From positions 1 through 64,000 of the forward strand of contig NZ_LBDA02000053.1 in NCBI RefSeq assembly GCF_000980885.2: 64,000 nt of DNA, given 5' to 3'. The position numbers and the translations under genes are program-made. The DNA comes from Streptomyces malaysiense. GTDB lineage: Bacteria > Actinomycetota > Actinomycetes > Streptomycetales > Streptomycetaceae. Shown here piece after piece: positions 1-64,000 of this stretch. The notes below the pieces were generated by a model. It was not told the DNA's origin. It did no database searches and saw only the letters and a program-made list of their open reading frames with translations. The number at the start of each line of letters is the position of its first letter. The stretch's first letter is position 1.

Positions 1-8989: not shown

Positions 8990-9131
8990 GTAAGGGCTCC
9001 CTGAAGGTGCGACGGCTGTCGGCTATGCGGTGCCCCAACGCCGGGCGGGAGGGCCGCACGGCGCCAGACTAACCGGGAGTGGGCTTGGATGGGCACAGGC
9101 GTCCACGAGCCGGACGCGGATGGCCCCTGCG

Positions 9132-9149
9132 CCACGTGGGGGCCACGTG
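9132..9149. promoter_or_regulatory. Two CCACGTG boxes 11 bp apart between metH and gylR
   Basis: CCACGTG occurs at 9132-9138 and again at 9143-9149, one helical turn apart; each contains the palindrome CACGTG. They lie in the divergent metH-gylR intergenic region, upstream of both start codons. Could be a paired activator or repressor site; no regulator is assigned. Confidence 0.35.
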
Positions 9150-9199
9150 TGATGTAACAGAGGCCGACCGACCATTAGCGGGAGGTCGGCATGGACCGG

Positions 9200-9220
9200 T
9201 AGTGTTCGACATTGCCGAAC
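9200..9220 (+). promoter_or_regulatory. gylR promoter -10 and GylR operator 1
   Basis: TAGTGT (9200-9205) fits a -10 element and is followed by a 17-bp palindrome GTTCGACA-T-TGCCGAAC (9204-9220), one mismatch between half-sites. The same site recurs upstream of glpF with 15 of 17 identical positions. A shorter related dyad, TTCGGCAGTCGAA, lies at 9270-9282 in the gylR leader. Confidence 0.7.
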
Positions 9221-9303
9221 GGTGGTAGCGAAGCGCAGGAAGTCGGCGGCGCTTCGCCCAAAGATGTGTTTCGGCAGTCGAAGGGGACGGAGGCAGGACG
9301 GCG

Positions 9304-10068
9304 ATGGCACGGAACATCCAGTCGCTCGAACGCGCGGCCGCGATGCTGCGGCTGCTCGCGGGCGGCGAGCGACGGCTCGGGCTGTCGGACATCGCCTCCT
9401 CGCTCGGCCTCGCCAAGGGCACCGCGCACGGCATTCTGCGCACCCTCCAGCAGGAGGGCTTCGTGGAGCAGGACGACGCCTCGGGGCGCTATCAGCTGGG
9501 CGCGGAGCTGCTGCGCCTGGGCACCACCTATCTGGACGTCCACGAGCTGCGGGCGCGTGCCCTGGTGTGGACGGACGATCTGGCCCGCTCCAGCGGGGAG
9601 AGCGTGCACCTGGGGGTGCTGCACCAGCAGGGTGTGCTGATCGTGCACCACGTCTTCCGGCCCGACGACAGCCGGCAGGTGCTGGAGATCGGGGCCATGC
9701 AGCCCCTGCACTGCACCGCGCTGGGCAAGGTGCTGGCGGCGTACGACCCGGTGGCGCACAGCGAGGCGCTGGAGGCCGAGCGGAAGGCGTTCACGGACCG
9801 CACGGTGTGCGACGCGGGAGAGTTCGAGCACATTCTCGACCTCACGCGCGCGCGGGGCTACGCGGCCGACGTGGAGGAGACGTGGGAGGGCGTGGCGTCG
9901 ATCGCCGCGCCCGTCCACGACCGGCGCCGGATGCCCGTGGGCGCCGTCGGCATCACGGGCGCGGTGGAGCGGCTGTGCCGGGACGGCGAGCTGCGGCCCG
10001 AGCTGATCGCCGCGGTGCGCGACTGCGCCCGCGCCGTCTCCAGGGACCTGGGCGCCGGGCGGTTCTGA
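9304..10068 (+). CDS. gylR: IclR-family glycerol operon regulator GylR
   Basis: A 254-residue IclR-family repressor. A winged helix-turn-helix occupies about residues 5-65 (LSDIASSLGLAKGTAHGILR), and the C-terminal effector domain (about 80-250) includes LHCTALGKVLAAY and the typical SIAAPVHDRRRMPVGAVGI. It stands directly upstream of glpF-glpK-glpD, as GylR does in S. coelicolor, where it represses the glycerol operon and its own gene and responds to a glycerol metabolite (established for that family member). The ATG at 9304 follows GGACGGAGG. Its presumed operators are at 9204-9220 and 10277-10293. Confidence 0.93.
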   Translation: MARNIQSLERAAAMLRLLAGGERRLGLSDIASSLGLAKGTAHGILRTLQQEGFVEQDDASGRYQLGAELLRLGTTYLDVHELRARALVWTDDLARSSGESVHLGVLHQQGVLIVHHVFRPDDSRQVLEIGAMQPLHCTALGKVLAAYDPVAHSEALEAERKAFTDRTVCDAGEFEHILDLTRARGYAADVEETWEGVASIAAPVHDRRRMPVGAVGITGAVERLCRDGELRPELIAAVRDCARAVSRDLGAGRF

Positions 10069-10421
10069 AGGTCCGCGAGGGATCACGCTCCGTTGTGGGT
10101 ATGACCGGGACGCCAGGCGGCGTTCCGGCTCTCGCCCTACCCTGAAATGGACAAACTGGGGCTAAAACTACATAGCGTAGCGAAGAGTGATAGTCGGCGG
10201 CGATCAATAACGATCCGGTTTTCGATAAGAGAACTCTTGACGCACGCGTAACACCGAAGCAAGACTCCCGTCCATCGGTCGGCATTGTCGAACACCTATC
10301 GGTAATACGCGTTAGAGTGTGACAACGCCAAGGGCCGGCATCGCTCTCACCCCGAGGGCACCAGAACCCCCGGTGGGACCGGGGTTCGCTTCCCCCTGGA
10401 CGAAGGACAAAGGAGTCGCGG
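10069..10421. other. 353-bp glycerol operon promoter and leader region
   Basis: Unusually AT-rich between about 10145 and 10330 for this chromosome, with no supportable gene. It contains operator 2 and -35/-10-like elements including TAATAC (10303-10308) and TAGAGT (10313-10318). Long leader regions with more than one promoter are known for the S. coelicolor glycerol operon. Confidence 0.6.
10277..10293 (+). promoter_or_regulatory. GylR operator 2 upstream of glpF
   Basis: The complement strand reads GTTCGACAATGCCGACC, matching operator 1 at 15 of 17 positions. It lies 129 bp before the glpF start. TTGACG (10237-10242) and AAGACT (10261-10266), 18 bp apart, form a possible promoter just upstream of it. 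Confidence 0.7.
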
Positions 10422-11213
10422 GTGTCCAGCTCCGACATCTTCATCGGCGAGACCCTCGGTACCGCCATACTCATCCTGCTCGGCGGCGGCGTCTGTGCCG
10501 CCGTCACACTGAAGGCCTCCAAGGCCCGCAACGCCGGCTGGCTCGCCATCGCCTTCGGGTGGGGCTTCGCCGTCATGACGGCCGTGTACATCTCCGCGCC
10601 GCTCTCCGGCGCCCATCTGAACCCGGCCGTCACCGTCGCCCTGGCCATCAAGAACAGTGACTGGAGCAACGTTCCGTACTACCTCGGCGGCCAGCTGCTC
10701 GGCGCCATGATCGGTGCGGTCCTGGTGTGGCTCGCCTACTACGGGCAGTTCCACGCGCACCTCACCGACAAGGAGATCGTCGGTGGTCCGGGCGCCCAGG
10801 CCACGACGGCCAAGGCGGTCGAGGCCCAGGAGCGGGGCGCCGGCCCGGTCCTCGGCATCTTCTCCACCGGCCCGGAGATCCGGAACGTGGTGCAGAACCT
10901 CGTCACGGAGATCATCGGCACGATCGTGCTGATCCTCGCGGTCCTCACCCAGGGCCTGAACAACCAGGGCAACGGCCTCGGCGCGCTCGGCGGTCTGATC
11001 ACCGCGTTCGTGGTGGTGGCCATCGGCCTGTCCCTCGGCGGCCCGACGGGCTACGCGATCAACCCGGCCCGTGACCTCGGTCCGCGCATCGTGCACGCCC
11101 TGCTGCCGCTGCCCAACAAGGGCGGCTCCGACTGGAGCTACGCCTGGATCCCGGTGGTCGGCCCGCTGATCGGCGCCGCCATCGCGGCGGGTATCTACAA
11201 CGTCGCCTTCTGA
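10422..11213 (+). CDS. glpF: Glycerol facilitator GlpF (MIP/aquaglyceroporin family)
   Basis: Membrane channel for passive glycerol uptake, 263 residues, six predicted membrane spans and two half-helices. The two signature motifs are present: HLNPAVT in the N-terminal half and [10 protein letters not shown] in the C-terminal half; the Asp after NPAR is typical of glycerol-conducting members. A cytoplasmic insertion of about 45 residues between spans 3 and 4 is rich in Gly/Ala/Glu. The GTG at 10422 has AAAGGAG upstream. First gene of the glycerol operon, 76 bp ahead of glpK. Confidence 0.95.
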
Positions 11214-11289
11214 CGGAACCCCTCTACCAGGGATTCGCGCACGCGCCGTACGTTCAGCCCCTCAACCACGGACCTTTCAGGAGCACACA

Positions 11290-12828
11290 GTGACCGACGC
11301 CCACACCGCAGGCCCCTTCATCGCGGCGATCGACCAGGGCACCACCTCCTCGCGCTGCATCATCTTCGACCGGGACGGCCGCATCGTCTCCGTCGACCAG
11401 AAGGAGCACGAGCAGATCTTCCCGAAGCCGGGCTGGGTCGAGCACAACGCCAACGAGATCTGGACCAACGTCCAGGAGGTTGTCGCCGGAGCCGTGGCCA
11501 AGGCGGGCATCACCCGCGACGACATCAAGGCCATCGGCATCACCAACCAGCGCGAGACCACCGTGCTGTGGGACAAGAACACCGGTGAGCCCGTCCACAA
11601 CGCCATCGTCTGGCAGGACACCCGCACCGACGCCCTGTGCCGGGAGCTCGGCCGCAACGTCGGCCAGGACCGCTTCCGCCGCGAGACCGGCCTGCCGCTG
11701 GCCTCCTACTTCGCCGGCCCCAAGGCCCGCTGGCTGCTCGACAACGTCGAGGGGCTCAAGGAGCGCGCCGCCGCCGGGGACATCCTCTTCGGCACCATGG
11801 ACACCTGGGTCATCTGGAACCTGACCGGCGGTGTCAACGGCGGGCAGCACGTCACCGACGTCACCAACGCCTCGCGCACCATGCTCATGAACCTGCACAC
11901 GATGCGGTGGGACGAGAAGATCGCCGAGTCGATCGGTGTGCCGCTGGGCATCCTGCCCGAGATCCGCTCCTCCGCCGAGGTCTACGGCGAGGTCACCGGC
12001 GGCAAGCTCGGCGACCTGCTGGGCGGCATCCCGGTCGCCTCCGCGCTCGGCGACCAGCAGGCGGCCCTGTTCGGCCAGACCTGCTTCTCCGAGGGCGAGA
12101 CCAAGTCGACCTACGGCACCGGCACCTTCATGGTGATGAACACCGGCGACAAGATCATCAACTCCTACGCCGGTCTGCTGACCACCGTCGGCTACAAGAT
12201 CGGCGACCAGCCCACGGTCTACGCCCTGGAGGGCTCGATCGCCGTCACCGGTTCGCTGGTGCAGTGGATGCGCGACCAGATGGGCCTGATCTCCACCGCC
12301 GCCGAGATCGAGACGCTCGCGCTCTCGGTCGAGGACAACGGCGGCGCCTACTTCGTGCCGGCCTTCTCCGGCCTGTTCGCCCCGCACTGGCGTTCCGACG
12401 CCCGCGGTGTGATCGCCGGCCTGACCCGGTACGTCACCAAGGCGCACCTCGCGCGCGCCGTCCTGGAGGCCACCGCCTGGCAGACCCGGGAGATCGCCGA
12501 CGCCATGGTGAAGGACTCCGGCGACGAGCTGGTGGCCCTCAAGGTCGACGGCGGCATGACCTCCAACAACCTGCTGATGCAGACGCTCGCCGACGTCCTG
12601 GACGCACCCGTGGTGCGCCCGATGGTCGCCGAGACCACCTGCCTCGGCGCCGCCTACGCCGCCGGCCTCGCCGTCGGCTTCTGGTCCAGCACCGACGAGC
12701 TGCGCGCCAACTGGCGCCGGGCCGCCGAGTGGACCCCCCAGATGGACGCGGAGACCCGCGACCGTGAGTACAAGAACTGGCTCAAGGCCGTCGACCGGAC
12801 CATGGGCTGGATCGAGGACGAGAGCTGA
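11290..12828 (+). CDS. glpK: Glycerol kinase GlpK
   Basis: Phosphorylates glycerol to sn-glycerol 3-phosphate with ATP; cytosolic, 512 residues, the usual FGGY-kinase length. Visible motifs: N-terminal phosphate loop [11 protein letters not shown], glycerol-binding [36 protein letters not shown], and the C-terminal ATPase motif [15 protein letters not shown]. The ATG start (GTG at 11290) follows TTTCAGGAGCA. It sits between glpF and glpD, spacing 76 and 48 bp, consistent with one transcript. Confidence 0.97.
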
Positions 12829-12876
12829 GCTGCCTCTTTCCGCGCAGACCGCTCTGACGAGGAGTAAGTACCCCAC

Positions 12877-14493
12877 ATGACCAGTCAGTCCACCCTGCAG
12901 TCCGTGCCTGCCCTGGGAACGCGCCCGGCCTCCGGCTCCAACCCGAGTCGCGCCGAGACCAGGGAGCAGCTCTCCAAGGCGTCGTACGACCTTCTTGTGA
13001 TCGGCGGCGGCATCCTGGGCATCTCCACCGCCTGGCACGCCGCGCAGTCCGGGCTCAGGGTGGCGCTGGTCGATGCCGGCGACTTCGCCGGTGCCACGTC
13101 CTCCGCCTCCTCCAAGCTGCTCCACGGCGGTCTGCGCTACCTGCAGACCGGCGCGGTGAAGCTGGTGGCGGAGAACCACTTCGAGCGCCGTGCGGTGTCC
13201 CGTCAGGTGGCCCCCCACCTGGCGAACCCGCTGACCTTCTACCTCCCCGTGTACAAGGGCGGGCCGCACGGCGCGGCGAAGCTCGGCGCGGGCGTCTTCG
13301 CCTACTCGGCGCTGTCCGCCTTCGGCGACGGCGTCGGCCACCTGCTCTCCCCCGCCAAGGCGGCGCAGGACGTGCCCGAGCTGCGCACCGAGAACCTCAA
13401 GGCCGTCGCCGTGTACGGCGACGACCAGATGAACGACGCGCGCATGGCGCTGATGACGGTCCGCGCGGCCGTCGAGGCGGGCGCGGTCGTCCTGAACCAC
13501 GCCGAGGTCACCGGCCTGCGCTTCACCCGGGGCCGGGTGACCGGCGCCGAGCTGAAGGACCGTACCACCGGTGACGAGTTCGGGGTCGACGCCCGTCTGG
13601 TGCTGAACGCGACCGGCCCCTGGGTCGACCACCTGCGCAAGATGGAGGACCCGAACGCGGCCCCGTCCATCCGGCTGTCCAAGGGCGCGCACCTGGTCCT
13701 GAAGCGGACCTCGCCGTGGAAGGCCGCGCTGGCCACCCCGATCGACAAGTACCGGATCACCTTCGCCCTCCCCTGGGAGGACATGCTGCTGCTCGGCACC
13801 ACGGACGAGGAGTACGAGGGCGACCCGGCGGATGTCTCGGTCAACGACAAGGACATAGCCCAGATCCTGGACGAGGCGGCGTTCTCCGTCCGGGACCAGC
13901 AGCTGAAGAAGGACCTGATCACCTACGCGTTCGCGGGTCTGCGGGTGCTGCCGGGCGGTCCCGGTGACACCGCGAAGGCCAAGCGGGAGACGGTGGTGAC
14001 CGAGGGCAGGGGCGGGATGCTGTCCGTCGCCGGCGGCAAGTGGACCACGTTCCGCCACATCGGCCGTACGATCATGAAGAAGCTGGAGGCGCTGCCGGGT
14101 CACCCGCTCGGCGACGACTTCGAGCCGATCTCCTCGCTGCCGAAGAAGCTGCCGCTGCCCGGTGTCGCCAACCCGCGCGCGGTCGCGCACCGGCTGCTGG
14201 TGGACGGCCCGGCGCCCGGCCCGCGGATGGCCGCCGACACCGCCAGGCACCTGGCCACCCACTACGGCTCCCTGGCCTTCGACATCGCCCGGCTGGCGAA
14301 CGAGAACCCGGAGCTGGCGCGGCGGGTGCACCCGGACGCGCCGGAGATCTGGGCGCAGGTCGTGTGGGCCCGTGACCACGAGTGGGCCGAGACGGCGGAC
14401 GACGTGCTGCGCCGTCGCACCACGCTGACCATCCGCGGGCTGGCCACGGACGATGTCCGTGCGAAGGTCCAGGGTCTGCTCGACGAGAAGTAG
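12877..14493 (+). CDS. glpD: Glycerol-3-phosphate dehydrogenase GlpD (FAD-dependent)
   Basis: Oxidises sn-glycerol 3-phosphate to dihydroxyacetone phosphate, feeding electrons to quinones; peripheral membrane enzyme of 538 residues. The Rossmann FAD motif is YDLLVIGGGILGISTAWHAA (about residues 36-55), followed by TSSASSKLLHGGLRYL. The C-terminal DAO_C domain starts near residue 415. GAGGAG precedes the ATG by about nine bases. Last gene of the operon; a hairpin lies 24 bp after the stop. Confidence 0.96.
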   Translation: MTSQSTLQSVPALGTRPASGSNPSRAETREQLSKASYDLLVIGGGILGISTAWHAAQSGLRVALVDAGDFAGATSSASSKLLHGGLRYLQTGAVKLVAENHFERRAVSRQVAPHLANPLTFYLPVYKGGPHGAAKLGAGVFAYSALSAFGDGVGHLLSPAKAAQDVPELRTENLKAVAVYGDDQMNDARMALMTVRAAVEAGAVVLNHAEVTGLRFTRGRVTGAELKDRTTGDEFGVDARLVLNATGPWVDHLRKMEDPNAAPSIRLSKGAHLVLKRTSPWKAALATPIDKYRITFALPWEDMLLLGTTDEEYEGDPADVSVNDKDIAQILDEAAFSVRDQQLKKDLITYAFAGLRVLPGGPGDTAKAKRETVVTEGRGGMLSVAGGKWTTFRHIGRTIMKKLEALPGHPLGDDFEPISSLPKKLPLPGVANPRAVAHRLLVDGPAPGPRMAADTARHLATHYGSLAFDIARLANENPELARRVHPDAPEIWAQVVWARDHEWAETADDVLRRRTTLTIRGLATDDVRAKVQGLLDEK

Positions 14494-14517
14494 TCCCGGG
14501 CGGACACCGGCATCGGG

Positions 14518-14552
14518 GAAGGGGCGGCACCGCGCGCACGGGCCGCCCCTTC
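14518..14552 (+). terminator. Terminator of the glycerol operon
   Basis: Arms GAAGGGGCGGC (14518-14528) and GCCGCCCCTTC (14542-14552) are perfectly complementary with a 13-base loop. A short repeat of TTCCGGGGCGGGG (three imperfect copies) follows at about 14578-14617. Confidence 0.8.
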
Positions 14553-14660
14553 CGCGCGCGCACCTGTCCGGGGCCGGGTTCCGGGGCGGGGTTCCGGGGC
14601 GGGGTTCCGGGTCCGGGCTTTATCAGGGGCGCGAGGGGTGTTCGAGCGGGGAGCGCGGGG

Positions 14661-14677
14661 CAGTGATCCGTTCACTG
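14661..14677. promoter_or_regulatory. Small dyad upstream of the PAC2 gene
   Basis: CAGTGA-TCCGT-TCACTG is a perfect 6-bp inverted repeat about 85-100 bp upstream of the PAC2 start. TAAGGT near 14719 could be a -10. Weak evidence; possible operator only. Confidence 0.25.
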
Positions 14678-14761
14678 ACCCCGCAAGGGGACTGCGGACG
14701 CCCTCGCCGGACGCCGTAAGGTTGGTGGGTCAAGCGAGGGCACGTCGGAAGGAGGCACTGG

Positions 14762-15691
14762 GTGATCGAGCTGGAGGGGGTTCCCGAGCTGATCGACCCA
14801 GTCATGGTGGCCGCGTTCGAGGGCTGGAACGATGCCGGTGACGCCGCCTCCACGGCGGTCGCGCATCTGGAACGCGAGTTCAAGGGCGAGGTGTTCGCGG
14901 CGCTGGACGCCGAGGACTACTACGACTTCCAGGTGAACCGGCCGACGGTGTTCATGGAGGGCGGGGTGCGCAAGATCACCTGGCCGACGACCCGGCTCTC
15001 GGTGGTCCGCGTCGGCGGTGCCAAGCCGCGCGACCTGGTGCTGGTGCGGGGCATCGAGCCGTCCATGCGGTGGCGCTCGTTCTGCAACGAGCTGCTGGGT
15101 TTCGCGCACGAGCTGGGCGTCGAGCTGGTGGTGATCCTGGGCGCGCTGCTCGGGGACACCCCGCACACCCGTCCGGTGCCGGTCAGCGGGGTCACGTCGG
15201 ACACGGATCTGGCGCAGCGGATGGACCTGGAGGAGACCAAGTACGAGGGGCCGACGGGCATCGTCGGGGTCCTTCAGGAGGCGTGCACGCATGCCGGGGT
15301 GCCGGCGGTGTCCCTGTGGGCGGCGGTGCCGCACTACGTCTCCCAGCCGCCCAACCCGAAGGCCACGCTGGCGCTCCTCAACCGTCTTGAGGACCTGCTG
15401 GACCTGCGCGTCCCGCAGGGCGAGCTGCCCGAGGACGCGCGGGCCTGGCAGGTGGGCGTGGACCAGCTGGCCGCGGAGGACAGTGAGGTCGCGGAGTACG
15501 TCCAGACGCTGGAGGAGGCCCGCGACACCGCGGAGCTGCCGGAGGCGTCCGGCGAGGCGATCGCGCGGGAGTTCGAGCGGTACCTGCGGCGCCGGGACAC
15601 CCCGGGCGGCAAGGCGCGCCCGCCCAGGCCGGACACCGCCGGCGGCCCGGCGGAGGACGACGGCGAGGAGGTCGACGGCTCGGAGAACTGA
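14762..15691 (+). CDS. PAC2-family (proteasome assembly chaperone-like) protein
   Basis: A 309-residue protein of the PAC2 family (DUF75), homologous to eukaryotic and archaeal proteasome-assembly chaperones; the bacterial role is uncertain. Typical elements: LIDPVMVAAFEGWNDAGDAA at the N-terminus, ITWPTTRLSVVR, ILGALLGDTPHTRPVPV, and TGIVGVLQEACTHAGVPAVSLWAAVPHY. The last 60 residues are charged and probably disordered. The GTG at 14762 follows GGAAGGAGG. It stands alone between two terminators, downstream of glpD and convergent with mshC. Confidence 0.88.
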   Translation: MIELEGVPELIDPVMVAAFEGWNDAGDAASTAVAHLEREFKGEVFAALDAEDYYDFQVNRPTVFMEGGVRKITWPTTRLSVVRVGGAKPRDLVLVRGIEPSMRWRSFCNELLGFAHELGVELVVILGALLGDTPHTRPVPVSGVTSDTDLAQRMDLEETKYEGPTGIVGVLQEACTHAGVPAVSLWAAVPHYVSQPPNPKATLALLNRLEDLLDLRVPQGELPEDARAWQVGVDQLAAEDSEVAEYVQTLEEARDTAELPEASGEAIAREFERYLRRRDTPGGKARPPRPDTAGGPAEDDGEEVDGSEN

Positions 15692-15707
15692 CCGGGCGGA
15701 CGGCACG

Positions 15708-15737
15708 AGGGGCGGCTCCCCGACGGGAGCCGCCCCT
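15708..15737. terminator. Bidirectional terminator between the PAC2 gene and mshC
   Basis: Perfect arms AGGGGCGGCTCCC (15708-15720) and GGGAGCCGCCCCT (15725-15737) with a four-base loop between two convergent stops. Confidence 0.85.
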
Positions 15738-15767
15738 TGTCCGTGTCCGTGTCGGGTCGGGCGATGA

Positions 15768-17003
15768 CTACAGCGCCACACCCAGCAGCGCGTCCACCGC
15801 CCTCGTGACCAGGCCCGGGGCGCCCGTGTCCGTGCCGCCCTCCGTGTTCTGGCGGGCCGCCCAGCGGTCCACCGCGGCCAGGGCCGTGGGGGCGTCCAGG
15901 TCGTTGGACAGGGCGTCGCGGATCTCCTCGACCAGGGCGTCGGCGGCGGGGCCGTCGGGGCGGGAGACCGCGGCGCGCCAGCGGCCGAGCCGGTCGACGG
16001 CGTCCTGGAGGACCTGGTCGGTCCACTCCCAGTCGGCCCGGTAGTGGTGGGCCAGCAGGGCGAGGCGGATCGCGGCCGGGTCGACGCCGTCGCGCCGCAC
16101 CTGGGAGACGAAGACGAGGTTGCCCTTGGACTTGGACATCTTCTCGCCGTCCAGGGCGACCATGCCGGCGTGCACGTACGCCTTGGCCATCGGGAACTCG
16201 CCGGTGAGCACCTGGGCGTGCGAGGCGCCCATCTCGTGGTGCGGGAAGACGAGGTCGGAGCCGCCGCCCTGGACGTCGAAGCCCATACCGAGGTGGTCGA
16301 GGGCGATGGCCACGCACTCGATGTGCCAGCCGGGCCGGCCGGGGCCGAGTGACGCGCCGTCCCAGCTGGGCTCGCCCTCGCGGGCCGCCATCCACAGCAT
16401 CGGGTCGATCGGGTTCTTCTTGCCCGGGCGGTCCGGGTCGCCGCCGCGCTCGGCGGACAGCAGCCGCATGGCGGCCGCGTCGAGGTGCGAGACCGAGCCG
16501 AAGCGCGGGTCGGACTCGACGGAGAAGTAGATGTCGCCTTCCAGCTCGTAGGCCGCGCCGATGTCGCGCAGCCGCTCCACGAGCGGGACGATGCCGGGTA
16601 TGGCCTCGACGGCGCCTATGTACTGCTGGGGCGGGAGCATCCGCAGGGCGGTCATGTCCTCGCGGAAGAGGGCGGTCTCCTTCTCGGCGAGGGCGACCCA
16701 GTCGACGCCGTCGCGCTCCGCGCGCTCCAGGAGGGGGTCGTCGACGTCGGTGACGTTCTGGACGTAGTGGACCTGCCGCTTGGTGTCGAGCCACACGCGC
16801 TGGACGAGGTCGAACGCGTTGTAGGTCGCCGCGTGACCCATGTGGGTCGCGTCGTACGGGGTGATTCCGCAGACGTAGATGCGGGCGACTGGACCGGGCT
16901 GGAGGGTGACCAGGCCGCCGGTCGCGGTGTCGTGGATCCTCAGGTCGCGGCCCTGACCAGGCAGGGCGGGGACCTCGGAAGCGGGCCAGGCATGCATGTA
17001 CAT
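15768..17003 (-). CDS. mshC: Mycothiol ligase MshC (cysteine:GlcN-inositol ligase)
   Basis: ATP-dependent ligase that joins L-cysteine to the glucosaminyl-inositol intermediate of mycothiol, the main actinobacterial thiol. A paralogue of cysteinyl-tRNA synthetase, 411 residues and lacking the anticodon-binding extension. Motifs: zinc-ligand and HIGH-like region [16 protein letters not shown] (about 43-58), [27 protein letters not shown], and the KMSKS loop [11 protein letters not shown]. An internal ATG at 16997 is a plausible alternative start (MHAWPASEV). It ends a conserved actinobacterial gene run with the three genes upstream on the same strand. Confidence 0.95.
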
Positions 17004-17090
17004 GAGCCTAACCGGCCGCGCGTCGCGTACACGACCGGGATCGGGTCGGATGGCCTGTTGTGCCCTCTTGTATCTCCGGTCGCACTGTGC

Positions 17091-17918
17091 TCACACGGGC
17101 GGCCAGGGGATCGCCGGCCAGTCCCCGCCGGGTTCCGGGTGCAGCCCGGAGGCGAGGAGGGCGGCGACCCGGGCGCGGGTGGCGTCCAGTTCCGCGGTGG
17201 TGATCAGCGTGGCGAGGCGCTCGCCCAGATCGCGGTCCAGCGCGTCGCGGAGCCGTTCGAGGACCCCGACGGCCTCGGCGGTGAGGGGCTCGCCGGCCCA
17301 GCCCCACAGCAGGGTGCGCAGTTTGTCCTCGGCGTTGAAGGTGACGCCGTGGTCGATGCCGTAGAGCCGGCCGTCGGCGGTGGGCAGCAGATGGCCGCCC
17401 TTGCGGTCGGCGTTGTTGATCACGGCGTCGAGGACCGCGAGCCGGCGCAGCCGTTCGTCGTCGGCGTGCACGAGCAGCGCGGTGCGCCCCTCGCCGACCT
17501 CGGCGAAACCGATGGCCTTCCAGCCCGGCTCGGGCTCCTCGCCGTCGACCAGGGCGAGGAGTTCGGGCTCCGGGGAGACCTCGATCCACAGCTGGCACAT
17601 GCCCTCGCCGTAGGGGCCGTCGCGCAGCACGGTGGGCGGGACGAGGCCCCAGCCGGTGGCCTCGGAGACCTCGTGGGCGGCGACCTCCCGGGCGGCGAGG
17701 GTGCCGTCGGGGAAGTCCCACAGGGGGCGCTCCCCCGCCACCGGCTTGTAGACGCAGGTGGCTTCCCGGCCGTCCTGGGCGACGGTGCAGAAGAGGGCGG
17801 CGTTGGAGGCGTCGCGGATGCGGCCGCGCACGGTGAGCTCACCGCGGGCGAGCAGTTCGGCGGCGCCCGGGTCGGCGGCGGTCACGCCCCGCGGCGGTAT
17901 CCGTTCTGGCGCGGGCAT
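17091..17918 (-). CDS. SCO1664-family protein with PI3/4-kinase-like fold (unknown function)
   Basis: A 275-residue actinobacterial conserved protein of the SCO1664/TIGR03843 type. Kinase-like features are visible: FCTVAQDGREATCVYKPVAG, an ATP-lysine-like Lys in VYKP, DAVINNADRKGGHLL resembling a catalytic loop (Asn-Asn-Ala-Asp-Arg-Lys), and LYGIDHGVTFN resembling the metal-binding Asp loop. The catalytic-loop and Asp signatures are those of phosphatidylinositol-kinase-like and HipA-like folds. The ATG at 17918 is chosen because GGAAGGA lies seven bases upstream; it overlaps the end of the DUF3090 gene by 37 bp, so translation is probably coupled. An in-frame ATG at 17960 is less likely. The substrate is unknown. 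Confidence 0.8.
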   Translation of the reverse strand: MPAPERIPPRGVTAADPGAAELLARGELTVRGRIRDASNAALFCTVAQDGREATCVYKPVAGERPLWDFPDGTLAAREVAAHEVSEATGWGLVPPTVLRDGPYGEGMCQLWIEVSPEPELLALVDGEEPEPGWKAIGFAEVGEGRTALLVHADDERLRRLAVLDAVINNADRKGGHLLPTADGRLYGIDHGVTFNAEDKLRTLLWGWAGEPLTAEAVGVLERLRDALDRDLGERLATLITTAELDATRARVAALLASGLHPEPGGDWPAIPWPPV

Positions 17919-18472
17919 ACGTGTCCTTCCGGGTCGAGCGGGAGGCTGCACAGCGGGCACGGCGGCCGCCCCGCGTTGACGACGTCGAGGGCGCGCTTGG
18001 CGAAGGCACGGGCCTGCGCGCCGGTCAGCCGGACCCGCAGCATCGGGGGCCCGTTCTCCTCGTCCTGGAGCAGCCGCTCCTCGGCCTCGGCGAGGTCCTC
18101 CTCGGTGTCGGCGTCCAGCTCCACCAGGGCCTGCGCCTCCACGACCATGCGCTGTTCCTCGGCGTCCCAGGCCAGGGCCATGGTGCCGACCCGGAACTCC
18201 TCCTCGACGGGAGTCTCCAGCGGGGCGGTGTCGGAGACCTCGTTGGGCGCCATGGCCGGGACGGGGGCGCTGCCGCCGCTGCGGCGCACGACCTCGTCAA
18301 GGAGTTCGTCCATGCGCTCGGCGAGCGCGGCGACCTGGGTCTTCTCCAGGACCACGCTGGTCACCCGGGGGCCCGCGACGGCCTGGAGGAAGAACGTACG
18401 GCGTCCGGGCAGTCCGACCGTGCCGGCCACGAAACGGTCCGGCGGATCGTAGAGGAACACCTGACGGGACAC
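17882..18472 (-). CDS. DUF3090 (TIGR03847) family protein
   Basis: A 196-residue conserved actinobacterial protein of unknown function. It begins MSRQVFLYDPPDRFVAGTVG, which is highly conserved in the family, then GRRTFFLQA and a coiled, acidic middle. The C-terminus is a small zinc-ribbon-like motif, CPLCSLPLDPEGHVC (about residues 173-188). The GTG at 18472 follows GGAGACAGG. It lies between the histidine phosphatase gene and the SCO1664-type gene and overlaps the latter. Its constant presence near mshC suggests a shared role, but none is demonstrated. Confidence 0.85.
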   Translation of the reverse strand: MSRQVFLYDPPDRFVAGTVGLPGRRTFFLQAVAGPRVTSVVLEKTQVAALAERMDELLDEVVRRSGGSAPVPAMAPNEVSDTAPLETPVEEEFRVGTMALAWDAEEQRMVVEAQALVELDADTEEDLAEAEERLLQDEENGPPMLRVRLTGAQARAFAKRALDVVNAGRPPCPLCSLPLDPEGHVCPRQNGYRRGA

Positions 18473-18569
18473 GTCCTGTCTCCATTGGGTCGAGAGTTTC
18501 GGCGGTGCGTGTGCGGGCCGCTGCGGATACGCGACGGCGCGGATCGCTTCACCCTACTGCGGGCGACGA

Positions 18570-19256
18570 TCACGGTGCGCCCGCACCGCCCCCGACCGGT
18601 GCGTCGCCGTCGGGGTGCTCCTCGCGCGGGGCCAGCGAGGCGAGATCGCCGGTGTCGCCGAGGCGGACGAGGAAGGGGCGCAGCCGGGTGTAGCGGATCG
18701 CGGTGACGGAGCAGGGCTCCACGGAGATCCGCTGGAAGAGGTCGAGGTGGAGGCCGAGGGCCTCGGCGACCAGGGACTTGATGATGTCGCCGTGGGAGCA
18801 CATCAGGTAGGTGGCGTCGGCGCCGTGGTCGCGTTCGACGCGCGCGTTCCAGTCGCGTACGGCCTCGGCGGCGCGGGTCTGCATGGCGCGCATGGACTCC
18901 CCGCCGGGGAACGCGGCGGCGGAGGGGTGGGCCTGGACGACCTCCATCAGCGGCTCGTCCTTGAGTTCGGCGAGCTTGCGGCCGGACCAGTCGCCGTAGT
19001 CGCACTCCCCGATCCGGTCGTCGGTGTGCGGGCTCAGCCCGGGGCGGGCCGCGAGCAGCGGGGCCAGGGTCTCCTGGCAGCGCTGGAGCGGGCTGGTGAC
19101 GATCTCGGCCAGCGGCAGGGCGGCGAGGCGGGCCGGCAGGGCGGCGGCCTGGGCGCAGCCGCGCTCGTCCAGGGAGACCCCCGGCGTCCAGCCGGCGAGC
19201 ACGCCGGACGTGTTGGCGGTGGAACGTCCGTGCCTTACGAGGATCAGCGTGGGCAT
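18570..19256 (-). CDS. MSMEG_4193-type histidine phosphatase family protein
   Basis: A 228-residue member of the histidine phosphatase (phosphoglycerate mutase-like) superfamily. The catalytic RHG is in TLILVRHGRSTANT (His9), the second arginine in VTSPLQRCQET, the acid in IGECDYGDWSG, and the second histidine in YLMCSHGDIIKSL. This matches the actinobacterial subfamily TIGR03848 that accompanies DUF3090 and mshC. Substrate unknown. The C-terminal 20 residues are Gly/Ala/Pro-rich. It is the first gene of the minus-strand run that leads to mshC and is divergent from corA with only 53 bp between starts. Confidence 0.88.
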   Translation of the reverse strand: MPTLILVRHGRSTANTSGVLAGWTPGVSLDERGCAQAAALPARLAALPLAEIVTSPLQRCQETLAPLLAARPGLSPHTDDRIGECDYGDWSGRKLAELKDEPLMEVVQAHPSAAAFPGGESMRAMQTRAAEAVRDWNARVERDHGADATYLMCSHGDIIKSLVAEALGLHLDLFQRISVEPCSVTAIRYTRLRPFLVRLGDTGDLASLAPREEHPDGDAPVGGGAGAP

Positions 19257-19309
19257 GCGGACCAGGGTAGGCGCATCAGGTGGTGCGCCGGTGACCTCGT
19301 GAAGGGAGA

Positions 19310-20320
19310 ATGCGCTCCGTGATCGTCGACTGTGCCATCTACCGGCACGGACAGCGGACCGAGGGCCCGGAGGACCTGTCGGACGCGCTCGCCGCGGCGC
19401 GGGCGGCGGGCGGGTTCGTGTGGATCGGGCTGTACGAGCCGTCCGAGCGGGAGTTCGACCTGGTGACCCGGGAGTTCGGGCTGCACCCGCTGGCCGTGGA
19501 GGACGCGCTCAAGGCGCATCAGCGGCCCAAGCTCGAGGTGTACGAGGACTCGCTGTTCGTGGTGCTGAAACCGGTCGCCTACGAGCCGGCGAGCGACACG
19601 GTCTCGGCGGGCGAGGTGATGGTCTTCGTCGGCGACTGCTTCGTGGTGACGGTGCGGCACGGTGCGGCGTCGCCGCTCGCGGCCGTGCGGCACCGGCTGG
19701 AGGAGGAGCCGGAGATGCTCCACAAGGGGCCCACCGCGGTGCTGTACGCGATCGCCGACGCCATCGTGGACCGGTACCTGGAGGTGGCGACGGAGCTCCA
19801 GACGGATCTGGAGGAGGTGGAGGCGGAGGTGTTCCGGCCCGAGGGGGGCGGCGCGCGCAACACCGCCTCCCGGATCTACGGCTTCAAGCGGCAGGTCCTG
19901 GAGTTCCGCCGGGCGACCGGGCCGCTGGCGACGCCGCTGACCCGGCTGGCGGGGACGGGCTCACTCGGCTCGGGCGGCGGGGTGCCGTTCGTGCACGAGG
20001 ACGCGCGGCCGTTCTTCCGGGACGTGGGCGACCATCTGGCCCGTGTCAACGAGTCGGTGGAGGGCCTGGACCGGCTGGTGTCGGACGTGCTGTCGGCGCA
20101 TCTGGCGCAGACCGGCGTGCGGCAGAACGACGACATGCGGAAGATCTCCGCCTGGGCGGCGATGGCGGCGGTGCCCACCATGATCGCCGGGATCTACGGC
20201 ATGAACTTCGACCACATGCCCGAGCTGCACTGGCTGTGGTCGTACCCGGCGGTGATCCTGGTGATGGCGCTGCTGGAGGTGGTCCTGTACCGGCTGTTCA
20301 AGCGGCGCGAGTGGCTGTGA
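19310..20320 (+). CDS. corA: CorA-family magnesium/cobalt transporter
   Basis: A 336-residue CorA-type divalent-cation channel. The long cytoplasmic funnel domain covers about residues 1-265, with the stalk helix near 205-285. Two C-terminal membrane helices follow, the first ending in the signature GIYGMNF. The periplasmic loop is DHMPELHWLW, and the C-terminus is basic (FKRREWL). An in-frame GTG at 19319 (VIVDC) is an alternative start. The gene is divergent from the histidine phosphatase gene. Residues alone do not separate magnesium from cobalt or nickel preference. Confidence 0.93.
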   Translation: MRSVIVDCAIYRHGQRTEGPEDLSDALAAARAAGGFVWIGLYEPSEREFDLVTREFGLHPLAVEDALKAHQRPKLEVYEDSLFVVLKPVAYEPASDTVSAGEVMVFVGDCFVVTVRHGAASPLAAVRHRLEEEPEMLHKGPTAVLYAIADAIVDRYLEVATELQTDLEEVEAEVFRPEGGGARNTASRIYGFKRQVLEFRRATGPLATPLTRLAGTGSLGSGGGVPFVHEDARPFFRDVGDHLARVNESVEGLDRLVSDVLSAHLAQTGVRQNDDMRKISAWAAMAAVPTMIAGIYGMNFDHMPELHWLWSYPAVILVMALLEVVLYRLFKRREWL

Positions 20321-20384
20321 GCCGCCCCGGAAGAAGGGGCCGGGGAGTCGTAACCGCTCGTCGCCGGGCGCGTTGTTCCCGGTG

Positions 20385-20427
20385 ACGGCCGTGGCGGGGA
20401 AGACCCCCGAGCCCCCACCACGGCCGT
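20385..20427. terminator. Bidirectional terminator between corA and LLM oxidoreductase
   Basis: Arms ACGGCCGTGGCGGGG (20385-20399) and CCCCCACCACGGCCGT (20412-20427) are complementary with one bulge or mismatch; 12-base loop. Convergent genes end on either side. Confidence 0.8.
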
Positions 20428-20442
20428 GGAAGACCTCCCGGC

Positions 20443-21498
20443 TCAGGCGAGCCCGGCGCGCTCCAGGGCCTCGGTGCCGGCGCGCAGGGAGGCGAGCCGC
20501 TCCTGGAGGGTGAACCCGGCGGGCGCGAGGCTGAGGGTGGTGACACCGGCCTCGGCGTAGGCCTTCATCCGGTCGGCGATGCGGTCGACGGAGCCCAGCA
20601 GCGTGGTCTTGTCGATGAGGTCCTGCGGGATCGCGGCGGCCGCGCCCTGCTTGTCCCCGGACAGGTACTTCTCCTGGATCTCGGCGGCCTCCCGCTCGTA
20701 TCCCATGCGCTGCGCGAGCTTGTTGTAGAAGTTCTGCTTGGCGCTGCCCATGCCGCCGACGTACAGCGCGGTGTAGGGGCGGAAGGTGTCGGCGAGCGCG
20801 GCCACGTCCTTGTCGTCGCCGACGGCCAGCGGCAGGGTCGGGCACACGTCGAACCCGTCGAGGGTCCTGCCCGCCTTCTCCCGGCCCGCGCGCAGATGCG
20901 TGAGGGTGGTCTCCTCCAGGTGCTCGGCCGCGGGGAAGATCAGCAGGGCGCCGTCGGCGATCTCGCCGGTCTGCTCCAGGTTCTTCGGGCCGATCGCCGC
21001 GATGTACAGCGGGATGTGCTCGCGCTGCGGGTGCACGGTCAGCTTGAGCGGCTTGCCCGGACCACCCGGCAGCGGCAGCGTCCAGTGCTCGCCCTCGTAC
21101 GACAGCCGCTGACGGGTCATGGCCTTGCGGACGATCTCCACGTACTCGCGGGTGCGGGCCAGCGGCTTGTCGAACCTGACGCCGTACCAGCCCTCGGAGA
21201 CCTGGGGTCCGGAGACGCCGAGGCCGAGCCGGAAGCGGCCACCGGAGAGGGCGTCCAGGGTGGCCGCCGTCATCGCGGTCATCGCGGGCTGGCGGGCCGG
21301 GATCTGGAAGATGGCGGAGCCGACGTCGATGCGCTCGGTCTGGGCGGCGACCCAGCTGAGCACGGTGGCCGCGTCGGAGCCGTACGCCTCGGCGGCCCAG
21401 CACACGGCGTAACCCAGCCGGTCGGCCTCCTGGGCCACGGCCAGATTGTCCCCGTCCATTCCCGCACCCCAGTAGCCGAGGTTGAGTCCGAGTTGCAT
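20443..21498 (-). CDS. LLM class F420-dependent oxidoreductase
   Basis: A 351-residue luciferase-like monooxygenase/F420-dependent reductase (bacterial-luciferase TIM barrel). Typical elements: LGLNLGYWG at the N-terminus, LGYAVCWAAEAYGSDA, IDVGSAIFQIPARQP, ALSGGRFRLGLGVSGPQV (flavin phosphate region), and IPLYIAAIGPKNLEQTGEIADG. Actinobacterial members of this subgroup usually use coenzyme F420; substrate unknown. The start codon lies just after a TTAC-type palindrome (21511-21524) that probably controls it. It is divergent from the aldo/keto reductase gene. Confidence 0.9.
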   Translation of the reverse strand: MQLGLNLGYWGAGMDGDNLAVAQEADRLGYAVCWAAEAYGSDAATVLSWVAAQTERIDVGSAIFQIPARQPAMTAMTAATLDALSGGRFRLGLGVSGPQVSEGWYGVRFDKPLARTREYVEIVRKAMTRQRLSYEGEHWTLPLPGGPGKPLKLTVHPQREHIPLYIAAIGPKNLEQTGEIADGALLIFPAAEHLEETTLTHLRAGREKAGRTLDGFDVCPTLPLAVGDDKDVAALADTFRPYTALYVGGMGSAKQNFYNKLAQRMGYEREAAEIQEKYLSGDKQGAAAAIPQDLIDKTTLLGSVDRIADRMKAYAEAGVTTLSLAPAGFTLQERLASLRAGTEALERAGLA

Positions 21499-21510
21499 GG
21501 CCGAATCCCC

Positions 21511-21524
21511 TTACCCATGAGTAA
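21511..21524 (-). promoter_or_regulatory. Palindrome TTACCCATGAGTAA before the LLM oxidoreductase gene
   Basis: Half-sites TTACCCA and TGAGTAA match at six of seven positions. It lies 13-26 bp upstream of the LLM start codon, overlapping the probable transcription start or ribosome binding region. Candidate repressor site; regulator unknown. Confidence 0.45.
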
Positions 21525-21637
21525 CGTGCCTGTGGCGCAGACCTTAGCGCGGGGGCGCCGACGGCGCTCCGTGCGGGCCCGTACGAGTTGTCCACAGGCA
21601 ACCCGCCGCACTGGTTCCGGCCAGTAATCTCGCGGTC

Positions 21638-22621
21638 ATGGAGCAGAGGCATCTCGGCCGTACCGGCCTGCGCGTGTCCCGGATCGGACTCGGCACCCTC
21701 ACCTGGGGCCGGGACACCGAGGAGCATGACGCCGCGGACATGCTCAAGGCGTTCTGGGAGGCCGGCGGCACCCTCGTCGACACCGCGGACGTGTACGGCG
21801 GCGGGGAAGCGGAGTATCTGCTCGGGCGGCTGACGGAACGGCTCGTACCGCGCCGTGACCTGGTCATCTCCACCAAGGCGGGCAGCGTCCCGGACCCCGG
21901 GCGCCGCTTCGACGGCTCCCGCGGCCATCTGCTCGCCGCGCTGGACGCCTCGCTGGTCCGCCTGGGCACGGACCATGTGGACCTGTGGCACATCCACGCC
22001 TACGACCCCGGGACCCCGCTGGAGGAGACGCTCCAGGCCCTCGACATAGCGGTGGCCAGCGGCCGGGCCCGGTACGCGGGCGTGTCCAACTTCTGCGGCT
22101 GGCAGCTCGCCAAGGCGGCCACCTGGCAGCTCGCGGCGCCGGGCACCCGCACCCGGCTGGCCAGTACGCAGATGGAGTACTCGCTGCTCCAGCGGGGCGT
22201 GGAGCGCGAGGTGCTGCCCGCCGCGCTGGACCTGGGCGTGGGCCTGCTGCCCTCCTCCCCGCTCGGCCGGGGCGTGCTGACCGGAAAGTACCGGCACACC
22301 ACGCCCACGCACTCGCGCGGCGCCTCCGAGCACCTGGCGCCGTTCGTGGAGCCTTATCTGGACGACACCGCGACGCGCATCGTCGACGCGGTGACGACGG
22401 CCGCCGACGGGCTCGCGGTCACCCCGCTCCAGGTGGCGCTCGCCTGGGTCCGCGACCGCCCCGGAGTCACCGCCCCGATCGTCGGCGCGCGCACCGCGCA
22501 GCAGCTCACGGCCGCTCTGTCAGTGGAGACGCTTAGTCTTCCTGACGAGATCTGCCGGGCGCTGGACGATGTGTCGGCGCCCCTGCACCGCTATCCCGAT
22601 CACGACTGGAGCACGCTGTGA
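21638..22621 (+). CDS. Aldo/keto reductase
   Basis: A 327-residue NADP(H)-dependent aldo/keto reductase (TIM barrel). The catalytic tetrad is visible: Asp in LVDTADVYGGGEAEYLLG with Tyr, Lys in LVISTKAG, and His in VDLWHIHAYDP. Cofactor-binding residues fall in LLPSSPLGRGVLTGKY and the C-terminal APIVGARTAQQL. The substrate is not predictable. Its stop TGA overlaps the GTG of the next gene (GTGA), implying translational coupling to the RecD2-like protein. Confidence 0.92.
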   Translation: MEQRHLGRTGLRVSRIGLGTLTWGRDTEEHDAADMLKAFWEAGGTLVDTADVYGGGEAEYLLGRLTERLVPRRDLVISTKAGSVPDPGRRFDGSRGHLLAALDASLVRLGTDHVDLWHIHAYDPGTPLEETLQALDIAVASGRARYAGVSNFCGWQLAKAATWQLAAPGTRTRLASTQMEYSLLQRGVEREVLPAALDLGVGLLPSSPLGRGVLTGKYRHTTPTHSRGASEHLAPFVEPYLDDTATRIVDAVTTAADGLAVTPLQVALAWVRDRPGVTAPIVGARTAQQLTAALSVETLSLPDEICRALDDVSAPLHRYPDHDWSTL

Positions 22622-24843
22622 GCACGGAACCGGGGACCACGGAGGAGACGGGTCCGGGGACGCCGGAGACACCCGAGGCGCAGACGGCGCCGCGGACGCC
22701 GGACGAGACGGCCCGGGGTGGCGCCGCGGCGGACGGCGCGGACGGTGACGGTGACGGGGCGCCCGAGGGGACGGACGGCGGTACCGGCAAACCCGAGCTG
22801 TCCGAGGCGCAGGCCGAGCTGGCCGCGCAGCGGGTGGAGCGGGAGCGGATCGAGCGGCGCAGGGCGGAGCGCCGGGAGCCCGTCGAGAGCGGCGCCAAGC
22901 TGAGTGGGAAGGCGGCCGATCTGCTGGCCGCCGTGCGGGCGGTGGAAGGGGGCGGGAAGCCGGCGTCCACGGTGTCCGCCGAGCCCTCGCGGCCCGTACC
23001 CGAGCGGGCCGCGGAGCCGGGCCCCGCGGCCGCCCCGGCACGTCCGGCACCCGCGGCGGAGCCGGTGCGCGAGGAGCGGCCCACGCCCGCCCCCGCTCCG
23101 GCGCCGGCCGGGCCCGCGCCGCGGGCGGTGGACGCCGTACGGCGGGTACTCGCCGAGGGCGGCGCGCCGGAGGCGCTGGCGCGGCAGGCGGCCGGGGCGC
23201 TCGGCGAGGGCGCCGGGGAGGTGCTGCGGGAGGATCCCTGGCAGTTGCTGCGGGTCCCCGGGGTGCGGCCCGAGCAGGCGGACGGTTTCGCGCGGGCGCT
23301 GCTCGGCGCCGGGTGCGGTCCCGGGGACGAGCGGCGGGGCCGGTCGGTGACGGTCTGGCTGCTGGAGCGGGCGGCCCTCGCCGGGCACACCGCCCTGGAG
23401 CTGTCCGCGCTCACCGCGGCCCTGGCCCAGCGGGGCGTGCCGGACCCGGACGAGGCCGTGCGGAGCACCCTGGCCGAGGGCGAGGCGCTGGTGTTCGAGG
23501 ACGCCCTGGAGGACGCGGGCGCCCCGTCCTCCGCGCGCGCGGAGGACGACGAGGAGGCGGAGCGCCCGGTGCGGGTGCTCATCGCCCTGGAGCGGTACGC
23601 CATGGCCGAGGAGAGCCTCGCCGACGGCCTGGCCCGGCTGATCGACTCCCCCTCCCGGGAGGCCGAGGAGACCTGGGCGCCGGTCGTCGCCGCGCTGTCG
23701 GGCGGCGGCGCCGAGCTGGCCCGCGCCGTCGCCGGACACGGTCTGGTCCTGCACACCGGCGGTGAGGCCGCGCGCGCCGAACCGGCGGCCCTGCTCGGCG
23801 CCGCCCGGGACGCCGGCCTGCGGGCGCTCGCCGTGTGCCACACCCCGGACGGCCGCGACCGTCTCGCCGCGCTGCCGCCGGCGCGCGGAGCGGGCGTGGG
23901 CACGGTCGCCGGGCTGCTGGCCGGTGCCGAGGGTCCGGGCCGGGACGGGGACGGAGCGCTGGAGCTGGACCTGCTGATCGTGCTGGACGCGCCCCAACTG
24001 GACGTGGAGAGCGCGGCGATGCTGGTGGAGTCGCTGCCCGACGGGGCTCGGCTGGTGCTCAGCGGGGATCCGGCGCTGCTGTGGTCGGCCGGTCCGGGGC
24101 GGGTCTTCGCCGATCTGCTCGCGGCCGGCGCCTGCCCCAGGGTCGCCTCCCGGCTGCCCGACCCCGGTCCGATCGGCGAGCTGCTCTCCGGGATCGGCGT
24201 CGGCGAGCTGAACCAGGTCGAGGCGCCCGGCAAGGAGGTCGTGATCGTGCCGGTGCGCGAGGCGGGCGAGGCCGTGCACCGCACGGTGCAGCTGGTCGCG
24301 GACTCGGTGCCGCGGGCGTTCGGGGTTCCCGTGGAGGGGACGGTGGTGATCACGCCGGGCCATGGCGGCGCGGCCGGTACCCGGGCCCTCAACTCCGCTC
24401 TGAAGGAGCGCCTCAACCCCGGCCCCGGCCGGTTCGGTGGCTTCGACCCCGGCGACCGTATCGCCTACTCCCCCGCCCCGGGCCGGACCCTGCCGGGCAC
24501 GGTGGTGAAGGCCGACGCCGAGGGGCTGCACCTGTCCTGCGCGGGTGCCCCCGTGGTCGTACCCCGGGAGCGCGTCGAGGCGTGGGTGCGGCACGGATGG
24601 GCGCTGACCGCGCACCAGGCGGTGGGCGGACGCTGGCCCGCGGCGGTCGTGGTGCTGCCCGGCGACGCCGCCCAGGCGCTGAGCCGGCCGTGGGTGTACA
24701 CGGCCTTCGGCCGGGGCGAGCGGCATCTCTCCGTGGTCCAGGGCGCGGAGGGGGCCCTGCCGCGAGCGGTCGCGGAGGTTCCGGCCAGGCCCCGCACGAC
24801 CCGTCTGGCGGCCCTGCTGCGCCCGCAGTCCCCGACGGGCTGA
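22618..24843 (+). CDS. RecD2-like helix-hairpin-helix protein with degenerate helicase motifs
   Basis: A 741-residue protein. Residues 1-175 are Pro/Ala/Glu-rich and disordered. From about 176 the RecD2 order appears: a helix-hairpin-helix-like part (EDPWQLLRVPGVRPEQADGF, about 205-225), a winged region, then the motor core. The Walker A site expected as GGPGTGKT reads HTGGEAARAEP (about 379-389), with no GKT. The Walker B site expected as DEAS reads LIVLDAPQLD (about 453-462). Motif III is preserved in form: LVLSGDPALLWSAGPGRVFADL. The C-terminal motif expected as TVHKSQG reads LTAHQAVGG (about 663-671), and the final YTAFGRGERHLSVVQG mimics motif VI. I infer an inactive helicase fold retained for DNA or protein binding. 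Start GTG overlaps the upstream stop. Confidence 0.82.
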   Translation: MSTEPGTTEETGPGTPETPEAQTAPRTPDETARGGAAADGADGDGDGAPEGTDGGTGKPELSEAQAELAAQRVERERIERRRAERREPVESGAKLSGKAADLLAAVRAVEGGGKPASTVSAEPSRPVPERAAEPGPAAAPARPAPAAEPVREERPTPAPAPAPAGPAPRAVDAVRRVLAEGGAPEALARQAAGALGEGAGEVLREDPWQLLRVPGVRPEQADGFARALLGAGCGPGDERRGRSVTVWLLERAALAGHTALELSALTAALAQRGVPDPDEAVRSTLAEGEALVFEDALEDAGAPSSARAEDDEEAERPVRVLIALERYAMAEESLADGLARLIDSPSREAEETWAPVVAALSGGGAELARAVAGHGLVLHTGGEAARAEPAALLGAARDAGLRALAVCHTPDGRDRLAALPPARGAGVGTVAGLLAGAEGPGRDGDGALELDLLIVLDAPQLDVESAAMLVESLPDGARLVLSGDPALLWSAGPGRVFADLLAAGACPRVASRLPDPGPIGELLSGIGVGELNQVEAPGKEVVIVPVREAGEAVHRTVQLVADSVPRAFGVPVEGTVVITPGHGGAAGTRALNSALKERLNPGPGRFGGFDPGDRIAYSPAPGRTLPGTVVKADAEGLHLSCAGAPVVVPRERVEAWVRHGWALTAHQAVGGRWPAAVVVLPGDAAQALSRPWVYTAFGRGERHLSVVQGAEGALPRAVAEVPARPRTTRLAALLRPQSPTG

Positions 24844-24874
24844 GGCCCGGCGCCGTCGGGGGGGCGGCGGTCGC

Positions 24875-24907
24875 CCGGTACGGCCCCGTGCGGTGGTGCC
24901 GTACCGG
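24875..24907. terminator. Bidirectional terminator after the RecD2-like gene
   Basis: Perfect arms CCGGTACGGC (24875-24884) and GCCGTACCGG (24898-24907) with a 13-base loop between convergent stops. Confidence 0.75.
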
Positions 24908-24937
24908 CGGCGCGCCGTCACGGCACCGCCGCCGAGG

Positions 24938-25723
24938 TCACCTGCCGGCGCCCCGGACACCCGCGCCCGCCGCCCCGTCGGCCTCGCCGTCGTGCTCGCC
25001 GTCGTGCTCGTCGTCGGTCCCGTCCAGGTCCTCGTCGTCCACGAACTCCAGGTCGTCGTCCTCGGCGTCCCGGTCGGTGTCGTCGTGTTCGTCGTCGTGT
25101 TCGTCGTCCTCGTCGTCGAACACCGCGCTGACGTCGAACCGGCACACCACCGCCTGTGGATCGAAGTGCTCGAAGGGGGCCTCCAGCCACTCCCCGGCCT
25201 CCGTCGCCTCGTCGGCCGCGGTGACCCAGAGCGTGGAGTCGCCCTCCTCCAGGCCGAACTCCTTGTGCCGGGAGGCGATCTCGTCCGGTTCGAACTCGCC
25301 GAAGAGCAGGCCCAGCGCCCCGGGGACGGTGGCGGCGGCGTCCTCGTCCAGGCCGGCGAGGTCCTCGAAGTCCTCCGCGGCCTCGACCCGCTCGGCCTGG
25401 GCCAGCAGCCGCTGGGGCTCCGCCACGGTGTAGTCGCGGCGGATCAGCACGCTGATCGCGTGGGGTTCCTCGGGGCCCGCGTAGGGCGGCAACGTCTCGT
25501 CGGCGCCGGGGATCTCGAAGGGAGTGACCTCGTCGTAGCGGTCGTACAGCAGCTCGTCGTACACCTCGGCCGCCGCGGCCAGCTGGTTGAACGCCTCGAA
25601 AACGGCCGGGTCGTCGTCTCCTGACCTGCGTTCGACCGCCGCCAGGTGACGGTCGAGCGCGGTCTTGATCGCCTCGGCGGCGGCGCGTACCTCGGCAGCG
25701 GTGGGCTGCGCAGCATCAGACAT
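24938..25723 (-). CDS. Acidic conserved protein of unknown function
   Basis: A 261-residue protein, MSDAAQPTAAEVRAAAEAIK at the N-terminus. Residues 1-90 are predicted helical (IKTALDRHLAAVERRSG), the middle (about 90-200) is a mixed alpha/beta domain with SVLIRRDYTV and STLWVTAADEATEAGEWLE, and the last 60 residues are almost entirely Asp/Glu/His/Gly. I recognise no characterised domain. The ATG at 25723 is chosen over an upstream in-frame start at 25834 because TAGCGT lies seven bases before it and there is no ribosome binding site, which suggests leaderless translation. It is divergent from the DUF5703 gene, 47 bp apart. Confidence 0.72.
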   Translation of the reverse strand: MSDAAQPTAAEVRAAAEAIKTALDRHLAAVERRSGDDDPAVFEAFNQLAAAAEVYDELLYDRYDEVTPFEIPGADETLPPYAGPEEPHAISVLIRRDYTVAEPQRLLAQAERVEAAEDFEDLAGLDEDAAATVPGALGLLFGEFEPDEIASRHKEFGLEEGDSTLWVTAADEATEAGEWLEAPFEHFDPQAVVCRFDVSAVFDDEDDEHDDEHDDTDRDAEDDDLEFVDDEDLDGTDDEHDGEHDGEADGAAGAGVRGAGR

Positions 25724-25770
25724 AGTGCAGACGCTATCCGTACCGGGCACCAGCCCGCACAATAGATGCG

Positions 25771-25959
25771 ATGCCGGAATACGAATTTGTCGACGTGTAT
25801 GTGCCGCGCGGGGTGTCCCGCAAGGAGACCGCACGTCTGCTGACGGACCATGCCGAGTACGGACACTGGGAGTTGGACCGCCTGAGCCTGCTGCGCGACG
25901 GCAGCCGCAAGGTGCGGCTGCGGCGGCGGATCATCCGCCAGGTGCGGGCCACCTGGTGA
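25771..25959 (+). CDS. DUF5703 family small protein
   Basis: A 62-residue basic protein, MPEYEFVDVYVPRGVSRKET at the start and an Arg-rich C-terminal tail (KVRLRRRIIRQVRATW). It matches what I recall of the actinobacterial DUF5703 family; function unknown. The charge distribution (acidic N-half, very basic C-half) is compatible with nucleic-acid or partner-protein binding, but that is inference. A second ATG at 25765 is out of frame. No clear ribosome binding site; CACAAT (25758-25763) could be the -10 of a leaderless start. Divergent from the acidic protein gene. Confidence 0.8.
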   Translation: MPEYEFVDVYVPRGVSRKETARLLTDHAEYGHWELDRLSLLRDGSRKVRLRRRIIRQVRATW

Positions 25960-25997
25960 GGCGGGGCCGCTGAGGGCGCCGGGGGCGCCCAGAAGGC

Positions 25998-26031
25998 GGA
26001 GCGGGCCCGCCGACAGCGCCGGACCCGCTCC
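25998..26031. terminator. Bidirectional terminator between DUF5703 and chpC
   Basis: Arms GGAGCGGGCCCG (25998-26009) and CGGACCCGCTCC (26020-26031) pair at 11 of 12 positions with a ten-base loop. Confidence 0.7.
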
Positions 26032-26069
26032 TCACGCGCCGCCCGTCGCGGCGTGCTCGTCCGCCGGTC

Positions 26070-26867
26070 TCAGGCCGCCTTGGCCCGTCCCTTGCGGTAG
26101 AGCACGGCGCCCGCGATCAACGCGCCCGCCCCGGCCGGCAGCGCCAGACCCAGCGGCAGCTCACTGCCGGTGTGGGCGAGTTCGCCGGTGGTCGGGGACG
26201 CCGGGGAGCCCTGCGGCACGTGCACCTGCTGGGCCGGCGGGGTCGCCGGGGTGCCCGGCTGGTGCGGCGTACCCGGCTGGGTCGGCGTGCCCGGGTTGGT
26301 AGGCGTGCCGGGCTGAGTCGGCGTACCCGGCTGAGTCGGGTGGCCAGGGTGACCCGGGTGACCGGGGTGACCGGGGTGACCGGGGTGGCCAGGGTGACTC
26401 GGCGGGCTGGTGTGGCCGCCGCCCGGCGGGGTGCCGTGCGTCCCGCCGCCGTTGGAGCAGTGGTTGCCCGTGGCGGGGTTGCCCACGCCGACGACGTCGA
26501 CGCTGTTGCCGCACGCGTTCACCGGGACGTCGATCGGCACCTGGACGGTGTTGCCCGATCCCACGCCCGGCGAGCCGGAGGTGTGTCCGCCGGCGTGCGA
26601 GCCGCCGGAGCCGCCGTGGCCTCCGCCGGTGTTGGCGCAGGCGTTGCCCATCGCCGGATTGAGCAGCCCGACGACGTTGACGGTGTTGCCGCAGACGTTC
26701 ACCGGAATGTGGACCGGCACCTGCACGGTGTTGCCGGACACGACGCCGGGCGAGCCGGTGGCGGCGCCGGACGCGCCCGCGTCCGCGTGTGCCATACCGG
26801 TCGCGGCGGCGAGTACCCCGGTCGCCGCCGCCATGGTCATCAGACCTTTACGGGTTCCTTGTCGCAT
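26070..26867 (-). CDS. chpC: Long chaplin ChpC-like, sortase-anchored
   Basis: A 265-residue secreted surface protein for aerial hyphae and spores. A signal peptide spans about residues 1-28 (ends AHADA). Two chaplin domains follow: about 35-78 (SPGVVSGNTVQVPVHIPVNV with Cys pair in VCGN and NACAN) and about 98-138 (Cys pair in ACGN and NHCSN). Next is a low-complexity linker of His-Pro-Gly and Thr-Gln-Pro-Gly-Thr-Pro repeats, then the sorting signal LAHTG (about 231-235), a hydrophobic span and a basic tail (YRKGRAKAA). LAXTG signals are processed by class E sortase in Streptomyces. Chaplins form amyloid films that lower surface tension. It lies downstream of chpH, as chpC lies next to chpH in S. 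coelicolor. Confidence 0.92.
   Translation of the reverse strand: MRQGTRKGLMTMAAATGVLAAATGMAHADAGASGAATGSPGVVSGNTVQVPVHIPVNVCGNTVNVVGLLNPAMGNACANTGGGHGGSGGSHAGGHTSGSPGVGSGNTVQVPIDVPVNACGNSVDVVGVGNPATGNHCSNGGGTHGTPPGGGHTSPPSHPGHPGHPGHPGHPGHPGHPTQPGTPTQPGTPTNPGTPTQPGTPHQPGTPATPPAQQVHVPQGSPASPTTGELAHTGSELPLGLALPAGAGALIAGAVLYRKGRAKAA
26251..26397. repeat. Tandem repeats coding for the chpC linker
   Basis: From 26341 to 26397 a 9-bp unit (GTGACCGGG and variants, coding for His-Pro-Gly) is repeated about six times. From 26251 to 26340 an 18-bp unit (coding for Thr-Gln-Pro-Gly-Thr-Pro) is repeated about five times. Such arrays change copy number between strains and lengthen or shorten the cell-wall spacer. 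Confidence 0.85.
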
Positions 26868-26917
26868 TGCTGCGTACCCCCCTGCCTTCGCTTGCCTTCA
26901 CTGTCTGGAAAAGGCCG

Positions 26918-26956
26918 GTCGGCCTCGGAGCGCATGGCGCACGCTCCGAGGCCGAC
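26918..26956 (-). terminator. Terminator of chpH
   Basis: Perfect 15-bp arms GTCGGCCTCGGAGCG (26918-26932) and CGCTCCGAGGCCGAC (26942-26956) with a nine-base loop, 51-89 bp past the chpH stop and upstream of chpC. Confidence 0.8.
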
Positions 26957-27006
26957 GGCTGAAAGAAGACGTCCCTCGGGGTGGAAAGCCCCGTGGGAAA
27001 CCGGTG

Positions 27007-27240
27007 TCAGCTGTTGACGCAGGCGTTGCCGAAGGCGGGGTTCAGGATCCCGATCACGTCGATCGTGTCGCCGCACACGCTCACCGGAACGTGCACGGGC
27101 ACCTGGATGACGTTGCCGGAGACGACACCCGGGGAGTGCAGGGCGGCACCCTGGGCACCGGAGTCGGCGACGGCCAGGCCCGCGCCCGCGAGAACCAGCC
27201 CACCGGTGGCAGCCGCGGCAGCGACGACCTTCTTGATCAT
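27007..27240 (-). CDS. chpH: Short chaplin ChpH-like
   Basis: A 77-residue secreted hydrophobic protein with one chaplin domain. The signal peptide is about residues 1-26 (MIKKVVAAAAATGG, ends AVADS). The mature part is about 51 residues: SPGVVSGNVIQVPVHVPVSV, Cys in VCGDTIDVIG, and a second Cys in GNACVNS at the C-terminus. These two cysteines and the amyloid-prone core are conserved in short chaplins, which assemble at the air-water interface. The ATG at 27240 follows GAGGAGG; an upstream in-frame ATG at 27288 lies outside the conserved protein and lacks a ribosome binding site. The leader folds over its own ribosome binding site (27245-27302). Confidence 0.94.
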   Translation of the reverse strand: MIKKVVAAAAATGGLVLAGAGLAVADSGAQGAALHSPGVVSGNVIQVPVHVPVSVCGDTIDVIGILNPAFGNACVNS

Positions 27241-27244
27241 TGTT

Positions 27245-27302
27245 CCTCCTCGTTGGCAAAGCGACCCCAAGGTGCGGGGTCGCATCACCTGTAACGAGGA
27301 GG
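27245..27302 (-). promoter_or_regulatory. chpH leader: nested helices that cover the ribosome binding site
   Basis: In the chpH RNA sense, CCTCCTCGTT (27302-27293) is perfectly complementary to AACGAGGAGG (27254-27245), which contains the chpH Shine-Dalgarno sequence four bases before ATG. Enclosed between them is a perfect 8-bp hairpin, GCGACCCC (27283-27276) with GGGGTCGC (27268-27261) around GCACCTT. The enclosed joints are ACAGGTGAT and TTTGCC. This looks like a translational control element (thermosensor, ligand or protein-binding leader). A simpler reading of the inner hairpin is the terminator of the upstream M20 peptidase gene. Confidence 0.65.
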
Positions 27303-27403
27303 GAGTAATGGAGCTACGAGCTTATGGTCGCATTCACCCTTCTCAGTCGATCCCGAACGCCCGGCCGAAATCGCGGCGTCCGGGCCCGAACCGCCGCGGC
27401 CGC

Positions 27404-28729
27404 TCAGGACGCGTCGATGAACCGGTCGAGCACCCGCACGCCGAACCGGAGGCCGTCCACCGGCACCCGCTCGTCCACGCCGTGGAACATGCCGGCGAAG
27501 TCCAGCTCCGGCGGCAGCTTCAGCGGTGCGAAACCGAAGCCGCGGATGCCGAGGTCGTCGAAGGACTTGGCGTCGGTGCCGCCGGAGAGCATGTACGGGA
27601 CCGCCTTGGCGATGGGGTCCTCGGCGAGCAGCGCGGACTGCATGGCCTCGACCAGCGCCCCGTCGAAGCTGGTCTCCACGGCCTTGTCGGCGTGCACGTC
27701 CTCGCGGCGCACACGCGGGCCGAGCAGCCGGTCCAGGTCGCCGAGGAACTCGTCCTCGTACCCGGGCAGGAAGCGGCCGTCGATGTGCGCGGTGGCCTCG
27801 CCGGGGATGACGTTGACCTTGTAGCCGGCGTTCAGCTGCGTCGGGTTGGCGGTGTTGCTCAGGGTCGCGCCGATCAGTTTGGCGATGCCGCCGAGCTTGG
27901 CGACGGTCGCCTCCATGTCCTCGGGGTCCAGCTCCGTGCCGAGCGCGTCGCCCAGTTCGTCGAGGAAGGCCCGGGTGGTCTTGGTGACCCGCACCGGGAA
28001 CCTGTGGCGGCCGACGCGGGCGACCGCCTCGGACAGCTCGGTGATGGCGTTGTCGCGGTGGATCATGGAGCCGTGCCCGGCGGTGCCGGCCACGGTGAGC
28101 TTCATCCAGTGCATGCCCTTCTCGGCCGTCTGGATCAGATAGAGCCGCCGCCGCTCGTTCACGGTGAAGGAGAAGCCACCGACCTCGCTGATCGCCTCGG
28201 TGACGCCCTCGAACAGCTCGGGGTGGTGATCGACCAGGTGGCGGGCGCCGAAGGTGCCGCCCGCCTCCTCGTCGGCGAGGAAGGCGACGACGATGTCGCG
28301 CGGGGGCCGCCGGCCGCCGCGCAGCCGGTCGCGCACGACCGCGAGGGTCATGGCGTCCATGTCCTTCATGTCGACCGCCCCGCGCCCCCACACGCACCCG
28401 TCGGCGATCTCGCCGGAGAAGGGGTGGTGGGTCCAGTCGTCGGCGTTGGCCGGTACGACGTCCAGGTGGCCGTGGATCAGCAGGGCGGGCCGGGAGGGGT
28501 CCTCCCCCGCGATGCGGGCCACGGTGGAGGCGCGGCCGGGGTGGGACTCGTGGATCTCGGGCTCCAGGCCGACCTCCGCCAGCTTCTCGGCGACCCACTC
28601 GGCGGCCTGCCGCTCGCCGGGCCCGGAGTGGTCGCCGTAGTTGCTGGTGTCGAACCGGATCAGGTCGCGGCAGAGGTCCACGACCTCGTCCTCACCGGTG
28701 ACGCCCTGGGTCGTGTCCTTCTCGCTCAC
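27404..28729 (-). CDS. M20-family metallopeptidase
   Basis: A 441-residue zinc-dependent M20 (ArgE/DapE/ACY1/carboxypeptidase G2-type) hydrolase. Metal ligands: His and Asp in LLIHGHLDVVPA, the bridging Asp in GRGAVDMKDMDA, the catalytic Glu pair in FLADEEAGGTFGA, and the final His in MFHGVDERVPVDGL. A dimerisation domain interrupts the catalytic domain at about residues 195-330. Likely cleaves a dipeptide, N-acyl amino acid or related amide; substrate unknown. It lies upstream of chpH on the same strand with a 163-bp gap. Start GTG at 28729. Confidence 0.93.
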   Translation of the reverse strand: MSEKDTTQGVTGEDEVVDLCRDLIRFDTSNYGDHSGPGERQAAEWVAEKLAEVGLEPEIHESHPGRASTVARIAGEDPSRPALLIHGHLDVVPANADDWTHHPFSGEIADGCVWGRGAVDMKDMDAMTLAVVRDRLRGGRRPPRDIVVAFLADEEAGGTFGARHLVDHHPELFEGVTEAISEVGGFSFTVNERRRLYLIQTAEKGMHWMKLTVAGTAGHGSMIHRDNAITELSEAVARVGRHRFPVRVTKTTRAFLDELGDALGTELDPEDMEATVAKLGGIAKLIGATLSNTANPTQLNAGYKVNVIPGEATAHIDGRFLPGYEDEFLGDLDRLLGPRVRREDVHADKAVETSFDGALVEAMQSALLAEDPIAKAVPYMLSGGTDAKSFDDLGIRGFGFAPLKLPPELDFAGMFHGVDERVPVDGLRFGVRVLDRFIDAS

Positions 28730-28941
28730 GCTGCTTCCTCCCGCTTCCCTGCTGGTGGGTCCCCCTCATCCTCTCTCCGGGCCCGGCCCCGGCCCAAGAC
28801 CGGTCCCGGCCCGTCGCACGCCGTTCACGCCCGCCCGCCCCGGACCGGGGGTGATCAGCCACCCCCGAAAGCCTGGTAATGTTTCCTCTGTCGCCGCGAG
28901 GGAAACCCCGCCGAGGGAGAACCGCGCACGACAGACACCTT

Positions 28942-29029
28942 GTCCGGGTGGCGGAATGGCAGACGCGCTAGCTTGAGGTGCTAGTGCCCTTTATCGGGCG
29001 TGGGGGTTCAAGTCCCCCCTCGGACACCA
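28942..29029 (+). tRNA. tRNA-Leu (anticodon GAG), CCA encoded
   Basis: Class II tRNA. The acceptor stem GTCCGGG (28942-28948) pairs with CTCGGAC (29019-29025), with one G-T pair; discriminator A and encoded CCA at 29027-29029. The anticodon stem CTAGC / GCTAG encloses loop TTGAGGT, giving anticodon GAG (reads CUC and CUU). The long variable arm TGCCC-TTTA-TCGGGCG and T arm GGGGG-TTCAAGT-CCCCC are typical of tRNA-Leu. Confidence 0.97.
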
Positions 29030-29032
29030 GTG

Positions 29033-29058
29033 AAGGCCCCCGCTCTGCGGGGGCCTTT
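29033..29058 (+). terminator. tRNA-Leu terminator
   Basis: Arms AAGGCCCCCGC (29033-29043) and GCGGGGGCCTT (29047-29057) with a three-base loop, ending in TTT. Confidence 0.88.
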
Positions 29059-29096
29059 CGCGTGCCCGGAGGCGGCCGGGTTTTTAGACTTGGGGT

Positions 29097-30821
29097 GTGG
29101 CCCGGGTCAACGACGAGGTCGAGGCGATCCTGCGGGAGTACGCCGATCTCATCGCGATCACCGGAGGTGACGCGTTCAAGGCGCGTGCCTACGAGAAGGC
29201 GGCGCGTGCCGTCGGGGGGTATCCGGCCGATGTCTCGAAGCTGGACGAGCGGGGGCTGCGGGAGATCCCGAACGTGGGGCGGTCGATCGCCGACAAGGTG
29301 ATCGAGTACCTGCGGACCGGGAGGATGGCGGCCGTCGAGGAGCGGCGGGCCAGGATTCCCGCCGGGGTGCGGGAGCTGATCACCGTCCCGACGCTCGGGC
29401 CGAAGAAGGCGCTGCGGCTGTACGAGGACCTGCACATCTCCTCGGTGGGCGAGCTGGCCGCGGCGATCGAGGCGGACCGGCTGGCCGATCTCAGGGGGTT
29501 CGGGGAGAAGACGCAGGACAACATCCGGCACGGGATCGAACTGCTGCGGCGGGCCGGGGCGCGGGTGCCGCTGGCGCTCGCGCTGGACACCGCCGAGGAG
29601 ATCGTGGGCGCGCTGTCCGCGGTGACGGGGTGCGGGCGGTGCGCGTACGCGGGGTCGCTGCGGCGGATGCGGGAGACCGTCGGGGATCTGGACGTCCTGG
29701 TGGCGGCGGAGAAGTCGGGGCCGTTCATGGCGGCGCTGTGCGAGCTGCCGGGCACGGCCGAGGTGATCGCGCGGGGCACGAAGAAGACGTCGGTGCGCAC
29801 CGGCAAGGGGCTCCAGGTGGATCTGCGGGTGCTGCCCCCGAGGTCGTGGGGCGCGGGCCTGCAGTACTTCACCGGGTCCAAGGCGCACAACATCCGCACC
29901 CGCACGATCGCCGTGCACCGGGGGCTGAAGCTGTCGGAGTACGGCGTGTTCGACGTGGAGAGCGGGGAGTCCGTGGCCTCGCGCACCGAGGAGGAGGTGT
30001 ACGCGAGTCTCGGGCTGCCGTGGATCGTGCCGACGCTGCGGGAGGACCGCGGGGAGATCGAGGCGGGGCTGCGCGGGGAGCTGCCGCGGGTGGTGACCGA
30101 GCGGGACGTCCGCGGTGATCTGCACACCCACACGGATCTCACCGACGGCCTCGCGTCCCTGGACGCCATGGTGGAGGCGGCGGCGAGGCGCGGGTACGCG
30201 TACTACGCGGTGACCGATCACGCGCCGGACCTGTACATGCAGCGGATGACGGACGAGAAGATCCTGGCCCAGCGGGAGCGGCTGCGGGAGCTGGACGGGA
30301 CGCATCGGCGGATGCGGCTGCTGCACGGTACGGAGCTGAACATCGGGCCGGACGGCGGGCTCGACTGGCCGGACGAGTTCCTGGCCGGTTTCGATCTGTG
30401 CGTGGCCTCGCTGCACTCGCACTTCGACCTCGGCCGCGAGGCGATGACCCGGCGGCTGGTGCGGGCGGTGGAGAACCCGTACGTGAACGTCCTCGGGCAT
30501 CCCACGACCCGGTTGATCGGCCGCCGGGCGGGGGTGGACGCGGACTGGGACGAGGTGTTCGCGGTCTGCGCGGCGACCGGGACCGCGCTGGAGGTCAACG
30601 CCCAGCCGGACCGGCTGGACCTCGGGGACGAGGACATCCTGCGGGCGCGGGCGCACGGGGTGCGGTTCGCGGTGGACACCGACGCGCACTCGGTGCCGCA
30701 ACTGGCGCAGCTGCGGTACGGCGTGGGCACCGCCCAGCGCGGCTGGCTGACCCCGGACGAGGTGATCAACACCTGGCCGCTGACCCGGCTGCGGCGGTTT
30801 CTGCGCAAGGGCGGGCGCTGA
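29097..30821 (+). CDS. polX: Family X DNA polymerase / PHP phosphoesterase PolX
   Basis: A 574-residue two-part DNA repair enzyme. Residues 1-320 form a family X polymerase: the 8-kDa and helix-hairpin-helix parts (LREIPNVGRSIADKVIEYL, LRGFGEKTQDNIRHGIELL), the palm with YAGSLRRMRETVGDLDVLV (metal Asp pair) and GLQVDLRVL (third Asp), and LQYFTGSKAHNIRTR. Residues about 335-570 form a PHP domain with RGDLHTHTDLTDG, YYAVTDHA, LHGTELNIG, SLHSHF, LGHPTTR and DTDAHS, the metal-binding residues of the 3'-5' exonuclease. The GTG at 29097 is six bases after TAGACT, suggesting leaderless transcription. Predicted role: gap-filling base-excision repair. Confidence 0.94.
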   Translation: MARVNDEVEAILREYADLIAITGGDAFKARAYEKAARAVGGYPADVSKLDERGLREIPNVGRSIADKVIEYLRTGRMAAVEERRARIPAGVRELITVPTLGPKKALRLYEDLHISSVGELAAAIEADRLADLRGFGEKTQDNIRHGIELLRRAGARVPLALALDTAEEIVGALSAVTGCGRCAYAGSLRRMRETVGDLDVLVAAEKSGPFMAALCELPGTAEVIARGTKKTSVRTGKGLQVDLRVLPPRSWGAGLQYFTGSKAHNIRTRTIAVHRGLKLSEYGVFDVESGESVASRTEEEVYASLGLPWIVPTLREDRGEIEAGLRGELPRVVTERDVRGDLHTHTDLTDGLASLDAMVEAAARRGYAYYAVTDHAPDLYMQRMTDEKILAQRERLRELDGTHRRMRLLHGTELNIGPDGGLDWPDEFLAGFDLCVASLHSHFDLGREAMTRRLVRAVENPYVNVLGHPTTRLIGRRAGVDADWDEVFAVCAATGTALEVNAQPDRLDLGDEDILRARAHGVRFAVDTDAHSVPQLAQLRYGVGTAQRGWLTPDEVINTWPLTRLRRFLRKGGR

Positions 30822-30857
30822 GCCTCACCGGTGCTGAGCCTCACCGGGCGGTGGGCC

Positions 30858-31949
30858 TCACCGGGCGGTGACGACGAGCGTGCCGTCGGGGCCTTCGTCG
30901 ACACGGGTGCCCCCGGCCCGCCGGTCGAGGGCCGCCCGCAGCCAGGCGGTGTCCTCGGGCCCGGCGCGTTCCAGCCGCATCCGGCGGGCCCGGTAGGGCA
31001 GCAGCCTGAGCGCGGCCAGCCGGCCGCTGCCGGGGTCGAGGAGGGCCAGGTGGAGCAGCCGGAGGTCGTCGCGGTAGCGGTCGTGGCCGCCGATGCCCTC
31101 GTAGTCGTTCACCAGGTCCCCGCAGCCGTACAGGATCAGCCGGTCCCGGTGGATCTCCGGTGGGCGGGGGTGGTGCGAGGAGTGGCCGTGGACGATGTCG
31201 GCGCCGGCGTCGATCAGCGCGTGGGCGAGGCGGGTCTCGGCGCGGGAGATGCCGAGGCCCCAGTTGGGGCCCCAGTGGAGGGAGGCGACGACGAGGTCGC
31301 CGGGGCGGCGGACGGGGCGGAGGCGGTCCGCGAGGTCGTCCGCCGCGCCCGCGGGGAGCAGCGCGACCCCGGGGCGGCCGGCGGTGGCGGCCCAGTCGGG
31401 CGGGATGCCGCTGGACGGCAGGCCGTAGGCGAGGACGAGGAGGCGGCCGCCGGTGCGCAGCGGGACGCACGCGGGGCGCCGGGCGGCTTCGGCGTCGCGG
31501 CCCGCGCCCGCCGTGCGCAGTCCCGCCGCCGCCAGGGACTCCAGCGTCTCCGCGAGGCCGCGGGGGCCGAAGTCGAGGACGTGGTTGTTGGCGAGGACGC
31601 AGACGTCGGGACGGGCGGCGGTGAGACAGGGCAGGTTGGCGGGATGCATGCGGTAGTGGACGGCCTTGCCGGGGGCGAAGTCGCCGTCCGCGGTGACGGC
31701 GGTCTCCAGGTTGAGCACCCGGACGTCCGGCGTGGCCAGCGCGGCCAGCGCCTCGCCCCAGGGCCAGTCGTAGCCGACGGGGCGGGGGACGGGGCCGTTC
31801 GCGGCCTCGGCGAGGGCGACGTAGGCGCGGGCGTCCTTGACGTAGTCCTCCCGCAGGGCCGGGTCGCCGGGGTGCGGGAGGATCTGGTCGATCCCCCTGC
31901 CGAGCATGACGTCCCCGGCGAGGCACACCGAGACGGGGTCCCCGGACAT
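30858..31949 (-). CDS. CapA-family (poly-gamma-glutamate biosynthesis-like) metallophosphatase protein
   Basis: A 363-residue protein of the PGA_cap/CapA family, a calcineurin-like phosphoesterase fold. Motifs: VCLAGDVMLGRGID at the N-terminus (Asp, metal site), RVLNLETAVTADG, VCVLANNHVLDFGPRGLAET, LVVASLHWGPNWG and ADIVHGHSSHHPRP, then LILYGCGDLVNDYEG. CapA proteins take part in poly-gamma-glutamate or related capsule assembly in Bacillus, but many actinobacterial members stand outside such operons and are uncharacterised. No capB or capC lies nearby. Four bp downstream of the phosphoribosyltransferase-hydrolase gene, so probably co-transcribed. Confidence 0.88.
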   Translation of the reverse strand: MSGDPVSVCLAGDVMLGRGIDQILPHPGDPALREDYVKDARAYVALAEAANGPVPRPVGYDWPWGEALAALATPDVRVLNLETAVTADGDFAPGKAVHYRMHPANLPCLTAARPDVCVLANNHVLDFGPRGLAETLESLAAAGLRTAGAGRDAEAARRPACVPLRTGGRLLVLAYGLPSSGIPPDWAATAGRPGVALLPAGAADDLADRLRPVRRPGDLVVASLHWGPNWGLGISRAETRLAHALIDAGADIVHGHSSHHPRPPEIHRDRLILYGCGDLVNDYEGIGGHDRYRDDLRLLHLALLDPGSGRLAALRLLPYRARRMRLERAGPEDTAWLRAALDRRAGGTRVDEGPDGTLVVTAR

Positions 31950-31953
31950 GGCC

Positions 31954-33264
31954 CTAGACGTGCGCGGGTGCCATGTGGTCCGTGAACCAGTCGCGGGCCA
32001 GTTCGGTCACCCGTTCCAGCGTGCCCGGTTCCTCGAAGAGGTGGGTGGCGCCGGGGACGGTCTCCAGCCGGTTCTCGCAGCGCAGCCGGGTCTGCGCGTC
32101 CCGGTTGAGGTCGAGGACGAGCGGGTCGGCGCCGCCGACGATCAGCAGGGTGGGCGCGGTGACCTCGGGGAGCCGGGGGCCGGCGAGGTCGGGGCGGCCG
32201 CCCCGGGAGACGACGGCGGCGGGCTGCCCCTCGGCCGCGGCCCACAGGGCGGCGGCGGCGCCGGTGCTGGCGCCGAAGTAGCCGACGGCGAGGCCGGACG
32301 TCGCGGGCTCGGCGCGCAGCCAGTGGGTGGCGGCGAGCAGCCGGCCGGCCAGCAGCGGGATGTCGAAGACGTTGTCGCGGTCCTGTGCCTCCGCGTCGGT
32401 GAGCAGGTCGAACAGCAGGATGCCGAGCCCGGCGCGGCGCAGGCCCTCGGCGACCTGCCGGTTGCGGGGGCTGTGCCGGCTGCTGCCGCTGCCGTGCGCG
32501 AAGGCGACGACTCCGGTGGCGCCCTCGGGCACGGCCAGGTTCCCGCCCAGCCGTACGGCACCGGCCGGCACGGTCACCTCCCGCTCGGCGCCGGCCGGTC
32601 CGGCGGCCTCCGGTCCGGGGCTCGTACGACGCCGCCGTGCCCGGCGCAGACACGCCGTGACCTCCGCCTCCCCGGTCTGTGCGAAGTCGTCGTAGAACTG
32701 CCCGACGGCGGCGAAGTCCCAGGGTGTCTCCAGGCAGACGACGTCGTCGGCGTCGCCGCCGAGACGGTGGGCGAGGTCGCGGGGGGCGACGGGGACCGCG
32801 AGCACGATGCGGGCGGCGCCGCGGGCGCGGGCGACCCGGCAGGCGACGCGGGCGGTGGAGCCGGTGGCCACGCCGTCGTCCACGATGACGGCGGTGCGGC
32901 CGGCGAGCGGGACGGAGGGGCGCTCGCCCCGGTAGCGTTCGGCGCGTTCGGCGAGCACCCGGCGCTCGCGCTCCTCGACCCGGGCGAGTTCGTCCTCGCG
33001 CACGCCGGTGCCGCGCAGCACGTCGGCGTTGAGCACCCGCACGCCGTCCTCGCCGATCGCGCCCATCGCCAGTTCGGGCTGGTAGGGCACCCCGAGCTTG
33101 CGCACGAGGCAGACGTCCAGCGGGGCGTCCAGGGCCTCGGCGACCTCGGCGGCCACCGGCACTCCCCCGCGCGGCAGCCCGAGCACCACCACGTCCCGGC
33201 CCCGCAGCTCCGCGAGGCGGGCGCCGAGCCTGCGCCCCGCCTCCACCCGGTCGGCGAACGGCAT
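31954..33264 (-). CDS. Phosphoribosyltransferase fused to alpha/beta hydrolase
   Basis: A two-domain protein of about 436 residues. The N-terminal half (about 1-215) is a type I phosphoribosyltransferase: VVVLGLPRGGVPVAAEVAEA, VRKLGVPYQPELAMGAIGED, and the PRPP loop AVIVDDGVATGSTA. The C-terminal half (about 225-436) is a dienelactone-hydrolase-like alpha/beta hydrolase: GVVAFAHGSGSSRHSPRN, nucleophile Ser in YFGASTGAAAAL, acid in LIVGGADPLV, and His in VPGATHLFEEPG. The ATG at 33264 has GAGGTG at good spacing; a GTG at 33273 is an alternative. Substrates of both halves are unknown. Middle gene of a three-gene operon. Confidence 0.88.
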   Translation of the reverse strand: MPFADRVEAGRRLGARLAELRGRDVVVLGLPRGGVPVAAEVAEALDAPLDVCLVRKLGVPYQPELAMGAIGEDGVRVLNADVLRGTGVREDELARVEERERRVLAERAERYRGERPSVPLAGRTAVIVDDGVATGSTARVACRVARARGAARIVLAVPVAPRDLAHRLGGDADDVVCLETPWDFAAVGQFYDDFAQTGEAEVTACLRRARRRRTSPGPEAAGPAGAEREVTVPAGAVRLGGNLAVPEGATGVVAFAHGSGSSRHSPRNRQVAEGLRRAGLGILLFDLLTDAEAQDRDNVFDIPLLAGRLLAATHWLRAEPATSGLAVGYFGASTGAAAALWAAAEGQPAAVVSRGGRPDLAGPRLPEVTAPTLLIVGGADPLVLDLNRDAQTRLRCENRLETVPGATHLFEEPGTLERVTELARDWFTDHMAPAHV

Positions 33265-33274
33265 GGTGGTCACC

Positions 33275-33589
33275 TCACTCCCGGGGCAGCCAGAGCGGAG
33301 TGGGGCGCTCCGTGTCGGCCGCGCCGAGCGCCCGCATGTCGCCGTTGGCGGCGCGCACCAGCAGTCGGCCCATGGCGATCAGGGCGCGTCCGGCGGCGAG
33401 TTCGTCGCCGATCTCGGGTATGTCGCGGTCGTACGGGTTGCGGCGGGCCTCGGCGTGGCTCTCCAGGACGTTGTCCCCGGTGTCCAGGACGATCCGGGCC
33501 GTGGTGTCCGGGTCGTGCTCGGACAGGTACAGGTTCAGCCGCCACTCCTTGACGGCCGGCGGGTGATGGCTGCTCACGGGTCGGGTCAT
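33275..33589 (-). CDS. DUF1876 domain protein
   Basis: A 104-residue small protein with the DUF1876 core: VKEWRLNLYLSEHDPDTTAR, VLDTGDNVLESHAEARRNPY, then IPEIGDELAAGRALIAMGRL. The family has a dsRBD-like alpha/beta fold and no proven function. ATG at 33589, with GAGGAGGAGG nine or so bases upstream. Stop lies next to the phosphoribosyltransferase-hydrolase start, so it heads that operon. Confidence 0.85.
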   Translation of the reverse strand: MTRPVSSHHPPAVKEWRLNLYLSEHDPDTTARIVLDTGDNVLESHAEARRNPYDRDIPEIGDELAAGRALIAMGRLLVRAANGDMRALGAADTERPTPLWLPRE

Positions 33590-33739
33590 CGTCCGTGCCT
33601 CCTCCTCGCGGCGCGGGCCCCGGGCGCGTCGGGCCGTGCGTCCGCCGCGGGTCCGCCCGTTCTCCACTGTGCACCCGTCCGGCGGCGCACGCCTCCCCTG
33701 CCCGGGACCCGGTGCGCCCGCCCCGGCACAATGGGGCGC

Positions 33740-34114
33740 ATGACCACGCGCACCTGCCCCTGCGGACTGCCGCAGTCCTACGACGCCTGCTGCGGCCGTT
33801 TCCACTCGGGCGCCGCGAGCGCGCCGACCGCCGAGCTGCTGATGCGCTCGCGGTACTGCGCCTTCGTCAAGGGGGACACCGGGTATCTGCTGCGCACCTG
33901 GCATCCGCGGACCCGGCCGGAGCGGCTGGACCTCGATCCGCGGATGAGGTGGACCGGTCTGGAGATCCTCGGCGCCACCGACGGGTCCGCCTTCCACGCC
34001 ACCGGGACTGTGACCTTCCGCGCCTCCTACCGGGGCGGCTCGCTGCACGAGCGCAGCCGGTTCGAGCGGGTGGACGGGGCGTGGGTGTACCTGGACGGGG
34101 ACTTCCTGGAGTAG
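33740..34114 (+). CDS. YchJ/UPF0225-family SEC-C metal-binding protein
   Basis: A 124-residue protein of the YchJ family. The N-terminal zinc motif is CPCGLPQSYDACCGRFH (residues 6-22), followed by TAELLMRSRYCAFVKGDTGY, LLRTWHPRTRP and RFERVDGAWVYLDG, all typical. The C-terminal part has an NTF2-like fold. Function unknown; SEC-C motifs are zinc-binding. An ATG at 33731 is in frame (three extra residues). The DUF1876 gene is divergent from it. Confidence 0.9.
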   Translation: MTTRTCPCGLPQSYDACCGRFHSGAASAPTAELLMRSRYCAFVKGDTGYLLRTWHPRTRPERLDLDPRMRWTGLEILGATDGSAFHATGTVTFRASYRGGSLHERSRFERVDGAWVYLDGDFLE

Positions 34115-34162
34115 CCCGGCCCGTCGGGGCGCCCTCGCGCGCGGCGTCCCGGGCGGTCTGGA

Positions 34163-34864
34163 CTACGGGGCCAGGATGTCCAGTTCCTGCAGCGCGCCCA
34201 CGGTGATCTGCCGGGTGAGTTCCTCGGCGCGCGCCGCGTCCCGGGCGCGCACGGCCTCGGCCACCCGGACGTGCAGGGTGACGGCCGCCGGGTCGGGGTC
34301 CTCGAACATGACCTCGTGCTCGGTGCGGCCGGTCAGCACCTCGGCCACGACGTCGCCGAGGCGGGCGAACATCTCGTTGCCGGAGGCGGTGAGGATGACC
34401 CGGTGGAAGGCGACGTCGTGGTACAGGTACTCGGCCAGCCGGTGGCCGCGCGAGTGGGCGACCATGCCGAGCGCGCACTCGGTGAGTTCGGCGCACTGCT
34501 CGGGGGTGGCGAGCCGGGCGGCGAGGCCGGCCGCGGCCGGTTCGATCGCGGAGCGCAGCACGGTGAGCGAGCGCAGCTGGTGGGGGCGGTCGGCGCCGGC
34601 CAGCCGCCAGCGGATGACCTGCGGATCGTAGACGTTCCACTCGCACTTGGGGCGGACGGTGACGCCCACCCGGCGACGGGACTCGACCAGGTGCATGGAT
34701 TCGAGGACCCGCACCGCCTCGCGCATCACGGAGCGTGACACCTCGAAGTGCTGAGCGAGTTCGTCGGTGCGCAGGATGCTGCCCGGCGGGTACTCGCCCG
34801 CGGTGATCGCGGGGCCGAGGGTGTCCAGTACGCGGCCGTGCAGCCCCCGGCCCGGTGTGCTCAT
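34163..34864 (-). CDS. gntR: GntR-family (FadR subfamily) regulator of gluconate genes
   Basis: A 233-residue regulator. An N-terminal winged helix-turn-helix (about residues 10-75: ILRTDELAQHFEVSRSVMRE, AVRVLESMHLVESRRRVG) is followed by an all-helical FCD effector domain (about 95-225) with metal-ligand-like His residues in YLYHDVAFHRVIL and TLHVRVAEAV. It is divergent from gntK-gntP, 141 bp apart, which is the arrangement of the Streptomyces gluconate operon repressor. Likely effector is gluconate or 6-phosphogluconate (inference). Confidence 0.88.
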   Translation of the reverse strand: MSTPGRGLHGRVLDTLGPAITAGEYPPGSILRTDELAQHFEVSRSVMREAVRVLESMHLVESRRRVGVTVRPKCEWNVYDPQVIRWRLAGADRPHQLRSLTVLRSAIEPAAAGLAARLATPEQCAELTECALGMVAHSRGHRLAEYLYHDVAFHRVILTASGNEMFARLGDVVAEVLTGRTEHEVMFEDPDPAAVTLHVRVAEAVRARDAARAEELTRQITVGALQELDILAP

Positions 34865-35005
34865 GCACTCAGCGTACGGCGTAGGTCACGGAAACAAAAA
34901 GTCAGACTTATACATCACAGACTCTTGAATTCGTCGTACCTAATGGGTTTCAGTGTGGCGACGCCGCCGCGGCGTCGGATGTCGAGGAAGACAGCGAGGC
35001 AGTAC
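34865..35005. promoter_or_regulatory. gntR-gntK divergent control region
   Basis: AT-rich core at about 34890-34950, including direct repeats AGACT (34910s and 34919-34923 vicinity) flanking TTATACATCAC and TTGAAT. This is the only place where GntR could act on both transcripts. I cannot define a single convincing palindrome. Confidence 0.4.
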
Positions 35006-35530
35006 ATGCGAACCCCCCAGGTCGTCGTCGTGATGGGCGTCGCGGGGACGGGCAAGACCACGATCGGTCCCCTGCTCGCCGCGCGGCTGGGCGTCCCGTA
35101 CGCCGAGGGCGACGACTTCCACCCCAAGGCCAACATCGACAAGATGACGGCCGGGATACCGCTGGACGACGGCGACCGCCGGCCCTGGCTGGACGCCATC
35201 GGCCACTGGGCGCACGGGCGGGCCGGGCTCGGCGGGGTGGTCAGCAGTTCGGCGCTGAAGCGGGCGTACCGCGACCGGCTGCGGGCGGTGGCGCCCGGGG
35301 TCGTGTTCGTGCACCTGACGGGCGACCGGAAGCTGATCGAGGACCGGATGGCGCACCGGCAGGGCCACTTCATGCCGACCGCGCTGCTGGACTCGCAGTT
35401 CGCCACGCTGGAGCCCCTCGGGCCGGACGAGACGGGTGTCGCCGTGGACGTCTCCGGCGGCCCCGAGGAGATCGCCGGACGTGCCGTACTGGCACTGGAC
35501 GGGCTGTCCACCGCATCCGCGCAGCAGTAG
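35006..35530 (+). CDS. gntK: Gluconokinase GntK
   Basis: A 174-residue P-loop kinase that phosphorylates D-gluconate to 6-phosphogluconate for the pentose phosphate pathway. Walker A is VVVMGVAGTGKTTIG (about residues 7-21). GDDFHPKANIDKMTAGIPL is a gluconokinase signature, followed by DDRRPWL-like DGDRRPWLDAIG and RQGHFMPTALLDSQFATLE. Full-length for the family. ATG at 35006 with GAGGC upstream. It is 37 bp ahead of gntP. Confidence 0.95.
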   Translation: MRTPQVVVVMGVAGTGKTTIGPLLAARLGVPYAEGDDFHPKANIDKMTAGIPLDDGDRRPWLDAIGHWAHGRAGLGGVVSSSALKRAYRDRLRAVAPGVVFVHLTGDRKLIEDRMAHRQGHFMPTALLDSQFATLEPLGPDETGVAVDVSGGPEEIAGRAVLALDGLSTASAQQ

Positions 35531-35567
35531 CGCCCTCCCCAACTCCCCGTAACCGCAAGGAACCCCC

Positions 35568-36965
35568 GTGACCAGACTCAGCGTCGAGATGCTGGCAGCG
35601 GACGCCCCTCCGCCGATCTCCACCGCAGGCCACGCCCAGCTGGGCATCGCCGCACTGGTGGGCATCGCGGTGATCGTCCTGCTCATCACCAAGTTCAAGC
35701 TGCATGCCTTCCTGGCGCTGACCATCGGGTCGCTGGCGCTCGGCGCGGCCGCCGGCGCGCCCCTCGACAAGGTGCTCACCAGCTTCACCACCGGGCTCGG
35801 CGCCACGGTCGCGAGCGTCGGTGTGCTGATCGCGCTGGGCGCCGCGCTCGGCCGGCTGCTCGCCGACTCCGGAGGCGCGGACCAGATCGTGGACACCATC
35901 CTGGCCAAGGCCGGCGGCCGGGCGATGCCCTGGGCGATGGTGCTCATCGCCTCCGTGATCGGGCTGCCGATCTTCTTCGAGGTCGGCATCGTGCTGCTGA
36001 TCCCGGTCGTGCTGATGGTCGCCAAGCGCGGCAACTACTCCCTGATGCGCATCGGCATCCCGGCCCTCGCCGGCCTGTCCGTGATGCACGGCCTGATCCC
36101 GCCGCACCCCGGTCCGCTGGTCGCGATCTCCGCGCTGCACGCCAACCTGGGCGTGACGCTGGCGTTCGGCATCCTGGTCGCCGTCCCGACGGTGATCGTC
36201 GGCGGTCCGCTGTTCTCGAAGGTCGCGGCCCGCTGGGTGGACGTCCCGGCTCCTGAGCGGATGCTGCCGCAGCGGCCCTCGCAGGAGCTGACGCGCCGTC
36301 CGAGTTTCGCGGCCACGCTCTTCACCATCCTGCTGCCGGTGGCGCTGATGCTGCTCAAGGCGCTCGTGGACATCGTCGTCGACGATCCCGCGAACACCAC
36401 GCAGCGCGCCTTCGACGTCGTCGGCGCCCCGCTGATCGCCCTGCTCGCCGCCGTGCTCGTCGGCTTCTTCACGCTGGGCCGGCCCGCCGGGTTCAGCAAG
36501 GAGCGGCTCCAGGCCACGGTGGAGAAGGGCCTGATGCCCATCGCGGGCATCCTGCTGATCGTGGGCGCGGGCGGCGGCTTCAAGCAGACGCTGATCGACT
36601 GCGGTGTCGGCCGGATGATCCTGGACGTCTCCAAGGACTGGTCGATACCGGCGGTGCTGCTGGCCTGGCTGATCGCCGTGGTGATCCGGCTCGCGACCGG
36701 CTCGGCGACGGTGGCGACGGTCTCGGCGGCCGGTCTGGTCGCCCCGCTCGCGGCCGACATGTCGAGCGCCCACACCGCGCTGCTGGTCCTGGCGATCGGC
36801 ACCGGCTCGCTGTTCTTCAGCTTCGTCAACGACGCCGGGTTCTGGCTGGTCAAGGAGTACTTCGGACTCACCGTCGGACAGACCGTCAAGACGTGGTCGA
36901 TCATGGAGACGATCCTGTCGGTGGTCGGCGGCGCGCTGGTGCTGGTGCTGTCACTGGTCGTCTAG
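35568..36965 (+). CDS. gntP: Gluconate permease GntP (GntP/GntT family)
   Basis: A 465-residue inner-membrane proton symporter with about 12-14 hydrophobic spans. Family motifs: KLHAFLALTIGSLALGAAAG, ALGRLLADSGGADQI, IFFEVGIVLLIPVVLMV, MHGLIPPHPGPLVAI and RLATGSATVATVSAAGLVAP. GTG start at 35568, with AAGGAA-type ribosome binding site. Together with gntK it provides gluconate uptake and entry into metabolism, under the divergent gntR. Confidence 0.95.
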   Translation: MTRLSVEMLAADAPPPISTAGHAQLGIAALVGIAVIVLLITKFKLHAFLALTIGSLALGAAAGAPLDKVLTSFTTGLGATVASVGVLIALGAALGRLLADSGGADQIVDTILAKAGGRAMPWAMVLIASVIGLPIFFEVGIVLLIPVVLMVAKRGNYSLMRIGIPALAGLSVMHGLIPPHPGPLVAISALHANLGVTLAFGILVAVPTVIVGGPLFSKVAARWVDVPAPERMLPQRPSQELTRRPSFAATLFTILLPVALMLLKALVDIVVDDPANTTQRAFDVVGAPLIALLAAVLVGFFTLGRPAGFSKERLQATVEKGLMPIAGILLIVGAGGGFKQTLIDCGVGRMILDVSKDWSIPAVLLAWLIAVVIRLATGSATVATVSAAGLVAPLAADMSSAHTALLVLAIGTGSLFFSFVNDAGFWLVKEYFGLTVGQTVKTWSIMETILSVVGGALVLVLSLVV

Positions 36966-36994
36966 ACGACCGTGCCGGTCGGTACGACGCCGCG

Positions 36995-37035
36995 GCCCGC
37001 CCCTCCTCGACCGCGAAGGCCGGGGAGGGGCGGGC
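36995..37035. terminator. Terminator after gntP
   Basis: Arms GCCCGCCCCTCC (36995-37006) and GGAGGGGCGGGC (37024-37035) are perfectly complementary with a 17-base loop; followed by TTCTTC. Confidence 0.8.
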
Positions 37036-37122
37036 TTCTTCATGGGCGGGGCACGGGCCGCGCACGGGCGGGTTCACGGGCCGGGCCCGGACGGGGCCGC
37101 CGTCCGTCTCCGGCGAGCCCGT

Positions 37123-37755
37123 TCACGGGCGCGGGCGCCACAACGGGTGCCGCTGTCTCGCCCACTCCTGGCTGACCGTCCCCGTGCGCAGCCCCTTGCG
37201 CGCCTCCGGGTCGCCGAGCGCCATGCCGATGTGGCCCGCGAGGACGACCGCGATGGTGAGGGCGAGCCAGTCGTGGACGAAGGTGGCGGAGGTGCGCCAG
37301 ACCAGCGGGGCGAGATGGGTGAACCACATCAGCAGGCCGGTGCCGAGCATGACCAGGGTCGCGCCGGCGATCCAGGCGGCGTAGACCTTCTGCCCGGCGT
37401 TGAACTTGCCCGCCGGGCGCGCCGCGCGGCGCCGGTCGCGGAGCAGGGCGGCCCGCAGCCAGACCTTGTCGTGCGGGCCGAACCGGTTGAGGAAGCGCAG
37501 GTCGGCGCGGAAGGCGCGGGAGGCCAGGCCCAGCAGGACGGGGACGGGCAGGGCGAGCCCGGCGCACTCGTGGACGCGGACGACCAGGGCGCGGCGGCCG
37601 ACCAGTACGGCGAGCTGGGGGATGTAGAGGACGGCCGCGGTCACCACGCACACGCCCATCAGCGCGGCAGTGGTGCGGTGGATCCAGCGTTCGGCCCGGG
37701 AGAAGCGGCGGATCCGGGCGGCGGGCCGGGCCGGGGCGTCAGCTCGTGGGCTCAT
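37123..37755 (-). CDS. Cytochrome b561-like membrane protein
   Basis: A 210-residue integral membrane protein with about four spans and conserved histidines suited to haem b binding: WIHRTTAALMGVCVV (about 25), VRVHECAGLALPVP (about 62), LMWFTHLAP (about 156) and FVHDWLALTIAVVLAGHIGM (about 171-185). It resembles the FdnI/NarI-like cytochrome b subunit. Its start codon (ATG 37755) overlaps the end of the molybdopterin oxidoreductase gene by 17 bp, so the two are translationally coupled. Inferred role: electron transfer between the quinone pool and that enzyme. Confidence 0.82.
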   Translation of the reverse strand: MSPRADAPARPAARIRRFSRAERWIHRTTAALMGVCVVTAAVLYIPQLAVLVGRRALVVRVHECAGLALPVPVLLGLASRAFRADLRFLNRFGPHDKVWLRAALLRDRRRAARPAGKFNAGQKVYAAWIAGATLVMLGTGLLMWFTHLAPLVWRTSATFVHDWLALTIAVVLAGHIGMALGDPEARKGLRTGTVSQEWARQRHPLWRPRP

Positions 37756-38455
37756 CGGTGCGTCCGTTCGAACGGCCGACCCAGGCGTCGACGTCGTAGC
37801 CCAGGTTCTCCCAGTAGCCCGGCTCGACGCGGTCGGTGACGGTGATGCCGGAGAGCCACTTGGCCGACTTGTAGAAGTACATGGGCGCGACGTAGAGGCG
37901 GACCGGGCCGCCGTGGTCGTGGCCGATGCCCTTGTCCTGCATGCGCAGGGCGACCAGGACGTCCGGGCGACGGGCCTGGTCGAGGGTGAGGCTCTCGGTG
38001 TAGGTGCCGTCGAAGCAGGTGAAGCGGATCGCCTTGGCGGTGCGGCGGACCCCGGCTGCGTCGAGCAGATCGGCGAGGCGCACGCCCTCGAAGGGGGTGC
38101 CGGGGACCCGCCAGCCGGTGACGCACTGGACGTCCCTGACCAGCCGGGTCTGCGGGAGGTCACGCAGCTCGGCGAGGTCGTAGGCGCGGGGGCGGTCGAC
38201 CAGGCCGCCGACGGTCAGGCGGTAGTCGGTGGCGTTCTTGGCCGGGACGGAGGCGGCGACCGAGTAGTAGCGGAAGCCGCCGCCGTTGGGCAGCAGGCCG
38301 GTCAGGCCCGTCGGGTCCTTGGAGGTCAGGCCCTCCATGGCGCGTTGCAGGGTGGGCGCGGCGAGCACACCGAGGGCGCCCAGGCCGAGGGTGCCGAGGA
38401 AGACGCGGCGGCCGACGGGGGTGCCGTCCCGCTCCTCGGGGGGTTCCGGATTCAC
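37739..38455 (-). CDS. Sulfite-oxidase-family molybdopterin oxidoreductase (MsrP/YedY-like), Tat-exported
   Basis: A 238-residue molybdenum-cofactor enzyme. The N-terminus has a twin-arginine motif (GRRVFLGTLGLGALGVLAAP), so it is exported folded. The Moco domain shows LTVGGLVDRPRAYDLAELRD, the molybdenum-ligating Cys in VRDVQCVTGW, and FTCFDGTYTESL. Shorter than eukaryotic sulfite oxidase and without a haem domain, as in MsrP, whose substrates are methionine sulfoxides. The start is GTG 38455 next to GAAGG. Electron donor is probably the overlapping cytochrome b gene product. Substrate not proven. Confidence 0.85.
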   Translation of the reverse strand: MNPEPPEERDGTPVGRRVFLGTLGLGALGVLAAPTLQRAMEGLTSKDPTGLTGLLPNGGGFRYYSVAASVPAKNATDYRLTVGGLVDRPRAYDLAELRDLPQTRLVRDVQCVTGWRVPGTPFEGVRLADLLDAAGVRRTAKAIRFTCFDGTYTESLTLDQARRPDVLVALRMQDKGIGHDHGGPVRLYVAPMYFYKSAKWLSGITVTDRVEPGYWENLGYDVDAWVGRSNGRTDEPTS

Positions 38456-38507
38456 CCCTTCATTCGAACACCGGTCTCGCGGGGTGACCAGCAGATCGGG
38501 GCACCGG

Positions 38508-39494
38508 TCAGGGATTCGTAAGGAATGCGCGGGCGCGGGCGCGGGCCGCGCGGAAGGCGGCGCGCGGGTCGCGGTGCGGGTAGCACCAGGGGGCCCGGGT
38601 GGCGTGGGCGCCGATGCGCCGGAAGAGGACGGCGGCCTCCGCCGGGCGGTCAGCGCAGGACAGGGCGAACGCGAGGTGGTTGAGGTCGATGTGGCGGCGG
38701 GGGTGTTCGTCGTGTTCCCACTCCAGCCACCAGTCGAAGCCGGCGCGCAGCATCCGGCGGGCGCGCGGCCCGGACCAGTGCGCCTGGGCGGCTGGGTCGG
38801 CCGGGGCGTGGCCGGTGGTGGCGAGCACCCGGTGGCGCTCGGCGAGGGCGACGACCGGCAGCACGGCCAGCGGGGAGTCGGCGGGGGCCTCGGCGGCGGC
38901 CAGCTCGGCGAAGTCGTACACCTGGTGGGACTCGGGACGCCCGCCCGAGGGCCGTTCGGCGAGGCGGGCGACGAGGAGATGGTGGGCGTGGTGGTGCTCG
39001 GGGTGGCGGCTGCGCACCTCGGCGAACGCGTCGAGGACCTCGCGCTCGGGGCCGGCGGTCCGGGCGAGGCGGAGCAGTCCGAGCCAGGGGGTGGGGTCGG
39101 CGGGGGCGAGCGCGGCGGCCCGCCCGCATGCCTCGCGGGCCGACCCGGGATCCTCCCGGCCGCGCAGGGCGCGCTGGACTCGGGCGAGGGCGAGCAGTGC
39201 CGCGGCGTCCGGGGAGCCGGGTTCGTCCTGGAGCCAGTCAGAGGCCCAGGCGGCGGCGTAGGGCTCGCGGGCGAGCGCGGCCAGCCGGTGGCCCCTGCGG
39301 TCCCAGTCGTCGCCGGTGCGCAGCAGCAGGGAGCGGGCGGCCTGGCGGCGGCCCTGGACCAACGCGGCGCGCGCGGCGCGCAGTTCGGCGTCGTCGAGGG
39401 CGTCGTCGTAGCCGCCGGAACGGTCCGGGGCGGTGGCACCGGAGGGGGCCGTGCGGGCCCGGCGCACGTCGAGCAGGGGCGGGAGTGGTGACAC
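38508..39494 (-). CDS. TPR-like helical protein of unknown function
   Basis: A 328-residue soluble protein made mostly of helices, with Ala/Arg-rich repeated helix pairs that look tetratricopeptide-like (for example LRAARAALVQGRRQAARSLL and ALLALARVQRALRGREDPGS). I recognise no catalytic motif. The GTG at 39494 is chosen because AGGAAG lies seven bases before it; an ATG at 39524 lacks a ribosome binding site. A dyad and a TTGACG element are in the upstream region (39541-39569). Conserved hypothetical protein; a scaffolding role is speculative. Confidence 0.7.
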   Translation of the reverse strand: MSPLPPLLDVRRARTAPSGATAPDRSGGYDDALDDAELRAARAALVQGRRQAARSLLLRTGDDWDRRGHRLAALAREPYAAAWASDWLQDEPGSPDAAALLALARVQRALRGREDPGSAREACGRAAALAPADPTPWLGLLRLARTAGPEREVLDAFAEVRSRHPEHHHAHHLLVARLAERPSGGRPESHQVYDFAELAAAEAPADSPLAVLPVVALAERHRVLATTGHAPADPAAQAHWSGPRARRMLRAGFDWWLEWEHDEHPRRHIDLNHLAFALSCADRPAEAAVLFRRIGAHATRAPWCYPHRDPRAAFRAARARARAFLTNP

Positions 39495-39877
39495 CGCGGA
39501 ACTTCCTGTTTCTCGGGCTGCCATCGGCCGATCACACACAGCAAACCCGCAGGCCAAGGTTTGCGTCAAGCGGAACGCTGCTGTTAATGAGTTCAACTAC
39601 CTTTCCACACAGGGAAATTGGGGTATTCCGCAGATACCCGACCGCCCGCCGGGCCGCGCCGGAACCGGCACGGGGCGCGGCGCTGTGGCGTACGTCATCC
39701 CGTCGTGCCGTTCACGCCGCCGCGGTGTGTGGCGTACGCCATGGCGCCCCGCGCCCCCGGCGCCGACCATGGCGGGCAACCGTCCCTTTCCGGGTTCTTC
39801 CGGGGCATGCCGTCCCGGGAGCGCTACAGTCGGCCACTACGCGTCCGTGGTCCGGCCGGATGATCGAGGTACGCAGC
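39495..39877. other. 383-bp divergent intergenic region
   Basis: No supportable gene. AT-rich around 39570-39640 with a second dyad GGGTAT-TCCGCAG-ATACCC (39621-39639). TACAGT near 39831 could be the -10 of the downstream membrane protein gene. Confidence 0.45.
39541..39569 (-). promoter_or_regulatory. Possible promoter with GCAAACC / GGTTTGC dyad
   Basis: GCAAACC (39541-39547) and GGTTTGC (39558-39564) form a perfect 7-bp inverted repeat abutting TTGACG on the minus strand (39569-39564). Together they look like a -35 with an operator, upstream of the TPR-like gene. The -10 is not clear. Confidence 0.3.
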
Positions 39878-40774
39878 GTGTCGGTTCTGGTTCTCCTCCT
39901 CGCCGTGAGCGCGGCCTGCTGTCTGGGCCTCGGCTTCGTGCTCCAGCAGAACGCCGCGCAACAGGCGCCGCTGAGCGACTTCCTGTCCTTCAGGCTGCTG
40001 CTCGACCTGATGCGGGTGCCGCGCTGGCTCGGCGGTCTCGGGCTGGTGGTGGCCGGCATGGTGCTGGGTGCGGTGGCCCTCGGCAAGGGTGAGATCTCGC
40101 TGGTGGAGCCGCTGCTCGCGACCAATCTGCTGTTCGCGCTCGCGCTCTCCCGGTACCAGACCGGACAGCCGCTGGGACGTCAGGGCTGGGCGGGGCTGCT
40201 GCTGCTCGCGGGCGGGGTGAGCGCGTTCATCACGGCGGGTGAGCCCCGGGCCGGCGACGCCGTCGCCGATCCGCTGCGGCACTGGCTGATCATCGGCGTG
40301 GTGGTGGGCGTGGCCCTGGCCCTGACGACGTACGCCAAGCGCTCCCGGCCGAACTGGGCCGCCGCGCTGCTGGCCCTGGCCGCCGGGCTCCTCTACGGGG
40401 TGCAGGACGCGCTGACCCGGGTGAGCGGCACGCTCTACTCCGAGGGCGGCTTCGCGGAGCTGTTCACCGGCTGGCAGCCGTACGGCGTGTTCCTGTGCGG
40501 GGTCACCGGGCTGGTGCTGGTGCAGAGCGCCTTCGAGACGGCGCCGCTGCGGATGTCGCTGCCCGCGCTCACCGCGGCCGAGCCGCTCGCCGGGATCCTG
40601 TGCGGGGTGGGCTTCCTCGGCGACCGGCTGCGCACCGACACCGGGGCACTGGCCTGGGAGGCGGCCGGGCTCGCGGGCGTGGTCGCGGGCATCGTGCTGC
40701 TCGGGATGCACCCGGCGATGCCCCGCGGCACGACCGGGTCGAAACCGCCGGCCCACGAACTCCAGCGCCGCTGA
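39878..40774 (+). CDS. DMT-type (EamA-like) integral membrane transporter
   Basis: A 298-residue protein with about nine to ten hydrophobic spans, beginning VSVLVLLLAVSAACCLGLGF. It has two EamA-like halves: about 5-130 (LGKGEISLVEPLLATNLLFA) and 140-285 (LLYGVQDALTRVSGT, LPALTAAEPLAGILCGVGFL). The first and second halves end in acidic/glycine motifs typical of drug/metabolite transporters. Substrate unknown. GTG 39878 is preferred, with GAGG upstream; an in-frame ATG at 39860 would add six residues. The C-terminus is cytoplasmic and basic. Confidence 0.82.
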   Translation: MSVLVLLLAVSAACCLGLGFVLQQNAAQQAPLSDFLSFRLLLDLMRVPRWLGGLGLVVAGMVLGAVALGKGEISLVEPLLATNLLFALALSRYQTGQPLGRQGWAGLLLLAGGVSAFITAGEPRAGDAVADPLRHWLIIGVVVGVALALTTYAKRSRPNWAAALLALAAGLLYGVQDALTRVSGTLYSEGGFAELFTGWQPYGVFLCGVTGLVLVQSAFETAPLRMSLPALTAAEPLAGILCGVGFLGDRLRTDTGALAWEAAGLAGVVAGIVLLGMHPAMPRGTTGSKPPAHELQRR

Positions 40775-40816
40775 ATCCCCCGTCCGTACCGCATGCGCCC
40801 GTGCTTGGATGAGGGC

Positions 40817-41332
40817 ATGAACCCTGCTGACGAGATCCTCGACATCGTCGACGAACACGACCGCGTCGTCGGGCAGTTGCCGCGCGGCGAGGTGTACGGG
40901 CGCGGGCTGCGCCACCGCTGTGTCTTCATCCAGGCCCGGGACGCGCGCGGGCGCCTGTTCGTGCACCGGCGCACGGCGACCAAGCTGGTGTTCCCCGCCC
41001 TGTACGACCCGTTCGTCGGCGGGGTGGTGGGCGCGGGCGAGTCCTACGACGAGGCGGCGCTGCGGGAGGCCGAGGAGGAGCTGGGCGTGTCCGGTCTGCC
41101 CCGGCCGACGTACCTCTTCAAGTTCCTCTACGACGACGGAGCCGGGAAGACCTGGTGGTCGGCGGTGTACGAGGTGCGCTGCGAGCTGCCCGTGAACCCC
41201 CAGGCGGAGGAGGTCCAGTGGCACGGCTTCCTCTCCGACGAGGAGGTCGAGGAGCGCCTCGGCGAGTGGGAGTGGGTGCCGGACGGGCTGGCCGCGTACG
41301 AGCGGCTCGCGGCGTTCCGCGCCGGGACCTGA
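40817..41332 (+). CDS. NUDIX hydrolase
   Basis: A 171-residue NUDIX-superfamily pyrophosphohydrolase. The NUDIX box is GGVVGAGESYDEAALREAEE followed by ELGV (about residues 74-97), with the metal-binding Glu residues intact. The N-terminal IVDEHDRVVGQLPRGEVYGR and HRRTATKLVFPALYDPFVGG resemble isopentenyl-diphosphate isomerase and YfcD-like members. Substrate not predictable. ATG 40817 follows GAGGGC; an upstream in-frame ATG at 40793 is less likely. Confidence 0.9.
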   Translation: MNPADEILDIVDEHDRVVGQLPRGEVYGRGLRHRCVFIQARDARGRLFVHRRTATKLVFPALYDPFVGGVVGAGESYDEAALREAEEELGVSGLPRPTYLFKFLYDDGAGKTWWSAVYEVRCELPVNPQAEEVQWHGFLSDEEVEERLGEWEWVPDGLAAYERLAAFRAGT

Positions 41333-41412
41333 GCACCCCTCCCGAGGACCCCGCCCCGCCCCCGTGGCCCGCGTCACGTTTCCCCTCGTGTTCGCCGCGC
41401 ACACTGGACGAC

Positions 41413-41430
41413 ATACCGACCGGTCGGCAT
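41413..41430 (+). promoter_or_regulatory. TetR-type operator upstream of the phosphotransferase gene
   Basis: ATACCGACC-GGTCGGCAT, half-sites matching at eight of nine positions, ends 42 bp before the phosphotransferase ATG. Its first 14 bases (with two more upstream, ACATACCGACCGGT) recur exactly, inverted, upstream of the SDR gene at 46882-46895. Likely bound by the TetR protein encoded at 43765-44367. Confidence 0.65.
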
Positions 41431-41472
41431 CATGAGTCGAGTCCCGCACCCGACCGTTCACAGGAGTGACAC

Positions 41473-42495
41473 ATGAGCGCCGACCACCCGCCCGGACTGG
41501 ACCTGGACCGGCTGCGCGCCCTGCTGGAGCGTGAGCGCCCGGGGCTGGTGCGGGGGCCGCTCACCGGGCGGCTGATCGAGGGCGGCCGGTCGAACCTCAC
41601 CTACGCGCTCTCCGACGGCTCCTCGAAGTGGGTCGTCCGCCGCCCACCGCTCGGCCATGTCCTCGCCACCGCGCACGACATGAAGCGCGAGCACCGGGTG
41701 ATCAGCGCCCTGCACCCCACCTCCGTGCCGGTCCCCGCGCCGGTGCTGCTGTGCGAGGACGAGGAGGTGCTCGGCGCGCCGTTCTACATGATGGAGTTCG
41801 TGGAGGGCACGCCGTACCGCACCTCCGCACAGCTCGCCCCGCTCGGCGCGGAGCGGGTGCGCGGCGCGGTGCTGTCCCTGGTGGACACGCTGGTCGAGCT
41901 GCACGCGGTGGACCCCGCCGAGGTGGGCCTCGGCGACTTCGGCCGCCCGGAGGGCTATCTGGACCGGCAGCTGCGCCGCTGGGGCAAGCAGCTGGACGCC
42001 TCCCGCGACCGCGAGCTGCCCGGCATCGACGACCTCCACGCCGAACTGGGGCGCAGGCTCCCCGTCTCCCCCGCCGCCACCGTCGTGCACGGCGACTACC
42101 GGCTGGACAACGTGCTGATCGGGGCGGACGACCGGATCACGGCGATCCTCGACTGGGAGATGTCCACGCTCGGCGACCCGCTGACCGACCTCGGCCTGCT
42201 GGTGATGTACAGCCGCACCCTGGACGTGCCGGACTCGCCCGTCTCCACCACCGCCGAGGCGCCGGGGCACCCCGCGCCCGAGGAACTGGTCGAGCGGTAC
42301 GCGGCGCGCTCCGGCCGGGACGTCTCGGCCGTCTCCTGGTACGAGGCGTTCGCGTTCTTCAAGCTCGCCGTGATCCTGGAGGGCATCCACTACCGCTTCA
42401 CCCTCGGCCGGACCGTCGGGCGCGGCTTCGACCGGATCGGCGAACTGGTGCCCGTCTTCATCGACCACGGACTGACCACCCTTCAGGAAGGCTGA
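41473..42495 (+). CDS. Phosphotransferase family protein (APH/ACAD10-like)
   Basis: A 340-residue kinase-like protein of the aminoglycoside-phosphotransferase fold, of the kind encoded beside acyl-CoA dehydrogenases (FadE36/ACAD10-type). Motifs: GGRSNLTYALSDGSSKWVVR (N-lobe), catalytic loop VVHGDYRLDNVLIG (Asp and Asn), metal loop AILDWEMSTLGDPLTDLGLL. The human ACAD10/11 enzymes phosphorylate 4-hydroxyacyl-CoA, and this partner pairing suggests the same chemistry (inference). The acyl-CoA dehydrogenase gene follows five bp later. Confidence 0.9.
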   Translation: MSADHPPGLDLDRLRALLERERPGLVRGPLTGRLIEGGRSNLTYALSDGSSKWVVRRPPLGHVLATAHDMKREHRVISALHPTSVPVPAPVLLCEDEEVLGAPFYMMEFVEGTPYRTSAQLAPLGAERVRGAVLSLVDTLVELHAVDPAEVGLGDFGRPEGYLDRQLRRWGKQLDASRDRELPGIDDLHAELGRRLPVSPAATVVHGDYRLDNVLIGADDRITAILDWEMSTLGDPLTDLGLLVMYSRTLDVPDSPVSTTAEAPGHPAPEELVERYAARSGRDVSAVSWYEAFAFFKLAVILEGIHYRFTLGRTVGRGFDRIGELVPVFIDHGLTTLQEG

Positions 42496-42500
42496 CCGCC

Positions 42501-43715
42501 ATGGACTTCGCGTTCGACGCGCGCACCGAGGAGATGCGGGCCAAGCTGCTCGCCTTCATGGACGAGCACGTCCACCCGGCCGAGCCGGTCGCCGAGGAGC
42601 AGCGGGCCGCGCTCGCCTCGCCGTGGGACACCCCGGCGGTGGTGGAGGAGCTGAAGGCCGAGGCGCGCAGGCAGGGGCTGTGGAACCTCTTCCTGCCGGG
42701 CACGGAGTACGGCGCGGGCCTGACGAACCTCCAGTACGCGCCGCTCGCCGAGATCACCGGCCGCTCCCCGCACCTGGCACCCACCGCGACCAACTGCGCG
42801 GCGCCCGACACCGGGAACATGGAGGTGCTGGCGCAGTTCGGCGACGAGGCGCAGAAGAAGCAGTGGCTGGAGCCGCTGCTCGCCGGTGAGATCCGGTCGG
42901 CGTTCGCGATGACCGAGCCGGAGGTGGCCTCCTCGGACGCCACCAACATCACCACCCTCATCGAGCGGGACGGCGACGAGTACGTCATCACCGGCCGCAA
43001 GTGGTACATCTCCGGGGCGATGAACCCGGACTGCCGGATCTTCATCGTGATGGGCAAGACGGACCCGGAGGGCGCGGACATCCGCCGCCAGCAGTCCATG
43101 GTCCTGGTCCCGCGCGACACGCCCGGGGTGACCGTCGAGCGGGCCATGCGGGTGTTCGGGTACGAGGACCACTCGCACGGCGGACACGCCGAGGTGGTCT
43201 TCGACCGGGTGCGGGTGCCGGTGACCAACCTGATCGGCGAGGAGGGCGGCGGGTTCGCCATCGCGCAGGCCCGGCTCGGCCCCGGCCGGATCCACCACTG
43301 CATGCGGCTGATCGGCATGGCCGAGCGGGCGATCGAGCTGATGTGCCGGCGCGCGGTCTCCCGTACGGCGTTCGGCAAGCCGCTGGCCCGGCAGGGCGTG
43401 GTGCAGAACTGGATCGCCGACGCCCGGGTGACGGTCGAGCAGCTGCGGCTGCTGGTCCTGAAGACGGCCTGGCTGATGGACACCGTCGGCAACCGGGGCG
43501 CGCACACCGAGATCCAGGCCATCAAGATCGCCACGCCGCGCGCGGTGGTGGACATCCTGGACCGGGCGATCCAGCTGCACGGCGCGGGCGGGGTGAGCCA
43601 GGACTTCCCGCTGGCCGAGCTCTACGCCGCCGCCCGCACCCTGATGCTGGCCGACGGCCCGGACGAGGTGCACCAGCGGTCGCTGGCGCGACGGGAGCTG
43701 AAGAAGTACCTCTAG
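42501..43715 (+). CDS. Acyl-CoA dehydrogenase (ACAD10/11-like)
   Basis: A 404-residue FAD flavoprotein of the acyl-CoA dehydrogenase family. Signatures: FAMTEPEVASSDATNI (FAD/substrate region), GRKWYISGAMNPDCRIFIVM, HGGHAEVVFDRVRVPVTNLI, SRTAFGKPLARQGVVQNWIA and AIQLHGAGGVSQDFPLAELY. Together with the preceding kinase-like gene it fits degradation of branched or 4-hydroxy acyl-CoA (inference). ATG 42501 is five bp after the phosphotransferase stop; operon of two. Confidence 0.94.
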   Translation: MDFAFDARTEEMRAKLLAFMDEHVHPAEPVAEEQRAALASPWDTPAVVEELKAEARRQGLWNLFLPGTEYGAGLTNLQYAPLAEITGRSPHLAPTATNCAAPDTGNMEVLAQFGDEAQKKQWLEPLLAGEIRSAFAMTEPEVASSDATNITTLIERDGDEYVITGRKWYISGAMNPDCRIFIVMGKTDPEGADIRRQQSMVLVPRDTPGVTVERAMRVFGYEDHSHGGHAEVVFDRVRVPVTNLIGEEGGGFAIAQARLGPGRIHHCMRLIGMAERAIELMCRRAVSRTAFGKPLARQGVVQNWIADARVTVEQLRLLVLKTAWLMDTVGNRGAHTEIQAIKIATPRAVVDILDRAIQLHGAGGVSQDFPLAELYAAARTLMLADGPDEVHQRSLARRELKKYL

Positions 43716-43725
43716 GAGGTCACGC

Positions 43726-43758
43726 GTGTGGGGCGGCCCGCGAGGGGCCGCCCCACAC
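43726..43758. terminator. Bidirectional terminator between acyl-CoA dehydrogenase and TetR genes
   Basis: Perfect arms GTGTGGGGCGGCC (43726-43738) and GGCCGCCCCACAC (43746-43758) with a seven-base loop. Confidence 0.87.
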
Positions 43759-43764
43759 CGGCGT

Positions 43765-44367
43765 TCACGGACGCAGCGCGCGCAGCAGCAGGTCCGCGAG
43801 GTGGTCGGCCACCTGCTGGGGGCTCAGCGGTCCGTCCGGGCGGTACCAGGTGGACAGGTGGTGGACGGAGCCGAAGTGGTAGTCCACGACGAGGTCGGCC
43901 GGGGTCGCGGTGGAGAAGACACCGGACTTCTGCCCCTCCTCGATGAGCGCGCGGAACCTTTCGTGGTAGCGGCGCCGTTCGGCCCGTACCTGCTTGTGCT
44001 TCTCCGGGCTCAGCTGGTGCATGGAGCGGAAGAAGATCGAGGCGTCGTCCAGGTTCTCGATGGTCGACACCACGACGTCCGCCGCCGCCTCCCGCAGCCG
44101 CCGCTCCACCGGCGCGTCCATGTCGGCGAAGTGGTCGAGCCGTTCCTGCTGGACACGCAGCATGCGCGCGTACACCTCGTGCAGCAGATCGTCCTTGGAG
44201 CCGAAGTAGTGGTACAGCGCCCCCTTGGTGACGCCGGCCGCCTCCACGATCTCCTGTACGGAGGTCCGGTCGTACCCCTGCTCGGCGAAGAGCCGGGTGG
44301 CGGCGGCCAGAAGCCGCTGCGGAACAGGTGCTCCGTCGCCGTCCGTCGTCCTGGGCACTGCCGCCAC
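43765..44367 (-). CDS. TetR/AcrR-family regulator of the acyl-CoA module
   Basis: A 200-residue TetR-type repressor. Helix-turn-helix at about residues 20-65: LAAATRLFAEQGYDRTSVQE, IVEAAGVTKGALYHYFGSKD. The C-terminal ligand-binding domain resembles acyl-CoA-responsive members (FRSMHQLSPEKHKQVRAERR). It is the last gene of the SDR-acyl-CoA synthetase-TetR run (24 bp after the synthetase stop) and convergent with the acyl-CoA dehydrogenase gene. The matching palindromes at 41413-41430 and 46876-46893 flank this module, which supports a local regulon. Confidence 0.9.
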   Translation of the reverse strand: MAAVPRTTDGDGAPVPQRLLAAATRLFAEQGYDRTSVQEIVEAAGVTKGALYHYFGSKDDLLHEVYARMLRVQQERLDHFADMDAPVERRLREAAADVVVSTIENLDDASIFFRSMHQLSPEKHKQVRAERRRYHERFRALIEEGQKSGVFSTATPADLVVDYHFGSVHHLSTWYRPDGPLSPQQVADHLADLLLRALRP

Positions 44368-44391
44368 CTGCCTTTCCGTGATGTCGCCAGT

Positions 44392-46065
44392 TCAGTTCTG
44401 ACGTCCGCCGTCGCCGCGGGAACGAAGCTCCCGACGGAGGATCTTCCCACTCGAGGTCTTGGGCAACTCGGGCAGGATCTCCACCTGGCGCGGATATTTG
44501 TAGGCGGCCAGTCTCTCCTTGCAGTACACCGCGAGTTCATCCGGGTCCGCCTCGGCACCCGGACGCAGGCTGATGTACGCCTTGACGGTCTCCCCGCGGT
44601 AGCCGTCCGGGACGCCGACGACGGCCGCCTCGCGCACCGCCGGATGGGTGTACAGGACGTCCTCGACCTCGCGCGGCCAGACCTTGAACCCGGACGCGTT
44701 GATCATGTCCTTCTTGCGGTCCACGACGTAGAGCCAGCCCTGCGGGTCCATGAACCCGATGTCGCCGGTGTGCAGCTCGCCCCCGGGGAAGGTCTCGGCG
44801 GTCGCGTCCGGGCGGCGCCAGTAGCCGGGGATCACCTGGGGCCCGCGCACCACGATCTCGCCCTGCTCGCCGAACGGCACGTCCGCGCCGTTCTCGTCCA
44901 CGATCCGCACGAGCGTGTCCGGTCCCGGCAGCCCGACCGCGAGGGTCCCGGAGACCGGGTCGACCGGTGCCTCCAGGGTGGAGGGCACGGAGGCGCACGG
45001 GGCGGTGCACTCGGTGAGGCCGTACCCGTTGCGGATGTACGCGCCGAACCGCTCCCGGAAGCCCTCCACCAGCGCGGGCGGCAGGGGGGCGCCGCCGGAG
45101 GCGAGGTGCACGAAGGAGGAGAAGTGCTCCGGTCCCGCTCCGGGGTGGGCGCCGAGCGCCATGAACGCGGTGGCGGGGCCGACCGTGAACACCGGGCGGT
45201 GCTCGGCGAACGCCTCCAGGACGACGCCCGGCTCGAAGCGGTAGGCGAGGACCAGGGTGCCGGCGCTGTTCAGACAGGCACCGAACTGGCAGACCATGCC
45301 GGTGATGTGGAACAGCGGCGCGAGCGCGAAGTAGACCGGCCCCTCGGGCAGCGGGAGCCCGGTGCGCTGGCGTTCCACGGTGTACATGATGTTGCCGTGG
45401 GTGTTGGTGGCGCCCTTGGGGGTGCCGCTGGTCCCGGAGGTGTAGCTGATCAGCGCGATGTCGCCGGGCCCCGGGTCACGCCCCTCGGGCACCCGCCCGC
45501 CCTGCCGGGCCACGGTCACCAGGTCCTCGGCGTCGGGGGCCGGTGGCAGCCGCTCGAAGGCCAGCACCCGCTCGTCGTCACGCGTCTGGAAGTCCAGCTC
45601 GCACCCGGTGAGCACGATCCGCACCGGCGAGCCGTCCGCCGTCCGCCGCAGGTACGACTCCCATGCCCGGTCGGAGCAGATCAGCGCGGCCGCCCCGGCG
45701 TCCCGCAGCACATGGCCGACCTCGGCCGACTTGTACATCGGGTTCACCGGCACCACGGTCGCGCCCGCCTTCCAGGCGCCGAGCACGGCCAGCACGAAGT
45801 GCGGGGAGTTCTGCAGGAGTACGGCCACCCGGTCACCGCGCTCCAGGCCGCGCGCGGCGAGGTGCGCGGCGACCGAGTCGCTGAGTTCGTCGGCCTCGCG
45901 GTAGCTCAGCCGGGCGTCGAAGTAGGCGAGGAAGGTGCGCTCGGGCGCCTCCGCGACGGCGGCGCGCAGAGCGTGGACCAGCGAGTCGGCCGGGGCGACG
46001 GGGCCGCGCTGGGCCTCGTCGAGCAGGGCCAGCCAGGGCTTGGCCGCGTAAGGGGAGTCGCTCAC
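44392..46065 (-). CDS. Acyl-CoA synthetase (AMP-forming, ANL superfamily)
   Basis: A 557-residue ANL-superfamily ligase that activates a carboxylic acid as acyl-AMP and then CoA thioester. Motif A3: ISYTSGTSGTPKGATNTHGN; A5: NGYGLTECTA; A7/A8: LHTGDIGFMDPQGWLYVVDR and KKDMINASGFKVWPREVEDV; A10 lysine: LPKTSSGKILRRELR. The substrate is probably a medium or branched carboxylic acid, inferred from the neighbouring acyl-CoA dehydrogenase. GTG at 46065 with GGAGGAGG upstream; it overlaps the SDR stop (GTGA), so translation is coupled. Confidence 0.94.
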   Translation of the reverse strand: MSDSPYAAKPWLALLDEAQRGPVAPADSLVHALRAAVAEAPERTFLAYFDARLSYREADELSDSVAAHLAARGLERGDRVAVLLQNSPHFVLAVLGAWKAGATVVPVNPMYKSAEVGHVLRDAGAAALICSDRAWESYLRRTADGSPVRIVLTGCELDFQTRDDERVLAFERLPPAPDAEDLVTVARQGGRVPEGRDPGPGDIALISYTSGTSGTPKGATNTHGNIMYTVERQRTGLPLPEGPVYFALAPLFHITGMVCQFGACLNSAGTLVLAYRFEPGVVLEAFAEHRPVFTVGPATAFMALGAHPGAGPEHFSSFVHLASGGAPLPPALVEGFRERFGAYIRNGYGLTECTAPCASVPSTLEAPVDPVSGTLAVGLPGPDTLVRIVDENGADVPFGEQGEIVVRGPQVIPGYWRRPDATAETFPGGELHTGDIGFMDPQGWLYVVDRKKDMINASGFKVWPREVEDVLYTHPAVREAAVVGVPDGYRGETVKAYISLRPGAEADPDELAVYCKERLAAYKYPRQVEILPELPKTSSGKILRRELRSRGDGGRQN

Positions 46066-46835
46066 GAGACCTCCTCCACCTTCTGCTGGAGCAGGTTCAT
46101 GCCGGCCAGCCAGCGCTCCGGGTCGGCGGCGCGCGCCCGGTAGCGGGAGCCGGTCTCCGGGTGCGGCAGGATCAGGAAGCGGTCCTCCTCCATGCCCTTG
46201 AACAGCGCGTCGGCCACGTCCTCCGGCTCGATCGCGGTCGGCACCAGCACCACCTCGCCCGCGGTGCCGGTGGCCGCGAGCATGTCGGTGCGCACGCCCT
46301 CCGGACAGATCGCGTGCACCTTCAGACCGCGGTGGCGGTACGTCAGGGACAGCCACTCGGCGAACGCGTGGGCGCCGTGCTTGGTGACGCTGTAGGAGGG
46401 GGCGCCGACCATGGTGAGCAGCCCGGCGGCGGACACGGTGGCGACGAACCGGCCGCTGCCCCGCTCCAGCCAGTGCGGCAGCAGGGCATGGGCCGCGCGG
46501 ACGTGCGCCATCACGTTGACGTCCCAGGCCAGCGCCCAGGACTTCTCGTCCAGCGGTCCGCCGACGTCCCCGTCCGAGAAGCCGACCCCGGCGTTGGCGC
46601 AGTACACGTCGATGGTCCCGCCGAGCGCGTCCCGCGCGTCCTCGACGATCGCGGAGGCGTCCCCGGGCAGGGCGGTCCCGCCGATCTCCTCGGCCACCGC
46701 CTTCGCCTTCCGCCCGTCCAGGTCGTTCACCACGACCCGTGCCCCGGCGCCGGCGAATCTCCGGGCCAGCGCGGCCCCGATCCCCCCGCCGGCGCCGGTG
46801 ACGACGACTCCCGCATCCTGCATGGCTTCCACCAT
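46062..46835 (-). CDS. SDR-family oxidoreductase
   Basis: A 257-residue short-chain dehydrogenase/reductase. The cofactor motif is VVVTGAGGGIGAALARRFAG (about residues 9-28); NAG motif in VYCANAGVGF; catalytic Ser in ATVSAAGLL, and Tyr-x3-Lys in YSVTKHGAHAF; PEG motif ICPEGVRTDM. First gene of the SDR-synthetase-TetR operon. The start ATG 46835 has AAGGAGACC. Probably oxidises a hydroxyacyl-CoA or alcohol intermediate in the same pathway (inference). Confidence 0.92.
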   Translation of the reverse strand: MVEAMQDAGVVVTGAGGGIGAALARRFAGAGARVVVNDLDGRKAKAVAEEIGGTALPGDASAIVEDARDALGGTIDVYCANAGVGFSDGDVGGPLDEKSWALAWDVNVMAHVRAAHALLPHWLERGSGRFVATVSAAGLLTMVGAPSYSVTKHGAHAFAEWLSLTYRHRGLKVHAICPEGVRTDMLAATGTAGEVVLVPTAIEPEDVADALFKGMEEDRFLILPHPETGSRYRARAADPERWLAGMNLLQQKVEEVS

Positions 46836-46875
46836 CGGTCTCCTTCGACACGACGCGACTCGGCTCAGCGCGGCC

Positions 46876-46893
46876 AGACTAACCGGTCGGTAT
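46876..46893 (-). promoter_or_regulatory. TetR-type operator upstream of the SDR operon
   Basis: On the minus strand ATACCGACC-GGTTAGTCT; the first 12 bases are identical to the operator at 41413-41430, with two further matching bases upstream. It lies 41-58 bp before the SDR start. The intergenic gap is shared with the divergent DUF1343 gene. Confidence 0.6.
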
Positions 46894-46958
46894 GTGTGAA
46901 GGAAGGGCCATCGCACCAACCTCTAGAGGCCCGCACCTTCCGCAGCAACGGAGGTCCC

Positions 46959-48200
46959 ATGCAGCTGTCCCGAAGAAACCTCCTGGCCACGGCCACCCTG
47001 GCGGCCGTACCGGCCGCGGCCCCCGAACCGGCCGCGGCCCCCCAGCACCGCGAGCCCTTCCGCACCGGATTCGAAAGACTCGCGGCCGACGGCTACCAGC
47101 TCCTGCACGGCCGGCGGATCGGCATCGTCACCAACCCCACCGGCATCACCCGGGACGCCCGGCACATCGTGGACGTCATGCACGAGGACCACCGGGTCGA
47201 CCTGGCGGCGGTCTTCGGCCCGGAGCACGGCTTCCGCGGCACCGCGCAGGCCGGCGGTTCCGAGGGCCGCTACGACGATCCGGAGACGGGTCTGCCGGTC
47301 TACGACACGTACCTCAAGAGCGGCCGGCCGCTGGCCGACGTCTTCACCGCCTCCGGCGTCGACACGATCGTCTTCGACATCCAGGACGTGGGCGCGCGGT
47401 TCTACACGTACATCTGGACGCTGTACGACTGCATGGAGGCCGCCCGGATCGCCGGCAAGCGGTTCGTCGTGCTCGACCGCCCGAACCCGGTCACCGGCCG
47501 CGAGGCCCGGGGCCCGGTGCTGCACGCGGAGTTCGCCACGTTCGTCGGCCGGCAGCCGATCGCGCAGGCGCACGGGATGACCGTCGCGGAACTGGCCCGG
47601 CTGTTCGACGAGGAGTTCCTGACCGCGCCCGTCCCCCTGGAGACCGTCCTGATGACGGGCTGGCGGCGCACGGACTTCTACGACGCCTCGGCCCTGCCCT
47701 GGGTGCCGCCGAGCCCCAACATGCCCACCCCGGACACGGCGTTGGTGTACTCCGGCACCTGCATGTTCGAGGGCACGAACCTCTCCGAGGGCCGGGGCAC
47801 CACGCGGCCGTTCGAACTCCTCGGCGCCGAGGGCGTCGACGGCCGCTGGGCGGCGGCCGCGAACGCGCTGGGGCTGCCCGGGGTGCGGTTCCGGGAGGCG
47901 TACTTCGCGCCCACGTTCTCCAAGTTCGAGGGCAGGACGGTCGGCGGGGTGCAGGTCCATGTGACGGACCGGGCGGCCTACGACCCCGTACGCACCGGGA
48001 TCGCCCTGCTGGTGACCGCGCGGCAGGTCTGGGACGGCTTCGCGTGGCGGCCGGACGACTGGATCGACAAGCTCACCGGTTCGGACCGGGTGCGCACGAT
48101 GATCGACGCGGGCGCGGACACCGACGAGGTGGTGGGCGCCTGGCAGCGGGAACTGGCCGCGTTCCGGCGGATCCGGGAGGAACATCTGCTCTACGGGTGA
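46959..48200 (+). CDS. DUF1343 (NamZ-type exo-beta-N-acetylmuramidase) Tat-exported protein
   Basis: A 413-residue secreted protein of the DUF1343 family; NamZ, the characterised member, is an exo-beta-N-acetylmuramidase acting on peptidoglycan fragments. A twin-arginine signal is visible (SRRNLLATATLAAVPAAA). Family motifs: GRRIGIVTNPTGITRDARHI, VDLAAVFGPEHGFRG, FDIQDVGARFYTYIWTLYD, VVLDRPNPV, and YSGTCMFEGTNLSEGRGTTR. ATG 46959 follows GGAGGT. The 123-bp divergent gap with the SDR operon contains the TetR operator. Confidence 0.9.
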   Translation: MQLSRRNLLATATLAAVPAAAPEPAAAPQHREPFRTGFERLAADGYQLLHGRRIGIVTNPTGITRDARHIVDVMHEDHRVDLAAVFGPEHGFRGTAQAGGSEGRYDDPETGLPVYDTYLKSGRPLADVFTASGVDTIVFDIQDVGARFYTYIWTLYDCMEAARIAGKRFVVLDRPNPVTGREARGPVLHAEFATFVGRQPIAQAHGMTVAELARLFDEEFLTAPVPLETVLMTGWRRTDFYDASALPWVPPSPNMPTPDTALVYSGTCMFEGTNLSEGRGTTRPFELLGAEGVDGRWAAAANALGLPGVRFREAYFAPTFSKFEGRTVGGVQVHVTDRAAYDPVRTGIALLVTARQVWDGFAWRPDDWIDKLTGSDRVRTMIDAGADTDEVVGAWQRELAAFRRIREEHLLYG

Positions 48201-48284
48201 GGCGCGAGGGCTGGCCAACTCCACTGCGTCGCGGGACAATTACACCCGGTAACATGTCCTTTCCGCGGGGCGAGGGAGCCTGAG

Positions 48285-49577
48285 ATGGCGGATCCTGGGA
48301 TGAGCGTGTCTCCCTACTGGGAACTGACCTTCGACACGAGCGGGGACGCCGACCCGCCCGAACGCGATCGCCTGCTGGCCCAGGTCACCGAACGCGGCGT
48401 GCGTGACCTGGTCGTCTTCGCACACGGCTGGAACGAGGACCGCTCGGCCGCCACCGCCCTGTACCGCCGCTTCTTCGCCCCGTTCCCGGCGCTCGCGCCA
48501 AGGGCGCGCCTCGGGTACGCCGGTGTGGTCTGGCCGTCGATGCGGTTCAGCGACGAGCCGATCCCCGACTTCCCGAGGTCGGTCGCGGCGCCGGGGGCGG
48601 GGTCCGGACCGGCGCTGGACGCGGAGACCCGGCGCGGGCTGCTCGTGGCCTTCCCGGACCGTGCGGACGTCCTCGACCGGCTGGGCCGGCTGCTGGACGA
48701 GCGGCCGGAGGGCGAGGCGGGGCTGCCGGAGTTCGGGCGGCTGGTGCGGCTGCTGCTGGGCGGGGCGGGGCGGGCCGCGGCCGACACCGACGAGGAGGGC
48801 GAGCCGGCCGTGTTCACCGAGGAACCGGCCACCGCCTGCGCCGAGTTCGCCGGCGCGCTGGCCGCCGTCGCGGCGCCGGGCGGCACCGAGGGGTTCGGTC
48901 TGCCCAACCCCTGGGAGGGCGCGAAGGAGCTGCTGCGGCAGGCGGCGTACTACCAGATGAAGGGACGGGCCGGGACCGTCGGCGAGCACGGGCTCGGGCC
49001 GCTGCTCGGCAGGCTGGCGGCCGGGGCGCCCGGGGTGCGGGTCCACCTGGTGGGGCACAGTTTCGGTGCGCGGCTCGTGGCGTTCGCGCTGCGCGGGCTG
49101 CCCGGCAGGGCGTCCCCGGTGAAGTCGGTGACGCTGCTCGAAGGGGCCTTCTCGCACTACGCGTTCTCTGAGCGGCTGCCCGACGACCCGCACAGGTCCG
49201 GTGCGTTGAAGGACCAGCAGCGGCGGATCGACGGCCCGCTGGTGTGCTGCCACTCGCACTTCGACGCGGCGCTCGGCACGTTCTACCCGCTGGCCTCGCG
49301 GCTCGCGGGGGACGACCGGTCCTGCCTGGGCGACGAGATCGCGGCCGTGCTGGGTCCCCGGTGGGGCGCGCTGGGGCACGACGGGGTGCAGGCGGTGCCG
49401 GGCACGGCCCGGCTGGATCTGGCCGGCGCCCTGGCGGGCCGGCTGCCCGCGTCGGGGTGTGTGAACGTGGACGCGGCCGCGGTGGTCCGCCGGGGCGGTC
49501 CGCCGGCCGGGGCGCACAGCGACATCCTGCACCCCGAACTGGCCCGGGTGGTGCTGGCGGCGGGCCGGATCGCCTGA
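48285..49577 (+). CDS. Alpha/beta hydrolase (lipase-like)
   Basis: A 430-residue soluble protein with an alpha/beta hydrolase core. DLVVFAHGWNEDRSAATALY near the N-terminus resembles the oxyanion-hole region, and VRVHLVGHSFGARLVAFALR (about residues 252-271) contains the GHSFG nucleophile elbow with Ser. A variable lid of about 140 residues lies between them. The histidine of the triad is probably in HSDILHPELARV. Function unknown; no signal peptide. ATG 48285 with GGGAG upstream. Confidence 0.82.
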   Translation: MADPGMSVSPYWELTFDTSGDADPPERDRLLAQVTERGVRDLVVFAHGWNEDRSAATALYRRFFAPFPALAPRARLGYAGVVWPSMRFSDEPIPDFPRSVAAPGAGSGPALDAETRRGLLVAFPDRADVLDRLGRLLDERPEGEAGLPEFGRLVRLLLGGAGRAAADTDEEGEPAVFTEEPATACAEFAGALAAVAAPGGTEGFGLPNPWEGAKELLRQAAYYQMKGRAGTVGEHGLGPLLGRLAAGAPGVRVHLVGHSFGARLVAFALRGLPGRASPVKSVTLLEGAFSHYAFSERLPDDPHRSGALKDQQRRIDGPLVCCHSHFDAALGTFYPLASRLAGDDRSCLGDEIAAVLGPRWGALGHDGVQAVPGTARLDLAGALAGRLPASGCVNVDAAAVVRRGGPPAGAHSDILHPELARVVLAAGRIA

Positions 49578-49611
49578 CCCGCCGCCAGTCACCGCTCGCT
49601 CGGTGCCGGGG

Positions 49612-52413
49612 TCACCGGTGCGAGGTGTACTCCACGACCTGCTGGAAGGTCGGCCGGTTCTGCCAGCTGATGTTGCCGTGCTTGATGCCGCCCAGCGTGC
49701 GCTGGACGATCGAGTCGGCGCACCACTGGTCACCGGCGGAGCAGAGGCTGTCGCCCGGGTAGACCTGGGCGGCGGTCATCCCGGCGGCCTGCTTGAGGCT
49801 GCTGATCAGGATGTCCCGGCAGGAGCCCAGGTTCCCGTCGCCGCAGTACTTCTCGGCGAGGGGACCCTGCACGTCCTGCCCGAGCACTGCCCGGATGTCC
49901 TTGTCGACATAGCTCCACCAGCCGTACTGGAAGGAGCTTCCGGCGTGCGAGCCGGTCGGTCCGTGCCCGGCGGACGGGGCCTCGTCGATGGACAGGTTGC
50001 CGGTGAACGCGTTGTACAGGTCGCTGCCGAGGCCGGGCTGGAACTCGGCCTTGACCAGCAGCGGCCACCAGGCGTCCAGGATGCGGATCGCGTCGGCGTT
50101 CGCGTACTTCTTGGAGCCCGCCGACGTCTCGGTGCGCTGGGCGCCCGCGCCCACCCACGCCTGGAGCTTGTTCACCGCGTCGGCCGCCGCCGGGTCGGTC
50201 ACCGGCGAGGAGTCGATCACCTGGAGCAGCTCGGGCAGCACGTCCTCGGCGCGCAGGTCGGTGACGCCCGCCGACGCCATGGCCTGCACCAGCTGGGAGC
50301 GGGTCACCCCGCCGGCCGCGACCAGCTTCTTCACCCGGTCGTCCAGCAGGTTGCCGCGGTGCACGGAGCCGTCGCCCCAGGAGGCGGTGGTGTAGTCCTT
50401 GGCCTGCTTGTTGTTCCAGGAGATGTAGTAGTCCTGGTCGATGGAGTTGGGGTGGGCGGAGGGCGGCGTGTAGTCGGCCGTGTTGGTGTCCGGGTTCCAG
50501 TTCCGCCACTCGTACGCGGGCTGCGCCCACACCGGGAACTCGGCGTCGACGCCGTCCGCGCGGACCGGGTTGTCACCGCTGTTGTAGTAGGCGGTGTGCT
50601 GCGAGTCGGCGTAGAACCAGTTGAAGGTGTAGTTGATGTGCTGCGCCGCGCTCTGGAAGTCCTGGGGACCCTTGACGTAGCCGGGGTCGTTCAGCATCTG
50701 GAAGCCGATGATCGAGTCGACCTCGTGCAGGTAGGAGGAGCGCAGGCTGGTGTAGGCGACCTTCTTGCCACCGACGGTCGCCCGGTACTCCACCGGCCCG
50801 TACTTGGTGCGCCACACCCTCATGGTGTACGACCCGGCGGCGGTGCCGTCGGCCAGCGTGGGCGACCAGGAGTTCTTCTGCTCGACCTTGTCCATGGCGG
50901 TGCAGGTGCCGTGGTACAGGTAGTGGTAGTCGTCCTGGCACAGCTCGACGGCGTACGTGTCGATGATGTCCTGGCCGGAGGTGGTCGCGCTCCAGGAGTA
51001 GTCCTGGCCGCGGCCGAGTTCGACGTACATGCTCAGGCCCGCGAAGGAGGCGCCGCGGGCGCTGATGCCCGGCCCCTGGATCTCCTGGAGCATGAGCAGC
51101 TGCGGCGCGAAGTAGCCTGTCTGCGGCCCGAAGACGGCGATCGGATGGCCGCTCGCGGTGTGTTTGCCGCTCACCACCAGGGCGTTGGACATCCCGCGGT
51201 GGGCGGAGCTCAGGTCGGTCCTCGCGGCCGAGGTGGAGGCGCTCTTGGCGGCGGAGGTGGCCGCGCTGCCGGTGCGGTCGTAGACCAGCGGCTCCTGGGT
51301 CACCGAGCCGGCGTCGGGCATCGCCTGCCCCTTGGCGGTGGCGGGCTTGGCGCCGTACGGGAAGCTCTGGCCGTCGTGGACGGTGAGCACGGCCTCGGGG
51401 TCGTTGCGCTCGCGGAAGGACTCCCAGACCTTGGTGCCCTGCTCCACGCCGTACTTGTCCTGCGCGGCCATCAGGGACAGGGCGTTGTTCACCTCTCCCC
51501 CGCCGCCGGAGCCGAACAGCGAGCCGATGACGGAGGCCAGCGCCACCAGGTCGGTGATCTTGAAGTGGTCGATGGTGCCGGCGTTGGTGATGGCGTTTTT
51601 GTGGCCGGTCAGGTCGTACTCGCCGGGGAAGTAACGGCCGCTGTCGGAGGCGTCGATGTAGGCGTTGATGCCGTCCAGGTAGGCGTCGGAGTCCGCCAGG
51701 GCCTGCCGGCCGCGGGCTCCGTTGTCCGCGACGGCACGGTCGATCTGCGCCTGGAGGTCGGCCTCGGTGTAGGGCGCGTTGCGGTAGAACTGCTGCTCCA
51801 GGCCCTGGTTGGCGGCGGCGCCGCCCGCGAAGGAGGTCAGCTGGCCCCGGCCGACGTGCCGGAAGACGTCCATCAGCCACAGCCGGTCCTCGGCCGCGGC
51901 GTACCCGGCGCCGAACTCGGTGCCGTAGCGGGTGGTGCCGGTGATGTGGGGCACACCGGTCTTCTTGTCGCGCACGATCGTCACGTCGCCGCGCCCGTTC
52001 GGCTTCTCCGTCGAGGCGACCTGGTCGGACGGGACGCCGAACGAGGCGTCGTTGAAGAAGTTGTTGATGGTCGCATCGCTCAGGCCCTTGTAGCCGGTGG
52101 CCAGGCCGGCGTACGGGCCGAGCTGGTCCTCGGCGTGCGCGGGCTGGGTGCCGAAGGCCTGGTTGAGGAGGATCTGGGCGAGGGTGGCGTTGCCGTTCTC
52201 GCCGGGCGGCAGGATGTCCGAACACCGGCCGCCGCAGTAGTCGTTCGCGGTGGCCGCGGGGGCGGCGGAGGTGGCCGCGCTCGCGGCGCTCTGGGTAATG
52301 GGGGAGACAAGTCCGGCTATCAGAACGCATACCGAGGCCGTCTTCAGGAACCCGGGAAGTCGGCGGAACGTTCTCACTCTGTCAAGGGCGGTCCGTGGGG
52401 TGCGCCGTGGCAT
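49612..52413 (-). CDS. Penicillin acylase family N-terminal nucleophile hydrolase, secreted
   Basis: A 933-residue secreted Ntn-hydrolase of the penicillin G acylase/cephalosporin acylase family. A signal peptide lies near residues 14-50 (LKTASVCVLIAGLVSP). The precursor is expected to self-cleave before the Ser in HRGMSNALVVSGKHTASG, which starts the beta chain. Other family elements are VTIVRDKKTGVPHITGTTRY (alpha chain) and GYAAAEDRLWLMDVFRHVGR. Possible substrates are acyl-homoserine lactones or lipopeptide acyl groups. ATG 52413 with AGGAGC upstream; an in-frame ATG at 52479 lies outside the signal peptide. Promoter candidate at 52442-52470. Confidence 0.92.
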   Translation of the reverse strand: MPRRTPRTALDRVRTFRRLPGFLKTASVCVLIAGLVSPITQSAASAATSAAPAATANDYCGGRCSDILPPGENGNATLAQILLNQAFGTQPAHAEDQLGPYAGLATGYKGLSDATINNFFNDASFGVPSDQVASTEKPNGRGDVTIVRDKKTGVPHITGTTRYGTEFGAGYAAAEDRLWLMDVFRHVGRGQLTSFAGGAAANQGLEQQFYRNAPYTEADLQAQIDRAVADNGARGRQALADSDAYLDGINAYIDASDSGRYFPGEYDLTGHKNAITNAGTIDHFKITDLVALASVIGSLFGSGGGGEVNNALSLMAAQDKYGVEQGTKVWESFRERNDPEAVLTVHDGQSFPYGAKPATAKGQAMPDAGSVTQEPLVYDRTGSAATSAAKSASTSAARTDLSSAHRGMSNALVVSGKHTASGHPIAVFGPQTGYFAPQLLMLQEIQGPGISARGASFAGLSMYVELGRGQDYSWSATTSGQDIIDTYAVELCQDDYHYLYHGTCTAMDKVEQKNSWSPTLADGTAAGSYTMRVWRTKYGPVEYRATVGGKKVAYTSLRSSYLHEVDSIIGFQMLNDPGYVKGPQDFQSAAQHINYTFNWFYADSQHTAYYNSGDNPVRADGVDAEFPVWAQPAYEWRNWNPDTNTADYTPPSAHPNSIDQDYYISWNNKQAKDYTTASWGDGSVHRGNLLDDRVKKLVAAGGVTRSQLVQAMASAGVTDLRAEDVLPELLQVIDSSPVTDPAAADAVNKLQAWVGAGAQRTETSAGSKKYANADAIRILDAWWPLLVKAEFQPGLGSDLYNAFTGNLSIDEAPSAGHGPTGSHAGSSFQYGWWSYVDKDIRAVLGQDVQGPLAEKYCGDGNLGSCRDILISSLKQAAGMTAAQVYPGDSLCSAGDQWCADSIVQRTLGGIKHGNISWQNRPTFQQVVEYTSHR

Positions 52414-52441
52414 GGCAGCTCCTAGCGACTGGGGTGCGCGA

Positions 52442-52470
52442 ACGTTACCGCCGGTATCCCCGAAGTTGAA
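52442..52470 (-). promoter_or_regulatory. Promoter candidate of the penicillin acylase gene
   Basis: Minus-strand TTCAAC (52470-52465) and TAACGT (52447-52442) are separated by 17 bp. Transcription would begin about 20-25 bp upstream of the ATG at 52413. The surrounding region is AT-richer than the coding DNA. Confidence 0.45.
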
Positions 52471-52633
52471 GATGAACATGCGTCACGTTTTTGAGTTTGC
52501 GGGAAGGCCGAGCAGAACAACCGCGTGAAGTGATGGAGCCGAAGCGCCTGTCGCCACGTCTATCAGGCGACGTCCGTACGACGACGCCGAAGTGGCCGCG
52601 GAACAGGTGCAGGTGTGACGGAGGTGCAGGGCG

Positions 52634-53242
52634 ATGGCCGGTTTCCGGAGTCTGGCGAGACAGGTACGCGATCCGGGCTGCGATCTGGCACTGCGGCGCT
52701 ACTCGCTGCGCAAGTGCCTTGAGAAGTTCGCCCCTTACGGGCATCGGGCGACATGGGACCACCTGTGCGCGCGGGCCGGGTTCGGTCCCGAGGACCGCTC
52801 CCCCGACCCGGCGCGGCTCGTGGCCGCGCTGGAGGAGCTGGAGGAGGCCCGATCCGTCTGGCTCGGCTACGAGAGCGAGTTCACCGAGCGCCGCCGCCGC
52901 GAGAAGCACGACGGGCTGCGCCGGCCGGGCAGCGTGGACGACTGGCACCGGCTGACCTGGGGCGGCTTCGGGGTCGCCTGGTGTGACGACCCGCGGGTGC
53001 ACCCCCGCGATCCGCTGGCCGATGTGCTGCGCAGGCTGATCGACGCTCTGGAGCGGGAGCCGGGGGCGAGCTGCCCGGTCTGCGGCGCCGACCGGCTCGT
53101 GTGGAAGTACGGCCTCGACCACGAGCCGTCCTCCGGACCGGTGTGCGGCGACTGCGGGATACTCGTCCCGCGCCCGGTGCTCTCCCCGCAGGCGCTGGCC
53201 TACGCCAGGCGGGGGCGGGGCCGGCTGCTGATGTCGGCCTGA
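52634..53242 (+). CDS. Conserved protein with C-terminal zinc ribbon
   Basis: A 202-residue protein, basic and helical at the N-terminus (SLARQVRDPGCDLALRRYSL). Near residues 147-173 it has two CxxC pairs, CPVCGADRLVWKYGLD and VCGDCG, which form a probable zinc ribbon. No known enzymatic motif. ATG 52634 follows GGAGGT at about nine bases. The gene is divergent from the penicillin acylase gene. Function unknown. Confidence 0.75.
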   Translation: MAGFRSLARQVRDPGCDLALRRYSLRKCLEKFAPYGHRATWDHLCARAGFGPEDRSPDPARLVAALEELEEARSVWLGYESEFTERRRREKHDGLRRPGSVDDWHRLTWGGFGVAWCDDPRVHPRDPLADVLRRLIDALEREPGASCPVCGADRLVWKYGLDHEPSSGPVCGDCGILVPRPVLSPQALAYARRGRGRLLMSA

Positions 53243-53625
53243 CCTGACCGGCGGGAACCGCGACCGGGGGATCGCGCCGGGGGCCGCGCAGGGGATGCCG
53301 CGCCCCCATGCTCGCCGACCGCGCTCCACCGACTTCGGCGGGCTCCGCTCCACTGACTTCACACCGCCGGCTTGACAACGCCGGCTTCACATCGCCCGTT
53401 TCACACCGCCCGCTTCACCGGCGGGGACCGGCATCGGCCGCGGATGGCGCGGGCGCGTCCGGACGGAAGCCGTGCCGACGGGCACGGAGCGGCCGTCCCG
53501 GTCCACCGAAGGACCCGGCGCGCTTCGAAGAGGGGGACCGCAGCGGACCGGAATCGGCTCACTCCAGGAGTTTGCCGTCCGGGACAGTGGCGGGATTCGA
53601 AACCGTGAGGAACGGGGGAGTCTTC
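53243..53625. other. 383-bp non-coding region with repeats
   Basis: No supportable gene despite long open frames. The right half of an imperfect 18-bp repeat (CTCCACCGACTTCGGCGG / CTCCACTGACTTCACACC, from about 53325) runs into the 14-bp array. The RNA ligase ribosome binding site is at 53614-53619. Confidence 0.5.
53357..53419. repeat. 14-bp tandem repeat array upstream of the RNA ligase
   Basis: Four consecutive 14-bp units (CTTCACACCGCCGG, CTTGACAACGCCGG, CTTCACATCGCCCG, TTTCACACCGCCCG) run from 53357 to 53412, then a partial unit CTTCACC. Units differ at one to four positions. No spacers, so it is a minisatellite rather than CRISPR. Confidence 0.8.
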
Positions 53626-54689
53626 ATGTCCACGCTGCGGGTGACCGCCGAGGTGCTGACCGTCCACGCGCACCCGGACACCGACGCGCTGGAGCTGGCC
53701 CAGGTCGAGCTGTACCGGGCCGTGGTGGCCAAGGGGGCGTTCCGCAGCGGGGAGATGGCGCTCTACATCCCCGAGCAGGCCGTGCTTCCGGAGCCGCTGA
53801 TCGAGGAACTGGGGCTGCCCGGACGGCTCGCGGGAGCCGCGGCCGACCGGGTCAGGGCGGTGCGGCTGCGCGGCGAACTGTCCCAGGGCATCGTGTGCCG
53901 GCCGAAGGCGCTCGACGGCGTCGATCTCGCGGCCGCGGCCGTCGAGGGCACGGACTTCGCGGAGCGGCTCGGCATCACCAAATGGGTGCCGCCGATCCCG
54001 CCTACCATGAACGGCGAGGTGGAGTCGGCTCCCGGATTGCCGCCCTGGGTCGAAATCGAGAACATCCAGCGCTACCCGGACGTCTTCACGCCCGGCGAGC
54101 CGGTGGTGGTCACGGAGAAGCTGCACGGTTCGGCCTGCCTGCTGACGTACGTCGCGGACGAGGGCCGGGGGTACGTCTCCTCCAAGGACTTCGGCGCCAG
54201 GTCGCTCGCGCTCAAGGAGGACCCCCGGAACCTGTACTGGCGCGCCGTGCACGCGCACGGCGTCCCCGCGGCCGCCGCCCGCCTCGCCGAGCGGCTCGGC
54301 GCAGGGCGGATCGGCGTCTTCGGCGAGGTCTACGGCACGGGCGTCCAGGACCTGGCGTACGGCGCGGACGGCCGCCGGGAGACCCTGGGTTACGCGGTGT
54401 TCGACGTCTCGGCCGAGATCGGGGGCACCGTGCGCCGGCCGGACACCGCCGTAGTGGACGGCGAACTGCCGCCGGTGCCCCGGCTGTACAGCGGGCCGTA
54501 CGACATCGACCGGGTCCTCGGCGTCGCGAGCGGCCGCGAGACGGTCTCCGGCCGTGAACTGCACCTGCGCAAAGCGTGGTGATACGGCCGGCCACCGAGC
54601 GGTACAGCGCGGTGACCGGCGGACGGGCGATCGCGAAGGCGGTGAGCCCGGCGTACCTGACCCGCAAGGGCGGCACGAGTACGAGTGAC
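53626..54689 (+). pseudogene. DRB0094-family RNA ligase, frameshifted near the C-terminus
   Basis: ATP-dependent RNA ligase of the Deinococcus DRB0094 (Rnl5) type. The intact frame (53626-54582, 318 residues) has an N-terminal OB-like domain (about 1-150) and the ligase core with the adenylated Lys in VVVTEKLHGSACLL (Lys164 region), VFGEVYGTGVQDLAYG and VFDVSAEIGG. The frame ends abnormally in HLRKAW. The expected continuation GVVIRPATERYSAVTGGRAI and KAVSPAYLTRKGGT is intact in another frame from 54576; a second shift near 54677 is needed to reach the natural stop GAGTGA (54684-54689). Two one-base losses are the simplest explanation. The lost segment contains ligase motif V. True mutation or sequencing error cannot be told here. 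Confidence 0.8.
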
Positions 54690-54714
54690 CGGGGGCCGGC
54701 CGGCGGCCCCCGGA
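54690..54714. terminator. Terminator between RNA ligase and soxR
   Basis: Perfect arms CCGGGGGCCG (54690-54699) and CGGCCCCCGG (54705-54714) with a five-base loop, between convergent genes. Confidence 0.75.
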
Positions 54715-54715
54715 C

Positions 54716-55174
54716 TCAGCGCCCCTCCGCCATCAGCCGGGACCCCGCCCGCCGCTCCCCGAACGCGTCGTCCGGGTTGGACAGCACACACGTGTCCAGC
54801 GACAGGCAGCCGCACCCGATGCAGTCGGTCAGGTGGTCCCGCAGCCGGTTGAGCTGCGTGATCCGCTCGTCCAGCTCCGAGCGCCACGCCTGCGACAGCC
54901 GCGCCCAGTCCTCCCGCGTCGGCGTCCGCTCCTCCGGCAGTTCGGCCAGCGCGGAGCGGATCGTCGCGAGGGGGATGCCGACCCGCTGCGCCGCACGGAT
55001 GAACGCCACCCGGCGCAGCGTGTCCCGGCCGAACCGGCGCTGGTTGCCACCGGTGCGGCGGCTGGAGATCAGGCCCTTGGCCTCGTAGAAGTGCAGCGCG
55101 GACACGGCGGCACCGCTGCGCGCGGACAACTGGCCGACGGTCAGCTCATGGATCTTCTCGGGAATCTGCGGCAC
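54716..55174 (-). CDS. soxR: Redox-sensitive MerR-family regulator SoxR
   Basis: A 152-residue MerR-type activator. Winged helix at about residues 12-75 (LTVGQLSARSGAAVSALHFY, TGGNQRRFGRDTLRRVAFIR), a dimer helix (about 85-120), and the 2Fe-2S cluster motif CIGCGCLSLDTC (about 117-128; spacing Cys-x2-Cys-x-Cys-x5-Cys). In Streptomyces SoxR senses redox-cycling compounds including its own actinorhodin-like pigments (established in S. coelicolor). The GTG at 55174 has TAGGCT seven bases upstream and a purine run too close to act as a ribosome binding site, so it may be leaderless. Confidence 0.94.
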   Translation of the reverse strand: MPQIPEKIHELTVGQLSARSGAAVSALHFYEAKGLISSRRTGGNQRRFGRDTLRRVAFIRAAQRVGIPLATIRSALAELPEERTPTREDWARLSQAWRSELDERITQLNRLRDHLTDCIGCGCLSLDTCVLSNPDDAFGERRAGSRLMAEGR

Positions 55175-55196
55175 TCCTCAGAGCCTAGTCAATCCG

Positions 55197-55240
55197 TTGA
55201 CATCGACCTCGCACTCGATCATACTAAGCAGTTGCTTAGT
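55197..55240 (+). promoter_or_regulatory. Promoter and perfect operator of the MaoC gene
   Basis: TTGACA (55197-55202) and CATACT (55220-55225) are 17 bp apart, close to consensus. A perfect 18-bp palindrome ACTAAGCA-GT-TGCTTAGT (55223-55240) overlaps the -10 and start site. A related GTGAGCGAGCGCTTAG occurs upstream of the TetR gene (56425-56440). A small dyad GTCAA-TCCG-TTGAC (55189-55202) overlaps the -35. Confidence 0.75.
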
Positions 55241-55263
55241 CATACGATCGAGAGGCCGGGAAC

Positions 55264-55725
55264 ATGGCAGAACCGAGGATCTTCACCTCCCCCGCCGAGC
55301 TGAAGGCGGCCGTGGGCGAGCAGCTGGGCCACACCGACTGGCTGGAGGTCGACCAGAAGCGGATCGATCTGTTCGCCGAGGCCACCGGGGACCACCAGTG
55401 GATCCACGTGGACCCGGAGAAGGCGGCCGCGGGGCCGTTCGGGACGACCATCGCGCACGGCTACCTCACCCTGTCCCTGCTGCCCCTCTTCGGCCCCCAG
55501 CTCATCCGGGTGGACGGCGTGAAGATGGGTGTCAACTACGGCACCAACAAGGTCCGTTTCCCGGCCCCCGTCCCCGTCGGCTCCCGGTTGCGGGCCACCG
55601 CGCGGATCACCGGCGTCGAGGACGTCACGGGCGGCGTCCAGGTCGCCGTCGCCTTCACCGTGGAGCGCGAGGGCGGCGACAAGCCGGTGTGCGTCGCGGA
55701 GTCGGTGTCCCGCTACTACCTGTAG
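55264..55725 (+). CDS. MaoC-family dehydratase
   Basis: A 153-residue hot-dog-fold enoyl-CoA hydratase. The MaoC signature is FAEATGDHQWIHVDPEKAAA, with catalytic Asp and His (about residues 38-48), followed by GPFGTTIAHGYLTLSLLPLF. Members hydrate or dehydrate acyl-CoA thioesters in fatty acid or polyketide-related metabolism. ATG 55264, with GAGAGG upstream. Strong promoter and operator at 55197-55240. Convergent with a TetR gene. Confidence 0.93.
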   Translation: MAEPRIFTSPAELKAAVGEQLGHTDWLEVDQKRIDLFAEATGDHQWIHVDPEKAAAGPFGTTIAHGYLTLSLLPLFGPQLIRVDGVKMGVNYGTNKVRFPAPVPVGSRLRATARITGVEDVTGGVQVAVAFTVEREGGDKPVCVAESVSRYYL

Positions 55726-55752
55726 GGACCCGGAGCCGCCGCCGACCGGGGG

Positions 55753-56376
55753 CTACCCCGCCCCGACCATCCGCAGCACCAGCTCGGCGTACAGTTCGCC
55801 GACCGCCTCCGGCGTACGTGGCCCGTCGACGTTGAACCAGCGGGCCACGTCGATGCACAGCGACAGCACGGCGAGCGTGGTGCCCTGGACGTCCGGTACG
55901 TCGAACTCGCCCGCGGCGACGCCGTCCTCGACGATCCCGCGCACCTCGGCGTCGACCTGCCGGCGCAGCCCGAGGATCTCGGCGCGGGCCTCGGGGCCGA
56001 GGGCGTCCAGCTCGTACTGCACGACCCGCGCGGTGGTGCGCCGCCCGGCGTGCCAGCGGACGAAGGAGCTGACCGCGTCGGCGAGCCGTTCCTTGGCGCT
56101 GCCCTCGCGGCGGGCCGCCGTCCGCAGGATGTCCAGGGCCTTGTCGTGACCGATGCGGCTGATCCGGTGGAGCAGCTCTTCCTTGGTCTTGTAGTGGATG
56201 TAGAGCGCGGCGGGGCTCATCCCGGCGCGGCCCGCGATGTCCCGGGTCGTCGTCGCGTGGTAGCCGCGTTCGGCGAAGGCCTCCACGGCGGCCACGAGCA
56301 GCCGCCGGGCCGCGTCAGGGGTGACCTCTTCCCACGGCTCGGCCTCGCCGCCGGTGGTCTCCGCCGCCGTACTCAT
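55753..56376 (-). CDS. TetR/AcrR-family regulator
   Basis: A 207-residue repressor. Helix-turn-helix at about residues 23-68: LLVAAVEAFAERGYHATTTR, DIAGRAGMSPAALYIHYKTK. The C-terminal domain has CIDVARWFNVDG, typical of acyl-CoA- or fatty-acid-responsive members. Convergent with MaoC. The half-site GCTTAG upstream of both genes suggests it controls both (inference). ATG at 56376. Confidence 0.9.
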   Translation of the reverse strand: MSTAAETTGGEAEPWEEVTPDAARRLLVAAVEAFAERGYHATTTRDIAGRAGMSPAALYIHYKTKEELLHRISRIGHDKALDILRTAARREGSAKERLADAVSSFVRWHAGRRTTARVVQYELDALGPEARAEILGLRRQVDAEVRGIVEDGVAAGEFDVPDVQGTTLAVLSLCIDVARWFNVDGPRTPEAVGELYAELVLRMVGAG

Positions 56377-56424
56377 CGCTCTTACGCCCCTCTCGGTGAC
56401 AGGAGCACCACCATACCGCCGACG

Positions 56425-56440
56425 GTGAGCGAGCGCTTAG
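56425..56440 (-). promoter_or_regulatory. Possible autoregulatory TetR site
   Basis: GTGAGCGAGCGCTTAG resembles the MaoC operator (CTAAGCAGTTGCTTAG) in pattern and right half-site, 49-64 bp upstream of the TetR start codon. Match is imperfect in the left half. Confidence 0.4.
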
Positions 56441-56468
56441 CGCGGCGGCCCGGGGGCCGCCCGGGAGA

Positions 56469-56759
56469 TCAGAGCTTCTCGGTGAAGGGGTCGTGCTCGG
56501 CGAGGAGCCTGTCCAGCCGGGCCTGGTCGACCCGGCTGACGATCTGTCCGGCCTCCTGGCGGTCCCGGATCACCTTGGCGAGGGTGAAGGCGGAGGTGAC
56601 AAGATACAGGACGGCGATCGCGAGGAACGCGCGCACCCACGCGTCGGCGTCCAGCCGGAAGATGCCGATGGACGTGGCCGCCATGGCGATGGCGAAGGAC
56701 GCGACGGCCTGGCCGTAGAAGGCGGCCGTGCTCTGCTGCTTGACCGGTGTGTCGCTCAT
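56469..56759 (-). CDS. YiaA/YiaB-type two-helix membrane protein
   Basis: A 96-residue inner-membrane protein with two spans (about residues 16-34 FYGQAVASFAIAMAATSIGI and 40-62 VRAFLAIAVLYLVTSAF), the YiaAB domain. Function unknown. The hydrophilic C-terminus is highly charged. ATG at 56759 chosen as MSDTPVKQQS; the next upstream in-frame ATG (56771) gives an unlikely hydrophobic start. No ribosome binding site is seen. Confidence 0.8.
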   Translation of the reverse strand: MSDTPVKQQSTAAFYGQAVASFAIAMAATSIGIFRLDADAWVRAFLAIAVLYLVTSAFTLAKVIRDRQEAGQIVSRVDQARLDRLLAEHDPFTEKL

Positions 56760-56818
56760 GGGGAAGAGCATCGGCGCGAGTGGCCCGCGCCACATCCGCT
56801 CAGCTACTCACTCGCTAC

Positions 56819-57973
56819 TCAGAAGGCCGAGACCCCGGTCAGTGAGCGGCCGATGAGCAGCTTCTGGATCTGGCTGGTGCCCTCGTAGAGGGTCATCACC
56901 CGGGCGTCGCGCAGGAGTTTGCCGACCGGGTACTCGTCGATGTAGCCGTAGCCGCCGAAGACCTGGAGCGCGTTGTTGGCGGCGCGGACCGCGGCCTCGG
57001 ACGCGAACAGCTTGGCCTTGGAGGACTCCACGGCGAACGGCTCGCCGCGGTCGATCAGATCGGCGACCCGCCAGGTCAGCAGCCGGGCCGCGTCCACGTC
57101 GACGGCGATGTCGCTGATCAGCTCCTGCACCAGCTGGTGGCGGGCGATCGGCTTGCCGAACTGCTCGCGTTCGCCGGCGTACGCGACGGCCGCGTCCAGG
57201 GCGGCCTGGGCTATCCCGACGCAGCCCGCCGCCACGGACATCCGCCCCTTGGCGAGCGCGGACATGGCGACGGAGAAGCCCTTGCCCTCCGCGCCCAGCA
57301 TCGCGGAGGCGGGCACCCGCACGTCCTCCAGGACCAGTTCGGCGGTGGCCTGGCCGCGCAGACCGAGCTTGCCGTGGACGGGGCGACGGCTCAGGCCGGG
57401 CGTGTCGGTGGGCACCAGGAAGGCGCTCACGCCCTTGTGGCCGGGGGCGTCGGTGGAACGGGCGAAGAGCAGGACGACGTCCGCCCAGGTGCCGTTGGTG
57501 ATGAACATCTTGGTGCCGTTGACGACGTACTCGTCGCCCTCGCGCACCGCCCGGGTGGTGAGGTTGCCCGCGTCGGAGCCGGTACCCGGCTCGGTGAGGC
57601 CGAAGCAGCCCACGTACTCGCCCGCGGTCAGCCCCGGCAGCCAGCGCCGCCGCTGCTCCTCGCTCCCCCAGGCGGCGACCGTCTTGGCGACCAGGCCGAG
57701 GGAGACGGACACGATGCCGCGCACGGACGAGTCCCCGCGGCCCAGCTCCTCGGTGACCAGGCAGTACGACAGATGGTCGCCGCCACAGCCGCCGTACTCC
57801 TCCGGGACCGTCAGCCCGAGGAAGCCGATCTCGCCGAGCTTCTTCACGATGCCCCGGTCGACCTCCTCGGCCCGGTCCCAGGCGATCACGTGCGGGGTGA
57901 TCTCGCGGGTCACGAAGTCCCGCGCGAGCCGCCGTACGGCCGCCTGCTCCTCGCTGAGCCCCAGGTTCACCAC
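56819..57973 (-). CDS. Acyl-CoA dehydrogenase
   Basis: A 384-residue FAD-dependent acyl-CoA dehydrogenase. Motifs: FLGLTVPEEYGGCGGDHLSY, GCFGLTEPGTGSDAGN (FAD region), YVVNGTKMFITNGTWADVVL, GLRGQATAELVLEDVRVPAS, REQFGKPIARHQLVQELISD, and QVFGGYGYIDEYPVGKLLRD. The catalytic Glu is in TLYEGTSQIQKLLIG. Start GTG at 57973. The start shares a 21-bp palindrome with the divergent TetR gene (57991-58011). Substrate unknown. Confidence 0.95.
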   Translation of the reverse strand: MVNLGLSEEQAAVRRLARDFVTREITPHVIAWDRAEEVDRGIVKKLGEIGFLGLTVPEEYGGCGGDHLSYCLVTEELGRGDSSVRGIVSVSLGLVAKTVAAWGSEEQRRRWLPGLTAGEYVGCFGLTEPGTGSDAGNLTTRAVREGDEYVVNGTKMFITNGTWADVVLLFARSTDAPGHKGVSAFLVPTDTPGLSRRPVHGKLGLRGQATAELVLEDVRVPASAMLGAEGKGFSVAMSALAKGRMSVAAGCVGIAQAALDAAVAYAGEREQFGKPIARHQLVQELISDIAVDVDAARLLTWRVADLIDRGEPFAVESSKAKLFASEAAVRAANNALQVFGGYGYIDEYPVGKLLRDARVMTLYEGTSQIQKLLIGRSLTGVSAF

Positions 57974-57990
57974 GAGATCACCTCACCATT

Positions 57991-58011
57991 TAAATTAGCA
58001 CTGCTAGTTTA
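57991..58011. promoter_or_regulatory. Palindromic operator between acyl-CoA dehydrogenase and TetR genes
   Basis: TAAATTAGCA-C-TGCTAGTTTA: half-sites match at nine of ten positions. It lies 18-38 bp from both start codons. The related site AAACTAGCG-G-CGATAGTTT occurs upstream of the aldehyde dehydrogenase gene (62102-62120). Confidence 0.75.
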
Positions 58012-58027
58012 CAGGAGCAGCCCTACT

Positions 58028-58678
58028 ATGTGCGCCATGGCCCGACCGCGCAAGCCCCTGCTCAGCACCGACCGGATCGTCCGGGCGGCCCGCGAACTCG
58101 TGGACCGGGAGGGGCTGGCGGCCGTCTCCACCCGCCGGCTCGCCGCGGAGCTGGGGGTGAGCGGGCCCTCGCTGTACAACCACTTCCGCACGAAGGACGA
58201 GATCCTGGAGGCGGTCGCGGACTCGGTGAGCGCGCTGGTCGACCTGTCGATGTTCGAGGACGGCCGGGCGTGGCGGACCGCGCTGCACGACTGGGCCGTC
58301 TCCTACCGGGCCGCGCTGCGCGCCCACCCCAACATCGTCCCCGTGCTCGCGCGCGGCCCCGGGCGCCGGCCGGCCGCGCTGCGGGTGGCGGACGCGGCGT
58401 ACGGCGCGATGGTCGACGCGGGGTGGCCGCCGGCGCAGGCCACGTCCATCGGGGCGCTGATGCGGTACTTCATCATGGGCTCCGCGCTCGGCTCCTTCGC
58501 CGGCGGCTTCGTGGACGACGCGAGCGCATACGACCCGGCCGACTATCCGCACCTCGGACAGGCCCATCTCCTCGCGGAGCAGCAGGAGAAGATCGACGAG
58601 CGGGCGTTCGAGACGGGGCTGAGCGCGCTGCTGGACGGGCTGGCGCAGCAGTACGAGCGGGTACGGCAGGCGGACTAG
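58028..58678 (+). CDS. TetR-family regulator
   Basis: A 216-residue repressor, MCAMARPRKPLLSTDRIVRA at the start. Helix-turn-helix at about residues 17-63: AARELVDREGLAAVSTRRLA, AELGVSGPSLYNHFRTKDEI. The C-terminal domain is of the TetR_C type. ATG 58028 has AGGAG ten bases upstream; an in-frame ATG at 58037 is an alternative. Divergent from the acyl-CoA dehydrogenase gene. Operators at 57991-58011 and 62102-62120 suggest that it controls both this gene and the alcohol/aldehyde dehydrogenase pair. Confidence 0.9.
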   Translation: MCAMARPRKPLLSTDRIVRAARELVDREGLAAVSTRRLAAELGVSGPSLYNHFRTKDEILEAVADSVSALVDLSMFEDGRAWRTALHDWAVSYRAALRAHPNIVPVLARGPGRRPAALRVADAAYGAMVDAGWPPAQATSIGALMRYFIMGSALGSFAGGFVDDASAYDPADYPHLGQAHLLAEQQEKIDERAFETGLSALLDGLAQQYERVRQAD

Positions 58679-58694
58679 CCAGGACCGGTCGCGG

Positions 58695-58716
58695 CACTTC
58701 GGTACCGGCCGAAGTG
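58695..58716 (+). promoter_or_regulatory. Perfect dyad upstream of the ArsR-like gene
   Basis: CACTTCGG-TACCGG-CCGAAGTG: two perfect 8-bp half-sites (58695-58702 and 58709-58716) with a six-base spacer that is itself palindromic-like. It lies 22-43 bp before the GTG at 58738. Likely autoregulatory operator of the winged-helix protein. Confidence 0.6.
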
Positions 58717-58737
58717 TTCCGGGCGCATGCTGGGGGC

Positions 58738-59451
58738 GTGACAAGGATCAAGGACCCCCGGGCCGCGGGACTCGCCGCGCTGGCCGGGCTGCTCGCGGAC
58801 GAGACCCGCGCCGCGTGTCTGCTGGCCCTGCTGGACGGCCGGGCCTGGACGGCGGGCGAACTGGCGCGGCACGCCGGGGTGGCCGCGTCCACGGTGAGCG
58901 AGCACCTGGGCAGGCTGGTGGCGGGCGGGCTGCTCGCGCGGGAGCGCCAGGGACGGCACCGGTACGTGCGGCTGGCCGACGCGCGGGTGGCGACGCTGGT
59001 GGAGGATCTCGCGGCGCAGGTGCCCCCGGCGGAGCGGGGGACGGTGCGCACCCTGCGCGAGTCCAGCGCCGGATCGGCCATGGCGCGGGGGCGTACGTGT
59101 TACGACCATCTCGCCGGGCGGCTCGGGACCGCGCTCACGGACGCGCTGACCTCGCGGGGGCTGCTGCGGCAGGACACGGGGTTCTCGCTGACGGACGCGG
59201 GGGTGGAGTGGTTCGCGGCGACGGGGATCCCCCTGGCGCCGGCCGGACGGCGTCCGCTCGCCCGCGGCTGCCTGGACTGGACGGAACGCCGCCCGCACCT
59301 GGCCGGTGCGGCGGGGGCGGCGTTGTGCCGGCACGCGCTGGATTCGGGGTGGTGCGAGCGGATCGGGAGCGAGCGGGCGGTCCGGGTGACACGGGAGGGG
59401 GAGCGGGCGTTCTCCTCGCTGCTCGGCATCGCCCCGGGTGCCCTGGGCTGA
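58738..59451 (+). CDS. ArsR-type winged-helix regulator
   Basis: A 237-residue protein. The first 90 residues form an ArsR-like winged helix (LADETRAACLLALLDGRAWT, AGELARHAGVAASTVSEHLG), and the rest is a helical C-terminal domain with FSLTDAGVEWFAATG and CLDWTERRPHLAGAAGAALC. I see no metal-binding CxC motif in the recognition helix. GTG 58738. A perfect dyad lies just upstream. Target genes unknown; the convergent alcohol dehydrogenase gene is a candidate. Confidence 0.87.
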   Translation: MTRIKDPRAAGLAALAGLLADETRAACLLALLDGRAWTAGELARHAGVAASTVSEHLGRLVAGGLLARERQGRHRYVRLADARVATLVEDLAAQVPPAERGTVRTLRESSAGSAMARGRTCYDHLAGRLGTALTDALTSRGLLRQDTGFSLTDAGVEWFAATGIPLAPAGRRPLARGCLDWTERRPHLAGAAGAALCRHALDSGWCERIGSERAVRVTREGERAFSSLLGIAPGALG

Positions 59452-59538
59452 AGGCGGGGCGGGGCCGTCGGTGAACCGCCGCGTCGTGGTGCGCCGCCGG
59501 TCGCGCCCACGCGGCAAAGCCGCAACCGGCACGGCCCC

Positions 59539-59556
59539 GCGCCCCGGAAGGGGCGC
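59539..59556. terminator. Terminator between ArsR-like and alcohol dehydrogenase genes
   Basis: GCGCCCC (59539-59545) and GGGGCGC (59550-59556) are perfectly complementary with loop GGAA. Located between convergent stops. Confidence 0.7.
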
Positions 59557-59573
59557 TTGGCCCTGCCCTGCCC

Positions 59574-60656
59574 TCAGAACACCACCAGCGCCCGTCCCCC
59601 CTTGCCCGCCTTCATGTTCTCGAAGGCGCCGGGGATGTCCTCCAGGCCGATCCGCTCCGTCACCAACGCGGACAGGTCCAGGCGGCCGGCGCGGACGTGC
59701 TCGGCCAGCAGGGGCAGATCGCGGGCGGGGTCGCTGTTGCCGTAGACGCAGCCGGAGAGGGTACGGCCCCAGTGGAAGAGTTCGAGGGCGTTGAAGGTGA
59801 CCTGCTGGTCCTTGCCGCCGATGCCGACCACCGTCGTACGGCCGCCCCGCCGCGTGGACTCCCAGGCCGCGCGGATGCTGACCGCGCGGCCCACGCACTC
59901 GACGGCGACGTCGACGCCCTGTCCGCCGGTCAGGGCGCGGATCTCGCGGGGCGTGGTCGCGGAGGCGAGGAGGAAGTCCGTGGCGCCCGCGGCCCGCGCG
60001 AGGTCCTCCTTCCCGGGGGACACGTCGACGGCGACGATCCGGGACGCGCCCGCGATCCGGGCCGACTGGAGGGCGGCGAGCCCGACCCCGCCCGCGCCGA
60101 ACACGGCGACGCTCTCGCCGGCCCGCACCCGCGCGGAGTGGTGGACCGCGCCGTACCCGGTGAGCACGGCGCAGCCGAGCAGCGCCGCGTCCGCGAGCGG
60201 CACGCCCGGCGGCAGCGGCAGCGCGCAGGCGGCGGGCACGACCGTCTCCTCGGCGAACGCGGCGACGTTCAGACCGGGATGCAGCGGGGTGCCGTCGGCG
60301 GCGTGGGCGTAGACGGAGGCCGCACCGTCGAGCGCCCTGGCGCACAGCCAGACCTCGCCGAGCGAACAGGCGTGGCACGTGCCGCACGCGGGCGCCCAGT
60401 TGAGGACGACGGGCGTCCCGGGCGAGACATGGGTGACGTCCGGGCCGACGGCGACGACCGTCCCCGCGCCCTCGTGGCCGAGCACCGCGGGCACCGGCAC
60501 GCTCATCGTGCCGTCGGACAGGGACAGATCGGAGTGGCACACCCCGGCCGCCGCGAGCCGGACCCGGACCTGTCCGGGTCCGGGTCCGGGCAGTTCGATG
60601 CCGGTTATTTCCAGGGGTGCACCGACGGCGGGCAGGACAGCGGCTCGTACGGCCAT
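59574..60656 (-). CDS. Zinc-dependent alcohol dehydrogenase (medium-chain MDR)
   Basis: A 360-residue medium-chain dehydrogenase. Catalytic zinc ligands: Cys in AGVCHSDLSLSDG (about residue 40), His and Glu in LGHEGAGTVVAVG (about 60-66) and a later Cys in GCAVLTGYGAVH. The structural zinc loop has three visible Cys in WAPACGTCHACSLGEVWLC. NAD motif: VAVFGAGGVGLAALQSARIAG. Likely oxidises an alcohol to aldehyde, which the next gene product would oxidise further. It starts 15 bp downstream of the aldehyde dehydrogenase stop, an operon. Confidence 0.93.
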   Translation of the reverse strand: MAVRAAVLPAVGAPLEITGIELPGPGPGQVRVRLAAAGVCHSDLSLSDGTMSVPVPAVLGHEGAGTVVAVGPDVTHVSPGTPVVLNWAPACGTCHACSLGEVWLCARALDGAASVYAHAADGTPLHPGLNVAAFAEETVVPAACALPLPPGVPLADAALLGCAVLTGYGAVHHSARVRAGESVAVFGAGGVGLAALQSARIAGASRIVAVDVSPGKEDLARAAGATDFLLASATTPREIRALTGGQGVDVAVECVGRAVSIRAAWESTRRGGRTTVVGIGGKDQQVTFNALELFHWGRTLSGCVYGNSDPARDLPLLAEHVRAGRLDLSALVTERIGLEDIPGAFENMKAGKGGRALVVF

Positions 60657-60671
60657 GGCGGGCGGACTCCT

Positions 60672-62063
60672 CTAGAACTGGAAGGACTTGGTCTGGAGGT
60701 ACTCGTCGAGGCCGTGGCCGCCGAGTTCCCGGCCGACCCCGGACTGCTTGTAGCCACCGAACGGCGCGCGCGGGTTGAAGCGGCCGCCGTTGATGTCGAC
60801 CTGTCCGGTGTCCATGCGCCGGGCGAAGGCCACCGCCTCGTCCTCGTCGCCGGCCCAGACCGCGCCGGCCAGGCCGTACACCGTGCCGTTGGCGATGCGC
60901 AGGGCGTCGTCCTCGTCCTCGTAGGCGAGGACCGAGAGGACCGGGCCGAAGATCTCCTCCTGGGCGATGGTCATCTCGGGTGTGACGTCGGCGAAGACGG
61001 TCGGGCTGACGAAGTAGCCCTTCTCGCGGGGCGCCTCGGGCCCGCCCGTGACGAGGCGGGCGCCCTCCGCGACGCCCTTCTCGATGTAGCCGCGCACCCG
61101 CGCCCGCTGCGTGGCGTTGACCAGCGGTCCGATGCGGTCGCCGTACTTGGCGGCGGCGGCCGCGGCCAGTTCGACGGCCTCCTCGTACCGGTCGCGGTGG
61201 ACCAGCATCCGGGTCCAGGCGCTGCAGGTCTGCCCGGAGTTGGACATCACGTTGGCGACGCCGACGTTGACCGCCTTGGCGAGGTCGGCGCTCGGCAGGA
61301 CGACGTTGGCGGACTTGCCGCCGAGTTCGAGGGCGACCCGCTTCACGGCCCCGCCGGCCAGCGCGCCGATGCGGCGGCCGACGGCGGTGGAGCCGGTGAA
61401 GGAGACCAGGTCCACGTCCGGGTGCTCGGCCAGGGCCTGCCCGGCGACCGGTCCGAGGCCGGTGACGAGGTTGAACACGCCCGCCGGGACACCCGCCTCG
61501 TGCACCGCCTCGGCGAACAGCTGGGCGGTGAGGGGGGTGTCCTCGGCGGGCTTGAGGACGATCGTGCAGCCGGCGGCGAGCGCCGGGGCGACCTTGGCGA
61601 CGATCTGGTGCAGCGGGTAGTTCCAGGGGGTGATCGCGCCGACCACGCCGACGGGCTCGTGCAGGACGGTGGAGTTGCCGACCTGCTCCTCGAAGGGGCG
61701 GCTCGCGGCGAGTTCGGCATAGGTGCCGGCGACCGCGATGGGCAGGCCCGCGTGCACGGCCTCCGAGAACGCGGGCGGCGAGCCGAGCTCGGCGGTGACC
61801 GTCTCGGCGATCTCCTGCCTGCGGGCCGCCAGCGTGTCCCGCAGCGCGGTCAGGCGGGCCGCGCGCTCGGCGGGGGGTGTGGCGGCCCAGCCGGGCAGGG
61901 CGGCACGGGCCGCACGCACGGCGGCGTCCACGTCCTGCGCCCCGGCGGCCGGGACCCGGGCGATGACCTGCTCGTCGGCCGGGTTCACGACCTCGATCAC
62001 ATCGTCCGGGCGCGCGGCGGGGCGCCAGCCGCCGTCGATGTACAGACCGTCGTGTGCCTTCAT
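60672..62063 (-). CDS. Aldehyde dehydrogenase family protein
   Basis: A 463-residue NAD(P)-dependent aldehyde dehydrogenase. Motifs: ITPWNYPLHQIVAKVAPALA (active-site Asn), FTGSTAVGRRIGALAGG (cofactor), catalytic Glu in LELGGKSANVVLP and nucleophile Cys in SNSGQTCSAWTRMLVHR. Terminal motif PFGGYKQSGVGRELGGHGLD. Start ATG 62063. Preceded by the 19-bp operator at 62102-62120. Forms an operon with the alcohol dehydrogenase gene. Confidence 0.95.
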   Translation of the reverse strand: MKAHDGLYIDGGWRPAARPDDVIEVVNPADEQVIARVPAAGAQDVDAAVRAARAALPGWAATPPAERAARLTALRDTLAARRQEIAETVTAELGSPPAFSEAVHAGLPIAVAGTYAELAASRPFEEQVGNSTVLHEPVGVVGAITPWNYPLHQIVAKVAPALAAGCTIVLKPAEDTPLTAQLFAEAVHEAGVPAGVFNLVTGLGPVAGQALAEHPDVDLVSFTGSTAVGRRIGALAGGAVKRVALELGGKSANVVLPSADLAKAVNVGVANVMSNSGQTCSAWTRMLVHRDRYEEAVELAAAAAAKYGDRIGPLVNATQRARVRGYIEKGVAEGARLVTGGPEAPREKGYFVSPTVFADVTPEMTIAQEEIFGPVLSVLAYEDEDDALRIANGTVYGLAGAVWAGDEDEAVAFARRMDTGQVDINGGRFNPRAPFGGYKQSGVGRELGGHGLDEYLQTKSFQF

Positions 62064-62101
62064 GCTGCTTCCTCCCGGCGGATGCGCGTCGTCCGCCCCA
62101 C

Positions 62102-62120
62102 AAACTAGCGGCGATAGTTT
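62102..62120 (-). promoter_or_regulatory. Operator of the aldehyde/alcohol dehydrogenase operon
   Basis: AAACTAGCG-G-CGATAGTTT: half-sites match at eight of nine positions and its outer hexamers and spacing match the site at 57991-58011. TAGTTT (62107-62102 on the minus strand) can be the -10. It lies 39-57 bp before the ATG. Confidence 0.65.
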
Positions 62121-62150
62121 TCCGGCGCCAGACGCTCTCGCCGAGCGGAC

Positions 62151-62798
62151 TCACCTGGTCGCGGTGAGATGGGCGAACACCACCACGTTGCTGCTGTACC
62201 CGGTGCGCCTGCTGTACAGGCCCCCGCAGGTGAGCACGCGCAGTTCCGGGCGGCGGGAGCGACCGTACACCTCCTTGTCGGGGAAGCCTGACTTGTCGAA
62301 GACCTGCACCCGGTCCACGGTGTAGACGGCGGTACGGCCGTCCGCGCGCCGCGCCTCGATCGTCTTGCCGGGCTTGACCATCGGGAGTGCGGCGAACACG
62401 GCGGGCCCGGAGGGGGTGTCGCGGTGGCCGACGGCGATCGCGGTGCCCGCCTCGCCGGGGGTGGCGCCGCCCTCGTACCAGCCGGCCGCCTCGGGACGGT
62501 CGAACGGCGGCGTCTCCAACTGCCGGTCCCTGCCCAGCCGTACGCCGACGATCCGGGCGTCGATGCCGAGGGAGGGGATGCGCAGGGAGGTGGGCCGGGA
62601 CCGGGGCAGCGGGCGGGCCGAGCCGGCGGCCCCGGCCGGGTCCACCCCGGCGGCGACGGCCTGCGCGTGGTCCGGCGGGCCGTCGTCCCCGCACCGGTTG
62701 ACGAGCGTCACCAGGACGGCCGTGAGGACGGCCGTCCTGGCGAGGCGATAGGCGCGGGTCCGGTACCAGGGCCTGCGTCTGCGCCTACGCGGCGCCAT
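62151..62798 (-). CDS. Class F sortase
   Basis: A 215-residue membrane-anchored transpeptidase. A basic cytoplasmic tail (MAPRRRRRRPWYRTR) leads into one membrane span (about 21-36, TAVLTAVLVTL), then the sortase domain with SLRIPSLGIDARIVGVRLG, catalytic His in AIAVGHRDTPSG, nucleophile Cys in LRVLTCGG and Arg in YSRRTGYSSNVVVF. The function of class F sortases is poorly known. The ATG at 62798 overlaps the end of the upstream secreted-protein gene by 14 bp, so translation is coupled. Confidence 0.92.
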   Translation of the reverse strand: MAPRRRRRRPWYRTRAYRLARTAVLTAVLVTLVNRCGDDGPPDHAQAVAAGVDPAGAAGSARPLPRSRPTSLRIPSLGIDARIVGVRLGRDRQLETPPFDRPEAAGWYEGGATPGEAGTAIAVGHRDTPSGPAVFAALPMVKPGKTIEARRADGRTAVYTVDRVQVFDKSGFPDKEVYGRSRRPELRVLTCGGLYSRRTGYSSNVVVFAHLTATR

Positions 62799-63450
62799 GG
62801 GGGCGACGGCGGCTGCGCCGGACGTACGCGGCCCCGCCGACCGCGATCAGACCCACCGCCGCGGCGGCGCCCACCGGGGAGTACGCGGCCGCGGTGTCGA
62901 CGAGACCGCCGCCACCGGCGTGCACCCCGCCCTGCGGGTCGCTGTGGTCGCCGCTCTGGCCCCAGCTGGTGTCGTTGTGCTCCTGCTGGTGGTCCTCGAT
63001 CTGGCCGGGCGCTCCCTGGGCGCCGTTCTCCCGGCAGTTGACCCGGAAGACCTTCTCCTTGAGGGCCCCGGCCACGGTCCAGGTGACCCGGTACTGGCCG
63101 TCGGCGAGCCCCAGCGGGTCGGTGTGCCCGGCGCCCCCGGCCAGCTGGATGGTGCCGGTGACGGTGGCGGAGGTGGGCAGCGGGGGCTGCGGCGTGATGG
63201 TGTAGGCGATGACGGGCAGGACGTCGAAGTTGACGGCGTCCAGGTAGAACCGGCAGACCGTGGGGTCGTCCTTCGAGACGCCGAAGGGCGTGCCGACCCG
63301 GTGGACTCTGATGTCGCCGTTCTCCCCTTGGGCCATGGCGGTCGGTGCCGCCACCCACGACGCACCCGCCGCGGCGAGAGCGGTCAGGACGACGGTGGCG
63401 CCGGCGCGGGTACCGGCGGTGCGTGGGAATGTCCGGGTGGGCATGCGCAT
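62785..63450 (-). CDS. Secreted, C-terminally membrane-anchored protein linked to sortase F
   Basis: A 221-residue protein. Signal peptide about 1-41 (VVLTALAAAGASWVAAPTAM, cleavage near MAQ). The mature part has an immunoglobulin-like beta region with two cysteines (TVCRFYLDAV, about 66; FRVNCRENG, about 138), then a Gly/His/Gln linker, a hydrophobic span (about 189-209, SPVGAAAAVGLIAVGG) and the basic tail YVRRSRRRPHGAA. No LPXTG-type signal is visible. ATG 63450 follows GGAGGA. The 14-bp overlap with the sortase gene suggests a common task. Confidence 0.82.
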   Translation of the reverse strand: MRMPTRTFPRTAGTRAGATVVLTALAAAGASWVAAPTAMAQGENGDIRVHRVGTPFGVSKDDPTVCRFYLDAVNFDVLPVIAYTITPQPPLPTSATVTGTIQLAGGAGHTDPLGLADGQYRVTWTVAGALKEKVFRVNCRENGAQGAPGQIEDHQQEHNDTSWGQSGDHSDPQGGVHAGGGGLVDTAAAYSPVGAAAAVGLIAVGGAAYVRRSRRRPHGAA

Positions 63451-63581
63451 TTCCTCCGAGTCAGACGATTTTCATACAAATCGATCTCGTCTGGACTCTG
63501 CCCAATGCACACGACGGCAGGGGGCATCGACGCCCGGCGCGCCGTCAGATATCCCCCTGGCGGCGCAATGTGACGATATGA
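63451..63581 (-). promoter_or_regulatory. 131-bp AT-rich leader of the secreted-protein and sortase genes
   Basis: Contains the ribosome binding site GGAGGA and an AT-rich stretch (about 63468-63485, including TTTTCATACAAATCG on the plus strand) suitable for a promoter. I did not find a convincing -35/-10 pair. The upstream neighbour is the stop of the molybdopterin oxidoreductase gene. Confidence 0.35.
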
Positions 63582-64000
63582 CTAGCGCGGCGGCACCGCG
63601 CTCACCTCGACGGGGATCCCGTTGAGGACCGCGTTGCCCGACAGCGGATCGAGCAGGCTCCCGTCCAGGAGTTGGTTGACGTTGACGCCCGGGGTGGTGG
63701 CGGCGTGGCCGAGCCGGGTGCCGGGGCGGCCGTGACCCCAGCCGTGCGGCAGGCTGACCACGCCGGGGCGTACCGCGTCGGTGACCTCGGCCGGTGCGAC
63801 CACCTCTCCCCCGGCGCCCTTGACCCGCACCTGTGCGCCGTCCCGGACGCCGAGCCGGTCCGCGTCCTCGGGGTGCAGGTGCAGGGTGCAGCGGTTGCTG
63901 CCGCCGGTCAGAGCGGGCACGTTGTGCATCCAGCTGTTGTTGGAGCGCAGATGGCGGCGGCCGACGAGGACGAGACCGGCGGGGCGTTCGTCACGGGCGG
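63582..64000 (-). CDS. Molybdopterin oxidoreductase, C-terminal part only
   Basis: The frame enters at the right edge and stops at TAG 63582-63584; about 139 residues are visible. The C-terminal molybdopterin-dinucleotide-binding domain is clear: LVLVGRRHLRSNNSWMHNVP, CTLHLHPEDADRLGVRDGAQ, VSLPHGWGHGRPGTRLGHA and VNQLLDGSLLDPLSGNAVLN. This is the DMSO reductase superfamily (formate dehydrogenase, nitrate reductase or related). The substrate cannot be told from the tail. The start is outside the window. Confidence 0.9.
   Translation of the reverse strand, partial: ARDERPAGLVLVGRRHLRSNNSWMHNVPALTGGSNRCTLHLHPEDADRLGVRDGAQVRVKGAGGEVVAPAEVTDAVRPGVVSLPHGWGHGRPGTRLGHAATTPGVNVNQLLDGSLLDPLSGNAVLNGIPVEVSAVPPR

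Follow-up and report, generated by a model that had tools for sequence, protein, structure and literature searches.

The chaplin gene chpH of Streptomyces malaysiense is preceded by a sigma-BldN-type promoter and by a conserved RNA stem which, if transcription starts as predicted, stands at the very 5' end of the mRNA. The reading that we favour on balance is that chaplin mRNAs combine such a promoter with a 5'-terminal stem-loop, which most likely slows their decay. We are far surer of the promoter and of the stem's conservation as RNA than of what the hairpin does; protection of the 5' end is the most likely role, and on this function our confidence is about even. The window referred to below is the whole stretch of DNA analysed, 64,000 nucleotides in length.

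The chpH leader and its nested helices

The chpH gene encodes a 77-aa chaplin (PF03777, E 4.6e-28) and lies between an M20 peptidase gene upstream (27404-28729) and a larger second chaplin gene downstream (26070-26867), which we take to occupy the chpC position. The original prediction held that the chpH mRNA folds over its own ribosome binding site by a 10-bp helix enclosing an 8-bp hairpin. Reading of the minus strand confirmed that both helices are present at the following positions, and that the 3' strand of the longer one contains the Shine-Dalgarno sequence.

27007 to 27240, minus strand: chpH, 77 aa, stop codon within these coordinates (PF03777 and the list of open reading frames)
27240 to 27238, minus strand: ATG start codon of chpH (sequence reading)
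27245 to 27254, minus strand: 3' arm of the outer helix, AACGAGGAGG, that is AACG followed by the Shine-Dalgarno sequence AGGAGG at 27250-27245 (sequence reading)
27261 to 27283, minus strand: inner stem-loop, GCGACCCC-loop-GGGGTCGC, 8 bp with a 7-nt loop, 27283-27276 pairing with 27268-27261 (conservation and covariation)
27293 to 27302, minus strand: 5' arm of the outer helix, CCTCCTCGTT, 10 bp (the last six promoter spacer bases plus CGTT)

The RNA covering both helices is very stable (folding energy -41.1 kcal/mol, z -6.7, matched by none of 200 shuffles), and in this long RNA of the window a third stretch, GGTGA with TTGCC, which the original prediction leaves out, connects the inner and the outer helix. 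The original argument that two such nested helices are unlikely by chance holds; a 10-bp repeat taken by itself is common in the window. Perfect 10-bp inverted repeats with loops of 10-60 nt number 45 in the window against 16 expected from Markov resampling, and a 10-bp repeat enclosing a perfect 8-bp repeat occurs once, at chpH, against four in total over 20 resamplings (about 0.2 each), which makes chance a poor explanation for the nested helices.

Rfam at gathering score gave two matches in the window and none in the chpH leader, namely a Streptomyces-metH RNA (RF03076) at 8987-9118 on the minus strand (80.6 bits) and a tRNA gene at 28942-29026 on the plus strand (51.9 bits). A perfect 15-bp inverted repeat with a 9-nt loop was observed at 26918-26956 on the minus strand, between chpH and the next chaplin gene. 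In none of the five loci read (L005, L227, L228, L230 and L231) did the larger chaplin gene adjoining chpH have a sigma-BldN-like promoter, and it is probably cotranscribed with chpH; the 15-bp repeat may therefore be an attenuator, a processing site or a 3' protector which sets the ratio of the two chaplin products.

The promoter and the 5' arm of the outer helix

The 5' arm of the outer helix overlaps a conserved promoter, a point missing from the original prediction, and the following elements were assigned upstream of the inner stem-loop.

27285 to 27287, minus strand: predicted transcription start, 6-8 nt after CGTT (promoter position and the usual spacing of ECF promoters)
27291 to 27296, minus strand: -10 box CGTTAC, 16 nt after the -35 box, its CGTT being the inner end of the outer-helix 5' arm
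27313 to 27318, minus strand: -35 box CGTAGC of the sigma-BldN-type promoter (pattern conserved in chpH-like loci)
27334 to 27349, minus strand: imperfect palindrome ending in GGGTGA, a probable BldM site, alternatively an MtrA site (conserved spacing and motif fit)

Two sets of loci were compared. The first came from a scan of genome contigs (at least 80 loci, among the matches listed), from which L085 was removed for its different leader and to which the window was added; its record titles were nearly all Streptomyces. For the second, 121 genomes belonging to 17 genera of the window's family were searched, of which 108 matched; it comprises 89 loci, one from each of 89 genomes besides the window's, 18 genomes being left out. 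The first set (matches listed) and the second gave 169 loci, among which near-duplicates remain, and thinning at 80% identity gave 54 representatives. L181, L193 and L196, whose assigned start codon lies too far downstream to include the Shine-Dalgarno sequence, were excluded from the outer-helix counts. L176 and L182, doubtful orthologues, were excluded from the alignment A1, the position test and the spacer-shuffle test, and L167 and L112 were excluded from A1 for their long leaders, so that A1 holds 50 of the 54 representatives. The chpH leaders of L112 and L167 are 12-14 bases longer than usual from the -10 box to the start codon.

The full chpH promoter, CGTAGC-N16-CGTTAC, spans 27318-27291. 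All 80 leaders of the first set (matches listed) carried xxTA(G/T)C, a spacer of 16 (77 leaders) or 17 bases (3 leaders) and xGTT, and the commonest hexamers among these 80 were CGTAGC (74) and CGTTAC (67). Over both sets the pattern [CAG][GA]T[ATG]NC-N16/17-CGTT was present in 165 of the 169 loci, with a spacer of 16 in 153 and of 17 in 12, the loci without it being L177, L186, L189 and L194; a T immediately before CGTT was conserved in 162 of the 165. A start 6-8 nt after CGTT is the usual spacing for ECF sigma promoters, and transcription of chpH is thus predicted to begin at 27285-27287. Because the outer 5' arm is promoter DNA, this predicted start lies downstream of the arm, and indeed of 27293, so the main mRNA would be without it and the arm CCTCCTCGTT is expected in read-through RNA only.

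The pattern CGTARC-N16/17-CGTT alone is unspecific, being found at 17 places in the window's genome, one of them chpH, against 5 for the reversed control. A control promoter class, GGAAY-N18/19-GTTG, gave 233 matches in total and was kept out of the analysis. Another of the 17 places (L104) has CGTAAC-N16-CGTTGA, 125 nt upstream of an ORF presumably encoding BldM. This agrees exactly with the published sigma-BldN motif CGTAACN16CGTTGA, which was derived from bldM (PMC2375139). The chpH promoter and the sigma-BldN promoter bldM p1 have CGTA(A/G)C-N16-CGTT in common and differ in their hexamers, which are CGTAGC/CGTTAC in chpH and CGTAAC/CGTTGA in bldM p1. Chaplin and rodlin genes have been described as direct sigma-BldN targets (PMC12096830, and also PMC4125116 and PMC5069765), and we infer from the sequence that sigma-BldN uses the chpH promoter. 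No mapped transcription start of chpH was found in the open-licence literature searched, including term searches of PMC4895711 (chpH) and PMC4681348 (SCO1675, chp).

The spacing of the upstream palindrome is also conserved, GTGA being placed exactly 19 nt ahead of the -35 hexamer in 158 of the 165 loci, where nearness to GTGA had helped to choose among promoter candidates. At least nine of 14 positions fitted the BldM motif TCACcCgnncGgGTGA, taken from PMC4125116, in 54 of 82 and 59 of 76 GTGA loci, against 1.2% of all windows in the same leaders, with four of the 14 positions matching by construction. As compared with this BldM homodimer site, the left half of the palindrome is degenerate and the GTGA of the right half is fixed by the choice of loci. 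The palindrome is a probable candidate for a BldM site, and a similar motif was reported for an S. griseus regulon that includes chaplins (PMC8914203). MtrA is the alternative candidate binder; chpH transcripts were reported to be barely detectable without MtrA, whose site is a direct repeat (PMC5650626). If the palindrome is a BldM site, sigma-BldN, BldM and chpH form a feed-forward loop.

The outer helix was scored with its 5' arm anchored at CGTT and its 3' arm at the Shine-Dalgarno sequence. All ten pairs were formed in 6 of 162 loci and at least nine in 66, the corresponding numbers among the 54 representatives being 4 and 16, and in 30 of the 162 the initial C of the -10 box formed its C-G pair. 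In several loci the spacer ends in CGGGGT or CAGTGT, and there the outer pairing is mostly lost. Covariation is near-absent: in A1, 74.5% of the cells were paired (shuffles 74.3%, with 60 of 500 at least equal), 2 cells had changes in both partners (equalled in 24 of 500) and the covariation score was 0.115 (shuffles 0.109, with 12 of 500 at least equal). The cells other than Watson-Crick pairs included 37 GU and 29 AC. The best-kept parts of the helix are needed regardless, CGTT by the promoter and AGGAGG by the ribosome. The outer helix appears to be largely a by-product, in which the pyrimidine-rich spacer and the -10 box complement the Shine-Dalgarno sequence by chance. For the middle helix GGTGA/TTGCC in A1, 49.4% of the cells were paired (shuffles 46.2%, with 18 of 500 at least equal), the covariation score was 0.183 against 0.154 (53 of 500), and some loci, judged by eye, have a longer pairing in this region.

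In the predicted folds, whether the ribosome binding site is hidden depends on where the RNA starts. From the predicted start, the Shine-Dalgarno sequence of the window's RNA is 0.47 unpaired. In the first set (80 leaders, matches listed) it was less than 0.3 unpaired in 77 leaders when the RNA began at the -35 box and in 3 when it began at the predicted start, with medians of 0.01 and 0.5, respectively. The proposal that the leader folds over its own ribosome binding site to control translation is therefore unsupported for the main mRNA, since the 5' arm is promoter DNA and the Shine-Dalgarno sequence is about half unpaired from the predicted start. The original prediction had named two findings that would speak against it, a start downstream of 27293 and missing covariation in the 10-bp helix; the predicted start agrees with the first, and the near-absent covariation agrees with the second. 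The stability of the long fold and the rarity of nested repeats would suit a translational switch in the main mRNA, i.e., a thermosensor, a riboswitch or the target of a protein or small RNA, working by the 10-bp helix over the Shine-Dalgarno sequence. We consider such a switch very improbable, as its 5' arm overlaps the promoter pattern of 165 of the 169 loci, its covariation is next to none, the leader has no Rfam match at gathering score and the Shine-Dalgarno sequence is roughly half accessible when the RNA starts as predicted. The chpH long RNA is like RNA thermosensors and riboswitches that sequester the Shine-Dalgarno sequence in having this sequence paired, and unlike them in that the pairing arm is expected to be missing from the main mRNA; this class was rejected on the 3 of 80 leaders (matches listed) counted from the predicted start and on a sequestering helix which hardly covaries.

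The hiding of the Shine-Dalgarno sequence in longer RNAs raises another reading, in the manner of phage T4 gene e (lysozyme): RNA reading through from the M20 gene would fold both arms and be silent, RNA born at the promoter would lack the arm and be translated, and the chaplin would be made from developmental transcripts only. The anatomy is shared: the late promoter of T4 gene e is part of the 5' strand (PMC3014915) of a hairpin covering the ribosome binding site in longer transcripts only, and in chpH the -10 box (27296-27291) overlaps the arm (27302-27293). Apart from the 77 leaders that hide the Shine-Dalgarno sequence from the -35 box, the real spacers hid it better than their own shuffles, at a mean quantile of 0.15 in 20 leaders (Streptomyces-type by eye) and 0.33 in the other 32, quantiles which are not independent since the leaders are related. 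The covariation score of the outer helix slightly above its shuffles also suits silencing, and the stretch between the M20 gene and chpH folds no better than shuffles (z -0.08) and gave no terminator-like sites in a consensus scan, which would miss terminators without a U-run. However, shuffled spacers likewise hide the Shine-Dalgarno sequence (mean 0.23 unpaired), so composition accounts for much of the hiding, and the outer pairing of chpH, with its few complete helices, rarely formed C-G pair and two doubly changed cells, is not maintained base by base. Silencing of read-through RNA at chpH would be by analogy to T4 gene e, and we regard it as unlikely. A combined reading, to which we give a rather low probability, assigns three jobs to one DNA stretch, namely a sigma-BldN promoter, an anti-Shine-Dalgarno strand silencing read-through RNA and, in its downstream part, a protective 5' stem-loop. 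If true, the cell would have its own version of the T4 gene e switch, in which a surface amyloid is limited to developmental transcripts and the 5' stem-loop is a general mark of chaplin mRNAs.

The inner stem-loop in chpH and other chaplin leaders

The compensatory changes expected of a conserved RNA, next to none in the 10-bp helix, were found in the inner hairpin. In A1, 92.7% of the cells of the 8-bp stem were paired against 85.5% in shuffles, 36 cells were changed on both sides against 11.9, and the covariation score was 0.398 against 0.262, none of 500 shuffles being as high in any of the three measures. When the partner strand was slid by 1-3 columns, 32-48% of the cells were paired and the covariation score was at most 0.132. 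Two weaker measures fell within the shuffles, namely six pairs with changes in both partners (23 of 500) and 13 further kinds of pair (157 of 500). RNAalifold on the 50 leaders, with both outer arms included, returned the inner hairpin as the only structure. The cells of the stem other than Watson-Crick pairs included 39 GU and 6 AC, an excess of GU which argues that the stem acts as RNA and not as a DNA operator. A dyad at 27261-27283 bound by a repressor at the transcription start would be well served by the set distance from the -10 box, but the arm sequences vary widely among loci and chaplins, which together with the GU excess makes a poor fit to a single DNA-binding protein. The operator was rejected on the GU excess, and we hold it to be improbable.

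The hairpin also keeps a fixed position. In the position test, a stem of at least 6 bp with at most one GU and starting 8-12 nt (0-based) after CGTT was counted, and it was found in 41 of 52 chpH representatives, against an average of 2.0 in mononucleotide shuffles and 0-2 in windows elsewhere. For chaplins other than chpH, two strict searches gave matches in 3 of 61 genomes each, and a looser search over 12 genomes was used instead, of which 62 of 74 matches were read. A promoter score of at least 13.5, chosen without use of the hairpin, was reached by 39 of the 62, and the 23 below it stood outside the position test. The stem was at the same place in 33 of these 39 leaders (shuffles averaging 1.6 with a maximum of 5, windows elsewhere 0-4); the stem sequences vary from chaplin to chaplin. 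It was missing in 11 of the 52 chpH representatives and 6 of the 39 other leaders. In the bldM leader (L104), a single case, no stem was found at the chaplin position despite the exact BldN motif, a hint that the stem is particular to chaplin mRNAs and is not shared by every sigma-BldN transcript.

Folding strength is less uniform than position: z was below -2 in 34 of the 54 representatives and no better than -2 in 20, and the promoter-born leader of the window alone had a z of -1.4 (16 of 200 shuffles as good). In some loci the pairing continues upstream and takes in bases 3-7 after CGTT, as would suit transcription that begins earlier or a function in longer RNA. If the start is as predicted, no more than about 4 nt separate the stem from the mRNA 5' end.

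A doubt raised earlier, that the inner hairpin is only the terminator of the M20 gene, can be discounted on its set distance from the chpH promoter, its conservation and its covariation. It is a strong hairpin downstream of the M20 gene, as a terminator would be, but it is not followed by a U-run (GGGGTCGCTTTGCC; only UUU, then GCC), the consensus scan does not list it, it lies past the chpH promoter at a constant place relative to that promoter, and other chaplins also have one. The terminator was rejected on the missing U-run and the promoter-locked position, and we find it scarcely credible.

A possible protective role at the 5' end

Under the reading favoured here, a protective stem-loop at the 5' end, sigma-BldN polymerase, probably aided by BldM at the palindrome, would initiate chpH near 27285-27287. 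The mRNA would then consist of 2-4 unpaired bases, a hairpin of 8-9 bp, about 10 mostly open bases, the Shine-Dalgarno sequence and the start codon. The hairpin would most likely shield the 5' end against pyrophosphohydrolase and against RNase J and RNase E, which depend on the 5' end, and a long-lived message would in turn yield an abundant structural protein. RppH and RNase E depend on single-stranded 5' ends, which is why 5' structures stabilise mRNA, and ompA, papA and aprE are known 5'-stabilised cases (PMC3997798); pyrophosphohydrolases are said to be blocked by terminal stem-loops (PMC4681348). The chpH leader is like those of E. coli ompA and papA and B. subtilis aprE in having a stem-loop near the 5' end (here predicted), an abundant protein and a free Shine-Dalgarno sequence after the stem. 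Unlike them, the chpH-type stem-loop is tied to the promoter of one developmental sigma factor and occurs on a paralogous family with varied stem sequences, and its stabilising effect would be by analogy.

A strong increase of chaplin and rodlin transcripts was reported for S. venezuelae mutants in RNase III and in RNase J, and the authors assign it to the BldD regulon as an indirect effect (PMC12096830). This rise fits post-transcriptional control without singling out the hairpin. It also counts against protection in its strictest form, as a full block of RNase J by the hairpin would lead one to expect no rise of chaplin mRNA in the RNase J mutant. The original remark of being unaware of such an element in chaplins agrees with the literature searched, as no description of a 5' stem-loop on chaplin mRNAs was found among the open-licence papers listed, and an earlier mention is possible in other literature.

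The chpH leader also illustrates that a promoter read from sequence alone can mimic an RNA switch which blocks the Shine-Dalgarno sequence. Chaplins are major surface proteins of aerial growth in Streptomyces, and their control in the chaplin literature cited here is transcriptional, through sigma-BldN, BldM, MtrA and BldD. If the protective reading is true, a promoter-locked and covarying 5' stem-loop would add an RNA-level layer to chaplin control. It would connect, in a way open to testing, with the increase in chaplin transcripts reported when RNase J or RNase III is mutated, and could be used at the 5' end of mRNAs that are meant to be stable in Streptomyces.
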